From a bacterium (GTDB lineage: Bacteria; Patescibacteriota; Minisyncoccia; Phycocordibacterales; JAUSHB01): DNA of 45,537 bases. Made by a program: the position numbers and the translations under genes. The first letter of the stretch is position 1; every line of letters starts with the position of its first letter. The notes below the pieces were generated by a model. That model ran no database searches and was not told where the DNA came from. It was given only the letters and a program-made list of their open reading frames with translations. This document shows positions 1 to 45,537 of this stretch, in pieces. The DNA lies in assembly GCA_030648955.1 (NCBI GenBank), contig JAUSHB010000002.1, positions 1 through 45,537 of the forward strand. The letters run 5' to 3'.

Positions 1-2148
1 ACCGGTGGTCAATGAAGTTGAGCCGTCATAGAGCTGACAACCTGACAAACCGGTGAATGCAGAAGTTGTAAGACCTATTGATGAGAAGCGAACATCCTCG
101 CCAGACTGACTTGCGTCAAGCTGGTAATTTGCGAATGTTACTCCTGTACCACCAGCAACGATAAATTGTGCTGCAGGGCTCGTTGATTGAGACACCGCGA
201 GAGCTGCTGACTTGACGGTCATCGTGTTCATTGTGACGATACCATTCGTAAGAGTAATTGTATTACCAGTAGTCTGGCCTGTTACGCTTGTCCACTGTGA
301 CGAGGGGGTTGTTGTAACAACATATGTTGAACCGTTACCAATACTAGCTGGAACTTTACCCTTTAAAGTGTAAGTGTGCTTGCCAACCGGATACGTAACC
401 GTATCTGTGAAAGTAACAGTCTGTGTTGAGCCAGAAGTTGACAAAACAACTGCATCAACCGGACCTGCGACCACTGCGCCATTCTCATTATAAAGAGAAA
501 CGCTAGTGAGTACAGATGCTACGGTTCCAACTCCAGACGGAGTAGTTGAAGCAATAGTAAAGACATGGCTTTGAACTGAAATCGCTTCACCAGTAAGATC
601 TGTCTCGTATCCACCGAGAACCTGATTTGCGAGGTTAATTGCAATATTCTGCGCTGCAACTGAAGTTGCCTTGGTAACTGAAGTTACCGAGCCAGCTGAA
701 ACAGTTACCGCGTTACCATTGAGTGAAGGAGTCGAAGTGGTAATTGTGCCACTTGCGATAATTCCATATCCATAGGTTTCGCCGGCAACATAGACATCGG
801 TATTTTTCTGGATGTCAAAGTCGATCGTGCGGCCTGCTGAACCAGAACCAGTGATGTCACCCGCGATCCAAACGTCTTTTGCAAGACCTTTTGCGATCAC
901 AATACCTGAACCGAGGTTCGCAGCATAGTATTTACCATCTGCTGAAACCGTGGTTGGGTATGCGGTGCCGTCAACATAGACCATCACGTTTGAAAGATCG
1001 CCTGAACCCGCTGAACCAGCCTGGTAGAAGCGAATTGATTTCAAGCGTGTATCTTCAGCTGAACCAGCTGTGATGCGGACTCCGGTAAATTTATAACCAG
1101 TTGTTCCGATCGGCTTGGTTGCTGTTGTGCCTGGATCATATGATGAAGTCGAGCCAACTGCCGTACCAAGCGTAAGTGATGCATTGATTGTGTGCATTGC
1201 CCCTGTTATAGGGAATGAGCCAAGTATTGTTACTACTGGCGACGTATTTACGCCTGTAACAGTAAGGCTAGCAACTTGACCTGCGTAGGAAGAGAGGCTT
1301 GAGCCCATATTCCCCGCTACCGTCAAAGTTTTGGTCGTTCCAGCCTTAACGGTAAACGTACCACCGATTACTGCTTGGTGATTTGACCCAAGTGTCTTTG
1401 CGATATCAAACTGTGTACCGTCTTCATCCAAAAGGACGATTCCGGCAAACACAGCATCTTGAGCAAGACCACTTCTCTCAACATTGACACCGGTGATGGT
1501 CACATCAGATGCGCCTGCCGTTACCATAAATTTGGTGAATGGAATGCGTGATGCGCTTGTCGGTGCAAGTGAGTTTGATGGCTGTGAAGCCGATGAAACC
1601 GTAAGAGCGCCAACTGTTGGCGTCGTTGTTGGTGTCGTCGGGGTTGTTGGCGTCGTCGGGGTTGTTGCTACCGAGCACATTGCGTTAAGCTTTGCGCGTG
1701 TTGCGGCACCAACGAAACCTGTACCACTCGTGAGTCCTACCAGAGTAAGAACTTCAGCGGTGTACTTGTCCTGGAATTTTACGACTGCGGCTTTGGTTCT
1801 TGCACCAAAATAGCTCGTCTCATATCCGGGAGCTCCTGCGTCTACTCCTGAAGCTATTTGGGTAGCTGGGTCGAGATTAAGAAATTTTTGCAAATTCATA
1901 ACATCTCCGCCAGTACTACCTTGTCTAAGATTTGTTGCAAAAGTGAATGTGCATGATCCAGTGCCTGTTGTTGCAGCAATTTGCGAGTTAAGCGAATTGA
2001 TCTGCGCCATAAGGGCTGTGATCTGGGCTTGAAGGTCAGAAACAGCGTCTGCTGATGCGACCATTGGTCCCATCATCATGACTGCTGTAAGTAAACCGAC
2101 AAAACCTGCAACTGCTTTTGCAGTTTTAGATTCTTTCAATTTATACAT
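1..2148 (-). CDS. Secreted peptidoglycan-binding surface protein (3' end outside window)
   Basis: This gene is open from an ATG at 2146-2148 to the window edge, so 716 codons are visible and the C-terminus is missing. Residues 12-34 form a signal peptide or N-terminal membrane segment ending in an Ala-rich cleavage region. Residues 36-58 are a short heptad-like stretch (SDLQAQITALMAQINSL). A PG_binding_1 domain follows at about 74-157 (LRQGSTGGDVMNLQKFL ... FGARTKAAVVKFQ), then a Thr-Pro linker at 160-178. The rest is low-complexity, Thr/Ser/Gly-rich beta-sandwich-like sequence with no catalytic motif. The family is common in Parcubacteria as an envelope-anchored surface or S-layer-like protein; the exact role is unknown. 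No clear Shine-Dalgarno sequence precedes the start. Plus-strand reading frames in this region are shadows. Confidence 0.85.
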   Translation of the reverse strand, partial: MYKLKESKTAKAVAGFVGLLTAVMMMGPMVASADAVSDLQAQITALMAQINSLNSQIAATTGTGSCTFTFATNLRQGSTGGDVMNLQKFLNLDPATQIASGVDAGAPGYETSYFGARTKAAVVKFQDKYTAEVLTLVGLTSGTGFVGAATRAKLNAMCSVATTPTTPTTPTTPTTTPTVGALTVSSASQPSNSLAPTSASRIPFTKFMVTAGASDVTITGVNVERSGLAQDAVFAGIVLLDEDGTQFDIAKTLGSNHQAVIGGTFTVKAGTTKTLTVAGNMGSSLSSYAGQVASLTVTGVNTSPVVTILGSFPITGAMHTINASLTLGTAVGSTSSYDPGTTATKPIGTTGYKFTGVRITAGSAEDTRLKSIRFYQAGSAGSGDLSNVMVYVDGTAYPTTVSADGKYYAANLGSGIVIAKGLAKDVWIAGDITGSGSAGRTIDFDIQKNTDVYVAGETYGYGIIASGTITTSTPSLNGNAVTVSAGSVTSVTKATSVAAQNIAINLANQVLGGYETDLTGEAISVQSHVFTIASTTPSGVGTVASVLTSVSLYNENGAVVAGPVDAVVLSTSGSTQTVTFTDTVTYPVGKHTYTLKGKVPASIGNGSTYVVTTTPSSQWTSVTGQTTGNTITLTNGIVTMNTMTVKSAALAVSQSTSPAAQFIVAGGTGVTFANYQLDASQSGEDVRFSSIGLTTSAFTGLSGCQLYDGSTSLTTG

Positions 2149-2859
2149 ACTAAATAATTTACTTTTTAATTAATATAATTTTTTTCCGAATTCGCATTCG
2201 GTGGAAAAAATTATTCTGCGGTAATATGTTAGTTTCGACAAAAACCTAACGATACTTCCCGCATCTACTACTATTCCAGCGCCTCGCGATTTTTTTATAA
2301 TCGTTATCACTGGACTAGCTGACAAAAAAGAATGAACGAGTACCTGCATTCTGAATAGTTCGACCACAAAGAAAACAAATTAACATTTGATTACAGTTTC
2401 TATTGCATCGAGCGAGGAGTGGCACGCAAGAATTACCTTGCATGACATCCAAGCGACGATGCAATAATAGAATTACAAATTCTATCTATTCTGTTTTCAA
2501 AGTCCTTGCTCCCTTGCTTATCACCCGTACTGAAATACTTTCTGAAATCTTTCCAGACTGACTCACCACTCCTACGATATAGAAGACGGTGTATTCGTTT
2601 TGATATGACATCCAACTTCATATTGGAGAAATCTCAAAACCTACGGTAATTATATCTGATTTCCGGAAAGACCTGCAAAATGGAGTGTGGATAACTTAAA
2701 ATATGGCTTGCTTAATGCAAACCATAACTCAACCCTTATACTGCGGGTTTTTATCCACCTCAAGATAATAGCGTATATTGGGAGAGAAAACAAGCTTCAT
2801 TTACGAGACAAGCTTCCAACCCTTTAAAAAAGCTATTGAAGCTCATGAAGCTCTTCTTG
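2149..2859. other. Spacer without a convincing gene
   Basis: This 711-bp AT-rich gap lies between the surface protein gene and the HTH gene. Two minus-strand frames (2170-2367 and 2433-2621, 65 and 62 codons) lack ribosome binding sites and recognisable domains, so I do not call them. A perfect DnaA-box-like 9-mer (TTATCCACA on minus) sits at 2686-2694 and a one-mismatch copy on plus at 2751-2759, but there is no cluster of boxes. The right end, about 2789-2853, contains degenerate AGCTTC/GAAGCT repeats, including a stretch (AAAGCTATTGAAGCTCATG, 2829-2847) that is also found at 3930-3948. Confidence 0.5.
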
Positions 2860-3693
2860 TTATGCCAGCGAGTATCTGCTCCATCTCCGCTCACCAACTT
2901 TTTTAAGGACATTTTTATCTACCAACGCAAGTAATTCACGCTGTATTGTTTTTTCACTGCAATCAGAGATTACCTGCGCGATGTCCTTTACGGTGAGATT
3001 ATCCTTTTTCTTTAAAATCTTCAAAATTGTTTCCGAGCGGTCTCCTTTTCTTTTTGATGCGATGGAATGGAGCAAGCTTCTAGCTTCTTTAGCTTCAATA
3101 GCTTCGGGAGCCTTAGAAAGGAGCTTCATTGGCTTCATGGAAAGACTTTGTGGGTGTTGTTGGGAAGAGCTTCGGGAAATAGCTTTGTTAGGAAGAGCTT
3201 CTTTAGCTTCGATAGCTTCTGGAGCTTTTTCAAGAAGTTTGTCTTGAGCAAAAAAATCACTCGTGATAAGTATGTTTTGTCCCTTTCCACTTTTACTCAA
3301 CGACTCAATAGTGTCTCTTATGGAAAGGAGTTCATTTTTGAGTACGGTAAAATTCATTCCCGATATAAGACTCGAGATATGGGCAATTTCAAAACGTACT
3401 ATTAATTCCCCAATAATACCAATACTTTCTCGAAGGTAATTTTCCACATCAGACGTTTTAGTATAAAAGACAGAGGAACTTGCACCAAGAAGATCGATGC
3501 CGAGCTTCCGAACTTCCCAACGAAGAGGTTCTTTCTCGGGGAAAAAATTTGAGAGCATATAAACTGCAGTAACAAGCCTCTCCGTTTTCTTGTGAATGAA
3601 GTCTGGAGTTACAAAAGATTTATTATCGTTAGCTGTATTTTGTGTCTCTTTGTCTTGATTATTATTTTCCATAGTGTTCGTGAAGATATTCAT
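2860..3693 (-). CDS. HTH-domain protein with duplicated repeat-derived peptide
   Basis: The 277-residue protein has a helical N-terminal half (about 30-135) with no enzyme motif. The C-terminal winged helix-turn-helix (about 218-277, SETILKILKKKDNLTVKDIAQ ... ERRWSRYSLA) resembles DeoR/MarR-type DNA-binding modules. Between them is a low-complexity linker (about 150-216) containing two near-identical 14-residue copies, LLEKAPEAIEAKEA at 153-166 and LLSKAPEAIEAKEA at 191-204. These are encoded by the same 9-nt AGCTTCNNN repeats that occur in the neighbouring spacers. Proteins of this layout occur in Parcubacteria; the target is unknown. An alternative start is Met8. It is a single gene, probably a transcription factor, but the regulatory role is inferred from the HTH only. 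Confidence 0.75.
   Translation of the reverse strand: MNIFTNTMENNNQDKETQNTANDNKSFVTPDFIHKKTERLVTAVYMLSNFFPEKEPLRWEVRKLGIDLLGASSSVFYTKTSDVENYLRESIGIIGELIVRFEIAHISSLISGMNFTVLKNELLSIRDTIESLSKSGKGQNILITSDFFAQDKLLEKAPEAIEAKEALPNKAISRSSSQQHPQSLSMKPMKLLSKAPEAIEAKEARSLLHSIASKRKGDRSETILKILKKKDNLTVKDIAQVISDCSEKTIQRELLALVDKNVLKKVGERRWSRYSLA
3082..3237. repeat. Coding copies of the AGCTTCNNN 9-nt repeat
   Basis: Two 42-nt near-identical units lie at 3082-3123 and 3196-3237 inside the HTH gene. Each is built from AGCTTC plus a variable triplet with 9-nt period (AGCTTCTTT, AGCTTCAAT or AGCTTCGAT, AGCTTCTGG). Between them is a segment (3124-3170) that resembles the left arm of the intergenic element at 3850-3987 (CTTCATTGGCTTC, then a G/T-rich run). 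In protein the units read as (E-A-x) repeats. Confidence 0.8.
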
Positions 3694-3720
3694 TAGCTCC
3701 GTTGGGAAGAATTTTATGAG

Positions 3721-3736
3721 ATTATAGGACTGTCCT
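3721..3736 (-). promoter_or_regulatory. Candidate -10 box overlapped by an 11-bp inverted repeat
   Basis: On the minus strand a perfect TATAAT (3721-3726 on plus coordinates) precedes the HTH gene by about 27 bp. It directly follows and shares one base with the inverted repeat AGGACAGTCCT (3726-3736). No good -35 hexamer is visible 16-18 bp upstream. The overlap of dyad and -10 suggests an operator, possibly autoregulatory, but this is inference. Confidence 0.35.
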
Positions 3737-3849
3737 TAAGGCGCAAATATTGGAGATGGTTATCAAAATCCCATTATGTCCTTTATGTATCCTGGGGAGA
3801 TTTTCATCGTCTTTTATAAAAAGACATTATATAGAAGATACGGAAGAAA

Positions 3850-3987
3850 ACAAGCTCCTTGAAATACCTTCATTGGCTTCTGGAACTTTTTGGGGGGAAG
3901 ATTTGGAAGTCCTGCTTCCAAATTCTTAAAAAGCTATTGAAGCTCATGAAGCTTTTCCACGAAGCTAACGAAGCTCTCCCTGTGTGG
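3850..3987. repeat. Composite palindromic repeat element, copy B
   Basis: A left arm with AGCTTC-type units (CTTCATTGGCTTC) is followed by AACTTTTTGGGGGGAAG. Then comes the palindromic core ATTTGGAAG-TCCTG-CTTCCAAAT (9-bp stem, 3906-3928), then a right arm of GAAGCTNNN units with 9-nt period (GAAGCTCAT, GAAGCTAAC). It fills most of the spacer upstream of ftsK. The core loop TCCTG is the reverse complement of the loop of the copy at 10137, so the two copies lie in opposite orientation. Confidence 0.75.
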
Positions 3988-4013
3988 TATTATGTGATAA
4001 ACATTAAAAAACT

Positions 4014-6233
4014 ATGGCAAAAAAAGAAAAAAATGGTGGAGATAGAAGGAGCAAGGGGAATATTATATCTGGTCTTAAACAAGAAACACGGCATGCGGTA
4101 ATTTCAATAGTATTGTTTGTGGCCGCAGTTCTTTTCATTCTCGCATCATTTCACAAGTCGGGAGTTGTTGGTAACTATCTCTACACTGCTCTCTCTGCAC
4201 TTTTGGGTGTAGGATATTTTATACTTCCCATACTTCTCATTCTTCTTGCTATATCTTTCCTGAAAGAAACACGTCCAAATTTTGCACTTTCAACAGGGGG
4301 TGGATCAATTCTTTTTATGCTCTCTGCACTCGGCATCATCGACATTCTCTCTAAAAATAGTTCCGGGGGGATCGTGGGGAAGATTGTTTCGGTCCCTATA
4401 CTAAAACTTTTTGATCTCACCGCCGGCCTCATTCTCCTTACCGCGATTCTTGCCACTTCTTTTCTTATCATGTTTGACACGAGGCCGCGCATTGAGCCAC
4501 TCGTTCTCCTCTTTAAAAAACTTTTTTCACGCACACCAAAAGTTGATGAGACAGTTTCTGAAGTTGAAATTGAAGTAACCACCGGAGAAGAAAGCGAAGA
4601 AAGGGATGAGGATGCCCCAAAGCCGGTGTTGCAGTCGGCTCAGTCTGAAAGCGTCGGAAAAATAAAAACCGTGCTCGGTATCGGCAAAAATAAGAACAAA
4701 GAAATCTCAGTTGAATTCATAGGCAAGGGAACATTTAACCCTCCCCCACTTTCACTCCTTGAGGGAGATCGAGGGAAGCCCGGTGTTGGTGATATCAAAG
4801 CAAATGCAAATATCATTAAGAGAATGCTCCAAAATTTTGGTATTGATGTTGAGATGGATGAAGTAACGATTGGCCCGTCTGTCACACGCTATGCACTTAA
4901 ACCTGCTGAAGGGGTTCGTCTTTCAAAAATTTTAAGTCTCCAAAACAATCTTGAACTTGCCCTTGCAGCACATCCAGTGCGCATCGAGGCGCCTATCCCG
5001 GGAAAATCACTTGTTGGCATCGAGCTTCCCAATAATACAAAAACAACTGTCGGGCTTGGCACACTTCTCTCCGATGAGACATATCAAAAATCCGTAAAAT
5101 CACTTCTCCTTGCGCTCGGGAAAGATATTTCCGGTCATGCGCACTTCGCCGACCTCGGGAAAATGCCTCATCTTCTCATTGCTGGTGCAACAGGTTCAGG
5201 AAAATCTGTCACCATACACACAATCGTCAATTCTCTCCTCTTTCGCAATTCTCCTGAAAATATGAGATTCGTCATGATTGACCCAAAACGTGTCGAGCTT
5301 ACTCTCTACAACGGCATCCCCCACCTTCTTACTCCTGTCATTACTGACGCTAAAAAAGCCATATTGGCACTTAAATGGGCAGCGAAGGAAATGGAGAGGA
5401 GGTATAACATTTTGGAAGGAGAGTCGGTGCGAGACATATCTTCGTATCACAAAACAATCGTAGAACCAGCAATGAAAAAAGTCGGGAATAAGCAACCGCC
5501 AACAAATGACACGGACACGGAAAATGGCGTAAGTAGTTTGCCTGAGAAAATGCCCTATATTGTAATCATTATCGATGAACTTGCTGATATTATGACCAGC
5601 TATCCGCGGGAACTCGAGTCGGCGATCGTACGCCTTGCACAAATGAGTCGCGCGGTAGGAATCCATCTTATTCTCTCAACACAGAGACCGAGTGTTAATA
5701 TCATCACTGGTCTTATTAAGGCAAACATCCCCGCACGCGTTGCCCTTCAAGTAACCTCGCAAATCGACTCGAGAACAATCCTTGACATGGGCGGAGCAGA
5801 AAAACTCCTCGGCGCAGGAGACATGCTGTATATTTCAGGCGAAATGTCTAAGCCGATACGCATTCAATCGGCGTACATTTCAGAAGCTGAAGTTAAAAAT
5901 GTTGTGAAGTTTTTGAAAAGCGAGTATGGAGACGCGATACCAGAAGAAATTTCCCTTACGGCGTCTCCCGGGAAAAACAGTCTTTTTGAATCCTCGTTTG
6001 ACGACGAAGAGCTTGAGGATGATGATGAACTCTATGAGGAAGCACGAGAAATTGTTATCGAGACAGGAAAAGCATCTTCTTCGTATCTCCAACGAAGATT
6101 AAAGGTTGGATACGCACGCGCAGCGCGACTCCTTGATGTACTTGAGGAGAAGGGTGTTGTGGGACCAGGAGAGGGATCAAAGCCACGAGATGTGCTGGAG
6201 AAGCGTGTGCCGCAGGAGGGGGAATACCACTAA
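4014..6233 (+). CDS. ftsK: DNA translocase FtsK
   Basis: The product is the hexameric ATPase that pumps DNA toward XerCD/dif and couples chromosome segregation to division. The 739-residue protein has four membrane segments (about 28-46, 59-83, 95-112, 135-153), an acidic linker (180-205), the alpha/beta motor with Walker A GATGSGKS (391-398) and Walker B YIVIIIDEL (515-523), the STQRPS motif (555-560), and a winged-helix gamma domain (about 670-735, ASSSYLQRRLKVGYARAARLLD). The linker is short compared with E. coli FtsK, like SpoIIIE. The chosen ATG starts MAKKEKNGGD and sits right before the basic membrane-proximal segment. It is the first gene of a plus-strand group with recA. An unrelated overlapping frame at 3859-4101 is a shadow. 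Confidence 0.97.
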   Translation: MAKKEKNGGDRRSKGNIISGLKQETRHAVISIVLFVAAVLFILASFHKSGVVGNYLYTALSALLGVGYFILPILLILLAISFLKETRPNFALSTGGGSILFMLSALGIIDILSKNSSGGIVGKIVSVPILKLFDLTAGLILLTAILATSFLIMFDTRPRIEPLVLLFKKLFSRTPKVDETVSEVEIEVTTGEESEERDEDAPKPVLQSAQSESVGKIKTVLGIGKNKNKEISVEFIGKGTFNPPPLSLLEGDRGKPGVGDIKANANIIKRMLQNFGIDVEMDEVTIGPSVTRYALKPAEGVRLSKILSLQNNLELALAAHPVRIEAPIPGKSLVGIELPNNTKTTVGLGTLLSDETYQKSVKSLLLALGKDISGHAHFADLGKMPHLLIAGATGSGKSVTIHTIVNSLLFRNSPENMRFVMIDPKRVELTLYNGIPHLLTPVITDAKKAILALKWAAKEMERRYNILEGESVRDISSYHKTIVEPAMKKVGNKQPPTNDTDTENGVSSLPEKMPYIVIIIDELADIMTSYPRELESAIVRLAQMSRAVGIHLILSTQRPSVNIITGLIKANIPARVALQVTSQIDSRTILDMGGAEKLLGAGDMLYISGEMSKPIRIQSAYISEAEVKNVVKFLKSEYGDAIPEEISLTASPGKNSLFESSFDDEELEDDDELYEEAREIVIETGKASSSYLQRRLKVGYARAARLLDVLEEKGVVGPGEGSKPRDVLEKRVPQEGEYH

Positions 6234-6236
6234 AAA

Positions 6237-6318
6237 AAGGTTCGTTGGCTTCTATGGATTCGTTGGCTTCGAGAACTTTTTGGGGGATTTGGAAGCAAGG
6301 CTTCCAAATCCCCCAAAT
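6237..6318. repeat. Composite palindromic repeat element, copy C
   Basis: It starts a few bases after the ftsK stop. The left arm has 9-nt periodic units (GGTTCGTTG, GCTTCTATG, GATTCGTTG, GCTTCGAGA), then AACTTTTT. A perfect 15-bp stem with 3-nt loop follows: GGGGGATTTGGAAGC-AAG-GCTTCCAAATCCCCC (6281-6313). There is no U-tract, so it is not a classical terminator, although it may act as one or protect the ftsK 3' end. Confidence 0.85.
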
Positions 6319-6359
6319 CTAACCCACTAAGTTACTAACATACTAATTCTACCAGCTCT

Positions 6360-6752
6360 ATGCACTCTCGACGACTTCTCAAAATACTGCTGTTTTGTGC
6401 CATGGCTCTTGTGGTTATCGGCTACACATATCTAAAAACAAAAGATTATATCGCGGGACCGCAAATCCTGATTACCTCCCCTATTAGTGGGTCTTCTGTT
6501 TCAAATTCACTCATCGAGGTTGTGGGCGTAGCAAAAAACATTTCGTTCATAAGCTTGAACGATCGACCTATTTTTATAGATGAGCAGGGGAATTTCAAAG
6601 AAAAATTGCTGCTCTACTCGGGATATAATATAATAAGCGTTAAAGCAGAGGATAGATATAAACGCAGTGTAGAAAAAACAATTGAATTAATACTAACACC
6701 GCAAGAGGGCGGCGGGAATGAAAATCCCGAAACACTACAAAAGAATTCATGA
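6360..6752 (+). CDS. Small membrane-anchored protein overlapping recA
   Basis: The 130-residue protein has one N-terminal membrane anchor (about 7-25) and an extracytoplasmic domain (about 32-113, [21 protein letters not shown] ... [12 protein letters not shown]) that looks like a short Ig-like or bacterial beta-sandwich fold. There is no catalytic motif. Its TGA stop overlaps the recA ATG (ATGA, 6749-6752), implying translational coupling. Similar small anchored proteins are known beside recA in Parcubacteria, but no function is established. It could organise envelope structures; the DNA-repair neighbourhood is probably incidental. Confidence 0.8.
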
Positions 6753-7762
6753 TCAAAAAACCAAAAAAAGAAGAAAAAACAAGTGGAGCAACGATTGACG
6801 AGACCATCAAGGCGATAGAAACAAAATTTGGCGAAGGAGCCATCATGAAGCTTGGCGATAAGCCGAGGGTTGGTATTGATTCAATTCCTACAGGGTCAAT
6901 AGGGCTTGATGAAGCGTTGGGTGTTGGGGGGCTTCCCCGCGGAAGAATCATTGAGGTCTTCGGACCGGAATCATCAGGAAAAACGACGCTTGCGCTTCAT
7001 GTTGTTGCAGAAGCGCAAAAAAAAGGAGGTGTGTGTGCATTCGTTGACGCAGAGCACGCCCTTGATCCGCTCTACTCGAAAAATCTCGGGGTTAAGATCG
7101 ATGAATTACTTATTTCACAGCCCGATACGGGAGAGCAGGCGCTTGAGATCACCGAGAGTCTTGTGCGTTCGGGGAAAATCGATGTCATTGTTGTTGATTC
7201 CGTCGCGGCACTCACGCCCAAAGATGAGATTGAGGGAGATATGGGAGCACAACACATGGGGAAGCAAGCGCGTCTTATGTCCCAAGCGCTTCGTAAATTG
7301 ACCGCAATCGTCGCTAAAAGCAAAACGGTGGTTATTTTCATCAACCAGATCCGTATGCAGATCGGTATGATGTTTGGCAATCCGGAAACAACTCCGGGAG
7401 GCAAGGCGCTCAAGTTTTACACCTCGGTGCGCATTGATATCCGCAGAATTGCGCAGATAAAAAAAGGAGAGGAGGTGATCGGCAATCGTGTGCGAGCGCG
7501 TGTCGTAAAAAATAAAGTTGCTTCGCCGTTTAAACTTGCCGAATTTGATCTCATCTACAACGAAGGAATTTCAAAAGAAGGAGAGATCATCGGACTTGGA
7601 GAGAAATTCGGCATCATCAGTAAATCAGGATCATCGTATGCGTTTGGCGAAGAAAAGATCGGCAGAGGATATGATTCGGCACGGCAGTTTCTCAAAGAAA
7701 ATCCGAAGGTAACGAATCAAATTCTGAAGGCGATCAGGGAAAATTTTAAGGAGGCGGCGTAA
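6749..7762 (+). CDS. recA: Recombinase RecA
   Basis: The product is an ATP-dependent strand-exchange protein and co-protease for homologous recombination and DNA repair. The 337-residue protein has Walker [10 protein letters not shown] (72-80), the conserved [19 protein letters not shown] segment with DNA-binding loop L1, and [22 protein letters not shown] covering loop L2. The C-terminus is short and lacks the long acidic tail of E. coli RecA. The start overlaps the stop of the preceding gene. It is followed by a repeat element and then by efp, which has its own candidate promoter. No lexA or recX is visible nearby. Confidence 0.98.
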
Positions 7763-7763
7763 T

Positions 7764-7877
7764 AAGAGAGCTTCATGAGCTTCGGTAGCTTTTTAGGGAT
7801 TTGGAAGCAAGGCTTCCAAATCCTCCCCCAAGCTTGCGAAGCTCATGAAGATAACGAAGCTATAGAAGCTTTCTCTT
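7764..7877. repeat. Composite palindromic repeat element, copy D (most complete)
   Basis: The layout is symmetric. A left arm of AGCTTCNNN units (AGCTTCATG, AGCTTCGGT) leads to the core stem GGATTTGGAAGC-AAG-GCTTCCAAATCC (12 bp), then a right arm of GAAGCTNNN units (GAAGCTCAT, GAAGATAAC, GAAGCTATA, GAAGCT). Arms and core together can form one long imperfect hairpin of about 110 nt. It fills most of the spacer between recA and the efp promoter. Confidence 0.85.
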
Positions 7878-7884
7878 ATGATTG

Positions 7885-7912
7885 TTGCCTTTTCCCGCTA
7901 TTTAAGTAGAAT
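7885..7912 (+). promoter_or_regulatory. Candidate sigma70-type promoter of efp
   Basis: TTGCCT (7885-7890) and TAGAAT (7907-7912) are separated by 16 bp. The -10 matches consensus at 5 of 6 positions and the -35 at 4 of 6. The start codon is about 50 bp further on. Confidence 0.5.
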
Positions 7913-7964
7913 GGCAACTAAAGGCGCGTTATTGCGCACTATTTAATTGTTTAGAAAGAACACC

Positions 7965-8558
7965 ATGCTTGAATACAACGAAGTAAAACCGGGGAAATAT
8001 ATCATCTACAACAACGAGCCCTACGAGGTACTCGAATCTCATGTGGCGCGCACCCAAATGCGCAAACCGCAAAATCAAACAAAATTGCGCAGTATGCTTA
8101 ATGGCCGTGTCATCCCCATATCATTTCACTCTTCTGAACGAATAGTTGAAGCCGATATCGACACCCGACCAATTAAATTTATTTATGAAAGTCGCGGACA
8201 GTATTGTTTTTCTGAAATAAAAGATGCGAGTAAGAGATTTTTTCTGGATTCTGCGCTCATAGGGCCACAAGTAAAATTCCTCAGAGGAAATACCGAGGTA
8301 AGCGCGCTTACGTTTACGCCGGAAGACAGCGATGAGCCAAAAATTATCGGCATCAAGATGCCGGTCAAAATGGAGCTCCTGGTGAAAGAAGCCCCGCCCG
8401 CAGTACGCGGCAACACGGTGCAGGGAGGAACAAAACAAGTCACCCTTGAAACAGGTGCGGTCATCAATGTTCCCCTCTTTGTGAATGAGGGCGACACTAT
8501 TCGGGTCAACACCGAAACGGGAGAATATGTGGAGCGGGTGGATAAAAAGAGTTTATAA
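7965..8558 (+). CDS. efp: Elongation factor P
   Basis: EF-P binds the ribosomal E/P site and rescues stalling at polyproline. The 197-residue protein has the three-domain layout: KOW-like N domain (1-65), OB domain 2 (about 68-130) and domain 3 (about 132-190), ending in the family signature (TLETGAVINVPLFVNEGDTIRVNTETGEYVER). I start at the ATG at 7965 (MLEYNEVKPGKY), preceded by AGAAAG at good spacing, not at the upstream TTG. The loop that normally carries the modified lysine (PGKG) reads RTQMRKPQNQ (29-38) here, so the canonical Lys34 is replaced (Met by a by-eye alignment anchored on KLRSMLNG). No modification gene (epmA, epmB, earP, ymfI) is in the window. Confidence 0.95.
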   Translation: MLEYNEVKPGKYIIYNNEPYEVLESHVARTQMRKPQNQTKLRSMLNGRVIPISFHSSERIVEADIDTRPIKFIYESRGQYCFSEIKDASKRFFLDSALIGPQVKFLRGNTEVSALTFTPEDSDEPKIIGIKMPVKMELLVKEAPPAVRGNTVQGGTKQVTLETGAVINVPLFVNEGDTIRVNTETGEYVERVDKKSL

Positions 8559-8657
8559 AGTTAAAAGTTCATAAAGTTTTTAAAGTTATTATGCCCAACT
8601 AACTTTTGTGTTAGAGGTTTCTCCTTTATAAACTTTTTACTTTAAGAACCTTATAAA
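8559..8657. repeat. AT-rich imperfect inverted repeat between convergent efp and rpsR
   Basis: The two ends are related inverted sequences (AGTTTATAAAGTT at the left, its imperfect complement at the right). A small stem CTAAC/GTTAG (8599-8603, 8610-8614) lies at the centre. The position between convergent genes suggests a bidirectional terminator, but there is no GC-rich stem. Confidence 0.5.
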
Positions 8658-8858
8658 CTACCTTGCAACATAAGGAATAAATCCCATAAAACGGGCACGC
8701 TTCACAGCAAGCGCGAGCATTCTCTGGTGCTTTGCGCACACGCCGGTTTTCTTTCGCGCCATAATACGCGCGTGAGGATTGAGGAATTTTTTAAATGCCT
8801 CCGTATCTTTATAATCGATATGTTTTATATTATTTGCTGAAAAATGACACTGGTTCAT
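8658..8858 (-). CDS. rpsR: 30S ribosomal protein S18
   Basis: bS18 is a small-subunit platform protein that forms a heterodimer with bS6. The 66-residue product carries the family core (IDYKDTEAFKKFLNPHARIMARKKTGVCAKHQRMLALAVKRARFMGF, read in pieces along 13-61). It is the last gene of the rpsF-ssb-rpsR set. In many bacteria rplI (bL9) follows here, but in this window the next gene is the convergent efp. Length is normal for the family. The start ATG at 8856-8858 has no evident Shine-Dalgarno sequence. Confidence 0.96.
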   Translation of the reverse strand: MNQCHFSANNIKHIDYKDTEAFKKFLNPHARIMARKKTGVCAKHQRMLALAVKRARFMGFIPYVAR

Positions 8859-8871
8859 GATAGTAAGTTTA

Positions 8872-8962
8872 AAAATTAAAAATCAAAGTTCAAAATTTTT
8901 GTATTCGCCTTTGGCGGATTCCGCAATTTTACATTCTGATGTTTACACTCTGATTATTGCCC
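8872..8962. repeat. Intergenic direct repeat, copy 1 (ssb-rpsR spacer)
   Basis: It shares about 75 bp with the rpsF-ssb spacer at 9416-9510. Both contain ATTCGCC-TTT-GGCG(G/A)AT, then CCGCAATTTTACATT or a close variant, and both end in ATTGCCC directly against the stop codon of the upstream gene. The left side is AAAATTAAAAATCAAAG, a type also found inside ileS. Confidence 0.8.
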
Positions 8963-9406
8963 TTAGAACGGGATTTCATCGGGGTTAATATCTTCTTGGG
9001 GATATTCAATGGTATCAATCTCTTCTGCTTGTTTACCTCCTTCTTTTGGCTTTCCTGCGACCGATGGCCCTCCTCCTTCCTTGCGTGGGCCGAATTGAAC
9101 GCGATCGGCGATAACTTCGGTTCTGTATTTTTTGGTTCCATCCGCCGCATCCCAGCTTCGCGTCTGCATTCTTCCTTCAATCAATGCCGAGCTTCCTTTC
9201 TTGAGATATTGCGCAACGGTTTCCGCTTGTCGTCCGAATACTACAATATTGTGATAATCAACACTTTCCTGCTTTGCACCGTTTTTATCTTTCCATACTC
9301 GATTGGTCGCAAGAGAGAACGAGGTGACCTGCGACCCCGAAGGGAGCGCCTTGAGTTCAGGGTCTCGCGTCAGGTTTCCAATGATGATTGCTTTGTTGAG
9401 GTACAT
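8963..9406 (-). CDS. ssb: Single-stranded DNA-binding protein
   Basis: SSB coats single-stranded DNA and recruits repair and replication enzymes through its C-terminal tip. The 147-residue protein starts at MYLNKAIIIGNL (ATG 9404-9406). Earlier in-frame codons translate a repeat and are rejected. Residues 1-105 form the OB fold (VTSFSLATNRVWKDKNG, SALIEGRMQTRSWDAADG). They are followed by a Gly/Lys-rich linker and the acidic tip DINPDEIPF, which is the expected partner-binding end. The gene is flanked on both sides by copies of the same approximately 90-bp spacer repeat. Confidence 0.97.
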   Translation of the reverse strand: MYLNKAIIIGNLTRDPELKALPSGSQVTSFSLATNRVWKDKNGAKQESVDYHNIVVFGRQAETVAQYLKKGSSALIEGRMQTRSWDAADGTKKYRTEVIADRVQFGPRKEGGGPSVAGKPKEGGKQAEEIDTIEYPQEDINPDEIPF

Positions 9407-9415
9407 GATAAACAA

Positions 9416-9510
9416 GTTAAAAGTTAAAAGTGGAAAGTTTAAAGTTTTTGTATTCGCCTTTGGCGAATTCCACAATTTTACATTTTGATATTTGCATTTT
9501 AATATTGCCC
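9416..9510. repeat. Intergenic direct repeat, copy 2 (rpsF-ssb spacer)
   Basis: This is the second copy of the 8872-8962 repeat. Its hairpin ATTCGCC-TTT-GGCGAAT (9452-9468) is a perfect 7-bp stem. The copy runs up to the rpsF stop codon. Because the same sequence lies on both sides of ssb, recombination between copies would delete the gene. Confidence 0.8.
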
Positions 9511-10020
9511 TTAATATATTACCAGCTCTTCAATCGTTTTATCAAGCTCGGCTTCTGAAGCTGGTATTGCTTCTACTTTGGGCTTCTCGCCCTTTGTTTC
9601 AGTTGCTTCTTTCTTTTTTCCTCGTATCCCCATGAATGGACGCTTCTGGATGAGCGTGCTTTCTTTGACTGTCTTAATGATGAGGAATCTTAACACCGAC
9701 TGATCTCCTTCCATATTTTTTTTGAGAGTAGCTATATGAGAAGGATCGGCGTGGAATTTGATCCATGCGAAGTAAGCGTTGGTAAAAGATTTCCTTTTCC
9801 CACTAACGCGTTTATCAATCGAGTACGCAAGGGTAATCGATTTGGGATTCTCGTCTGAAATAAGGAGCGCTCCGCACGATTCAACGACTCCCTTGATTCG
9901 ACTTGCCTCTCCTGAAACGGCATTTTCGTCGATCGTGGGCACCAGAAGAAAGCCGAGCTCGTAGATTCTCGGATTGCTTTCTTTTTCATCCTCCATGTTT
10001 TCTTTTTCGGTGTTTGCCAT
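9511..10020 (-). CDS. rpsF: 30S ribosomal protein S6 with long C-terminal extension
   Basis: bS6 pairs with bS18 on the platform of the small subunit. I start at 10020 (MANTEKEN), giving 169 residues. An internal Met at 9996 (MEDEKESNPRIYELG) would be closer to the usual N-terminus, which begins just before R-x-YEL. The S6 fold covers about 16-120 (IYELGFLLVPTIDENAV ... VLRFLIIKT). The remaining 45-50 residues are a Lys/Glu-rich tail, longer than in most bS6 proteins. It is the first gene of rpsF-ssb-rpsR, with a good promoter directly upstream. Confidence 0.94.
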   Translation of the reverse strand: MANTEKENMEDEKESNPRIYELGFLLVPTIDENAVSGEASRIKGVVESCGALLISDENPKSITLAYSIDKRVSGKRKSFTNAYFAWIKFHADPSHIATLKKNMEGDQSVLRFLIIKTVKESTLIQKRPFMGIRGKKKEATETKGEKPKVEAIPASEAELDKTIEELVIY

Positions 10021-10031
10021 ATAAGGTTTCC

Positions 10032-10060
10032 ATACTAACAAAACGGGCTTAAAAAGTCAA
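10032..10060 (-). promoter_or_regulatory. Promoter of the rpsF-ssb-rpsR operon
   Basis: On the minus strand TTGACT (10055-10060) and TAGTAT (10032-10037) are separated by exactly 17 bp, with a TG extension one base before the -10. The predicted start of transcription (about 10025) is only about 5 nt from the ATG at 10020, so the mRNA would be nearly leaderless unless Met at 9996 is the true start. Confidence 0.6.
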
Positions 10061-10127
10061 AAATTTCAAGGTTGAATAGGAAATTAGGTTCTAGGCTCTA
10101 GGAAAAATAGTTTATCCCCCCGTATGA

Positions 10128-10163
10128 ATTTGGAAGAATTTGGAAGCAGGACTTCCAAATGTA
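10128..10163. repeat. Palindromic repeat core, copy E
   Basis: ATTTGGAAG-CAGGA-CTTCCAAAT (9-bp stem) sits next to a half copy (ATTTGGAAG) just upstream. It lacks the GAAGCT arms. It lies between the tatD stop and the rpsF promoter. Confidence 0.7.
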
Positions 10164-10185
10164 AGGAGTGTCCTTGGAAAAGGCT

Positions 10186-11013
10186 CTATGTAAAGGAACT
10201 TGCGATATTCAGTGGAGAAATTTTAAATATTCTAAACGCATTTGAAACCAGGGCAGGAGCGACTGTTTCAAGCGGTTCTCTGCGTATCTCGGCTATTTTT
10301 TTGACCACCTCCTCAACATAGAGGGGTTCATTGCGCTTTCCTCTGAAAGGAACCGGTGTCGCATACGGCGAATCGGTTTCAGACATGATCATATCAAGGG
10401 GGATATATCTCACCGCATCGTCATAATCGCGCGCGAAGGTAATGACACCCGAAAACGACATACTGAATCCCAGTTCAAGATATTGTTTTGCAATATCGGG
10501 TCCGGCAGAGAAAAAATGAATGTTGCCCCATAATTTCTCTCCGTGCTCACGTTTTTTTGACGAGAGTATATCAACAGCGTCACGGTGTGCCTCACGGCAG
10601 TGAATCATCAAGGGTTTCCCGATGCGGACCGCAAACTCAATTTGGGTTTCAAAAAGATCTTTTTGCCGCTTCTTCTCACTCGCACTCGCGTCTGTTGCCC
10701 TTAGATAATCAAGGCCGCACTCCCCTACTGCCACCACCTTCCGAGACGAAGCAAGCTCTGTAAAATATTTTTCATTGAATTGCTCTTTCGTGTTATCGGT
10801 CGGGTGAATGCCGATCGATGAATACATGCCGTCGTAAAACTCTGCAAGCTCTGTAACCAGTTGCGAGCTTCTGCGGTCAGTCCCGACAGAAATCGTGAAC
10901 ACCCTTTCGCGAAGCGTGCGTTCGATTACCTCGATCCTGTCCTGATCAAATCGCGCATCATTTACATGCGAATGAACATCGAAAAATCGAGGGGCCTTTG
11001 ATACTTCTTCCAT
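10186..11013 (-). CDS. tatD: TatD family metal-dependent hydrolase (DNase)
   Basis: TatD proteins are TIM-barrel metallo-nucleases involved in DNA turnover and oxidative-damage repair. The 275-residue protein has the expected metal ligands: HSH (14-16, FDVHSHVND), Glu in GECGLDY, His in MIHCREAH, His in GNIHFFSAG, and Asp in SETDSPYATP. Length is typical. It ends in VSNAFRIFKISPL and lies 3 bp downstream of metG, a pairing seen in many bacteria, so the two are probably co-transcribed. Confidence 0.93.
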   Translation of the reverse strand: MEEVSKAPRFFDVHSHVNDARFDQDRIEVIERTLRERVFTISVGTDRRSSQLVTELAEFYDGMYSSIGIHPTDNTKEQFNEKYFTELASSRKVVAVGECGLDYLRATDASASEKKRQKDLFETQIEFAVRIGKPLMIHCREAHRDAVDILSSKKREHGEKLWGNIHFFSAGPDIAKQYLELGFSMSFSGVITFARDYDDAVRYIPLDMIMSETDSPYATPVPFRGKRNEPLYVEEVVKKIAEIRREPLETVAPALVSNAFRIFKISPLNIASSFT

Positions 11014-11016
11014 ATA

Positions 11017-12564
11017 TTATTTTCTCTTAAACATCGGCTCGGTAACATTCTTCGGCTTGAAAGAAACCGGCTTGTCGTGTTCATCAAGAGATGCGCCTAT
11101 GTGTTCCAAAATCTTTTCTGCGGTTTTTGGCATAATAGGATCAAGCATGGAGGCAGTGTAGTATAAGCCACAAAGAAGGTTCCAGATGATGTTTTCTGTT
11201 TTATCTTTGTCAGTTTTTACAAGCTTAAAGGGTTCGTAATCAGTAATGTATCCATCTAAAAGTCCCAGAAGTTTCCAAATAGTATCTGCACCGGCATTAA
11301 TTTGAAATGCGTCCATGTGTTCAAAATATTTTGGAAGAATGTCGTTATGAATCACATAAGGAATACTGAAACTGTCAATTGCCCCACTTCCTTGTGTTGT
11401 TTCCAGTTTTCCCTTAAGTGGAGTATCATTTTCCCCTCGTCGTAAAATTGTACCGTCAAAATATTGCGTCGCCATAGTGAGCGTGCGTGACATGAGATTC
11501 CCTAATCCGTTTGCAAGGTTTGCATTATATGCGGCAATAAAATTCTCTCGAGTAATATCCCCGTCTTCCGTGGGTGAAATTTCACGCGCAAGAAAATAGC
11601 GAACTGCTTCACTTCCAAACTCCGTGATAAATTCATTCGCATCGATCACATTGCCAATCGATTTTGACATCTTGCGTCCGCCCGATGTGATAAAACCATG
11701 TACAAAAATTTGTCGAGGGAGAGGAACCCCGGCGGAAAGAAGTATTGCGGGCCAAATGATCGCATGAAAACGAAGAATGTCTTTGCCGATCATATGCATA
11801 TCTGCAGGCCAGAACCGTTTGAAGTTTTCGTTGTCAGTCCTTCCATACCCGAGTGCGGAGATATAGTTTGAAAGCGCGTCACACCATACATACATCATTT
11901 GTTTTTGATCGTTGGGAACGGGTATCCCCCACAATACATCGCGCTCTGGGCGCGAAAAACTGATATCGTGAATATCCTCTTTCATCATCGAAAGAACTTC
12001 GTGTGCGCGGGATTCGGGGATAATATTAAGCTCTCTTGATTCGATAGCTTTTTGAATCGCAGGACCATATTTTGAAAGACGAAAAAAATAATTTTCCTCT
12101 TCTATCGTTTCCGGAACTGTGTTGTGGTTGGGACATTTTCCGTCCACAAGCTCCTTTTCGGTAATGAACGCTTCACACCCAACACAGTAAAGTCCTTTGT
12201 ATACTCCTTTATACAAATCATTGGATACCAGAAGCTTTTGCCACAATGCCTGCGCGCCAGGCCAATGGTTTTTTTTGTCGGACGTGCGAATGAAGTAGTC
12301 GTATGAAATAGCGAGCGATTCATAAAGGTTTTCAAATTTTTTTGCGTTTTCATCGACAAACACCTGCGGAGCTTTCCTGGCGTCTTTTGCGGCTCGCAAA
12401 ATTTTATCACCGTGTTCATCGGTTCCGGTAAGAAAAAAGGTTTCAAGCCCGCGCATTCGTTTGTAACGGGCGATAATATCTGTGAGCACGATCTCATACG
12501 CGTGTCCGATGTGGGGCGCCGCATTCGCATACGCAATTGAAGTTGTGATAAAAAATTTTTGCAT
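11017..12564 (-). CDS. metG: Methionyl-tRNA synthetase
   Basis: The product is a class I synthetase that charges initiator and elongator tRNAMet. The 515-residue protein has the HIGH motif (HIGH, 18-21), a zinc knuckle in the connective domain (C127-x2-C130 ... C144-x2-H147), the WCDALSNYISALGYG segment, and KMSKS (298-302). It belongs to the short form without the C-terminal EMAP/Trbp111 tRNA-binding domain. It begins MQKFFITTSIAYANAAPHIGH, so the start is firm. The upstream spacer contains a 9-nt periodic repeat. tatD follows 3 bp downstream. Confidence 0.97.
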   Translation of the reverse strand: MQKFFITTSIAYANAAPHIGHAYEIVLTDIIARYKRMRGLETFFLTGTDEHGDKILRAAKDARKAPQVFVDENAKKFENLYESLAISYDYFIRTSDKKNHWPGAQALWQKLLVSNDLYKGVYKGLYCVGCEAFITEKELVDGKCPNHNTVPETIEEENYFFRLSKYGPAIQKAIESRELNIIPESRAHEVLSMMKEDIHDISFSRPERDVLWGIPVPNDQKQMMYVWCDALSNYISALGYGRTDNENFKRFWPADMHMIGKDILRFHAIIWPAILLSAGVPLPRQIFVHGFITSGGRKMSKSIGNVIDANEFITEFGSEAVRYFLAREISPTEDGDITRENFIAAYNANLANGLGNLMSRTLTMATQYFDGTILRRGENDTPLKGKLETTQGSGAIDSFSIPYVIHNDILPKYFEHMDAFQINAGADTIWKLLGLLDGYITDYEPFKLVKTDKDKTENIIWNLLCGLYYTASMLDPIMPKTAEKILEHIGASLDEHDKPVSFKPKNVTEPMFKRK

Positions 12565-12577
12565 CTCGATACTAATA

Positions 12578-12658
12578 TACGAATTTATGCGAATGATGCA
12601 AATCGTGCGAATAATGAAGTGTCGTTCCTCTTAGTTGTAGGTTCGCATATCATTCGTA
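12578..12658. repeat. TGCGAATNN-type 9-nt repeat with inverted ends
   Basis: The left part is a run of 9-nt units (TGCGAATGA, TGCAAATCG, TGCGAATAA). TACGAATTTATGCGAA (12578-12593) is imperfectly complementary to the segment at 12642-12658, so the whole can fold as a hairpin. It lies in the spacer between metG and the permease gene. Confidence 0.6.
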
Positions 12659-12671
12659 GATGGGCATCGCA

Positions 12672-13733
12672 TTATCCAACCATTTCTTTTTCTTTCTGAA
12701 TATCATTGGCAAGTTCCATTAATGCCGCTGCGGCAGGAACTGCGAGAATCACGCCAAGGAATCCGGCAACCTTGATACCGATAATAAGTGCGAGAATAAC
12801 TAAAATTGGTGGTACACCAACAACTTTCCGCACCACGAGCGGATAGATGAGATGATTTTCAAATTGCTGAACAATCACATAAAAAAGTGTGACCATAACC
12901 CCCGTCGTAACTCCTCCCCCATCCATAAGAAAACCGAGTAAAACTGCCGGCACTGCTGCAAGTATCGGACCAAAGATAGGAATGAGCTCAAACACTCCTG
13001 CTAAAAGCGCGAGTAAGAGTGCGTAGGGAATGCCCAGTATGGTAAGCCCGAGAAATACTAAGACTGCGATTATAACAGCCAGGAGAATCTGCCCCTGCAT
13101 CCAAAGTCCTATTTTAAGCTGCGAGCGCTTCCAGAGACCGATAACATATTTTTGATGTTTGAGCGGGGTAATAATTTTAAGAAAATCATCAACACCCGTC
13201 TCTTGAACTGCAAAATAAAACGATAGCACGATTATGAGAATGAATGAGAGCGCGCCACCGAATATGGAGCTTACTGCCTGGAAAAATCCGCCTGAAACAC
13301 CGGCAACGGTGTTACGTATATTAGAAATAATTTCCTGAATTGAAAAAGCTTGCGATATCTTCCCTACTGCTTCTGCATTTCCTGCATTAAGAGGATTCCA
13401 AACCTTGAATGACTCTATATATTTGGGCGCAATTGATACAAATTGCGCGGCTTCATCGAGGAGTGGAGGAATAAATGCATAAAAAAGTCCAATGAGTGAG
13501 CCGATAGCGATGATATAAACAACGAGAAGAGCAAGAACTCTCGGAAATTTATATTTCAAAAACCATTTTACTGCGGGCTCAAGTGCGGACGCAAGAACAA
13601 TAGAAGTTATAATCACCAACACCAGATCCCTCAAAAAATAGAGCGCGTAGAAAAGAATAAGAACGAGAACCGTCTTAATAATTGTTCCCGTGGTTATATT
13701 GATAGTAAATGTTTTTGGGTCGCCTTGGCTCAT
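12672..13733 (-). CDS. AI-2E family transporter (PerM-like membrane protein)
   Basis: This is a polytopic membrane protein of the AI-2E_transport/PerM family, whose substrates are poorly defined (some members export autoinducer-2 or act as Na+/H+ antiporters). With the start at MSQGDPKTFTINITTG it has 353 residues and about eight membrane segments. It carries the family-typical GVFELIPIFGPILAAVPAVLLGF region, spread over about 260-282, and a long amphipathic stretch after TM3. Upstream in-frame Met codons at 13751 and 13790 are possible starts, and none has a good ribosome binding site. The neighbours do not suggest a substrate. Confidence 0.88.
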   Translation of the reverse strand: MSQGDPKTFTINITTGTIIKTVLVLILFYALYFLRDLVLVIITSIVLASALEPAVKWFLKYKFPRVLALLVVYIIAIGSLIGLFYAFIPPLLDEAAQFVSIAPKYIESFKVWNPLNAGNAEAVGKISQAFSIQEIISNIRNTVAGVSGGFFQAVSSIFGGALSFILIIVLSFYFAVQETGVDDFLKIITPLKHQKYVIGLWKRSQLKIGLWMQGQILLAVIIAVLVFLGLTILGIPYALLLALLAGVFELIPIFGPILAAVPAVLLGFLMDGGGVTTGVMVTLFYVIVQQFENHLIYPLVVRKVVGVPPILVILALIIGIKVAGFLGVILAVPAAAALMELANDIQKEKEMVG

Positions 13734-13785
13734 AGGAGTATTATGTACCATATTAGCGTAACGGGGGCTAGTAATCAACTGCGGA

Positions 13786-13858
13786 CACAAAAAGCTTCCC
13801 TAGCTTCAACGATGAGAGCTTAAAAAGCTATTGGAGTTTTTTAAAGCTTACAAAAGGT
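13786..13858. repeat. AGCTTC/GAAGCT repeat tract without palindromic core (F)
   Basis: The spacer between the M16 peptidase and the permease holds AAGCTTCCC, AGCTTCAAC, GAGAGCTT, AAAAAGCTATTGGAG and AAAGCTTA. These are degenerate members of the 9-nt family, in both orientations. Confidence 0.55.
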
Positions 13859-13863
13859 GGTTG

Positions 13864-15132
13864 TTAAATCTTTAGAATTGAAGAGAATTTTCCCGTGTCT
13901 TTAAATGGTCCAATGAGCGCCATATTCAAACGTTCATCCTTAAAAATTTCTTGCGCAACACGAAGTATATCTTCGGGGGTGACCGCATTAATCTTTTGTG
14001 CAACCTCTTCTGGAGTAAGGATTTTCTTAGTAAGGGTTTCCTGAAGTCCGAAAAAATTTGCAAGAGAGTCCGTTGATTCAACATCGAGAAACAGATGGCC
14101 AATGAGATATTTTTTCACCTTTGCGAGCTCATCATGGGGAACTAGTTCGCTTCGCATTTTCTTAAATTCCAGAAGTATAGCTTTGACGACATCGAAAATC
14201 TTTGTATTATCGGAACCGACTGAAACTACAAGTGCACCATGATCAGTATAGGCGTCATTCCCCGCTTGCACATAATACGCCGCCCCCATATCTGCTCTGA
14301 TTTTTTGAAACAATCTCGAGCTCATTCCCCCGCCCAATACTCCGGCCAAACAATCAAGAACATATGTATCTTTGTCAAAAATATCTTTTGAGCGTACGCC
14401 GATCATAAAATGGGTTTGGTCGGTATCTTTCCATTTCACCAATAGTTGTGGTTTATCTTGAGAATCTTTGACGGGAAGTTTTTCTTCTTTCTTTCTGTTC
14501 TGTATTCCTTTAAATTTTTCTTCGATGATCTTAAGAATTTTTTCTTCATTAAATCCCCCTGAAACAACCACGACCGTTGACGAGGCATGATAATGTTTGT
14601 CGCGGTATTCAATAAAATTCTCTCGGGTAAATTTCACCACTCCCTCCTTAGGTCCAGTGATATGCCACCCTGCCGGCTGATCTCCATACAGCACTTCCAT
14701 AAAAATATCGTGAATATGCCGCATGGGATTATCTTCGAACATATTGATCTCTTGCACGATCACTCCTTTTTCTTTTTCAATTTCAGCAGAATCAAATAAT
14801 GGGTTGACGTAAATATCAGAAATAATATCAAGGATCTGATCAAGATTATCCGCCTGCGCTTTTGCCCAATATCCGGTGAATTCTTGACTCGTAAACGCGT
14901 TTGACTGCGCACCAAGACCATCGAGTTCCTTGGTAATATCCATCGCCGTGGGTCGGTTCGTAGTACCCTTAAAACACATGTGCTCCAAGAAATGAGAAAG
15001 TCCGTTCAGGTTTTTGGTTTCATATTTTGAACCCGTCTCGACGAGCACGAGCGCTGTTATGGTGGGACTGTCTTTGAGCGGCGCGGTGATGATGCGCAAG
15101 CCGTTTGGAAGAGTTGTTTTTTTAAAATGCAT
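13864..15132 (-). CDS. M16 family zinc metallopeptidase
   Basis: The family contains the insulinase/mitochondrial processing peptidase-like proteins. With the start at MHFKKTTLPNGL (15130-15132) it has 422 residues. Residues 47-51 are HFLEH, the inverted zinc motif HXXEH, and the third ligand Glu lies in the segment around 118-128 (EIEKEKGVIVQEI). The C-terminal half is the inactive second M16 domain with the SSRLFQKIR / GAAYYV signature, which is the substrate-binding R/Y region. Longer upstream codons run across the terminator of the next gene and are rejected. Similar stand-alone proteins are widespread in CPR and are presumed to degrade small peptides. Confidence 0.93.
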   Translation of the reverse strand: MHFKKTTLPNGLRIITAPLKDSPTITALVLVETGSKYETKNLNGLSHFLEHMCFKGTTNRPTAMDITKELDGLGAQSNAFTSQEFTGYWAKAQADNLDQILDIISDIYVNPLFDSAEIEKEKGVIVQEINMFEDNPMRHIHDIFMEVLYGDQPAGWHITGPKEGVVKFTRENFIEYRDKHYHASSTVVVVSGGFNEEKILKIIEEKFKGIQNRKKEEKLPVKDSQDKPQLLVKWKDTDQTHFMIGVRSKDIFDKDTYVLDCLAGVLGGGMSSRLFQKIRADMGAAYYVQAGNDAYTDHGALVVSVGSDNTKIFDVVKAILLEFKKMRSELVPHDELAKVKKYLIGHLFLDVESTDSLANFFGLQETLTKKILTPEEVAQKINAVTPEDILRVAQEIFKDERLNMALIGPFKDTGKFSSILKI

Positions 15133-15166
15133 AGAAATGTAGTGTACCACAAGAAGTTCTCCGACA

Positions 15167-15194
15167 AAAGAAAACGGGCGCATGTGGGCGCCCG
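15167..15194 (-). terminator. Rho-independent terminator
   Basis: On minus: CGGGCGC-CCACAT-GCGCCCG followed by TTTTCTTTT. It directly follows the 15211-15612 gene. Confidence 0.85.
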
Positions 15195-15210
15195 TGAGAG
15201 AAATATTGAA

Positions 15211-15612
15211 TTAAGCGGTTACAGCTTGAGGAACAGGAGAAGCTGTATCCCTTTTCCCATTGATGTGCAAAGAAACAATGATGCAAAACCCGTAGAGGCG
15301 AGATACATAACACTTGCTGATCCGCCGATATTTAATAAGCAAATCTAAATCATTTAAAAAGTTCTCGATGCCTTGAGCGTCACGTCGACGCTTGCAAGTA
15401 TGGAAAAAAATGAATTCTTCCACGATCTCACTCAGTATCTTTTGCACATTTTGATCGCCTGAATTTTTGTGAAGATTTTCAAGCATCTGCCGAAATGCAC
15501 CTATCTTTTCCCATCCCAACATATCTATTTCTCGATCCTGCGCCAAAAAACGTAATTCATCTTCAGCAGAACTTACCACGTGTGGATTAATATAAGATAC
15601 GCCGTTATTCAC
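15211..15612 (-). CDS. Hypothetical protein, 133 residues
   Basis: I do not recognise a family. It starts with GTG (MNNGVSYINPHVV) and has a clear Shine-Dalgarno AGGAGA about 10 nt upstream, a candidate promoter further up, and a strong terminator downstream, so it is a real single-gene unit. The sequence is mostly helical and soluble, with an acidic N-terminal half and a basic patch TCKRRRDAQ near residue 75. No signal peptide or enzyme motif is visible. Confidence 0.75.
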   Translation of the reverse strand: MNNGVSYINPHVVSSAEDELRFLAQDREIDMLGWEKIGAFRQMLENLHKNSGDQNVQKILSEIVEEFIFFHTCKRRRDAQGIENFLNDLDLLIKYRRISKCYVSRLYGFCIIVSLHINGKRDTASPVPQAVTA

Positions 15613-15659
15613 AGTATAGTTCTCCTTATTTGCCCATAGCTAAAACAGTTTCCTTCTTT

Positions 15660-15687
15660 ACAATAACCCCGCCACAAAAGAAGTCAA
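15660..15687 (-). promoter_or_regulatory. Candidate promoter of the 133-residue hypothetical gene
   Basis: On minus: TTGACT (15682-15687), 16 bp, TATTGT (15660-15665). The start codon follows at about 48 bp. Confidence 0.55.
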
Positions 15688-15700
15688 CCCCGCCATACAT

Positions 15701-16204
15701 TTACGAACGTATAAAAAAGAAAATGAGAAGATAGAGTGTTGCGAAGATCCACGGGACAAGGGGCTCAATTTTTTCTGACGGATATTTCCGAGGACTGGAG
15801 TGCGTATCTTCTACGATCTTCCATTCGGTTGTATAGGGCGCAAACGGCATGTGCGCCTCAATGCAATGAAGAATCCTGAATTTTACACGATTAATTTGTT
15901 TGTATACGTGCGTGGTATACCACCATGCAAATGACAAAAGAAGTCCTGCGGCAGGGACAACTGTGTGCCAAACAGCAGGATTAAAAAACTCCTCTTTGGT
16001 GAGTGACAACCCTGCTGCAGTAAGAAGAACGGTGTTGATGGTAAGAAGATAGCTGTTTGCCCTATGCTTGAGATCGCTTACGTAATTAATACTTTCAATA
16101 TAGAGTCTGTACTGCTCCATCACGTGGTCTTGATATCGTTCTCCATATTTCTCCCGTGAGTTAGGAAAAAGATTTTGCTGGCAAATTTCTTTGTAGATAT
16201 TCAT
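15701..16204 (-). CDS. Small integral membrane protein, RipA-like
   Basis: With the start at MNIYKEICQQN the protein has 167 residues. The segment YGERYQDHVMEQYRLYIESINYVSDLKHRANSYLLTINT (about 16-55) matches the pattern of RipA-family small membrane proteins, in which a cytoplasmic helix precedes two membrane segments (about 55-75 and 84-105). A third hydrophobic segment closes the C-terminus (about 150-166, WIFATLYLLIFFF). The function in this family is not settled. The Met two codons upstream (16210) is an alternative start. It lies 3' of a terminator, so it has its own promoter or depends on readthrough. Confidence 0.7.
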   Translation of the reverse strand: MNIYKEICQQNLFPNSREKYGERYQDHVMEQYRLYIESINYVSDLKHRANSYLLTINTVLLTAAGLSLTKEEFFNPAVWHTVVPAAGLLLSFAWWYTTHVYKQINRVKFRILHCIEAHMPFAPYTTEWKIVEDTHSSPRKYPSEKIEPLVPWIFATLYLLIFFFIRS

Positions 16205-16230
16205 ATGCATATCATAGCAAAAACAACGGG

Positions 16231-16264
16231 AAAATAAAAAAGCGCGCAGATGACTCTGCGCGCT
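16231..16264 (-). terminator. Rho-independent terminator
   Basis: On minus: AGCGCGCAGA-GTCA-TCTGCGCGCT followed by TTTTTATTTT. A 10-bp GC-rich stem that ends the 16291-16698 transcript. Confidence 0.9.
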
Positions 16265-16290
16265 GTAAATGAATTCAAAAAAGATCAATA

Positions 16291-16698
16291 TTACTGAGCG
16301 AGAACGTATTTTTCTGGAACGAAAAGTGTTTGTCCCACTTCCGTTTTTATTGATTTATAACCTTGTGGCGGAAGGTTTTTGAAGCGATAAACATATTCCC
16401 TGTCACCTGGAATATATAAGGTTGTGATGTGTGTCTTCTCGCCGTTCAATATGCTTATGGTATCACCGACAAAAACATACACCGTGCTTTTGTCCCCGTT
16501 GAGCTGATTAAAGGCAAACTCACTAGAAATCACTCCGAGGCTAAGCATCCAAAACCCCATAAATACCACGCCGGCGCTAGTGAAAACATAAGCACCCGCT
16601 ACCCAGCCAAAAGATTTCCCTTCTTTTCCCGAGGTCCATGCAAACGTAATCGCACACAAAAGTGTACCAATACCTAATATCAGAAGACTGGTCGTCAT
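16291..16698 (-). CDS. Hypothetical membrane protein, 135 residues
   Basis: Two membrane segments (about 3-22 and 31-53) are followed by a soluble domain of about 80 residues (VYVFVGDTISILNGEKTHITTLYIPGDREY, about 73-102). No family was recognised. It has a strong Shine-Dalgarno (AAGGAG, 7 nt before the ATG) and a perfect terminator after the stop. It starts shortly after glyS ends and may be read from the glyS transcript. Confidence 0.75.
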   Translation of the reverse strand: MTTSLLILGIGTLLCAITFAWTSGKEGKSFGWVAGAYVFTSAGVVFMGFWMLSLGVISSEFAFNQLNGDKSTVYVFVGDTISILNGEKTHITTLYIPGDREYVYRFKNLPPQGYKSIKTEVGQTLFVPEKYVLAQ

Positions 16699-16727
16699 AA
16701 TCCACTCCTTGTCTAGTTTAGTCTATT

Positions 16728-18062
16728 TTAAATGATAGAACTTTTTAGTATTTTTGTCAACTCACCTATTTCTATACGTTCCTGTTTTCCACTATCGCGG
16801 TTGCGAAGAGTGACAGTATCCTTGAGTTCTGGATTTTCTCCAAGCGTATCAAAATCAACCGTAATACAAAACGGTGTCCCGATCTCATCTTGCCTGCGAT
16901 AACGCTTTCCCACATTACCATTGTCATCCCACATCGTCTGTGGAATCTCTTTTTTAATCATTTCAAATACTTCCCGGGCTTTTTTTACCAACTCCGGCTT
17001 GTTCTTAAGAAGCGGGAACACCGCGACTTTCACGGGCGCAATGGAAGGTTTCAATTTGAGAAATACGCGCGTCCCCTCTCCGAGTTCATCTTCGGAATAC
17101 GCATCGAGGAGAATCGCGAGAAGGGTGCGGTCAAGCCCAAGCGATGGTTCAATGACATGTGGAATAAATTTCTCTTTTGTTTCTTCATTCACGTAATCAA
17201 GGGTGACACCCGAGTGCTCGCCGTGTTTACGCAGATCGTAATCGGTCCGATATGCAAGACCATACAATTCTTTTCTACCGAACGGGTAATCAAATTCAAA
17301 ATCAATGGTGCGTTTTGAATAATGCGCTCGTTCCCCGTCTTCGATCTCGTGCTCATGCACACTCTCTTTTTTAATGCCAATCGCCTCGATCCATTTCCAC
17401 ATGATATTCTTCCACATCTCAAAATATTTTTCCCATTCGGCGGGATGTATAAAATATTCTACTTCCATTTGTTCAAGTTCACGTACACGGAAAATGAAAT
17501 CGCGGGGCGTTATTTCATTGCGAAACGCTTTGCCGATCTGCCCGATGCCGAACGGTAATTTTGGGTGAAACGAGTCAATGATATTTTTAAAATTCACAAA
17601 AATTCCTTGTGCAGTTTCCGGACGTAAGTATGAGGTCGCGGCACTATCTTCCATTGCTCCGATTGCCGTCTTAAACATCATATTGAACTGTCGTGATTCC
17701 CCGAGTTTCCCGTCACATTCGGGGCATTTGTCTCCTTTAACATGATCTGTGCGAAAACGGCGCTTGCATTTTACACACTCAACAAGCGGATCAGAGAATC
17801 CCGCCACGTGTCCCGATGCTTCCCATACTTTCGCATTCATAAGTATTGCGGCGTCCACTCCATACATATCTTCCCGCTCTTCCACGAACATCCGCCACCA
17901 GAGATTTTTTACGTTATTTTTAAGCGCTACGCCCAATGGTCCCCAGTCCCACGTACCCGCAAGCCCGCCATATATTTCCGAACCTTGATACACAAACCCC
18001 CTCCTTTTTGCGAGAGAAATGATCTTTTCCATACGGTCATTTTTTTCTTGATTTTCAGCCAT
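16728..18062 (-). CDS. glyS: Glycyl-tRNA synthetase (alpha2 type)
   Basis: The product is a class II synthetase, homodimeric like the archaeal/eukaryotic and some bacterial enzymes, not the alpha2beta2 bacterial form. The start is MAENQEKNDRMEKIISLAKRRGF (18060-18062), giving 444 residues. Motifs include the N-terminal GFVYQGSEIYGGLAGTWDWGPLG, a zinc-like cluster CVKCKRRFRTDHVKGDKCPEC, motif 2 FRNEITPRDFIFRVRELEQ, and motif 3 EPSLGLDRTLLAIL. The C-terminal anticodon-binding domain (about 340-440) is complete. It follows the large surface protein gene by 28 bp, so they are likely co-transcribed. Confidence 0.97.
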   Translation of the reverse strand: MAENQEKNDRMEKIISLAKRRGFVYQGSEIYGGLAGTWDWGPLGVALKNNVKNLWWRMFVEEREDMYGVDAAILMNAKVWEASGHVAGFSDPLVECVKCKRRFRTDHVKGDKCPECDGKLGESRQFNMMFKTAIGAMEDSAATSYLRPETAQGIFVNFKNIIDSFHPKLPFGIGQIGKAFRNEITPRDFIFRVRELEQMEVEYFIHPAEWEKYFEMWKNIMWKWIEAIGIKKESVHEHEIEDGERAHYSKRTIDFEFDYPFGRKELYGLAYRTDYDLRKHGEHSGVTLDYVNEETKEKFIPHVIEPSLGLDRTLLAILLDAYSEDELGEGTRVFLKLKPSIAPVKVAVFPLLKNKPELVKKAREVFEMIKKEIPQTMWDDNGNVGKRYRRQDEIGTPFCITVDFDTLGENPELKDTVTLRNRDSGKQERIEIGELTKILKSSII

Positions 18063-18090
18063 AATTTTTTGTGGTTTTAACAATACTCGA

Positions 18091-20022
18091 TTATGGCACA
18101 ACGATGCCCTGGTTCTCAAGGAACATCGAGTCGGTACTTAGTTTGATGGTTAACGGTCGCTTGCTGTCGCGAAGGATTGTGCCAGTGAAAATATCTTTTG
18201 CAGACAAAACAATTTCAGAAGTAAGAAGCGGAATATGGTCCAATTGGCTTAAACTAGGCAGGAATGATATCTGGAACGCAACTTCTCTCGCTCCGCGAGC
18301 AATTCCCGTCCCTGCCGGAACTGTCCCTGCATTCCACGTAACCTCACCCCCAATCTCATTGTACGATACATCTTCGGAAGAAGGCGACACGACACCGAGC
18401 CATTTTACATATGTTGGAAGTGTCGTGCGCACAACCGCGGAGGAAACATCGTTAGACGAATTAGTGATTGTCCAAATAATTGTGTATGTTGTTTCTTGGT
18501 TTACTTTCGGAGGAAGCGCGCCGATGTTTTTAAAGGGTCCCGTATAATATACGGAACGTGATGCAAGATTCAGAATTGATTCAATTTTAACCTTCTTGAG
18601 AGCAACCGTATTAATCTCTTCGGGAACATTGGTATCAGAAACACGACGCCCATGGGCAGTAACCTCAATCGAAACTTCGGGTCTACCAAATGCAATTCTC
18701 CCATCTTTTGAAACCAGTGGAAGAAAGTTGAAACTGAAACCAACGCTTCCTTTTTCTCCGGGTTCTATTACCGTGAGCGGTTCGTTGCCACTTTTACTAT
18801 CCCAAACGATTGTATCATCAAGAGATCGATAAAATCCCTTGTTCCCTGCCTCAATGGAGTATCGATCAATAACATCACCGAGAAGTTTTACTTGTATCTG
18901 TCCGTCTATAATTTTTGTTGGAAGATTGTTTTCCCACAACACGTCGACACGAACTATTTTCCCACTTGATGAAATGTGTTCATTGCTTGTGTCGCCGTCG
19001 ATCACCATATCAATTGCGAGAAATGGTTTTTTTATGAAAATCGACTTCGAAACAGAGTTGTATGTTATACCGAGAGCTCGGGGGTCTCTTTCGTTTTGCG
19101 TCCCGGCATACACTCTGAATATTTTTTCCTCTTCATCTTGTCCCTCAAGCACTCCTTTTATTTTCACCACGTGCTCGGCAGAAGGTGCGAGATCCCCAAG
19201 AACCCACGTTTTATTGTCGTAGTGAGGTTTTGGATTAGCTTCTTTAAACTGGAATCCGAATGGGTAGTCAATCGAGAACACAAGACCTTTCAGCGGCACC
19301 GTACCGTTTGACTTCAAGTGAACAGTAATTTCTACCTCTTGTCTTGAGTTAGCCTCTTTGAGCATATCAATGGTGATATCAACAGGTGAAGAAATAATAC
19401 CTATGCGATATTCTTTCTTTTTTTCCAGAGTGGCATTTGACCCTTCAAAACGAAATTCTAGGGTAATCAATATATTTTTTTCGGTATTTGACTCTCCAAA
19501 TAAGACTGCGTTTGCACTTTCACGAATGGTCTCGTGTGCATTGATTTTCCCTAAGTGTTTTCTTATACGGGGGAGCGCTTCTTGGGATTCCGTTGATGTG
19601 TATGAGCCTTCCGGATATTCAATAAGAAGATCTGCTGATTCGATTGCCACGTCGTTATTGTTGGTTATAATCATGGCCATAGCAAGAACATCCCCTCCTG
19701 ACAAGGAAACAGGTCCTTCAACGGAAATATCGACGTTATTGGCAGACAAAAGATTTGACCCTTTAAAGAAATATATGAGCGCGATAGATACCGCGATAAT
19801 AAAAAATGAAAACGATAGGATAAGAATTTTCTTAAGCATTCGATTGTGTGATGGGTTATATGCAACAACAAACGGCGAATCTTCTTTTTTCTCAGTACTC
19901 CATGTATCGCGTACCTCATACTCCCGCTCTTTGAGTGTTTCAATAACCGGTCGATCTTTAAAATTCGGGGAGTATAATTTTTTATTAGTTTCCTCTATTC
20001 TACTTTTGGGTTTTTCGGGCAT
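18091..20022 (-). CDS. Large membrane-anchored protein with repeated beta-sandwich domains
   Basis: The 643-residue protein has a charged cytoplasmic N-terminus (1-62), one membrane segment (about 64-86) and a long extracellular region. That region contains several domains resembling DUF11/CARDB-type adhesive modules (VDISVEGPVSLSGGDVLAMAMIITNNND, then later segments such as QETTYTIIWTITNSSNDVSSAVVRTTLP). There is no catalytic motif. Proteins of this layout sit beside glyS in other Parcubacteria as far as I recall. Cell-surface display is likely; the ligand is unknown. The long plus-strand frames across this gene are shadows. Confidence 0.85.
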   Translation of the reverse strand: MPEKPKSRIEETNKKLYSPNFKDRPVIETLKEREYEVRDTWSTEKKEDSPFVVAYNPSHNRMLKKILILSFSFFIIAVSIALIYFFKGSNLLSANNVDISVEGPVSLSGGDVLAMAMIITNNNDVAIESADLLIEYPEGSYTSTESQEALPRIRKHLGKINAHETIRESANAVLFGESNTEKNILITLEFRFEGSNATLEKKKEYRIGIISSPVDITIDMLKEANSRQEVEITVHLKSNGTVPLKGLVFSIDYPFGFQFKEANPKPHYDNKTWVLGDLAPSAEHVVKIKGVLEGQDEEEKIFRVYAGTQNERDPRALGITYNSVSKSIFIKKPFLAIDMVIDGDTSNEHISSSGKIVRVDVLWENNLPTKIIDGQIQVKLLGDVIDRYSIEAGNKGFYRSLDDTIVWDSKSGNEPLTVIEPGEKGSVGFSFNFLPLVSKDGRIAFGRPEVSIEVTAHGRRVSDTNVPEEINTVALKKVKIESILNLASRSVYYTGPFKNIGALPPKVNQETTYTIIWTITNSSNDVSSAVVRTTLPTYVKWLGVVSPSSEDVSYNEIGGEVTWNAGTVPAGTGIARGAREVAFQISFLPSLSQLDHIPLLTSEIVLSAKDIFTGTILRDSKRPLTIKLSTDSMFLENQGIVVP

Positions 20023-20085
20023 AAGGCGGATATTAAGATAATGTATATACAGTATACACTAAAGAGCTTTTAGCTTCATTAGTTT

Positions 20086-20265
20086 CTTAGAGCCCGTTCA
20101 ACATCTAGACGTAAAATATGTTGCAAAACATTGCTTGCCTGTTAAAACTCTCGAATTTCGGCTACAAATCACTCATTCCTCCTCAACGTATCTCGCGGAC
20201 TTCATGATTTTTCGCTCGAAATTCGAGAGTTTTAACGAGGCATTAGATGTTGAACCGGCTCTAAG
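20086..20265. mobile_element. MITE-like 180-bp element with 22-bp terminal inverted repeats
   Basis: The ends 20086-20107 and 20244-20265 are inverted repeats matching at 21 of 22 positions (starting CTTAGAGCC). Inside, a perfect 20-bp inverted repeat (20141-20160 and 20217-20236) flanks a 56-nt loop. TTT borders both sides and may be a 3-bp target duplication. It encodes nothing of note. The spacer around it also holds degenerate AGCTTC/AAAGCT units (20062-20085, 20266-20290). Confidence 0.65.
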
Positions 20266-20348
20266 TTTCGAAAATTTTTAAAGCTGTTCTGTTATTTGTT
20301 GTCGTAAAACATACAAAACAGTGACTTCATTTGTGTGGGGTCAAAAAT

Positions 20349-20939
20349 TCACAGATGGCTTTCTTTAAGGGCGTTATTTATATATTTATTTGCTTCCATG
20401 CGAATCCTCGAAAACCTCTCAAGTCCTTCTCTATTCCATGTTACATCATTCAGAAATTCGTCGAATTTTTTTGTTTCTCCCCAATATCCCAGTTCATTGA
20501 GAACTCGAAGCACGATCAGGGCCTCCAGTGAACGCAGTTGTTCAGAATTTAATGATTCCTGTTCAAGAAATACGAGTCCGGAAAGAAATTCCTCATACAA
20601 CTTTTCATGAGGACTTTCCCCGGGCATAAGGCGCCGAAGGAGCGATGCGAGTCGGGCATAGAGGGCAATCTTTTCTTGACTGTTCACGAGCGAAGTAAAC
20701 GAATGGAGGCTCTGTGTGTTTGTCACCCGCCAAACTTCTTTTCCCCGCACCAGATCAATGTAGGTGTGGGAAAGTGTGTTGAGGCTGTAGCGCAATTTTG
20801 ATTTCAATTCACGAATTCCTTGCGCCACAACACCAAGAAGGCCCAAGTCTTTGGTGAGAATAAAAAGAAAGCGGTTTGATTCGCCGATGGGGATTGAACC
20901 CAAAACAATTCCTTCTGTGTGGTATATGGTGTGCGACAT
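20349..20939 (-). CDS. recO: DNA repair protein RecO
   Basis: RecO anneals SSB-coated DNA and loads RecA in the RecFOR pathway. The 196-residue protein has the N-terminal OB fold (MSHTIYHTEGIVLGSIPIGESNRFLF, then LGLLGVVAQGIRELKSKLR). A helical domain follows (SLLRRLMPGESPHEKLYEEFLSGL). It is somewhat shorter than E. coli RecO (242) and lacks the Cys4 zinc module of many RecO proteins. It is the last gene of the run ileS-orf60-2H-recO. Confidence 0.9.
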   Translation of the reverse strand: MSHTIYHTEGIVLGSIPIGESNRFLFILTKDLGLLGVVAQGIRELKSKLRYSLNTLSHTYIDLVRGKEVWRVTNTQSLHSFTSLVNSQEKIALYARLASLLRRLMPGESPHEKLYEEFLSGLVFLEQESLNSEQLRSLEALIVLRVLNELGYWGETKKFDEFLNDVTWNREGLERFSRIRMEANKYINNALKESHL

Positions 20940-20974
20940 AAAAATATAAATCTCACTCTATAAAAACTATGACT

Positions 20975-21490
20975 CTAATCCTTATTTTTTACGTGATATA
21001 TAGCTTTTTTGACGCGTAAAAACTGGGGACCATTATAAGCGATTTTACTTGTATCAAAGTCTTTTTTTACAAACGCAACCGTGATATGTGGCACATATTC
21101 AAATTTTTGAAATTCCGCAAAATGAGGGAATTTTTTTAATTCTTCGTGATATTTTTTAATATTATTTTCTTTGTCTTTTACAGAAAGATACAAAACTTTG
21201 TATTCCTGGTCCATGGGAGAAAAGACGCCAACCTTATCTATTTCTATATTTTCTAAATTCATGCTATCTATAAAATCCTGAATATCATCTTTTTTATAAA
21301 CAAGTTCTTCGTTAAATCCATAAAATAAGGTTAGGTGTAAATCGTCTGTCACATTACCACCATCAATTTTTTCTTTTTTTGAAATAAAATAAAAATCTCT
21401 ATCTTGTATAATTTTCGACCAATCTCTAACTAAATTTTTTTCTTTATCCGCAAAATAAACGGCGATGTAACCAGTTTTTTGTTTATCCAT
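20975..21490 (-). CDS. 2H phosphoesterase (2'-5' RNA ligase/cyclic phosphodiesterase-like)
   Basis: The 171-residue protein has the two H-x-T signatures of the 2H superfamily: HLT (52-54, DDLHLTLFYGF) and HIT (135-137, EYVPHITVAFV), spaced as in the LigT/ThpR fold. Such enzymes act on cyclic phosphates or 2'-5' bonds of RNA ends or nucleotides. Which substrate this one uses cannot be read from the sequence. It is 14 bp from the 60-residue gene and 36 bp from recO, so an operon with ileS is likely. The link to a histidine phosphatase domain in IleRS is notable. Confidence 0.82.
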   Translation of the reverse strand: MDKQKTGYIAVYFADKEKNLVRDWSKIIQDRDFYFISKKEKIDGGNVTDDLHLTLFYGFNEELVYKKDDIQDFIDSMNLENIEIDKVGVFSPMDQEYKVLYLSVKDKENNIKKYHEELKKFPHFAEFQKFEYVPHITVAFVKKDFDTSKIAYNGPQFLRVKKAIYHVKNKD

Positions 21491-21504
21491 ATAATATAAA
21501 TTAA

Positions 21505-21687
21505 TTATGATAATACTAAAACTTGAGAAACGTCGTCAGAATCTTTTTTTGAAAAAACAGTGTGCCCCTTCTTGGTTTCAATGAGTAATTTTCCTGCATA
21601 TTCCGGATAATTACTTAAGAGAATCTTTTCAACCCTTAAGATTTCTTTTGCTTTTTCTATGGTGGAATTTGTTGGTATTTTTTCCAT
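21505..21687 (-). CDS. Small conserved-looking hypothetical protein, 60 residues
   Basis: MEKIPTNSTIEKAKEILRVE starts 4 bp after the ileS stop and ends 15 bp before the 2H phosphoesterase start. That tight spacing is the main support. The protein is Lys/Glu-rich with one predicted helix (about 10-24) and beta-strands (34-58). No family was recognised. It could be a small partner of one of its neighbours. Confidence 0.6.
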   Translation of the reverse strand: MEKIPTNSTIEKAKEILRVEKILLSNYPEYAGKLLIETKKGHTVFSKKDSDDVSQVLVLS

Positions 21688-21690
21688 AAA

Positions 21691-24600
21691 TTATTTTCTC
21701 AAGCGCACCATGAACGTGAGATCATCGATGGTAATTCCTTCTCCCGCAGTCATTGCCGTAAACGCAATATCCTTAAGAAGACAGATTCGCTGTATGTCAT
21801 GCGCAAACGACTTGATAAGGTCTCCCCCGTTGTTGTCTGTTTGCACTTCCAAAACCGCGCGGTCTTTTGTGCTCAATCCTTCTTTTTTCCGCAGGTCTTG
21901 AATATTTCTTACAAATTCACGGAATTGCCCTTCTTTCTTAAGCTCTGGGGTAATTGTTGTATCAATCTCAACTTCACTTGCGCTACGAGCATCAAAAAGG
22001 ATTGCTTTTACATTCAATTCATCTTTAATCAACTGTAGCAATTCTTTATTATTTTTGATTTTTGATTTTTGATTTTTGATTTTGAGCGTAGCGATGGGTT
22101 GTCGCACCTTGATTCCCGCTTTCGCGCGCGCTTCGAGACCAAGCGATGCAATCGCCTTTGTTTCTACCATATCAACCACAAGACGTTTATCAAGAGTGGT
22201 CAACACACGTCCCTTGGGCCAGTTTTCAAGATGCACGCTTTGTGCGCTCTTTTTTTCTTTTACTTTCTGATACAGCTCCTCCGCAATAAAGGGCAAGGTC
22301 GGAGCAATAATTTTTGAGAACTCAAGCAAAACAAATCTCGTGGTCCCAAGCGCAGTTTTTCTATCGCTTGAAACATCGGACTTGAACCGATCTCGTGAAC
22401 GACGTAAATACCACGTAGAAAGATCGTCAACAAATTCTCCGATAGGACGCGTAGCATTATCAAGCTTGTAATCATCAAGTGAGTGCTCAATGGATGATTT
22501 TGTTTCATTAAGGCGTGAAAGAATCCATCGGTCAAGAATATTTTTACTCGTTCCTGTCGCTTTTACTGAAGAATCGGCATACAGTTCATAAAACGAAAGA
22601 ACATTGAGAAGCCGACCGATAACTTTCTTTTGAATTTCATCAACTCCTTTTTCGGAAAATTTAAGATCCTCACCACGCATAATGGGAGAAGATAGCATGT
22701 AATATCGGAGTGCGTCGGCGCCATACTTATTCACCATATCCTGCGGGTCGGGATAATTTTTAAGCCGCTTGCTCATTTTTTGTCCGTCTTCGGCGAGAAT
22801 AAGGCCATTCACGATAACATTTTTGAATGGGGTTTTGCCGAAAAGCCCCACAGAAAGGACGAGCATGTTGTAAAACCATCCTCGTGTTTGATCCAACCCT
22901 TCCCCAATAAAATCTGCCGGAAAATTTTTCTTAAACTCTTTTTTGTTCTCAAACGGATAATGAAATTGTGCGTACGGCATTGACCCTGACTCAAACCAGC
23001 AATCAAATACATCGGGAATGCGGCGCATTTCTCCCCCGCACGAACAGGGAAATTTTATTGCGTCGATGTAAGGGCGATGAAAGTCGAGTTCGTAGTCGGC
23101 GTTGTGGGGAAATGGACAGAATGGAACAGATATTGCTTGGGCATTTTTAAGAAAATTTTTCCCTTCCTGTTTTAATTCAGCCGCTTGTTCTGGTGTAAAA
23201 CCCTGACTTCCTGCAACAAGAGCCCATGAAGCATGGTCATGCCCAACAGTAAGAATATTTTTGTGAGAATTCTTACGATCAATTTCAAAGATAAATTCCA
23301 TTACCCTTCGCTTAACATCCATGAGATTCTCACCCTCTGGAGGAGTTTTATAGAATCTCTCTAGAGGAGAAGAGAAATATCCGTTATACTCCGCGTTTGT
23401 TTTTTTCTCAAACGTGCCAGTGTTTACTTCTCGAAGTCTCGCGTCAAATATAATGTTTTCGGAAGGTATCCCAATCTCTCGAGCTACAATTTCTGCCGTT
23501 TCTTTTGTTCGATAAAAATCAGATGAATATATAGTATCAATCTTTTTATTTCTAAGACTTTTCCCAGTTTTTATTGCTTGCCGTTTACCTTCTTCGGTGA
23601 GCTTTGAACCATTTCTCGGGTCATTGCTGACAACCGCAGATACATTATTCTCCGCTTGTGCATGGCGCATCACAATATACTGATTCCCTGATACTTCCAT
23701 ATTGTCCTGAAGCTCTTGTATAGAACCGACCACGATTTGTTTGCCACATCCTCTTTTTCCGCGTTGTTCCGCGTCAAGTCCGCGTTGGTCTGCGTTTATT
23801 TGACATTCCCATACCGGAAGCGGCGCGCCCCAGAATCGTGAACGGGAAATCGCCCAGTCTCGTGCTCCATGAAGCCACTTACCAAACCGCCCATGTTTCA
23901 TCGTCTCTGGAACCCATGTTACTTTATTATTTTCGGCAAGAAGTTTTTTCTTGATTGCTGTTACTTTTACAAACCACGATGATGCGGCGTAATTCAAGAG
24001 CGGAGTTTCACATCGCCAACAGTGCGGATACGAGTGCGTGATTTTCTGCTTATCAAAAAAAGTATTGTGCTCCTGAAGATATTTAATAACGGCAATATCT
24101 GCGGAAAGACGGGTTTTTTCGTCATCCGATTTTGGTTTCACCGACATTCCTGCAAAATCTTTAACTTCACCCGCGAATGTTCCGTCCATCCGCACATGCT
24201 GAACGAATGGAAGATGATATTTTTCTCCGAGCTTAAGGTCATCTTCGCCGAACGCAGGCGCGATATGCACGACTCCAGTTCCGCTTTCTGTTGTGACAAA
24301 TGATGCAGGATAGATTTTCCAGCCATTTTCGCGGTTTTTGAGTTTAATATCGTTTGAATAGTAATCAAAAAGTGGCTTGTATGATTTCCCGATAAGCTTC
24401 TTGCTTTCAAATTCTTCGATGATTTCATATTCTTCGCTATGAAACACGTCCGCAATACGGTCTTTCGCAAGAATATAGTATTCGTTATCTTTTAATTTTA
24501 CACCGTCATTTTGACTTTTGATTTTTGATTTTTTAATTTTGCTATAAACAATCTCCTCCCCCACCGCAAGCGCAACGTTCCCTGGCAATGTCCATGGCGT

Positions 24601-25332
24601 CGTCGTCCATGCAAGGACGTATGTTTTTGGCTCACTTGCCCCGTTAGAAGTAGGCTCTTTAGAGCCGCTAGTTCTAATGGGGTCAACAAGTTCAAATTTT
24701 ACCGTGACAGAAATATCGGCGATATCCTTATATCCATCCGCAACTTCATTGTTCGAAAGCGTCGTCTCGCATCGCGGACACATATGCATCGACTTGAATC
24801 CTTTATAGATAAGTTTTTTGTCGTAGAGCGTTTTGAATGCCCACCAAATGGATTCGCTATACGAAGCATTCATAGTTTTATAGCTATGCTCCATATCCAC
24901 CCATCTTCCAATGCGCGGGATCATTTTTTTCCAATCCGCATCATAGCGAAGGACGCTCACTTTTGCTGTTTCGTTGAATTTTTCTATTCCGAACTTTTCG
25001 ATATCTTTTTTGTGCTCAAGCCCGAGCTCTTTTTCAACCACATTTTCAAGTGGCAGTCCGTGACAATCCCACCCCCACACACGGCGGACAAAATTCCCTT
25101 TCATGGTGCGATAGCGCGGAATCACATCCTTCATAAAGCTAGTGAGAAGGTGGCCATAGTGAGGCGTTCCTGTCGCAAACGGAGGACCATCATAAAACAC
25201 AAAAGTTTTCTTGCCTTTTGTTTTTTTGAGCGTTTTTTCAAAGATCTTATTTTCGTCCCAAAATGCAAGGATTTTTTCCTCTCGTTCTGCGGTAGTAAGT
25301 TTTTTATTTTCTTGTTCCATAGAAATATTCAT
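21691..25332 (-). CDS. ileS: Isoleucyl-tRNA synthetase with inserted histidine phosphatase domain
   Basis: The product is a class I synthetase for tRNAIle. At 1213 residues it is well over the usual size (about 900-1050). HIGH is HYGH (58-61). The CP1 editing domain covers about 205-440 (TWTTTPWTLPGN-like segment at 242-252, GTGVVHIAPAFGEDD 351-365). KMSKR is at 852-856. The anticodon-binding domain follows. The zinc site is split: C510 and C529 lie before, and C763 and C765 after, a full histidine phosphatase domain at about 550-738. Four repeat-derived peptides are also inserted (219-233, 264-276, 512-528, 1084-1097). The start could be Met5 (25320). There is no stop or frameshift. It is first in an operon with orf60, a 2H phosphoesterase and recO. 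Confidence 0.96.
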   Translation of the reverse strand: MNISMEQENKKLTTAEREEKILAFWDENKIFEKTLKKTKGKKTFVFYDGPPFATGTPHYGHLLTSFMKDVIPRYRTMKGNFVRRVWGWDCHGLPLENVVEKELGLEHKKDIEKFGIEKFNETAKVSVLRYDADWKKMIPRIGRWVDMEHSYKTMNASYSESIWWAFKTLYDKKLIYKGFKSMHMCPRCETTLSNNEVADGYKDIADISVTVKFELVDPIRTSGSKEPTSNGASEPKTYVLAWTTTPWTLPGNVALAVGEEIVYSKIKKSKIKSQNDGVKLKDNEYYILAKDRIADVFHSEEYEIIEEFESKKLIGKSYKPLFDYYSNDIKLKNRENGWKIYPASFVTTESGTGVVHIAPAFGEDDLKLGEKYHLPFVQHVRMDGTFAGEVKDFAGMSVKPKSDDEKTRLSADIAVIKYLQEHNTFFDKQKITHSYPHCWRCETPLLNYAASSWFVKVTAIKKKLLAENNKVTWVPETMKHGRFGKWLHGARDWAISRSRFWGAPLPVWECQINADQRGLDAEQRGKRGCGKQIVVGSIQELQDNMEVSGNQYIVMRHAQAENNVSAVVSNDPRNGSKLTEEGKRQAIKTGKSLRNKKIDTIYSSDFYRTKETAEIVAREIGIPSENIIFDARLREVNTGTFEKKTNAEYNGYFSSPLERFYKTPPEGENLMDVKRRVMEFIFEIDRKNSHKNILTVGHDHASWALVAGSQGFTPEQAAELKQEGKNFLKNAQAISVPFCPFPHNADYELDFHRPYIDAIKFPCSCGGEMRRIPDVFDCWFESGSMPYAQFHYPFENKKEFKKNFPADFIGEGLDQTRGWFYNMLVLSVGLFGKTPFKNVIVNGLILAEDGQKMSKRLKNYPDPQDMVNKYGADALRYYMLSSPIMRGEDLKFSEKGVDEIQKKVIGRLLNVLSFYELYADSSVKATGTSKNILDRWILSRLNETKSSIEHSLDDYKLDNATRPIGEFVDDLSTWYLRRSRDRFKSDVSSDRKTALGTTRFVLLEFSKIIAPTLPFIAEELYQKVKEKKSAQSVHLENWPKGRVLTTLDKRLVVDMVETKAIASLGLEARAKAGIKVRQPIATLKIKNQKSKIKNNKELLQLIKDELNVKAILFDARSASEVEIDTTITPELKKEGQFREFVRNIQDLRKKEGLSTKDRAVLEVQTDNNGGDLIKSFAHDIQRICLLKDIAFTAMTAGEGITIDDLTFMVRLRK
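22042..22083. repeat. Repeat-derived insert in ileS (KIKNQKSKIKN)
   Basis: Tandem TTTTTGATTTTTGA units (minus sense AAAATCAAAAATCAAAA) encode residues 1084-1097 near the C-terminus. The same AT-rich pattern occurs in the ssb-rpsR spacer and at 24505-24543. Confidence 0.75.
23119..23685 (-). other. Histidine phosphatase domain inside ileS
   Basis: Residues about 550-738 of IleRS read as a complete histidine phosphatase (phosphoglycerate mutase-like) domain. The phospho-acceptor motif is MRHAQAEN (R556, H557, N562), YSSDFYRTKETA gives R608, LREVNTGTFE gives E635, and TVGHDHA gives the second catalytic H698. All four core residues (R, H, R, H) plus the acidic residue are present, so the domain is expected to be active. 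It lies between the catalytic-domain strand ending in WEC and the LDFHRPYID segment. Confidence 0.92.
23749..23799. repeat. Repeat-derived insert in ileS (INADQRG type)
   Basis: TCCGCGTTG-type units with 10-11-nt period (23758-23797) encode residues 512-528. They fall exactly between the two cysteines of the first zinc half-site, changing a C-x2-C into C510-x18-C529. Confidence 0.75.
24505..24543. repeat. Repeat-derived insert in ileS (SKIKKSKIK)
   Basis: AT-rich tandem units encode residues 264-276 within the editing domain. The pattern is the same as at 22042-22083. Confidence 0.7.
24639..24682. repeat. Palindromic insert in ileS (44 bp)
   Basis: CCCCGTTAGAA (24639-24649) and TTCTAATGGGG (24672-24682) are inverted repeats with one mismatch. 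Inside lies GGCTC-TTTA-GAGCC (24653-24666). It encodes IRTSGSKEPTSNGA, inserted before EPKTYVLAWTT of the editing domain. Confidence 0.8.
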
Positions 25333-25361
25333 ACATAGTATCGGTTTTCATCCTTTCTTGC

Positions 25362-25393
25362 AAAAAATAAAGCCACTATTATTTCGGTGGCTT
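25362..25393 (-). terminator. Rho-independent terminator
   Basis: On minus: AAGCCAC-CGAAATAATA-GTGGCTT followed by TATTTTTTG. It ends the 25405-25632 transcript, just before ileS. Confidence 0.75.
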
Positions 25394-25404
25394 TATAAAG
25401 CAAA

Positions 25405-25632
25405 CTATGCGCGCTTGCGGAGAATACCAGATGGTCCTAATGTAATAACAACATCTTGTGGCCCTAAAGCAGCAAGTGCTTCATGGTTCGCCTGAGACAT
25501 GAGTTCCCGTACGCGATGAGACAGGACAAATCCATCTTTAATCGCTTGTTGTACGGCCTCACCATAAAGCCTTTGATAGTTTTTAACGTGGCGCACAAGG
25601 TCACCGGATGCAGTGAGCGTTTCGGTTGGCAT
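25405..25632 (-). CDS. Hypothetical protein, 75 residues
   Basis: MPTETLTASGDLVRHVKNYQ has a good Shine-Dalgarno (GAGGTG, 6 nt before the ATG) and a terminator right after the stop, so I take it as real. It is soluble, helical in its first half, and ends in a basic tail (LRKRA). No domain was recognised. Confidence 0.7.
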   Translation of the reverse strand: MPTETLTASGDLVRHVKNYQRLYGEAVQQAIKDGFVLSHRVRELMSQANHEALAALGPQDVVITLGPSGILRKRA

Positions 25633-25684
25633 ATATCACCTCGTTTGTAAATTTAATCCTACTTTAATATACCACATTTCTCTT

Positions 25685-27322
25685 TTACATCCTCTCCGGC
25701 GCGGAAATGCCGAGGAGTTTAAGAGATTGCACGAGAGTTTTTTTTGCAAGAAATGCGAGATCAATTGCGCCTTTATTATATGAGTCGCCTTGTATCACGC
25801 GCACATCGCGATAAAACTGACTGAATTCACTTCCAAGTTCATACGCATATGTGGTAAGTTTTTGAATCTGAAAATCTTTCGCAATAGCTTCGACAACCTC
25901 GGGAAATTCTGCAATCTTGAGCGCGAGTGCTCTCCCCCGTTCGTGATGTATTACATCTGCAAGAGAACTTGTGTCAGCCGTAAGATTTTTTGTGTTCTCG
26001 ATAATTGAGTTGATGCGGGCGTGCGCGTATTGCACATAATAGACAGGATTTTTTGCGGATTGCTCTCGTGCAAGTTTCATATCAAATTCCATATGAGTGC
26101 TGATCGCTTTCTCCGTAAAAAACCAGCGCACTACATCAATACCAAGCTCATCAACCAAATCTTCAAGCCAAATGACATTGCCCGTGCGCTTAGACATTTT
26201 CTTGGTCTCTTCTCCTTCTTTAAGTGAAACGAGTTGGGTGATAAAAACAATAAGTTCTCCGTTCCATCCGAGCATTTTTTTCACTGCCTGTATGCGCTTC
26301 ACGTGACCATGATGATCGGCGCCCCACACATCCACCACCATGTCATACCCTCTTCCCATTTTTTCGGCATGATACGCAATATCAGAAAGAAAATATGTTG
26401 GTGTCCCACCTGCCTGCCGCCCACCTGCAAAGTTTGCGTGGGCAGGCGCTTCGCCCGGCGCAGGCAGGTCGGAACGAACAATCACCCTGTCTTCATCATC
26501 TCCATATTCGGAAGTTTTGAGCCATATCGCCCCTTCTTTTTCGTAAGTAAAATTACTGTCTTTGAGCATCTTAAGAATTTTTTCCGCTCGCTTCCCCTGC
26601 CTGATATGCTCTTCTTCCGAATACCATGTATCAAACATGACGCCAAGTTTCTCTCGTATAAAATTTCGATTGTACGCCCCAACATGTTCGGCGAGCAAAA
26701 ATCCCGCATCAATTTCGTTCATACCGGCTACGTTCATATTTTTAATGATTTCTCCAAGCCGCGGGGTTTTATATTGTTCCCCTTTCCCGAGCGCAGTCTT
26801 TCCAAGTTCCTTGATCTGATTGCTCTCTCTTGAGTCGTTGATATAAAATTCGCGGGTAACTTCCGCGCCGGCGTATGAAAGAATGCGGGAAAGAATGTCG
26901 CCGTAAAACGCTCCGCGACCATGTCCGATATGCAAATCTCCTGTCGGGTTTGCGGAGATAAATTCAATGTTTATTTTTTTGTGCTTAAGAAAATCAAAAC
27001 CTTTTTTAAGGTGCTCACCAAGGGCTTCCGCTTCACTTAAAATCATTTCTTCAGTAAGAAAAAAATTTATGAACCCCGGTTTCGCAACATGTACTTCTTT
27101 AATGTAACGCTTACCTGTCAGAGATTTAAGAAGTTCTTCCTTGAGTTCTCCGGCGAGCTCCATCGGTTTTTTGCCTAATTGTTTTGAAACAATCAGAGCC
27201 ACATTCGTGGCATAATCGCCAAAATGCTCTGATTTAGTAACTTCAATACTACTTACATCAACGGTAAGAGAACAATTCCGAAGCGCCTGTCGTACTTCTC
27301 CTTGGAGAATTTCCTTGATCAT
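25685..27322 (-). CDS. argS: Arginyl-tRNA synthetase with a 20-residue in-frame insertion
   Basis: The product is a class I synthetase that charges tRNAArg and needs the tRNA for activation. The 545-residue protein has the N-terminal Add1 domain (1-90), HIGH (131-134, NPTGDLHIGHGRG), KMSKR (375-379), and the anticodon-binding DALR domain (about 425-545) ending in LGISAPERM. Family members read R-S-D-G-T-P-T-Y-F-L-S-D-I-A-Y-H. Here 20 residues rich in Ala, Gly and Pro (286-305) separate RSD from GTPTYF. They are encoded by a 60-bp palindromic element. The rest of the enzyme is intact, so it is probably functional. Confidence 0.96.
   Translation of the reverse strand: MIKEILQGEVRQALRNCSLTVDVSSIEVTKSEHFGDYATNVALIVSKQLGKKPMELAGELKEELLKSLTGKRYIKEVHVAKPGFINFFLTEEMILSEAEALGEHLKKGFDFLKHKKINIEFISANPTGDLHIGHGRGAFYGDILSRILSYAGAEVTREFYINDSRESNQIKELGKTALGKGEQYKTPRLGEIIKNMNVAGMNEIDAGFLLAEHVGAYNRNFIREKLGVMFDTWYSEEEHIRQGKRAEKILKMLKDSNFTYEKEGAIWLKTSEYGDDEDRVIVRSDLPAPGEAPAHANFAGGRQAGGTPTYFLSDIAYHAEKMGRGYDMVVDVWGADHHGHVKRIQAVKKMLGWNGELIVFITQLVSLKEGEETKKMSKRTGNVIWLEDLVDELGIDVVRWFFTEKAISTHMEFDMKLAREQSAKNPVYYVQYAHARINSIIENTKNLTADTSSLADVIHHERGRALALKIAEFPEVVEAIAKDFQIQKLTTYAYELGSEFSQFYRDVRVIQGDSYNKGAIDLAFLAKKTLVQSLKLLGISAPERM
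26409..26468. repeat. 60-bp GC-rich palindromic element inserted in argS
   Basis: The ends are CCTGCCTGC (26409-26417) and GCAGGCAGG (26460-26468), a perfect 9-bp inverted repeat. A second hairpin lies inside (GCCCAC ... GTGGGC). The length is exactly 20 codons. The same ends, with a different interior, bound the hairpin at 30684-30718. Confidence 0.85.
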
Positions 27323-27401
27323 AGAGTGATTCTAGCATGTCATGGCTTACAAACAAAAAGACGAATTCGTAAATCAAGGTTACTTAATTCACTCCCCCAA
27401 T

Positions 27402-27441
27402 TTATTATATATTTCAAGTCATGACTTGAAATATATAATAA
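27402..27441. promoter_or_regulatory. Perfect 40-bp palindrome upstream of argS
   Basis: Each 20-bp half is an exact complement of the other, centred on GTCATGAC at 27421/27422, with AT-rich outer parts (TTATTATATATTTC). It lies 80 bp before the argS start and 12 bp after the dut stop. There is no U-tract and little GC, so it is a poor terminator. A repressor operator or a cruciform site is possible. Confidence 0.6.
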
Positions 27442-27452
27442 TCGAGAAGCAA

Positions 27453-27878
27453 TTACTTCCCCGTACTGCCAAATCCTTTTTCGCCCCTATGCGAATCTCC
27501 GAGCTCTTCCACTTTTTGAATAACAGGCGATTCTATTTTTTGAATAAGAAGCTGCGCTATTTTGTGTCCTTTTTCTATCGTATAATCCTCACTTGAAAGA
27601 TTCACAATCCCTATTATTATTTCTCCGCGATACCCTGCATCGATCACTCCGCCCAGCGTTTTCAATCCATGGTTTATAGAAAGTCCGCTTTTATCCCACA
27701 CAAGTCCGACATACCCATCGGGAATTTCAAGCGCAATACCGGTCGGGACTTTTCCCCACTCTCCCTTTCTGATGTGAACGTCTTCCGACGCATACATATC
27801 CATCCCCGCGTCTCCTGCATGAGCATAGCTTGGTACTGTCGCGTCCGCTTTTAGTTTTTTGATTTTAATAGCGAGCAT
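27453..27878 (-). CDS. dut: dUTP diphosphatase (dUTPase)
   Basis: The enzyme hydrolyses dUTP to dUMP and diphosphate, keeping uracil out of DNA and supplying dUMP for dTMP synthesis. The 141-residue trimeric-type enzyme shows the five motifs: AGDAGMDMYA (1), WDKSGLS (2), GGVIDAGYRGEI (3), GHKIAQLLIQ (4) and RGEKGFGSTG (5, the C-terminal arm). It is complete and starts MLAIKIKKLKADA. With tmk and the dCTP deaminase upstream it forms a thymidylate-supply cluster, although terminators separate the genes. Confidence 0.97.
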   Translation of the reverse strand: MLAIKIKKLKADATVPSYAHAGDAGMDMYASEDVHIRKGEWGKVPTGIALEIPDGYVGLVWDKSGLSINHGLKTLGGVIDAGYRGEIIIGIVNLSSEDYTIEKGHKIAQLLIQKIESPVIQKVEELGDSHRGEKGFGSTGK

Positions 27879-27913
27879 ATTTATAATACGATTTTACCAT
27901 ATTTTACAAAAAT

Positions 27914-27940
27914 AAATCCCGCGTAATCAACGCGGGATTT
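27914..27940 (-). terminator. Rho-independent terminator of tmk
   Basis: AAATCCCGCGT and ACGCGGGATTT form an 11-bp stem with a 5-nt loop. On minus it is followed by ATTTTTGT. The stem is symmetric enough to work both ways. Confidence 0.9.
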
Positions 27941-27949
27941 AAAAAATTG

Positions 27950-28618
27950 TTATTCTTCAGAAAATAGGGTTGTGCATACCACCCGATAAACCTCCTCTAG
28001 GACTTTTTTGTGATCTCTGCTCGCATCTATCACACAATGAGGTTTTGAAGACAAATAGGCAAATAAACCGTCACGGACTCGCTCGTGAAAATCAGAAAGC
28101 TTGTCTTCAAATTTATTCGTGTCTCCGCGTCTCATGCTTCGCCCAAGACCGATTACGGGATCTATGTCCATAAGGATATAAAGATCGGGTTCAAGTCCAT
28201 CCACAAGTTTTCCTTGCTGTACTTTTGCCCCACGGAAAATTTTATCCAAAAAATAAAAAATTCCCTCAAGATCTTTTCTTCCTGACGCAAAAACTTGGTA
28301 TGCATATGTACTGGCACTAAACCGATCACAGATCACATGTATTCCTTGTGCGAGAGTCGGCTGAATAAGCCGCTCGATGTGTTGAATACGAGCAGAGCAA
28401 AACAGTCCCATTTCAGCCCTCTCATCAAGAGGATCCCCCGATTGAACCTTGCGTGAGATAACTAAGTCACGAATTTGCTCGGCGGTCGGCGTCCCACCTG
28501 GCTCACGAGTAAAAACTATTTTATGTCCCGAAAGCTCTTTTTTTAAATACTCCTGTGCAGATGTTTTGCCAGAACCTTCTCCTCCTTCAAAAACAATAAA
28601 TTTACCTTTCTTGTTCAT
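27950..28618 (-). CDS. tmk: Thymidylate kinase
   Basis: The enzyme phosphorylates dTMP to dTDP. The 222-residue P-loop kinase has GGEGSGKT (12-19), the TREPGGTPTAEQIR substrate segment and DRFSASTYAYQVF (the DR(Y/F) motif). The start ATG follows a good Shine-Dalgarno (GGAGG). No thymidylate synthase (thyA or thyX) lies in the window. Confidence 0.95.
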   Translation of the reverse strand: MNKKGKFIVFEGGEGSGKTSAQEYLKKELSGHKIVFTREPGGTPTAEQIRDLVISRKVQSGDPLDERAEMGLFCSARIQHIERLIQPTLAQGIHVICDRFSASTYAYQVFASGRKDLEGIFYFLDKIFRGAKVQQGKLVDGLEPDLYILMDIDPVIGLGRSMRRGDTNKFEDKLSDFHERVRDGLFAYLSSKPHCVIDASRDHKKVLEEVYRVVCTTLFSEE

Positions 28619-28666
28619 GGTGTCCTCCGGTTAATATTGTCTTCCGCAGTTCTATCACACACACCG

Positions 28667-28706
28667 CCAAAAGAAAAGCCCCGCATCATCCTTGATGGGG
28701 GGCTTT
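28667..28706 (-). terminator. Rho-independent terminator
   Basis: On minus: AAAGCCCC-CCATCA-AGGA-TGATGC-GGGGCTTT (one mismatch) followed by TCTTTTGG. It ends the dCTP deaminase transcript. Confidence 0.85.
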
Positions 28707-28725
28707 AACAGTACCTATAAATTGT

Positions 28726-29859
28726 CTATTTTGAACACCAGACCGTTTCCTTGTCTTTGAAATGTTTTGATAGCGACGGATTAGGGCTATAGTAATTTGA
28801 TCCTACGCTTTTTCCATAGAGTTTGTCGGGGATTTCCGCTGTTTTCTCAAAAAACATCCTACAAACACGTTGGTTATGAAAAAACCGACGTGGTACATCT
28901 CGAGGGCGCACCTCAAGCACAGCATGTGTTCCCCCATCTTCAAACCCGAAACCGTTATCAAAAAATCCGGCATAATGACTTCTGTATTCTCCCGCAGAAA
29001 CGTCATACACCATTAATTCTGCACAACAGGTCTCGGGCATCTTGATGCGTTCCCTTGTTGCGAAAAGATAAAATTTATCTGGTGAAGTAACAAGTTCCTT
29101 ATTTTTAGGCCGTTTTATGGGAACCCAGAAATCTTCCACTTCGTAGAAATCTTTTTTGGAAAGATCAAGGGACGTTACCGCATTTGAGCGGGACTCGAAA
29201 CCCACGATGTCTCTATCGAGATCAATATGAAAATACACACTATCGCTAAACATATCAATTTCGTCGTGATTAAGAGGCCGCCCGTCTTTGTCATAAAGTA
29301 TCCCTTGCTGTGAGTGCATCAGATAAAATTCCGCGCTTTTTACAAGACACTCTCCAGTTCGTACGCGAAACTGTATCATCTCCAACAGATGAGTAATGTT
29401 AATATCAAATGAAAGTGGAACTACTTCCAGGTAAAGAGGTCCTTTGTATCCGTGGTCTGCCCGGTCATATTGAGTATGCCGATCAATAAGAGCACGAACA
29501 AAAGTATCCGTCCTCCCTATTGAACTTTTGGGAGAGAAGTTCACTTGATAGTTACTGCCAAGTGCAAACGACTCATTGAGTGGTATCAAATAACACACCC
29601 CTTTTTCAAGAAAAGCACCCTTAGGCTTGATCTCAAAATCATAAGCACAGAAACGATCAATAAGACTCATGACCGTTTCCCCGGAAGAAGGTAGTGCTGA
29701 TGCTTTCATTCGATAAACCACATTACCAAGAGAGGTGTCCACGGTAGCCATTTGAATCTGCTCGTCTCGTATTTCTTGTGAAGAAGTAATCATGGGGACT
29801 TTTCCGTTTATGATTGCCCTCAGGTGTTGAGTAGGAAGTATCATGTCGTATATCCTCAT
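28726..29859 (-). CDS. dcd: Long-form 2'-deoxycytidine 5'-triphosphate deaminase
   Basis: The protein deaminates dCTP to dUTP, feeding dut. At 377 residues it is about twice the usual Dcd, matching the two-lobed DCD_N/DCD_C family best known from Alphaproteobacteria (MILPTQHLRAIINGK start, SPKSSIGRTDTF, DRADHGYKGPLYLEVVPLSFDI, then a second dUTPase-like half beginning around 180). The SS-x-GR nucleotide-binding motif (SSIGR) is present. The start could also be Met6 (29844). The symbol is assigned on family similarity; a closely related function on other deoxynucleotides cannot be excluded. Confidence 0.85.
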   Translation of the reverse strand: MRIYDMILPTQHLRAIINGKVPMITSSQEIRDEQIQMATVDTSLGNVVYRMKASALPSSGETVMSLIDRFCAYDFEIKPKGAFLEKGVCYLIPLNESFALGSNYQVNFSPKSSIGRTDTFVRALIDRHTQYDRADHGYKGPLYLEVVPLSFDINITHLLEMIQFRVRTGECLVKSAEFYLMHSQQGILYDKDGRPLNHDEIDMFSDSVYFHIDLDRDIVGFESRSNAVTSLDLSKKDFYEVEDFWVPIKRPKNKELVTSPDKFYLFATRERIKMPETCCAELMVYDVSAGEYRSHYAGFFDNGFGFEDGGTHAVLEVRPRDVPRRFFHNQRVCRMFFEKTAEIPDKLYGKSVGSNYYSPNPSLSKHFKDKETVWCSK

Positions 29860-29926
29860 TTTCAGTGGTTATTGGTGCTATAAAAGATCAACTGCTTACT
29901 AGTTTCTATCTTAATTAGAATCATAA

Positions 29927-29967
29927 GTAAAGCCCCCCTCCGCCTCTAGGGCGGAGGGGGGCTTTAC
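29927..29967. terminator. Very strong bidirectional hairpin downstream of rplK
   Basis: A perfect 18-bp stem begins GTAAAGCCCCCC, with loop TCTAG. It lies 130 bp after the rplK stop. On minus it is followed by TTATGATTC, so the U-tract is weak, but the stem is among the strongest in the window. Confidence 0.75.
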
Positions 29968-30097
29968 AAAATACTCTACATTACAGGCTCTATGGTTCAC
30001 TACTTGACTTCAATTCCTTACAGGAACAGTACACCTTTTGGATATTTTGTTCGAATTTAATTCTTCAAAATATCTCAAAAAATCGATTGAGGTTGCA

Positions 30098-30520
30098 CTA
30101 CTTCACCTCTATCCCCATACTTCGCGCACTTCCTTCAATAATTTTTGATGCCGCGGCAATGTCGTTCGCATTGAGATCTTTCATTTTTCGTTCCGCGATT
30201 TCTTTCACTTGAGCTTTGGTGATGGATCCCGCCTTGGTTACCAAATTCGTGCCGGAACCTTTTTCCACTCCCGCCGCCTTGAGAATAAGATTTGATGCGG
30301 GTGGAGTTTTTGTCACGAAATCAAATGTTCGATCTTCGTAGACGGAAATTTGCACGGGAATAATGTCGCCGATCGAATCTTTCGTTGCGGCATTAAAACG
30401 CGTGACAAATTCACCGATATTAACTCCCGCTTGTCCCAATGCAGGTCCAAGTGGGGGCGCAGGGGTTGCTTTGCCTCCCGGAACCTGCAGTTTTATTTTT
30501 TTAGTTATTTTTTTTGCCAT
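30098..30520 (-). CDS. rplK: 50S ribosomal protein L11
   Basis: uL11 forms the GTPase-associated centre at the base of the L7/L12 stalk. The 140-residue protein has the expected N-terminal domain ([22 protein letters not shown]) and rRNA-binding C-terminal domain ([40 protein letters not shown], about 97-137). It lies downstream of secE and nusG, but a 208-bp spacer with two palindromic elements separates it from nusG. The usual partner rplA (L1) does not follow; a terminator does. Confidence 0.97.
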
Positions 30521-30567
30521 AATTGATAGATTTTCTTAATGAGCGTAGCGAGTTTTGAAAATCATCA

Positions 30568-30662
30568 CCCAGCACTCAGTATTATTTATAAATTAGTGTA
30601 TCAGTATATTACTTATATTAGTCTTTTTTGCAACTCATTGTAACTGAATACTGAGTGCTGGG
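30568..30662. mobile_element. MITE-like 95-bp element with 16-bp perfect inverted ends
   Basis: CCCAGCACTCAGTATT (30568-30583) and its exact complement (30647-30662) border an AT-rich interior. It lies between nusG and rplK and has no coding capacity. It may also act as a long-range hairpin in the transcript. Confidence 0.6.
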
Positions 30663-30683
30663 TCAAGAAAATATACTTGCTTT

Positions 30684-30718
30684 GCCTGCCTGCCACGATG
30701 CTCGTGGCGCAGGCAGGC
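30684..30718. repeat. GC-rich palindromic element downstream of nusG
   Basis: GCCTGCCTGC and GCAGGCAGGC (perfect 10-bp ends) enclose CACGA-TGC-TCGTG with a 2-nt bulge. It shares its ends with the argS insert at 26409-26468. It sits 10 bp after the nusG stop, where it could act as a transcript end. Confidence 0.75.
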
Positions 30719-30728
30719 TCGTTATTTT

Positions 30729-31274
30729 CTACGACTTTTTTACTTGCAGGAAATCAAGCTCCACAGGTGTCTCGCGGCCGAACATTGAAACCAAGACCTT
30801 GATCCTTCCTCGCTCCTCATCAACTTCGCTGATCTTGCCCTCCAAATCCTTAAACGGACCGTCAACAATGACCACTGGATCTCCTACATCTAGGTCGATT
30901 TTGTGCTTCACCGTATCCGTATTCATACGTTTGAAGAGCGCATCAACTTCATCTTTGGAAAGCGGGACCGGGTTAACGCCTGCTCCGACAAAACCGGTAA
31001 CACGGGGTGTGTTCCGCACCACATACCATGAATCATCGGTCACGATCATATCCACAAGAACGTATCCCGGATATATTTTCTCCTCCACCTCGACGCGCTT
31101 TCCACCCTTGATCTTTATTTTTTTCTCTATGGGAACAATAACATTAAAAATTTTGTCTTCCATGCCAAGTGACTCAATGCGCTGTTTAAGATTCCTCATT
31201 ACCGCGTTTTCATATCCAACATAAGTGTGGATAGCATACCAATTTCGTTCCGTAGTTCCTTCTTGTTTTGACAT
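30729..31274 (-). CDS. nusG: Transcription termination/antitermination protein NusG
   Basis: NusG binds RNA polymerase and couples it to Rho or the ribosome. The 181-residue protein has the NGN domain (NWYAIHTYVGYENAV ... IYPGYVLVDM, then VRNTPRVTGFVG) and the KOW domain (DVGDPVVIVDGPFKDLEG, about 126-143, continuing to 178). It starts 9 bp after secE, a conserved gene pair. Confidence 0.96.
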   Translation of the reverse strand: MSKQEGTTERNWYAIHTYVGYENAVMRNLKQRIESLGMEDKIFNVIVPIEKKIKIKGGKRVEVEEKIYPGYVLVDMIVTDDSWYVVRNTPRVTGFVGAGVNPVPLSKDEVDALFKRMNTDTVKHKIDLDVGDPVVIVDGPFKDLEGKISEVDEERGRIKVLVSMFGRETPVELDFLQVKKS

Positions 31275-31283
31275 GGTACTTAA

Positions 31284-31475
31284 TTATTTAGCAATAAACA
31301 GTCGAAGCCACTTGAAAAGTGTCGAGAAGATAGTATCAAACAATCCGAGAAATAATGCAGTAAAAACAGAAATAGCGATGACAACAACCGTAAAGGAGAT
31401 CGCCTGCTTTCGCGTCGGCCAACTGACGTGCTTGAGTTCTGCTTTTGTTTCTTTGAGATATTCAATGAGAGCCAT
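31284..31475 (-). CDS. secE: Preprotein translocase subunit SecE
   Basis: SecE clamps SecY in the Sec translocon. With the start at MALIEYLKETKAELKHVSWP (ATG at 31473-31475) it has 63 residues: an amphipathic helix with the conserved HVSWPTRKQ motif and one membrane segment (about 28-48). Longer upstream codons overlap the leader hairpin and are rejected. Confidence 0.95.
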   Translation of the reverse strand: MALIEYLKETKAELKHVSWPTRKQAISFTVVVIAISVFTALFLGLFDTIFSTLFKWLRLFIAK

Positions 31476-31496
31476 GGTATATTTTCTGTTCTTACT

Positions 31497-31523
31497 AAAA
31501 ACCGCCCTTGCGGGTCGGTTTTT
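31497..31523 (-). promoter_or_regulatory. Hairpin with U-tract in the secE leader
   Basis: AAAAACCG and CGGTTTTT flank CCC-TTGC-GGG with one bulged base. On minus the 3' arm runs into TTTTTAG. It sits only 21 bp before the secE start and just after the promoter, so it could be an attenuator or a 5' stabilising hairpin. Confidence 0.6.
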
Positions 31524-31525
31524 AT

Positions 31526-31553
31526 ATAGTACGCCCTTCGGTAAAAAAGTCAA
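31526..31553 (-). promoter_or_regulatory. Candidate promoter of secE-nusG
   Basis: On minus: TTGACT (31548-31553), 16 bp, TACTAT (31526-31531). An alternative -10 TATATA overlaps it with a less favourable 19-bp spacing. Confidence 0.5.
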
Positions 31554-31603
31554 CCATGTGTATCCCGAGTTCAACAATGAAATGCAACGCCCTGGGGTAG
31601 CAT

Positions 31604-31683
31604 AAACAAGCTTAGGTAATTTCTAGTTTCGATGAAGCTTTAATCCGGGGAAGCTTTTGAAGTTCGCGAAGCTGCGCTTCCTA
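31604..31683. repeat. AGCTTC/GAAGCT repeat tract (H)
   Basis: The units ACAAGCTTAGG, GATGAAGCTTTAA, GGGGAAGCTTTTGAAG and GCGAAGCTGCGCTTCC occur in the spacer between the SIMPL protein and the secE promoter. There is no full palindromic core. Confidence 0.55.
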
Positions 31684-31685
31684 GC

Positions 31686-32489
31686 CTACCGTATCTCGTA
31701 GGTAATTGTCACATTTGATGTGATGGTATTTTCACCAGCCGGAATCTCCGGAACAGGGGCACTAGCCTGTGCGCCCGCCATATCTAACCCCATTGCTTTT
31801 CCGTAATAGATCGGGTAATTTCCTGATTCGGAAAAGCTCACGATGCGCACGAGGCTCACGCCAAGTTGTTTTGCAAGAACCTTTGCTTGTGCTTGCGCGT
31901 CATCTATCGCCTTTCCTCGCGCATCATTTTTTGCGACATCTTCCTTATCGATTGAGAATGTGAGCCCGCTTATATCAGACACTCCTGTTTCGCCGAGTTT
32001 GGAAAGTATTTTCCCTGCATCGGCAATTTTGCGTATCTTGATGGAAACATTCTGAGAGACTTGGTATCCCGTGAGAATCTGCTTCCCCGGTGGACATCCC
32101 CACTCTGTACACGGAACGCCGATTTTCGAATATTCATAACGAGGAGAAATATTGTATCCCGTTGTTTTAATATCTTTCTCTTCAACACCAAAACCGCGAA
32201 CAGCCGCGATTGCCGCATTCATCTTTTTTGTAGCATTTTCTTGGACATCAGAAACAACGGTTCCTTCGGTGATGACCGAGAAAGAAACTGTCGCAATATC
32301 GGGAATAACCATTATTTCCCCTTTTCCAGAAACAGATATGGTAGTTTGGGGCGAAATATCCTTTCCAATAAGACCGTAGCCCTTGATTTCCCCAAGTGTT
32401 TTCATGGCCAAAAACAATGCCAGAACTACGCCAACCGCAACGAGGGTCATCACAAGCTTTTTTTTCTGATCTAAAAGTTCTCCGTTCAT
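31686..32489 (-). CDS. SIMPL domain protein (DUF541)
   Basis: The 267-residue protein has a membrane anchor (about 11-31) and one SIMPL/DUF541 domain (about 46-265; ISVSGKGEIMVIPDIATVSFSV, then GYQVSQNVSIKIR and FSIDKEDVAKNDARGKAIDDAQAQAKVLAKQLGV, read in pieces). Bacterial members are periplasmic or surface proteins such as YggE/BP26, some linked to oxidative stress; the molecular role is not defined. A small cysteine-containing loop (CTEWGCPP) lies in the middle. It has no obvious partner gene. Confidence 0.9.
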   Translation of the reverse strand: MNGELLDQKKKLVMTLVAVGVVLALFLAMKTLGEIKGYGLIGKDISPQTTISVSGKGEIMVIPDIATVSFSVITEGTVVSDVQENATKKMNAAIAAVRGFGVEEKDIKTTGYNISPRYEYSKIGVPCTEWGCPPGKQILTGYQVSQNVSIKIRKIADAGKILSKLGETGVSDISGLTFSIDKEDVAKNDARGKAIDDAQAQAKVLAKQLGVSLVRIVSFSESGNYPIYYGKAMGLDMAGAQASAPVPEIPAGENTITSNVTITYEIR

Positions 32490-32521
32490 GTTTTTATAAT
32501 TACACTAATAAATAATTTAGG

Positions 32522-33046
32522 TTATTCAAACTTAAGTTCAACAATATCTCCATCCTTCATGTGATAGTTTTCAAATTCCAGATTTTCCTTGCCATTCACC
32601 GACATGGTTACGTTCCCTTCCGTGCCCGCCCCGTACCCCAACAAAGAATCTTTTGAAAAATCTTTTCCCCATGCGTCAAAGAATTTTTTAAGCGTCGTGT
32701 CTTGTTCGGTCACACGCCCCTCGAATTCCAAGTGAATGACGCCGTCAGGGTCGTGAGTGTGGATCGGGTTGTGCACTGCTCCCGAGAGGCCTATCCCCGC
32801 GGGAATGGGTACTGCTTCCCCCTTTATGATTATATTCAAATGCGGGTGCCGGTGTATTCCAGAACGTGAAATAACTTCATTCCCTGACGCGCTCTCGGTC
32901 GTTCCTGATTGAACATATACCCATATAATTCCTCCCAAGATAGCAAAAGTGGCGAGCGAAGGGACGATAACATTCATCGTTTTTTTAAAATCTTTTCGAC
33001 GAATTTGCTCTTCTCGTTTAGATACTGTTGGTCTGTCATTTAACAT
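32522..33046 (-). CDS. Membrane-anchored His-rich protein, 174 residues
   Basis: A basic cytoplasmic N-terminus precedes one membrane segment (about 27-46). An outer domain follows with the histidine-rich motifs IHRHPHLNIIIKG and HNPIHTHDPDGVIHLEF. Seven histidines near invariant-looking positions suggest metal binding, possibly copper or zinc. Proteins with this IHRHPHL/HTHDPDG pattern occur in other CPR and Chloroflexi-like genomes as hypothetical proteins, as far as I recall. It ends in a Glu-rich strand (DGDIVELKFE). Confidence 0.75.
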   Translation of the reverse strand: MLNDRPTVSKREEQIRRKDFKKTMNVIVPSLATFAILGGIIWVYVQSGTTESASGNEVISRSGIHRHPHLNIIIKGEAVPIPAGIGLSGAVHNPIHTHDPDGVIHLEFEGRVTEQDTTLKKFFDAWGKDFSKDSLLGYGAGTEGNVTMSVNGKENLEFENYHMKDGDIVELKFE

Positions 33047-33195
33047 TGCATCATCTTAACATGGCGCAATAATTCGTCCACACCGCATAAAATTTTCTAG
33101 GATAAACAACGAGAGAAGTACTTGCTTTACCCATAGTAAAAGCCGTTCTTGGACTTACTTTCTTACAAGTACGTCATGGTAATAATTCTTTACCG

Positions 33196-33579
33196 TTACC
33201 CTTCTTTATTCAAAATATTTTCTACTTGCTTGATGATATTATCAAGACTGAAATCTGATTTAACAATGTATCCCTTAACACCAAGCTCAACGCTTTCGCT
33301 AATCTTTTCGACATCCATAAGTTGTGAACCAACGATCACGGGAATTTGAGGAGTTATATTAAACAACTTCATTTTTTTTAAAAACTCGATTCCTCCCACT
33401 TTGGGCATCATCATGTCAAGAATAATAAGGTCGGGTCGTTCCTGTTTCACTTTTTCGAGCCCTTCTTCACCATCGTGCGCTACGGTAACCTCATGCTTAA
33501 CACCCCCCTTCGTCAATCCATCCTTGAGGATCTTTGAGAAAATTTTGTCATCGTCTATGATAAGTATTTTTTTTGCCAT
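33196..33579 (-). CDS. Stand-alone response regulator receiver domain
   Basis: Starting at MAKKILIIDDDKIF it has 127 residues, a single receiver domain without an output domain. The acidic pocket is D9-D10, the phospho-acceptor is D55 (IILDMMMPKVGG), the Thr/Ser switch is S85 and the lysine is K107. It lies 205 bp downstream of a histidine kinase gene on the same strand, so the two probably form a pair. Output must go through protein-protein contact. Confidence 0.93.
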   Translation of the reverse strand: MAKKILIIDDDKIFSKILKDGLTKGGVKHEVTVAHDGEEGLEKVKQERPDLIILDMMMPKVGGIEFLKKMKLFNITPQIPVIVGSQLMDVEKISESVELGVKGYIVKSDFSLDNIIKQVENILNKEG

Positions 33580-33784
33580 AATTTCTTGCAAATGCACTGG
33601 GTAGCTAAACCATGAGCACCCATGCACTTTTTTACGATTAATCTGCCCTGTAGAGCACGTGCACGAATGGCACATGCGTTGGGGGAGCGAAATGTCCCGC
33701 TTGATGTATTATACCTCGAATCTCTACAATAACATCATTTTCTCATCTATTGTGAAAAATATGGATGGATGAGATGCATATTAC

Positions 33785-35524
33785 TCAGAGTTTTATAGTA
33801 AAATAAAACGTACTTCCGATTTCCTCTTCCGAAGCAACACCAACTATTCCGCCATGCGCTTCAATGATACCTTTTACAATAACGAGTCCCAATCCTGTAC
33901 CCTTTGGCTTATCTGCCCTGTTGCCGGTGCCAAATTGCTCGAATTTGTTAAAAAGTTTATTTAGGTTTTGCTTCGAGATCCCCTCCCCGGTGTCTGTTAT
34001 GGCGACAACAAGCGCGTCTTCATAATCATCGGGCAATTTAGTTTCCTCGCTTTTAAACCATACGATTCCTGATTCCTTCGCCTCATGTTCAACTTGCTGC
34101 CCCTTTCGGTGCACAAATAATTGTACAAACACTTTACCTCCCGGGCGAGAAAATTTTATGGCGTTTGAAATAAAATTTCCCAATACTTGAGAAATACGTA
34201 ACGGGTCAAGTAAAACCTCGCCCGGTATGTCTTTCCCAAAAACTCCTCCCAACTCTATTTTAGCACTCTGCGATGTAGAGTCAAAAAGCTTCATACTGTC
34301 TTCGGTAATTGTCTTAATGCTTGCTTTCTTCTTACTTATTTCAAATTTTCCTGCTTCTAGTTTTGCTATATCCAAGAGGTCGTTCACAATATTAAGCATA
34401 TCCGCGGAGCTCTGGTAAAACATCTGTACATATTCGTCGTATAAAATCTTGTCCTGTCGAACAGATTCCCCTTTCATAATTTCTCCTATTTTTTTCATAT
34501 TTCCCAAAGGTGATCTCAACTCATGGACAATCATGGAAGTAAATTGGTCGCGCATTTTTTCTACCTGACGTTCTTTGGTCACATTATGAAAGATCACAAC
34601 CCCTGCAACCGTTTCACCTTGAATGCCCCCTTGGTTTGTTTTCACGGGAGCAACAATAACTTGATAAAAACCACCACCAATCTCCACTTCGTCGGCTGAA
34701 TATATTTTTCCAAGTGCAATACTTTCTTCAAGTTTCCCCCTGATGTCAAATTTTCCCTCTAGATGATCTATGAAGTCGAAGATTGTTATGTCGTTTTTGT
34801 CAGGAAGCCCTATCATGGTCTTTGCCGCAGGGTTCACCACCGCGACACGATAGTCCTTATCGGTCATTACGATGCCATCGCTCATACTCTCCACCATGGC
34901 GTTTAATTTCCCTTCCTCTGTTTTAACAACTTCTTCAAGTTTGGTAACAGCACGTGACGCTTGGCCAACAATCTTATAAAGAATTGTCATTTCCTCTTCT
35001 TGGTACAATCCAGGCTTTGTGTGAGCAACGGTGAGAACCCCTACGACATTGCCACCAATGACCAGTGGTATGTTGAAAAATGACCGTACGGGTTCGCTTG
35101 TTTCTCCCGTAATTGCACCTGTCATAGATTCATCAATGGGTATGGTGTCAAGCTTTTTATCGATGAGCGCAGAAAGAGAATCTCGCATCCGCATTTTAAT
35201 GTCATCAATAAATGCGCGGGAAACAGGAGCTTGGAGATCAGCCTTAAACACAATCTTGCCAGGCTCAAGAAGCATGTAGGAAACGATACTATAATCAATG
35301 AGTTGATTGAGTGAGCCAGTAATTACATCAACAATCTTTTGAACGTTGAGTGAATAGCCTATGCGATCGCCAACCTCCTTGAGAACAGAGATCTCATACA
35401 TGCGACGCTTAAGTTCGATCTCACTTGCAATGATTTCCCGAGTAAGTTTCTTGCTTTTCCAATAAGAATAAGCCCCCACTAGGATTACAAACCCTCCGAC
35501 AATTATGACTAGAGCGTTTTGCAT
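33785..35524 (-). CDS. Sensor histidine kinase with GAF and PAS domains
   Basis: The 579-residue protein has one N-terminal membrane segment (about 3-21), a coiled linker, a GAF-like domain (about 45-195), a PAS domain (about 205-315), HisKA with phospho-acceptor H334 (MIVHELRSPLGN), and HATPase_c with N box N450-N454, G1 DTGEG (511-515), F box (525-531) and G2 GTGLG (542-546). All catalytic motifs are intact. There is no extracellular sensor, so the signal is probably intracellular. It is followed by the response regulator and preceded by two small genes that may belong to the same system. Confidence 0.95.
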   Translation of the reverse strand: MQNALVIIVGGFVILVGAYSYWKSKKLTREIIASEIELKRRMYEISVLKEVGDRIGYSLNVQKIVDVITGSLNQLIDYSIVSYMLLEPGKIVFKADLQAPVSRAFIDDIKMRMRDSLSALIDKKLDTIPIDESMTGAITGETSEPVRSFFNIPLVIGGNVVGVLTVAHTKPGLYQEEEMTILYKIVGQASRAVTKLEEVVKTEEGKLNAMVESMSDGIVMTDKDYRVAVVNPAAKTMIGLPDKNDITIFDFIDHLEGKFDIRGKLEESIALGKIYSADEVEIGGGFYQVIVAPVKTNQGGIQGETVAGVVIFHNVTKERQVEKMRDQFTSMIVHELRSPLGNMKKIGEIMKGESVRQDKILYDEYVQMFYQSSADMLNIVNDLLDIAKLEAGKFEISKKKASIKTITEDSMKLFDSTSQSAKIELGGVFGKDIPGEVLLDPLRISQVLGNFISNAIKFSRPGGKVFVQLFVHRKGQQVEHEAKESGIVWFKSEETKLPDDYEDALVVAITDTGEGISKQNLNKLFNKFEQFGTGNRADKPKGTGLGLVIVKGIIEAHGGIVGVASEEEIGSTFYFTIKL

Positions 35525-35548
35525 TGAGTCGTTCGTACAAAAAGTTTC

Positions 35549-35818
35549 TTATGTAATCCTTTCCACTTGAGGATATCTCGAAAAAATTGACCCGAGAGCG
35601 TTTTTAACAATTTGACCTGAAAGTTTTACGTACTCATCAACCAAATCCTGCAGAGCTTTTCGTGAATCTTCCTTAATGTCAGTCACACGACCGTCATCAC
35701 TAACCACAATCGAGAGTACGTTGCGTGCTTTAAGAATAGAGATTTGGGGACCTAAAATAACCGATTGCTTTTGTATAATCTCGGTCATGAGTGATTTATA
35801 GAGTTCTTTTTCGTTCAT
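35549..35818 (-). CDS. Small protein upstream of the histidine kinase, 89 residues
   Basis: No family was recognised. MNEKELYKSLMTEIIQKQS begins with a helix and continues into a mixed segment (ISILKARNVLSIVVSDDGRV), then a long helix (about 57-80). The 24-bp gap to the kinase gene and shared strand suggest the same transcript. It could be a sensor partner or regulator. Confidence 0.7.
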   Translation of the reverse strand: MNEKELYKSLMTEIIQKQSVILGPQISILKARNVLSIVVSDDGRVTDIKEDSRKALQDLVDEYVKLSGQIVKNALGSIFSRYPQVERIT

Positions 35819-35855
35819 AGTGTTGTTTCTAGGTGAAATAAATACCCTATCTCAA

Positions 35856-36233
35856 TTATTTTTGCTGAGCAACTCGCGATAATTTGTCGGCAGCGAGAGC
35901 CATGGTAATATACCCAAGAATAAACAAGATATTATTCGCAGTTCTTACAAATTCTCCAGTTCCAAAAACATCAAGCGATATAACCACGGAACTTCCTAAA
36001 ATAAAAATCATCCCGACAGCGAAGTAACCGAGTACGGTTCCAAAAACTCCCCCTTTCATAGATCGTGCATTCACAAACACCATAACACTCGCCGTAATAG
36101 CAATAATGATGCCACTCCACAAAGAAAGTCTGGGAGCCAGGTCATTCACTAATGAATCTATGTAACCATTTTGCATTGCAAAAAGTAATACGGGGGTAAA
36201 AAAAAGTGTGATGATTAATAAAATTTTCTTCAT
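35856..36233 (-). CDS. Hypothetical membrane protein, 125 residues
   Basis: It has an N-terminal signal-like hydrophobic segment (about 3-18) followed by three membrane segments (about 38-56, 65-85, 97-115). No family or catalytic residue was recognised. It lies 37 bp upstream of the 89-residue gene, so it may head the four-gene two-component cluster. Confidence 0.75.
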   Translation of the reverse strand: MKKILLIITLFFTPVLLFAMQNGYIDSLVNDLAPRLSLWSGIIIAITASVMVFVNARSMKGGVFGTVLGYFAVGMIFILGSSVVISLDVFGTGEFVRTANNILFILGYITMALAADKLSRVAQQK

Positions 36234-36424
36234 GATTGTATTCTACTCTATATTATTAATCTATGTTACTACATAGGAGCGCACAGAGCGCCAAATCAGA
36301 AATCAAAGATATTGATGCTGGTATTGTATCAACAAAGAAGACAAAGAAGAAATGTTTTTATCCACACTACAGTAGCTTCTCGTCAATTTCTTCAGTAAAG
36401 AACATGATAATATAAAGAACGCAT

Positions 36425-37750
36425 TTATTTAGCTCCGAGTATCTTTCTTGTTTCCGCCTTGTATTCCTCGACATTCGGCTGGTCAAACGCATTTACACCG
36501 AGCAAGTGGGCAAGATACATGGTTTCGAGCATCTTCCATTGAACAAACGCGCCAAGGGTTTTTGCGGATACTTCGGAAAATATGACTTCCGTAAACGGTA
36601 GTGCACGATTTTTATATGCCACAAGAACGCCCCCATAAATCGCATTGGTTATTTCTGTAAAATTTTTTCCTGCAATTCTGTGCGAAAGGTCAGAAAAAAT
36701 TGGTGTTGGTGAAACTTTTGCGTTATTGCTCCCATGCTCTCTGTTTACAAATGTCGTGAATATGTCTTTCGGTCCGCCAAGATATAGTTGTGCGACAGAA
36801 TGAAGGTCGTTTGATCCTATGGAAACAATCGGCATAATACCAATGTGTATAATGTCACCACTTCCAGAAATCTTCTCTTTTCCAAGACTCTCCCCCGCAA
36901 GCTGGCGATACCATTTACCCAATGATTCAAGCTCCGGACCAAATAAAAAATTATTGTGTATAGAAATTCCTGATTGGTAATGATGATAAAGCACCGAAGC
37001 GGAAATTATCGCCACGTTCTCCGCTATGTTATCTTCGAGACAAATCTCGCGCATCAATGAAGCGCCCTCACGGAACGCATGTGTATCAATCCCCACAAGC
37101 GAAAGCGAGAAAATTCCTGCAGCACTTACAACAGAATATCTTCCGCCAACAATTTTGGGGATTGAGATACAAGTAAACCCCTCTTTCTCCCCCACTGCCC
37201 ACAAGGTTGAACCCTCGTCAGTGGTTACCACAATACGATCTTTAACATCCCCAAAACGTTCCTTGAGAAATACATGGATGATTTCGAAATTTGCTATTGT
37301 TTCGGTGGTCATGCCTGATTTGCTCACCATGTGTATCAAAACCTCTTCCTTTCCTTGCACACCACGAATACATTCTTGGATCACATTAATTGTCCCTGAA
37401 TCATTGGTGTCGGCAAAAATTATTTTGGGATATCGACGAGGATTAAGAGCGTCATAGCTTCCCATGAGTGCATCATATATTGCCTGCGTGCCCAGACTGG
37501 AACCCCCGATTCCGATATGAACAACGTACTTAAGCGAAGGTGTTTTAAATGTTCTAGCGATTTCATCTATTTTGCTATGCATTACCTCGTCAACAGGAAG
37601 ATTGATTGACGACTCGAGCGCATCATAACCCCCAGTATCCGCAATTATGCGAAGTTTCTCTCGATAACCCTTGAGTGACCCAATCACCACCAAAAGGTCA
37701 TTTAAAGGGACACCGCATGTTTCTTTGTAATTAAATTTAACAGTCTCCAT
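36425..37750 (-). CDS. pgi: Glucose-6-phosphate isomerase
   Basis: The enzyme interconverts glucose-6-phosphate and fructose-6-phosphate. The 441-residue protein matches the short bacterial form. It has the phosphosugar-binding HIGIGGSSLGTQAIYDAL segment, SKSGMTTETIANFEI, and the signature region FLFGPELESLGKWYRQLAGESLGK. Its C-terminus contains YLAHLLGVNAFDQPNVEEYK, which holds the catalytic lysine region. No other glycolytic gene is nearby. Confidence 0.96.
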   Translation of the reverse strand: METVKFNYKETCGVPLNDLLVVIGSLKGYREKLRIIADTGGYDALESSINLPVDEVMHSKIDEIARTFKTPSLKYVVHIGIGGSSLGTQAIYDALMGSYDALNPRRYPKIIFADTNDSGTINVIQECIRGVQGKEEVLIHMVSKSGMTTETIANFEIIHVFLKERFGDVKDRIVVTTDEGSTLWAVGEKEGFTCISIPKIVGGRYSVVSAAGIFSLSLVGIDTHAFREGASLMREICLEDNIAENVAIISASVLYHHYQSGISIHNNFLFGPELESLGKWYRQLAGESLGKEKISGSGDIIHIGIMPIVSIGSNDLHSVAQLYLGGPKDIFTTFVNREHGSNNAKVSPTPIFSDLSHRIAGKNFTEITNAIYGGVLVAYKNRALPFTEVIFSEVSAKTLGAFVQWKMLETMYLAHLLGVNAFDQPNVEEYKAETRKILGAK

Positions 37751-37769
37751 GTTCTTAATAAACTACTCT

Positions 37770-38276
37770 TTATTGCTGTGGAGATGATGCTGGTTTGATA
37801 GTGCTGTTATCCTTATCTTTTTTTATTATGAACCACGCAATGAGAAATGCAATGAGATAGATCATGGAACCATAAAAGCAGGGAGTAAGAAACGGGTTGT
37901 CTGTCGGTATGCCTGAGCATGTCACCTTCACGTCGACGGCACTCGTATAATACTTAAAAAGTGAGAACCCGAAATTAACCCACCCAAACGCCGTACCCGC
38001 GAGCAGAATGAGCCAGAGTCTTTGCTGTTTGACCGCTCGCGAAGAAAAAAGTTTATCGCGTAGAACATATATTGCCCAGACAAACGCAACTAGAAAAACA
38101 ATCGCTCCATAGAAACAGGGTGTGATTACGGGGTTTGGATACACGCAGTCTTTGATTTTAAACAGCGTTCCTTCGGTGTTATAGAAGCGAGTAAAATCAG
38201 CGTACACCGTGTACCACGAAAACAGCACGCCTCCGAGGAGGACAAGTACTTGGGTGATGTATAGTTTCTTGATCAT
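37770..38276 (-). CDS. Four-segment membrane protein with duplicated TPCFYG module
   Basis: The 168-residue protein is an internal duplication. Each half has a membrane segment, a short loop with a cysteine, and a second cysteine in TPCFYG at the start of the next membrane segment (C44/C54 and C120/C133). The membrane segments are at about 5-24, 52-72, 87-107 and 131-151. The paired cysteines next to the membrane suggest disulfide bonds or metal binding. The layout recalls VKOR-like proteins but the motif differs. It overlaps nothing and starts 19 bp upstream of pgi. Confidence 0.75.
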   Translation of the reverse strand: MIKKLYITQVLVLLGGVLFSWYTVYADFTRFYNTEGTLFKIKDCVYPNPVITPCFYGAIVFLVAFVWAIYVLRDKLFSSRAVKQQRLWLILLAGTAFGWVNFGFSLFKYYTSAVDVKVTCSGIPTDNPFLTPCFYGSMIYLIAFLIAWFIIKKDKDNSTIKPASSPQQ

Positions 38277-38419
38277 TAGATTAATTTTTATGGAATATAA
38301 TACTTCCCGAGACTAAATTCTTCTCTTGAGATTACCATGATTCACCACTCGTATCCATAGCCCTTCGTGATTTTCGTATCTTGTTTACAAAACTGGATGT
38401 TAAGTTTCATTGATTTATT

Positions 38420-39235
38420 TTATCCGCAACCAAAAAGCGGTGTACAATTATTTTGATATGTCCTTCCTGGTTCAATAGGCACGCGCAATTGAAAAATATT
38501 TTCAAACACCCCTTCAGAATAATGCGCATTTGGTTCTATTGTTTTGAAATCAGGACTAAGTTTGAAAAACTTAATCTTGTAATTAAGGAAGCACGCTTTG
38601 TCTATATCAAAATTACCATCTTTTGCTCCAATGGTATCGCGACTTACTGCGGGTTGCACCACTTCCTTGATTGACGCGTAGTCAACAACACCTATGATGT
38701 TGACCCCGAAGCGGTACAACGGCGCCCATGTGAATGAAATGTTTTCATTTATAAGCCCTGTATCTACTGGATTTACGGTCATCGGCGGCCATGTATTTTC
38801 AATTGTTTTGGGGATACCAATCTTTCCTAGTGGGATTTCAATATCGCGATAACGCAAGAAAGCATTGACTGTTTGAATTTCAGGAATCGTGCAATTTTGG
38901 TCTTTTATCGCCATGCCTCCCTGTGGCAGGGCGTCAGTAATAAAAAGTACGTCTTCCCCACCTGGTAGTGCAATATTATCGATTGCGTGTTTCCCCTCTC
39001 CCCACGGCAGAGTGTTTGATTGAACCCCTGTGTTTGAATACGTATCACCTCTTTGTTCAAGTAACTGCTTTGCTTTTTCTGCTTCATTGATCGCTGAAAG
39101 ACCTTGCTCCATCGGAGTTTCACCCCCATTGTTTGGTTTTGAGAATGAAGAAAACATCGCCCCGCTCGCAAGCGCAATAATTGCAAGTGTGATGAGAAGT
39201 CCAATGAGTCCAAATGCTTTTTTGTGATTATGCAT
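38420..39235 (-). CDS. Pilin-like secreted protein without the conserved Glu5
   Basis: The N-terminus KKAFGLIGLLITLAIIALASG looks like a type IV pilin/pseudopilin class III signal (usually GFTLIELLI), but the position of Glu5 is Gly here. The 271-residue protein continues with a soluble region containing cysteines (C at DQNCTIPE, KACFLNY, NNCTPLFGCG). No assembly gene (pilB, pilC, pilD) lies in the window. It could be a minor pilin or simply a membrane-anchored surface protein. Confidence 0.7.
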   Translation of the reverse strand: MHNHKKAFGLIGLLITLAIIALASGAMFSSFSKPNNGGETPMEQGLSAINEAEKAKQLLEQRGDTYSNTGVQSNTLPWGEGKHAIDNIALPGGEDVLFITDALPQGGMAIKDQNCTIPEIQTVNAFLRYRDIEIPLGKIGIPKTIENTWPPMTVNPVDTGLINENISFTWAPLYRFGVNIIGVVDYASIKEVVQPAVSRDTIGAKDGNFDIDKACFLNYKIKFFKLSPDFKTIEPNAHYSEGVFENIFQLRVPIEPGRTYQNNCTPLFGCG

Positions 39236-39253
39236 ATTTTTATTAATTCCTCA

Positions 39254-39676
39254 TTACTGTATCACCATAAGAATCGCCCCCGCGGCGATCAAGAAAGCTC
39301 CAATGGATGATTTCCACGTGAACTGCTCGCCGAGAAAAAGAAGTGCGAGAGCGAGCACAAACACGACACTCAAACGATCGAGTGCCGCAACGCCCGAAGC
39401 CGGACCATTTTTCAGCGCGGAGAAATAAAACAGCCATGAGAGTGCGCCGGCAATCCCCGACAACGCAATGAATGTGAATGCTTTTCCTCCAAGTTGTGTG
39501 TGGAAATCAAGTTTTCCCAAAGCAAGAGAGGTTATTACTAAAAACGCCGCCATAATAATAGACCGCAATGTTGTGGCAAACGTCGCATCAATTCCCTTAA
39601 GCCCGATTTTTCCGAAAATCGCGACGAGTGCAGCAAAGAATGCGGAGAGAAGTGCGTAAATAATCCAGGTAGTCAT
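39254..39676 (-). CDS. Half-size EamA/DMT family transporter
   Basis: The 140-residue protein has five hydrophobic segments and matches one EamA domain (MTTWIIYALLSAFFAALVAIFGKIGLKG ... LDRLSVVFVLALALLFLGEQFTWKSSIGAFLIAAGAIL, in pieces). Single-EamA proteins of this size function as dimers, like the SMR family. The substrate is unknown. It starts 42 bp downstream of the glycoside hydrolase gene. Confidence 0.9.
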   Translation of the reverse strand: MTTWIIYALLSAFFAALVAIFGKIGLKGIDATFATTLRSIIMAAFLVITSLALGKLDFHTQLGGKAFTFIALSGIAGALSWLFYFSALKNGPASGVAALDRLSVVFVLALALLFLGEQFTWKSSIGAFLIAAGAILMVIQ

Positions 39677-39718
39677 GATTATAAAGATTGAGTAATAAAA
39701 AAAACAAATAATTGCTTT

Positions 39719-41692
39719 CTACGGACCTGATGTTAATAAAAGGTCTTTAAACAGGGTATAAGATGGTTTTTTTGTGAAATTATATTGTACGAGACCAAAA
39801 TTCCATCCAATTGACTTGAGGTTTCGAAGTGAAAACCAGAATAATCCTCCGATGGTGTTTCTTTCTTCAAACATTTTTTGTATAAGCGAGTCTCGAATAC
39901 TATCATCAGATGTTCCATATTCATTAAACCAAATCTCCTTTCCGACATCATTATTCGTCGAAGCAATCCCTTGAAGTTCACTCGCGACAGAAGCAAACCG
40001 TCCCCCTCTTCCGTAAGGATGAAAAGCAAGTACATCAAAACATTTCTGCGCTCCATACCCATAAAGGCTCGTCAAAAAATCTTTATACGGCATCCCCTCG
40101 GGTGAAAGTCCCCCCAAAACTACAACCGCAGAACTATCAATGGCACGAATATTTGAATTTCCTATGGCAAGCAACCCAACATATTCAATCAAAAATTGAC
40201 GAGGGTCCTGTCCTTGTGAAAGCCATCCGTAGCCGGGAAGATTGGGCTCATTGAAAATTTCCCAATACTGTATACCATAACTCTGCCAACCTTCAGCCTG
40301 CGCAAATGTTCCCCCCTGTTTATAGCGCTCCGCAACTGCACCGGAAAACTTTGCAAATTGGGTGCGGGCAATATCCCATGTAGTGATATATTTGGGTATA
40401 TAATTTATAACTCCAAGAATCGAAATACCTCGGCGATTCATTTCTTTTACAAAGATATCGTATGCGGTCCAATCGTATGTACCATCAGATCGTTCGATTT
40501 CACTCCAATAAAATTCAGCGCGTACCCATTTCACACCCAAATCACTCAAGAGATCAAAATATTGCTGTGAATATGAAGGAACAATACTTAGACCAAAGAC
40601 ATTTTTCTGAATAGGCGTTTTTGTCAATGCGCACTGCCTCACATATTGAGCAATAGGACTATCGGGAACTGCGCTTACGGTGGGCGGGGTATAGATAATT
40701 CCAATGGATTGTGACGTCGTGTTTCCCGCCCCATCATGCACCGCAAGAATAATGGTGTTCGATCCAATTACAAGCGTTATATTTTCAATAGTCCAATTGC
40801 TCATTCCAACAGCAACTCCGCTTGAGGATCCGTGTAGCCATGTTATCGAGGTAACGCCAGAGCTCGACTGCCCCGCAATTTGAGGATCGTGCGCACTACC
40901 CTGAATTGAAATTATTTGGCTTGACGTTGCACTCGAAAGAGCTGTAGTTACTGTAATCACGGGAGAAGTAACGTCGGGAAGTAGTGTTTGTTGCTCTGAA
41001 GTTGGTGTGCTTAGCGTCGTAGTATCACTGGGTAGCTCAACCGAAGATTGTGTCGTTTCATTTAAAGTATTTGTGGTTGATGCGACACCAACCACAACAG
41101 TAGGATTCATGGGAATAGGGTCGACAGAAGTGGTGATTTGAGTAGAACTAGAAGCTGGGGGATATGTTCCCTCGGATGCAACTGGTTGTGTGATAAGAGC
41201 AACATTCTGTTTCATTACTATAATTCCATTTAATTTTGCAAGGGTTTTGGGACCGACGGTTCCTACGGGATCGAGATCATTCTTTCTCTGAAATCTCTGA
41301 ACCGCCCGAAAAGTAGCGGAACCAAAATATCCGGTAATAAGACCCTCGGGATAAAGTGTCGGATCTTTTGCAAGAATCTCCTGAATAACTCTGACATCGT
41401 TCCCGCTCATACCGATTCCAAGCTGACGCATAAGTATCGCCACGTTAATGTCAACGGTTCCCAAAACTTCGCTGCCAGTGAATTGAGATTGTCGAACTAC
41501 TTCGATTTTTTCTTTGAGTGCTTCCACTTGGGCAGTGAGTGTTTGGACAATCTTGAGGAGTGCCTCAATATCTGCTATCGATGTCGGAGCAACAACATTT
41601 TTTTGTTGTGCAAAAATTAATTGTGGAAAAAGAAACAAAGTCAATATGTTAAGTAATAATATGAATATGGTTGATAGTGTGATCTTTTTCAT
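39719..41692 (-). CDS. Secreted clan-A glycoside hydrolase with peptidoglycan-binding domain
   Basis: The 657-residue protein has a signal peptide (1-29), a coiled-coil (38-70), a PG_binding_1 domain (85-157), a Ser/Thr-rich linker (165-240), a Big/cadherin-like domain (about 243-335), and a TIM-barrel hydrolase (about 360-655). Its acid/base is E482 in YWEIFNEPN and its nucleophile is E591 in IWFNEYGT, the two Glu of clan GH-A (GH39/GH5-like). It is probably exported to the cell wall and acts on a surface polysaccharide; the exact substrate is unknown. The N-terminal layout matches the surface protein at the start of the window. Confidence 0.9.
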   Translation of the reverse strand: MKKITLSTIFILLLNILTLFLFPQLIFAQQKNVVAPTSIADIEALLKIVQTLTAQVEALKEKIEVVRQSQFTGSEVLGTVDINVAILMRQLGIGMSGNDVRVIQEILAKDPTLYPEGLITGYFGSATFRAVQRFQRKNDLDPVGTVGPKTLAKLNGIIVMKQNVALITQPVASEGTYPPASSSTQITTSVDPIPMNPTVVVGVASTTNTLNETTQSSVELPSDTTTLSTPTSEQQTLLPDVTSPVITVTTALSSATSSQIISIQGSAHDPQIAGQSSSGVTSITWLHGSSSGVAVGMSNWTIENITLVIGSNTIILAVHDGAGNTTSQSIGIIYTPPTVSAVPDSPIAQYVRQCALTKTPIQKNVFGLSIVPSYSQQYFDLLSDLGVKWVRAEFYWSEIERSDGTYDWTAYDIFVKEMNRRGISILGVINYIPKYITTWDIARTQFAKFSGAVAERYKQGGTFAQAEGWQSYGIQYWEIFNEPNLPGYGWLSQGQDPRQFLIEYVGLLAIGNSNIRAIDSSAVVVLGGLSPEGMPYKDFLTSLYGYGAQKCFDVLAFHPYGRGGRFASVASELQGIASTNNDVGKEIWFNEYGTSDDSIRDSLIQKMFEERNTIGGLFWFSLRNLKSIGWNFGLVQYNFTKKPSYTLFKDLLLTSGP

Positions 41693-41705
41693 ATAAAAAT
41701 TACCG

Positions 41706-42326
41706 CTAGTTAATTGTAGAATCTGTTCTGTTTTTTTTATGAAGTAAGAAAAATAATACTGTTGCGACTAACGCCCCGAGCGTATCCGCAAGCATATCTT
41801 TTTGCGCATCCCAAACATCACCTTGGCTTCCGAGATACGCAAGCCCTGCTTCAGGATTCGTGCTGATTGCAAATATCCATTCAATGAGTTCGTACCCCGC
41901 GGCAACGGTCGCGATCACAAATACTGGATAGGTGAAAAGTATGAAGCGGGTATTTACAAGTCCCTTAACCCAGAGCCATTCCGCGACAGCATATGCATAA
42001 AACCCCACCGAAAAATGCGCGATACGGTCAAAGTGGTTGCGTTCAAATCCAAACGTGTCAGTAACCCAATCAAAAGGAACTTTTGCGAATGTGTAATGCC
42101 CGCCAATGGTATGGAGAAAAATGAGCACGCTCATAAGCGCGTATGCGGTGTTGGAAAATCGGATTCCCCGCCAGTACAAAATACCGAGCACGCCGACAAT
42201 GATCCACACGGTCGCATTTTCAACCCACCACGTGGGTCTATCTAAAACATTAAATGCTAATGTAATAAAAAGAATTAGATATGTTACTAGCAAAACAAAA
42301 GGAAATGTGTGGCTTGTGCGCTCCAT
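41706..42326 (-). CDS. DUF2238 family membrane protein (YjdF-like)
   Basis: The 206-residue protein has about six membrane segments and the family pattern: GGHYTFAKVPFDWVTDTFGFERNHFDRIAHFSVGF (about 75-109), then LIEWIF and DVWDAQKDMLADTLGALVA. The His/Asp-rich polar residues in membrane segments are conserved in this family. The function is unknown. It lies 14 bp downstream of the glycoside hydrolase start, on the same strand. Confidence 0.9.
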   Translation of the reverse strand: MERTSHTFPFVLLVTYLILFITLAFNVLDRPTWWVENATVWIIVGVLGILYWRGIRFSNTAYALMSVLIFLHTIGGHYTFAKVPFDWVTDTFGFERNHFDRIAHFSVGFYAYAVAEWLWVKGLVNTRFILFTYPVFVIATVAAGYELIEWIFAISTNPEAGLAYLGSQGDVWDAQKDMLADTLGALVATVLFFLLHKKNRTDSTIN

Positions 42327-42349
42327 ATGTATATTGTACCACCTTCTTG

Positions 42350-43441
42350 TTATTTTTTTTCCACAAAAAGAACGGGAGGATATTCAGCTGCAAAAATAGT
42401 AAAATTAACCCTCCCCACAATCTGGCCACGCGCGGTCACAACATCAACACGCCATTCCCCGCGAAATACACCGTCCTTAAACGAATACCCGCGATACCCC
42501 TCATCTCTCCCGCCAGTAATGGGAAAAGGAATATCGTTTTGTATTATCCACTTCTTCTTTATTTCGTCAAAGTATTGCCAGCGGTGAAAAATTTGCGTGT
42601 TTAAATCTGTCGGCGCAAATACGGAACTGTACACATATATCCGTTCGTTGGGGACACGATGGATTGTGGTATTCCACGCTTCTAAAATTTTCAGTTGGGA
42701 CTTTTCTCTGTAAACAAGATACCCGCCTCCTTCCCCCTTCTTAATGTTGTGATATACGCCTATATCTTTAAGTGAAAGCGGAATGGGGGGGATTATATTC
42801 GCAAAATATAGTATGTTGATAAAGATAAAAATACCGCCAATACTTTTAAAAAGCGCGGTCTTCGATTCTGTTGCGCGAATAGAAGTAATGCGAAAAAGCC
42901 CATATATCAAGATTGCAATCAACAAAAGACTTATCCCTCCGCTTAGAAGAAATACTTGCACGCCCATGGTGCTAGTAAGTATGGGGATGAAAAAGATGAC
43001 AAACGAAAACAATGCCGCGTAAAAAACACTTATCTGGAAAACAAGTTTTTGATACTGTGTTCGGAAAAATTCATTCCCTATGAGAAGCGCGAGAATGAGG
43101 ATGAGGAACAAAAGACTCCCGGTAAGCGATCCGCTTAGGGAATAAAAAACGAAGTAGCCGCTAAACAGGGCGCCAAAAGAAAATTGTATAAGAAGTGGAA
43201 ACAGGGGTGCAATATTTTGAAACCACCGTGAAGATACCCGCCCACTTTTATACAGTTGCGCAAATGCAATTCCTCCACCAGCGATTATTAAATAAGAAAA
43301 AAGCACAAGATTCCCTAAAAGAAGGTCTGCGTTCCTTAAGGTGATGTTATCAACGATAAATCCGGTTAAAAGCGCGAGAGCGGAAAGATACCGCTCGTAT
43401 TGTTGATAGAAAATTTTTGTTTTTTCAAAAAATGATGTCAT
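42350..43441 (-). CDS. Membrane protein with C-terminal DUF2914 domain
   Basis: The 363-residue protein has eight or so membrane segments (about 15-235) and a C-terminal soluble DUF2914-like domain (about 255-355, IYVYSSVFAPTDLNTQIFHRW, then DEGYRGYSFKDGVFRGEWRVDVVT). DUF2914 proteins often carry this domain on the outside of the membrane; no activity is known. It is 23 bp from the DUF2238 gene, so they are probably co-transcribed. Confidence 0.85.
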   Translation of the reverse strand: MTSFFEKTKIFYQQYERYLSALALLTGFIVDNITLRNADLLLGNLVLFSYLIIAGGGIAFAQLYKSGRVSSRWFQNIAPLFPLLIQFSFGALFSGYFVFYSLSGSLTGSLLFLILILALLIGNEFFRTQYQKLVFQISVFYAALFSFVIFFIPILTSTMGVQVFLLSGGISLLLIAILIYGLFRITSIRATESKTALFKSIGGIFIFINILYFANIIPPIPLSLKDIGVYHNIKKGEGGGYLVYREKSQLKILEAWNTTIHRVPNERIYVYSSVFAPTDLNTQIFHRWQYFDEIKKKWIIQNDIPFPITGGRDEGYRGYSFKDGVFRGEWRVDVVTARGQIVGRVNFTIFAAEYPPVLFVEKK

Positions 43442-43547
43442 GTCGTCAACAGTATTGATTGTCCACGTTATCAGGTAATTTAGCCAAGAGAAAATTAACG
43501 CTGGGTGTTGTTTACAAATAAAATCAAAGATTCTGAGAACTCACCTT

Positions 43548-44459
43548 TTATATCCCCGAAGTATTTATAATATAAATAAAGTCATCTTCCTTTCCGGGCG
43601 TTATTGCTTGAAAGAAAAAATTCATCCTGTTATTCATTCCAGTATCTTGGACATAATGCTCTTTCGCATAATGCAGATGCTCTTTTGTAAACAGTTCCTC
43701 CCCTTTCATGCCGAAATAATTTTTAAGCTGAGACATCCTTTCAGCTAGTTCTTCGGAAGAAAATAAGTACATAAAGAGGTCTTCTTTTGCCTTTTCATAT
43801 GTCACATCACCCAACATGGGTAATTCCTGTTTATAATCCTCTTCTCGATACAAAATCGCAGATGAATCAAACCCTTTAGCAAAATATTCTGCTATTGGAT
43901 CTATTCGACCGAAATGCGGGAAATCTCTGACGACGTGACCTTTTTCATGGGCCTCGATTATCGACAACTGTTTAACTGTTGGTTTCTCGCTATTGGGCAA
44001 TCTCCAATTTAAATCAACAGTGTTTTGCCCTGGTTCTTGACCAGAAAAAGTTATTTTGGTTATTTTTTCAACCTCATCTAACTTCGCATCAATATTCTTT
44101 TCAATTTCTTCTCGCGTGATAGGGATAAAAATACTCTTTTTTATCATCATTTTCCCGTTAGTATCTTTTACGGGTTTCGTTGTGATTTCATCAACCACAA
44201 CCTCTGAAACAAGTCTCCCGGTAGCATCTCGAGCCTCATACGCATTCTGAAAAAGATTAATTAATTGTTTTTTTATGTTAGGATTCCGTAATCGTTCAAT
44301 AAAAAGCACCGCGTCATTACCCTCATAATTTGCCATCAATTCAATATTATCGGGATTATCCTTACCCTCAATAGACACATCCAAAGATTCCATACCACAA
44401 AGCATATCAAAGTTTGAACTGATTTTACAGCCTAGATAAAAATTATTGATCTTTAACAC
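43548..44459 (-). CDS. Putative zincin (HEXXH) metallopeptidase
   Basis: The 303-residue protein contains HEKGH (171-175, SIIEAHEKGHVVRDFPHFG), a zincin signature. A downstream acidic helix SSEELAERMSQL (234-245) may supply the third ligand (E236, E237 or E240). There is no signal peptide or membrane segment. The track start is a GTG; Met19 (44405) or Met23 (44393) is equally plausible, and none has a clear Shine-Dalgarno. I know of no named family. A toxin or phage-like peptidase, or a housekeeping protease, cannot be told apart. Confidence 0.75.
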   Translation of the reverse strand: MLKINNFYLGCKISSNFDMLCGMESLDVSIEGKDNPDNIELMANYEGNDAVLFIERLRNPNIKKQLINLFQNAYEARDATGRLVSEVVVDEITTKPVKDTNGKMMIKKSIFIPITREEIEKNIDAKLDEVEKITKITFSGQEPGQNTVDLNWRLPNSEKPTVKQLSIIEAHEKGHVVRDFPHFGRIDPIAEYFAKGFDSSAILYREEDYKQELPMLGDVTYEKAKEDLFMYLFSSEELAERMSQLKNYFGMKGEELFTKEHLHYAKEHYVQDTGMNNRMNFFFQAITPGKEDDFIYIINTSGI

Positions 44460-44502
44460 TGAATGCCGTCACAAAGTATACCTGCCCCTTATTCACTCGC
44501 AA

Positions 44503-44531
44503 TAGAAAGGGGTCCTCTGTTGAGAGGACCC
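44503..44531 (-). terminator. Rho-independent terminator
   Basis: On minus: GGGTCCTCT-CAAC-AGAGGACCC followed by CTTTCTATT. A 9-bp GC-rich stem, just after the 44545-44958 gene. Confidence 0.8.
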
Positions 44532-44544
44532 TCTGTTGAACTTT

Positions 44545-44958
44545 CTATAGAGATAAAATTTGTATCTTCCCACCCGGAACAATCCGTTTTACTTGATGCC
44601 AGTCTTGCACCCAATTGAGAGATCGGTTATGAAAGAGGTAGAATCGATTTTTTGTTTTTACGGAAACGAGCTGATTAACCACAAATGGAACTTCCCCACG
44701 GCAATGTACAAAAAAAGTGACCGACCCTTCTATGCTACTCATTCCAAGAACTTTTACTCCTGGAGGTATCAGTCCTTGTGTAAGTCCGATTTCCATAACA
44801 CCTAAAGAAAGTTGTTTGATTGAACTAACCCTTCCTTCGATAACTTCCGCGCCTTGCATTTTTGTGAAAAATGGCAAGGGAAACCAAAATATACTGGCGA
44901 TTGCTGTGGTAAAAATATAAACACTAACCAGAATAAGGGCGACGTTTATCAGGTTCAT
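44545..44958 (-). CDS. Hypothetical membrane-anchored protein, 137 residues
   Basis: MNLINVALILVSVYIFTTAI has one N-terminal membrane segment (about 4-30) and a soluble domain (about 36-135), mostly beta-strand, with one cysteine in FFVHCRGE. No family was recognised. It has an ideal Shine-Dalgarno (GGAGG) and a terminator behind, so it is a real gene. Confidence 0.75.
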   Translation of the reverse strand: MNLINVALILVSVYIFTTAIASIFWFPLPFFTKMQGAEVIEGRVSSIKQLSLGVMEIGLTQGLIPPGVKVLGMSSIEGSVTFFVHCRGEVPFVVNQLVSVKTKNRFYLFHNRSLNWVQDWHQVKRIVPGGKIQILSL

Positions 44959-45138
44959 TCATTAATCCTCCAATGTTGACAATCTATACTATACGTTACC
45001 CTATCACGTTCTTTTGTCAATAACCCGTAACCTTGAATTCAGGCGGCACGAATTAATTATGATTCCTGTTTTTTAATACTTGTTCCTTAATCTCGTTAAT
45101 CTTTTTCCTGATCTGATTACAAAGATCCTCTTGGTGGA

Positions 45139-45332
45139 ATTGGTAATACATTTTTTATTGGGGTGCTTATCGGGACGCTTCGCTATCTCACTCCTGGGAA
45201 ACACCACAAGAGTACTTCTATTTCACTAACACCGAATACGGTGAAGTGAAATAGGTCGCCCGCGGTTTTCCCAATCCTTCCTCCACGGGGAAACAGATGT
45301 TTCCCCGACCCCCTTCCTGTTCGATTACCGAT
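45139..45332 (+). ncRNA. Candidate structured non-coding RNA
   Basis: No reading frame of note crosses this region, but it folds into nested helices closed by a long-range stem. P1 is 45139-45147 with 45324-45332 (9 bp, one G-U). P2 is GGGGT 45160-45164 with ACCCC 45308-45312. P3 is TGGGAAA 45195-45201 with 45267-45273. P4 is CTATTTCACT 45218-45227 with 45245-45254, capped by CACCG-AATA-CGGTG. P5 is CGGGGAAAC 45286-45294 with 45299-45307. The strand is chosen because a terminator follows on plus. I could not match it to tmRNA, RNase P, SRP, 6S or a known riboswitch. Confidence 0.45.
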
Positions 45333-45346
45333 GTACAATACTCATA

Positions 45347-45393
45347 AAATAAAAATACCCCGCTGAGTATTTCTCATCGGGATATTTTTATTT
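45347..45393 (+). terminator. Strong bidirectional terminator
   Basis: A 16-bp stem with one mismatch (AAATAAAAATA-c-CCCG against CGGG-a-TATTTTTATTT) has an inner TGAG/CTCA stem in its loop. T-rich runs lie on both sides. It ends the candidate RNA on plus. Confidence 0.8.
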
Positions 45394-45403
45394 CTAGGGT
45401 CAG

Positions 45404-45529
45404 GCACTGTCCGGTCTTATAACAGTGCTCGAGGATAAAGAGTATATGGTTACTTTACGCGAAAAAATGAATAACATCAAGAAAGTTGCCAAGTTTTACA
45501 ACTACGACCTCCTCCTAGCCAAAAAGTAA
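45404..45529 (+). other. Hairpin and 27-codon frame at the window end
   Basis: GCACTGT (45404-45410) and ACAGTGC (45422-45428) form a 7-bp stem inside GGGTCAGGCACTGTCC, which resembles the ends of some IS200-like or REP-associated elements. A short plus-strand frame (45446-45529, MVTLREKMNNIKKVAKFYNY and seven more residues) starts 7 nt after AAGAG. I do not call it a gene. An element continuing past the window is possible. Confidence 0.3.
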
Positions 45530-45537
45530 AACGTTGT

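Follow-up and report, generated by a model that had tools for sequence, protein, structure and literature searches.

Isoleucyl-tRNA synthetases (IleRS) of the Thermus type (PDB 1ile) and of the IleRS2 type (8c8u) combine a synthetase core with editing and anticodon domains, and have a short loop in what we take to be the CP region, near the acceptor arm of class Ia synthetases. Histidine phosphatases (HPs) of branch 1 are known for acting on small molecules, and MutT1 of mycobacteria includes an HP half. MutT1 hydrolyses Ap4A (PMC7705103). An IleRS joined to an N-acetyltransferase is catalogued as NF040702 (ileS_w_GNAT), providing a precedent for a second enzyme domain in this synthetase. The window, meaning the whole stretch of 45,537 nucleotides analysed here, encodes an IleRS with the same core, editing and anticodon domains as 1ile and 8c8u, but with a 200-residue HP stretch where these hold their short loop, a position referred to here as site A. 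The features of the locus are as follows.

21691..25332, minus strand: ileS, isoleucyl-tRNA synthetase with inserted HP; single uninterrupted open reading frame, 1213 amino acids.
25150..25161, minus strand: class I HIGH-type motif HYGH, residues 58-61, read from the translation.
23746..23805, minus strand: first arm of the knuckle, running from C510 to C529 and enclosing a repeat-like stretch specific to the window, from the sequence.
23089..23685, minus strand: the whole extra stretch, about residues 550-748, from alignment against insert-less IleRS orthologues.
23167..23676, minus strand: HP domain (His_Phos_1, branch 1), residues 553-722, from Pfam, the AlphaFold model and PDB matches.
23662..23667, minus strand: R556-H557 (RHA motif), phosphate-binding arginine and the histidine expected to be phosphorylated, from conservation.
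23509..23511, minus strand: R608, phosphate-binding arginine, from conservation.
23428..23430, minus strand: E635, expected general acid/base, from conservation.
23239..23241, minus strand: H698, second catalytic histidine, from conservation.
23038..23046, minus strand: second knuckle pair, C763 and C765, from the sequence.
22765..22779, minus strand: class I KMSKR motif, residues 852-856, from the translation and conserved alignment columns.
20975-21490: gene for a 2H phosphoesterase of the 2'-5' RNA ligase superfamily, lying between recO and ileS.

The initial annotation described the synthetase as one open frame of 1213 codons, which is confirmed, and R556, H557, R608, E635, H698, C510/C529 and C763/C765 all lie where it placed them. 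The HP insert that it assigned to residues 550-738 is real, although measurement against insert-less orthologues extends it slightly, and the RHG-type motif that it named is that of most relatives, the window having RHA. The proposed histidine phosphatase is recovered by Pfam in the inserted residues, with His_Phos_1 (PF00300) scoring E=1e-32 and 113.9 bits on the full protein and E=2.4e-34 and 119.2 bits on the HP stretch alone, against a curated cut-off of 21.7 bits, placing the domain within the branch 1 profile. It also carries the residue set of that branch, RH(G/A), a second arginine, a Glu/Asp acid and a second histidine. The surrounding protein belongs to the IleRS equivalog TIGR00392 (ileS, 873.2 bits against an NCBIfam cut-off of 621.4), consistent with its HIGH and KMSK motifs, anticodon-binding domain and IleRS core fold. 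In Pfam, tRNA-synt_1 starts at residue 21 and is broken by His_Phos_1, with Anticodon_1 at 934-1080; both tRNA-synt_1 and TIGR00392 align on either side of the insert. In the window genome (21 contigs, 0.97 Mb in all), IleRS is encoded by a single gene, and one further HP stands free elsewhere. Heptanucleotide repeats, (ATCAAAA)n, occur at 22051-22082 and 24516-24533, in frame within two IleRS loops; the repeat 14-mer has nine matches in the genome, four of them within ileS, and the repeat-like stretch in the first knuckle arm differs from these repeats.

Structure prediction with AlphaFold yielded a complete HP fold for residues 544-756 (pLDDT 96.3, pTM 0.92), in line with the initial annotation, and the predicted fold is the complete alpha/beta fold of a branch 1 HP. 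The closest solved structures are the phosphoserine phosphatase PspA (4ij6, Z 23.1), GpgP (4qih, Z 22.8), mycobacterial hydrolase 1 (6s2q, 22.7) and PhoE (1h2e, 21.5), matches no more than 1 Z apart counting as tied, with phosphoglycerate mutase structures ranking lower at Z of about 20. A near-full-length model (residues 14-1213) reached pLDDT 90.9 and pTM 0.85, with confidence below 50 in two short loops only, one of which is the C510-C529 stretch (model residues 501-513). Against Thermus IleRS 1ile, the core of this model aligns over 799 residues with an rmsd of 2.1 and Z of 40.5. The models thus predict a complete PspA/GpgP/PhoE-like phosphatase seated on an intact IleRS core.

Assignment to a named HP subfamily was tested against NCBIfam models, with scores of 80.7 against 225 bits for 2,3-BPG-dependent phosphoglycerate mutase (dPGM; NF038349 and others), 63.7 against 350 and 64.1 against 277 bits for PspA (NF045917 and NF009994), 73.6 against 162.9 bits for the alpha-ribazole phosphatase CobC (TIGR03162) and 32.7 against 74.5 bits for SixA (TIGR00249). 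Since every named subfamily scores below its curated cut-off, no substrate can be read from the sequence. The SixA score bears on the idea that the HP acts on a protein or on phosphohistidine in a regulatory capacity, for which the precedent is SixA itself, a short HP that dephosphorylates Ndk in E. coli according to a passage of PMC12934123; with the sixA model so far under its cut-off and the top structural matches being small-molecule phosphatases, such a role is improbable.

The pattern of conservation indicates that the domain is very probably catalytically active, as far as can be judged from sequence. Every order member compared (46/46) has R556, H557, R608, E635 and H698 unchanged, and across 81 alignment rows the only departure is a single Asp at E635 (80/81). 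Because mean column identity over the HP region is 42%, these invariant residues stand out. Of the 144 inserts at site A, 142 have the full pentad (R-H..R..E..H), the exceptions being one Glu-to-Asp change and one broken pentad, and the set is likewise complete in all six HPs of valyl-tRNA synthetase (ValRS) and in 4/4 second-site HPs. In the broken insert (L158, genome G417) the Glu is gone and a Ser is aligned there, so that this is likely a decaying copy; the ValRS of the same genome (L196) carries an intact HP. For the closest pair (L147/L277, dS 0.52), dN/dS is 0.052 in the HP against 0.086 and 0.063 in the flanking synthetase, most other pairs lying near or at synonymous saturation. The gain of a phosphatase activity that had been proposed for this synthetase is thereby borne out as very probable, on the strength of the pentad and of purifying selection. 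The window's RHA motif is no lesion, given that Rv2135c of M. tuberculosis, which has RHA, is an active acid phosphatase with no mutase activity (PMC3866925). At larger distances HP sequence outside the pentad diverges more quickly than the synthetase does (in L276/L267, for example, 42% identity against 85% and 67%), so that no tight fit to the synthetase partner is visible.

The insert is widespread. The order was sampled with 60 genomes, one per family and including the window's own, of which 58 gave an IleRS match; 54 of these carry the HP insert in the same place, the only plain IleRS (about 970 amino acids) being those of G021, G028, G052 and G053. In an even draw of 381 genomes from the phylum, the insert occurs in 16 of 17 other genomes of the window's order, in 9 of 15 from the rest of the class, and in at least 32 of 348 from other classes, as counted from listed matches and follow-up loci. 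Beyond Patescibacteria the survey was one scan, and its best 80 matches are nearly all labelled Patescibacteria or plain 'bacterium'. Named relatives among those best 80 profile matches are Nomura-, Yonath-, Taylor-, Kaiser-, Wolfe- and Vogelbacteria, together with Adler-, Zambryski-, Lloyd-, Campbell-, Taga- and Colwellbacteria, which places the window in Parcubacteria (Paceibacterota; phylum Minisyncoccota at NCBI). One match is labelled Spirochaetia (L072, genome about 0.4 Mb), and this label is probably wrong. The phosphatase-bearing IleRS is therefore real, old and common in a large group of Parcubacteria and relatives. The initial annotation had suggested a search of relatives for conservation of the form, and had named a chimeric join confined to this assembly as the alternative; the form proved conserved, and an assembly artefact is ruled out by the order-wide count. 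An inert structural insert or an assembly chimera could draw on the tolerance of the loop for insertions and on the broken pentad in G417, yet the same insert recurs in dozens of separate genomes with its pentad kept and with low dN/dS, making this explanation extremely unlikely.

Gain and loss were examined on an IleRS tree built without the insert. Presence and absence require 10 changes on this tree, at least 7 of them forced by well-supported branches. Plain IleRS of the order (L038, L039, L041) are nested inside HP-bearing groups, a pattern that reads as loss, and the sequences indicate that the HP domain has been lost several times. Conversely, L143 is HP-bearing amid plain IleRS relatives, which reads as gain or transfer, and the HP of L018 belongs to a different subgroup than the HPs of its close IleRS relatives, suggesting a domain swap. 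Genome G226 has an IleRS without the insert and a free HP (L255:3662-4252) that groups among the IleRS HPs, has Asp as its acid residue and ends where the inserted domain ends; it is possibly an excised copy, and the genes neighbouring it are uninformative.

The initial annotation also held that the domain is hung on the zinc knuckle. The two cysteine pairs do flank the loop in the window protein (C510/C529 and C763/C765), as in the Thermus-type knuckle, so the placement between them stands. The zinc part of the claim fails, because about 20 HP-bearing IleRS relatives do not have the four knuckle cysteines; zinc as a requirement for the insert is thereby ruled out.

HP domains are not confined to site A. 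They occur at four positions in IleRS, two of which are shared with ValRS. In family f136, two IleRS HPs are present in about a dozen of the sampled genomes, the second lying within the second cysteine pair (examples are L155-L157 and L199), L149 (G413) has its second in the linker preceding the anticodon domain, and the 1569-residue IleRS L198 (G289) has three, none of them at the window's site. HP-bearing ValRS were found in six genomes, with the HP at the site equivalent to the window's in five (L194, L195, L196, L204 and L206) and after the DTWFSS motif in L197. Such ValRS are rare in the window's order, occurring in G034 and G011 among the relatives searched, plus G271. Whatever the source of the sequences, four IleRS positions mean several insertion events, and the synthetase-HP pairing is a recurrent bifunctional form rather than a one-off oddity. 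Since HPs also lie elsewhere, including the linker preceding the anticodon domain, not every case can call for a fixed site next to the active site, and the HPs in that linker are unlikely to lie there. Resolution in the HP trees is poor. A single clade of ValRS HPs is rejected (p-AU 0.013), while a single clade of all synthetase HPs (p-AU 0.31), a clade of site-A IleRS HPs with the G226 free HP (p-AU 0.36) and tandem duplication in f136 (p-AU 0.25) are not rejected. A serine-hydrolase domain is present in L195 and L196 too, accompanied in L195 by a HAD domain; because the loop also takes a serine hydrolase, and one ValRS has a HAD domain, the insertion region may simply tolerate insertions.

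Genome context offers few clues. Many loci share the order argS-ileS-recO (48 and 55 of 80), with only argS upstream and recO, together with a DUF11 protein gene, downstream being conserved neighbours of ileS. As a clue to function an operon partner is ruled out, since argS-ileS-recO offers none and the 2H phosphoesterase gene next to ileS in the window is not conserved in relatives across the 80 loci. This gene would have favoured a tRNA-end phosphatase stripping a 2'- or 3'-phosphate, or a cyclic-phosphate product, from acceptor ends before charging, a role for which the presumed position of site A near the acceptor arm would also be suitable; the variability of the gene, the small-molecule substrates of branch 1 HPs and the presence of HPs ahead of the anticodon domain make this very unlikely.

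The metabolic setting was considered in the 60 genomes of the order. Cofactor-independent phosphoglycerate mutase (iPGM) is missing from 47 of them, the window's included, and enolase from 32, of which 26 keep the HP insert, four do not have it and two have no IleRS match. The IleRS HP is the sole HP of the genome in G054, G014, G030, G175 and G180, while G028 and G053 have no HP anywhere and an insert-less IleRS. A glycolytic dPGM carried by IleRS would fit the frequent absence of iPGM and the fact that dPGM_arch is the best NCBIfam match of the HP stretch. It is nevertheless a very improbable explanation, given that every dPGM model lies far under its cut-off, that PspA, GpgP and PhoE outrank the dPGM structures, and that most enolase-less genomes retain the insert, the sole HP in G054 and G014 being that of IleRS. 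Substitution for a pyrophosphatase is rejected; a family I PPase is encoded in the window genome itself, and PPase, found in 35/60 genomes, does not track the presence of the insert.

The HP is most likely a small-molecule phosphomonoesterase tethered to isoleucine/valine aminoacylation. The reading we favour, held tentatively and somewhat short of even confidence, is a bifunctional enzyme in which a complete IleRS is combined with a working HP of the PspA/GpgP/PhoE type and removal of a phosphomonoester is tied to Ile/Val charging. The HP would sit in the CP/zinc-knuckle loop, leaving the synthetic, editing and anticodon-binding parts complete. By the chemistry of the superfamily, R556, R608 and H698 would grip the substrate phosphate, H557 would accept it to form a phospho-histidine, and E635 would protonate the leaving group, after which water would free the phosphate. 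The substrate would probably be a small soluble phosphomonoester, and the HP would most likely clear a phosphorylated compound, possibly nucleotide-like, that IleRS/ValRS either produce or are slowed by. The tie to charging is inferred from the repeated association of HPs with IleRS and ValRS, and the concentration of HPs in these two editing synthetases over four positions suggests a link with both. Counted against such coupling are the faster drift of the HP, the linker HPs, the acceptance of other domains by the loop and the dispensability of the HP, which follows from the four order genomes without the insert, at least three of them with an IleRS nested among HP-bearers. More broadly, a phosphatase step may form part of isoleucine charging, and in places of valine charging, in Parcubacteria and other Patescibacteria, with HPs recruited repeatedly in cis for the disposal of a phosphorylated product, inhibitor or signal of the two editing synthetases; we regard this as possible, though clearly doubtful. 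To our knowledge, no aminoacyl-tRNA synthetase has such a quality-control or regulatory activity.

The main competitor is an independent phosphatase simply carried by IleRS, in which the HP does a household job of its own, for example on a serine, sugar or nucleotide phosphate, the loop tolerating the insert and IleRS being always expressed. Such an enzyme would account for the five genomes in which the IleRS HP is the only one, for the rapid drift outside the pentad, for outright disappearance of the insert, and for G226, where a free HP of the IleRS group accompanies an insert-less IleRS. HPs are moreover fused to other proteins in the phylum, namely an MFS transporter (L200), a VTT membrane protein (L201), a 2-hydroxyacid dehydrogenase (L202) and a NUDIX protein (L203). 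The four IleRS and two ValRS positions and the near-universal presence in the order's IleRS argue instead for a link with both synthetases, and insert-less G028 and G053 have no free HP as replacement. A carried phosphatase is a possibility that we would put at roughly a third, almost as probable as a tethered phosphomonoesterase linked to charging. In a well-studied enzyme class, the IleRS of a large order seem nearly all to carry a conserved second enzyme. If the HP acts on charging, translation would include an extra catalytic step across much of bacterial diversity; if it is carried, streamlined genomes (mostly <1.2 Mb) would be parking metabolic activities inside essential proteins.

The tethered phosphomonoesterase reading finds its nearest counterparts in PspA (4ij6), GpgP/Rv2419c (4qih) and PhoE (1h2e), which share the fold throughout the domain (about 183 residues superposed at rmsd 2.1-2.4) and have an identical catalytic residue set. 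The window HP differs from these in being inserted in a synthetase, in its 23-27% identity to them and in belonging to no named NCBIfam subfamily. MutT1 and the NUDIX-HP fusion L203 are comparable in joining an HP to a nucleotide-related enzyme, although the window IleRS has no NUDIX domain. NF040702 differs in the enzyme added, and the window protein matches it only through the shared IleRS parts (344.6 bits against a cut-off of 1999). The initial annotation knew of no described IleRS of this form, and the open-access full-text literature (PMC) yielded no account of a histidine phosphatase within IleRS or ValRS. The parts belong to known families, and an IleRS with another enzyme domain is already catalogued.
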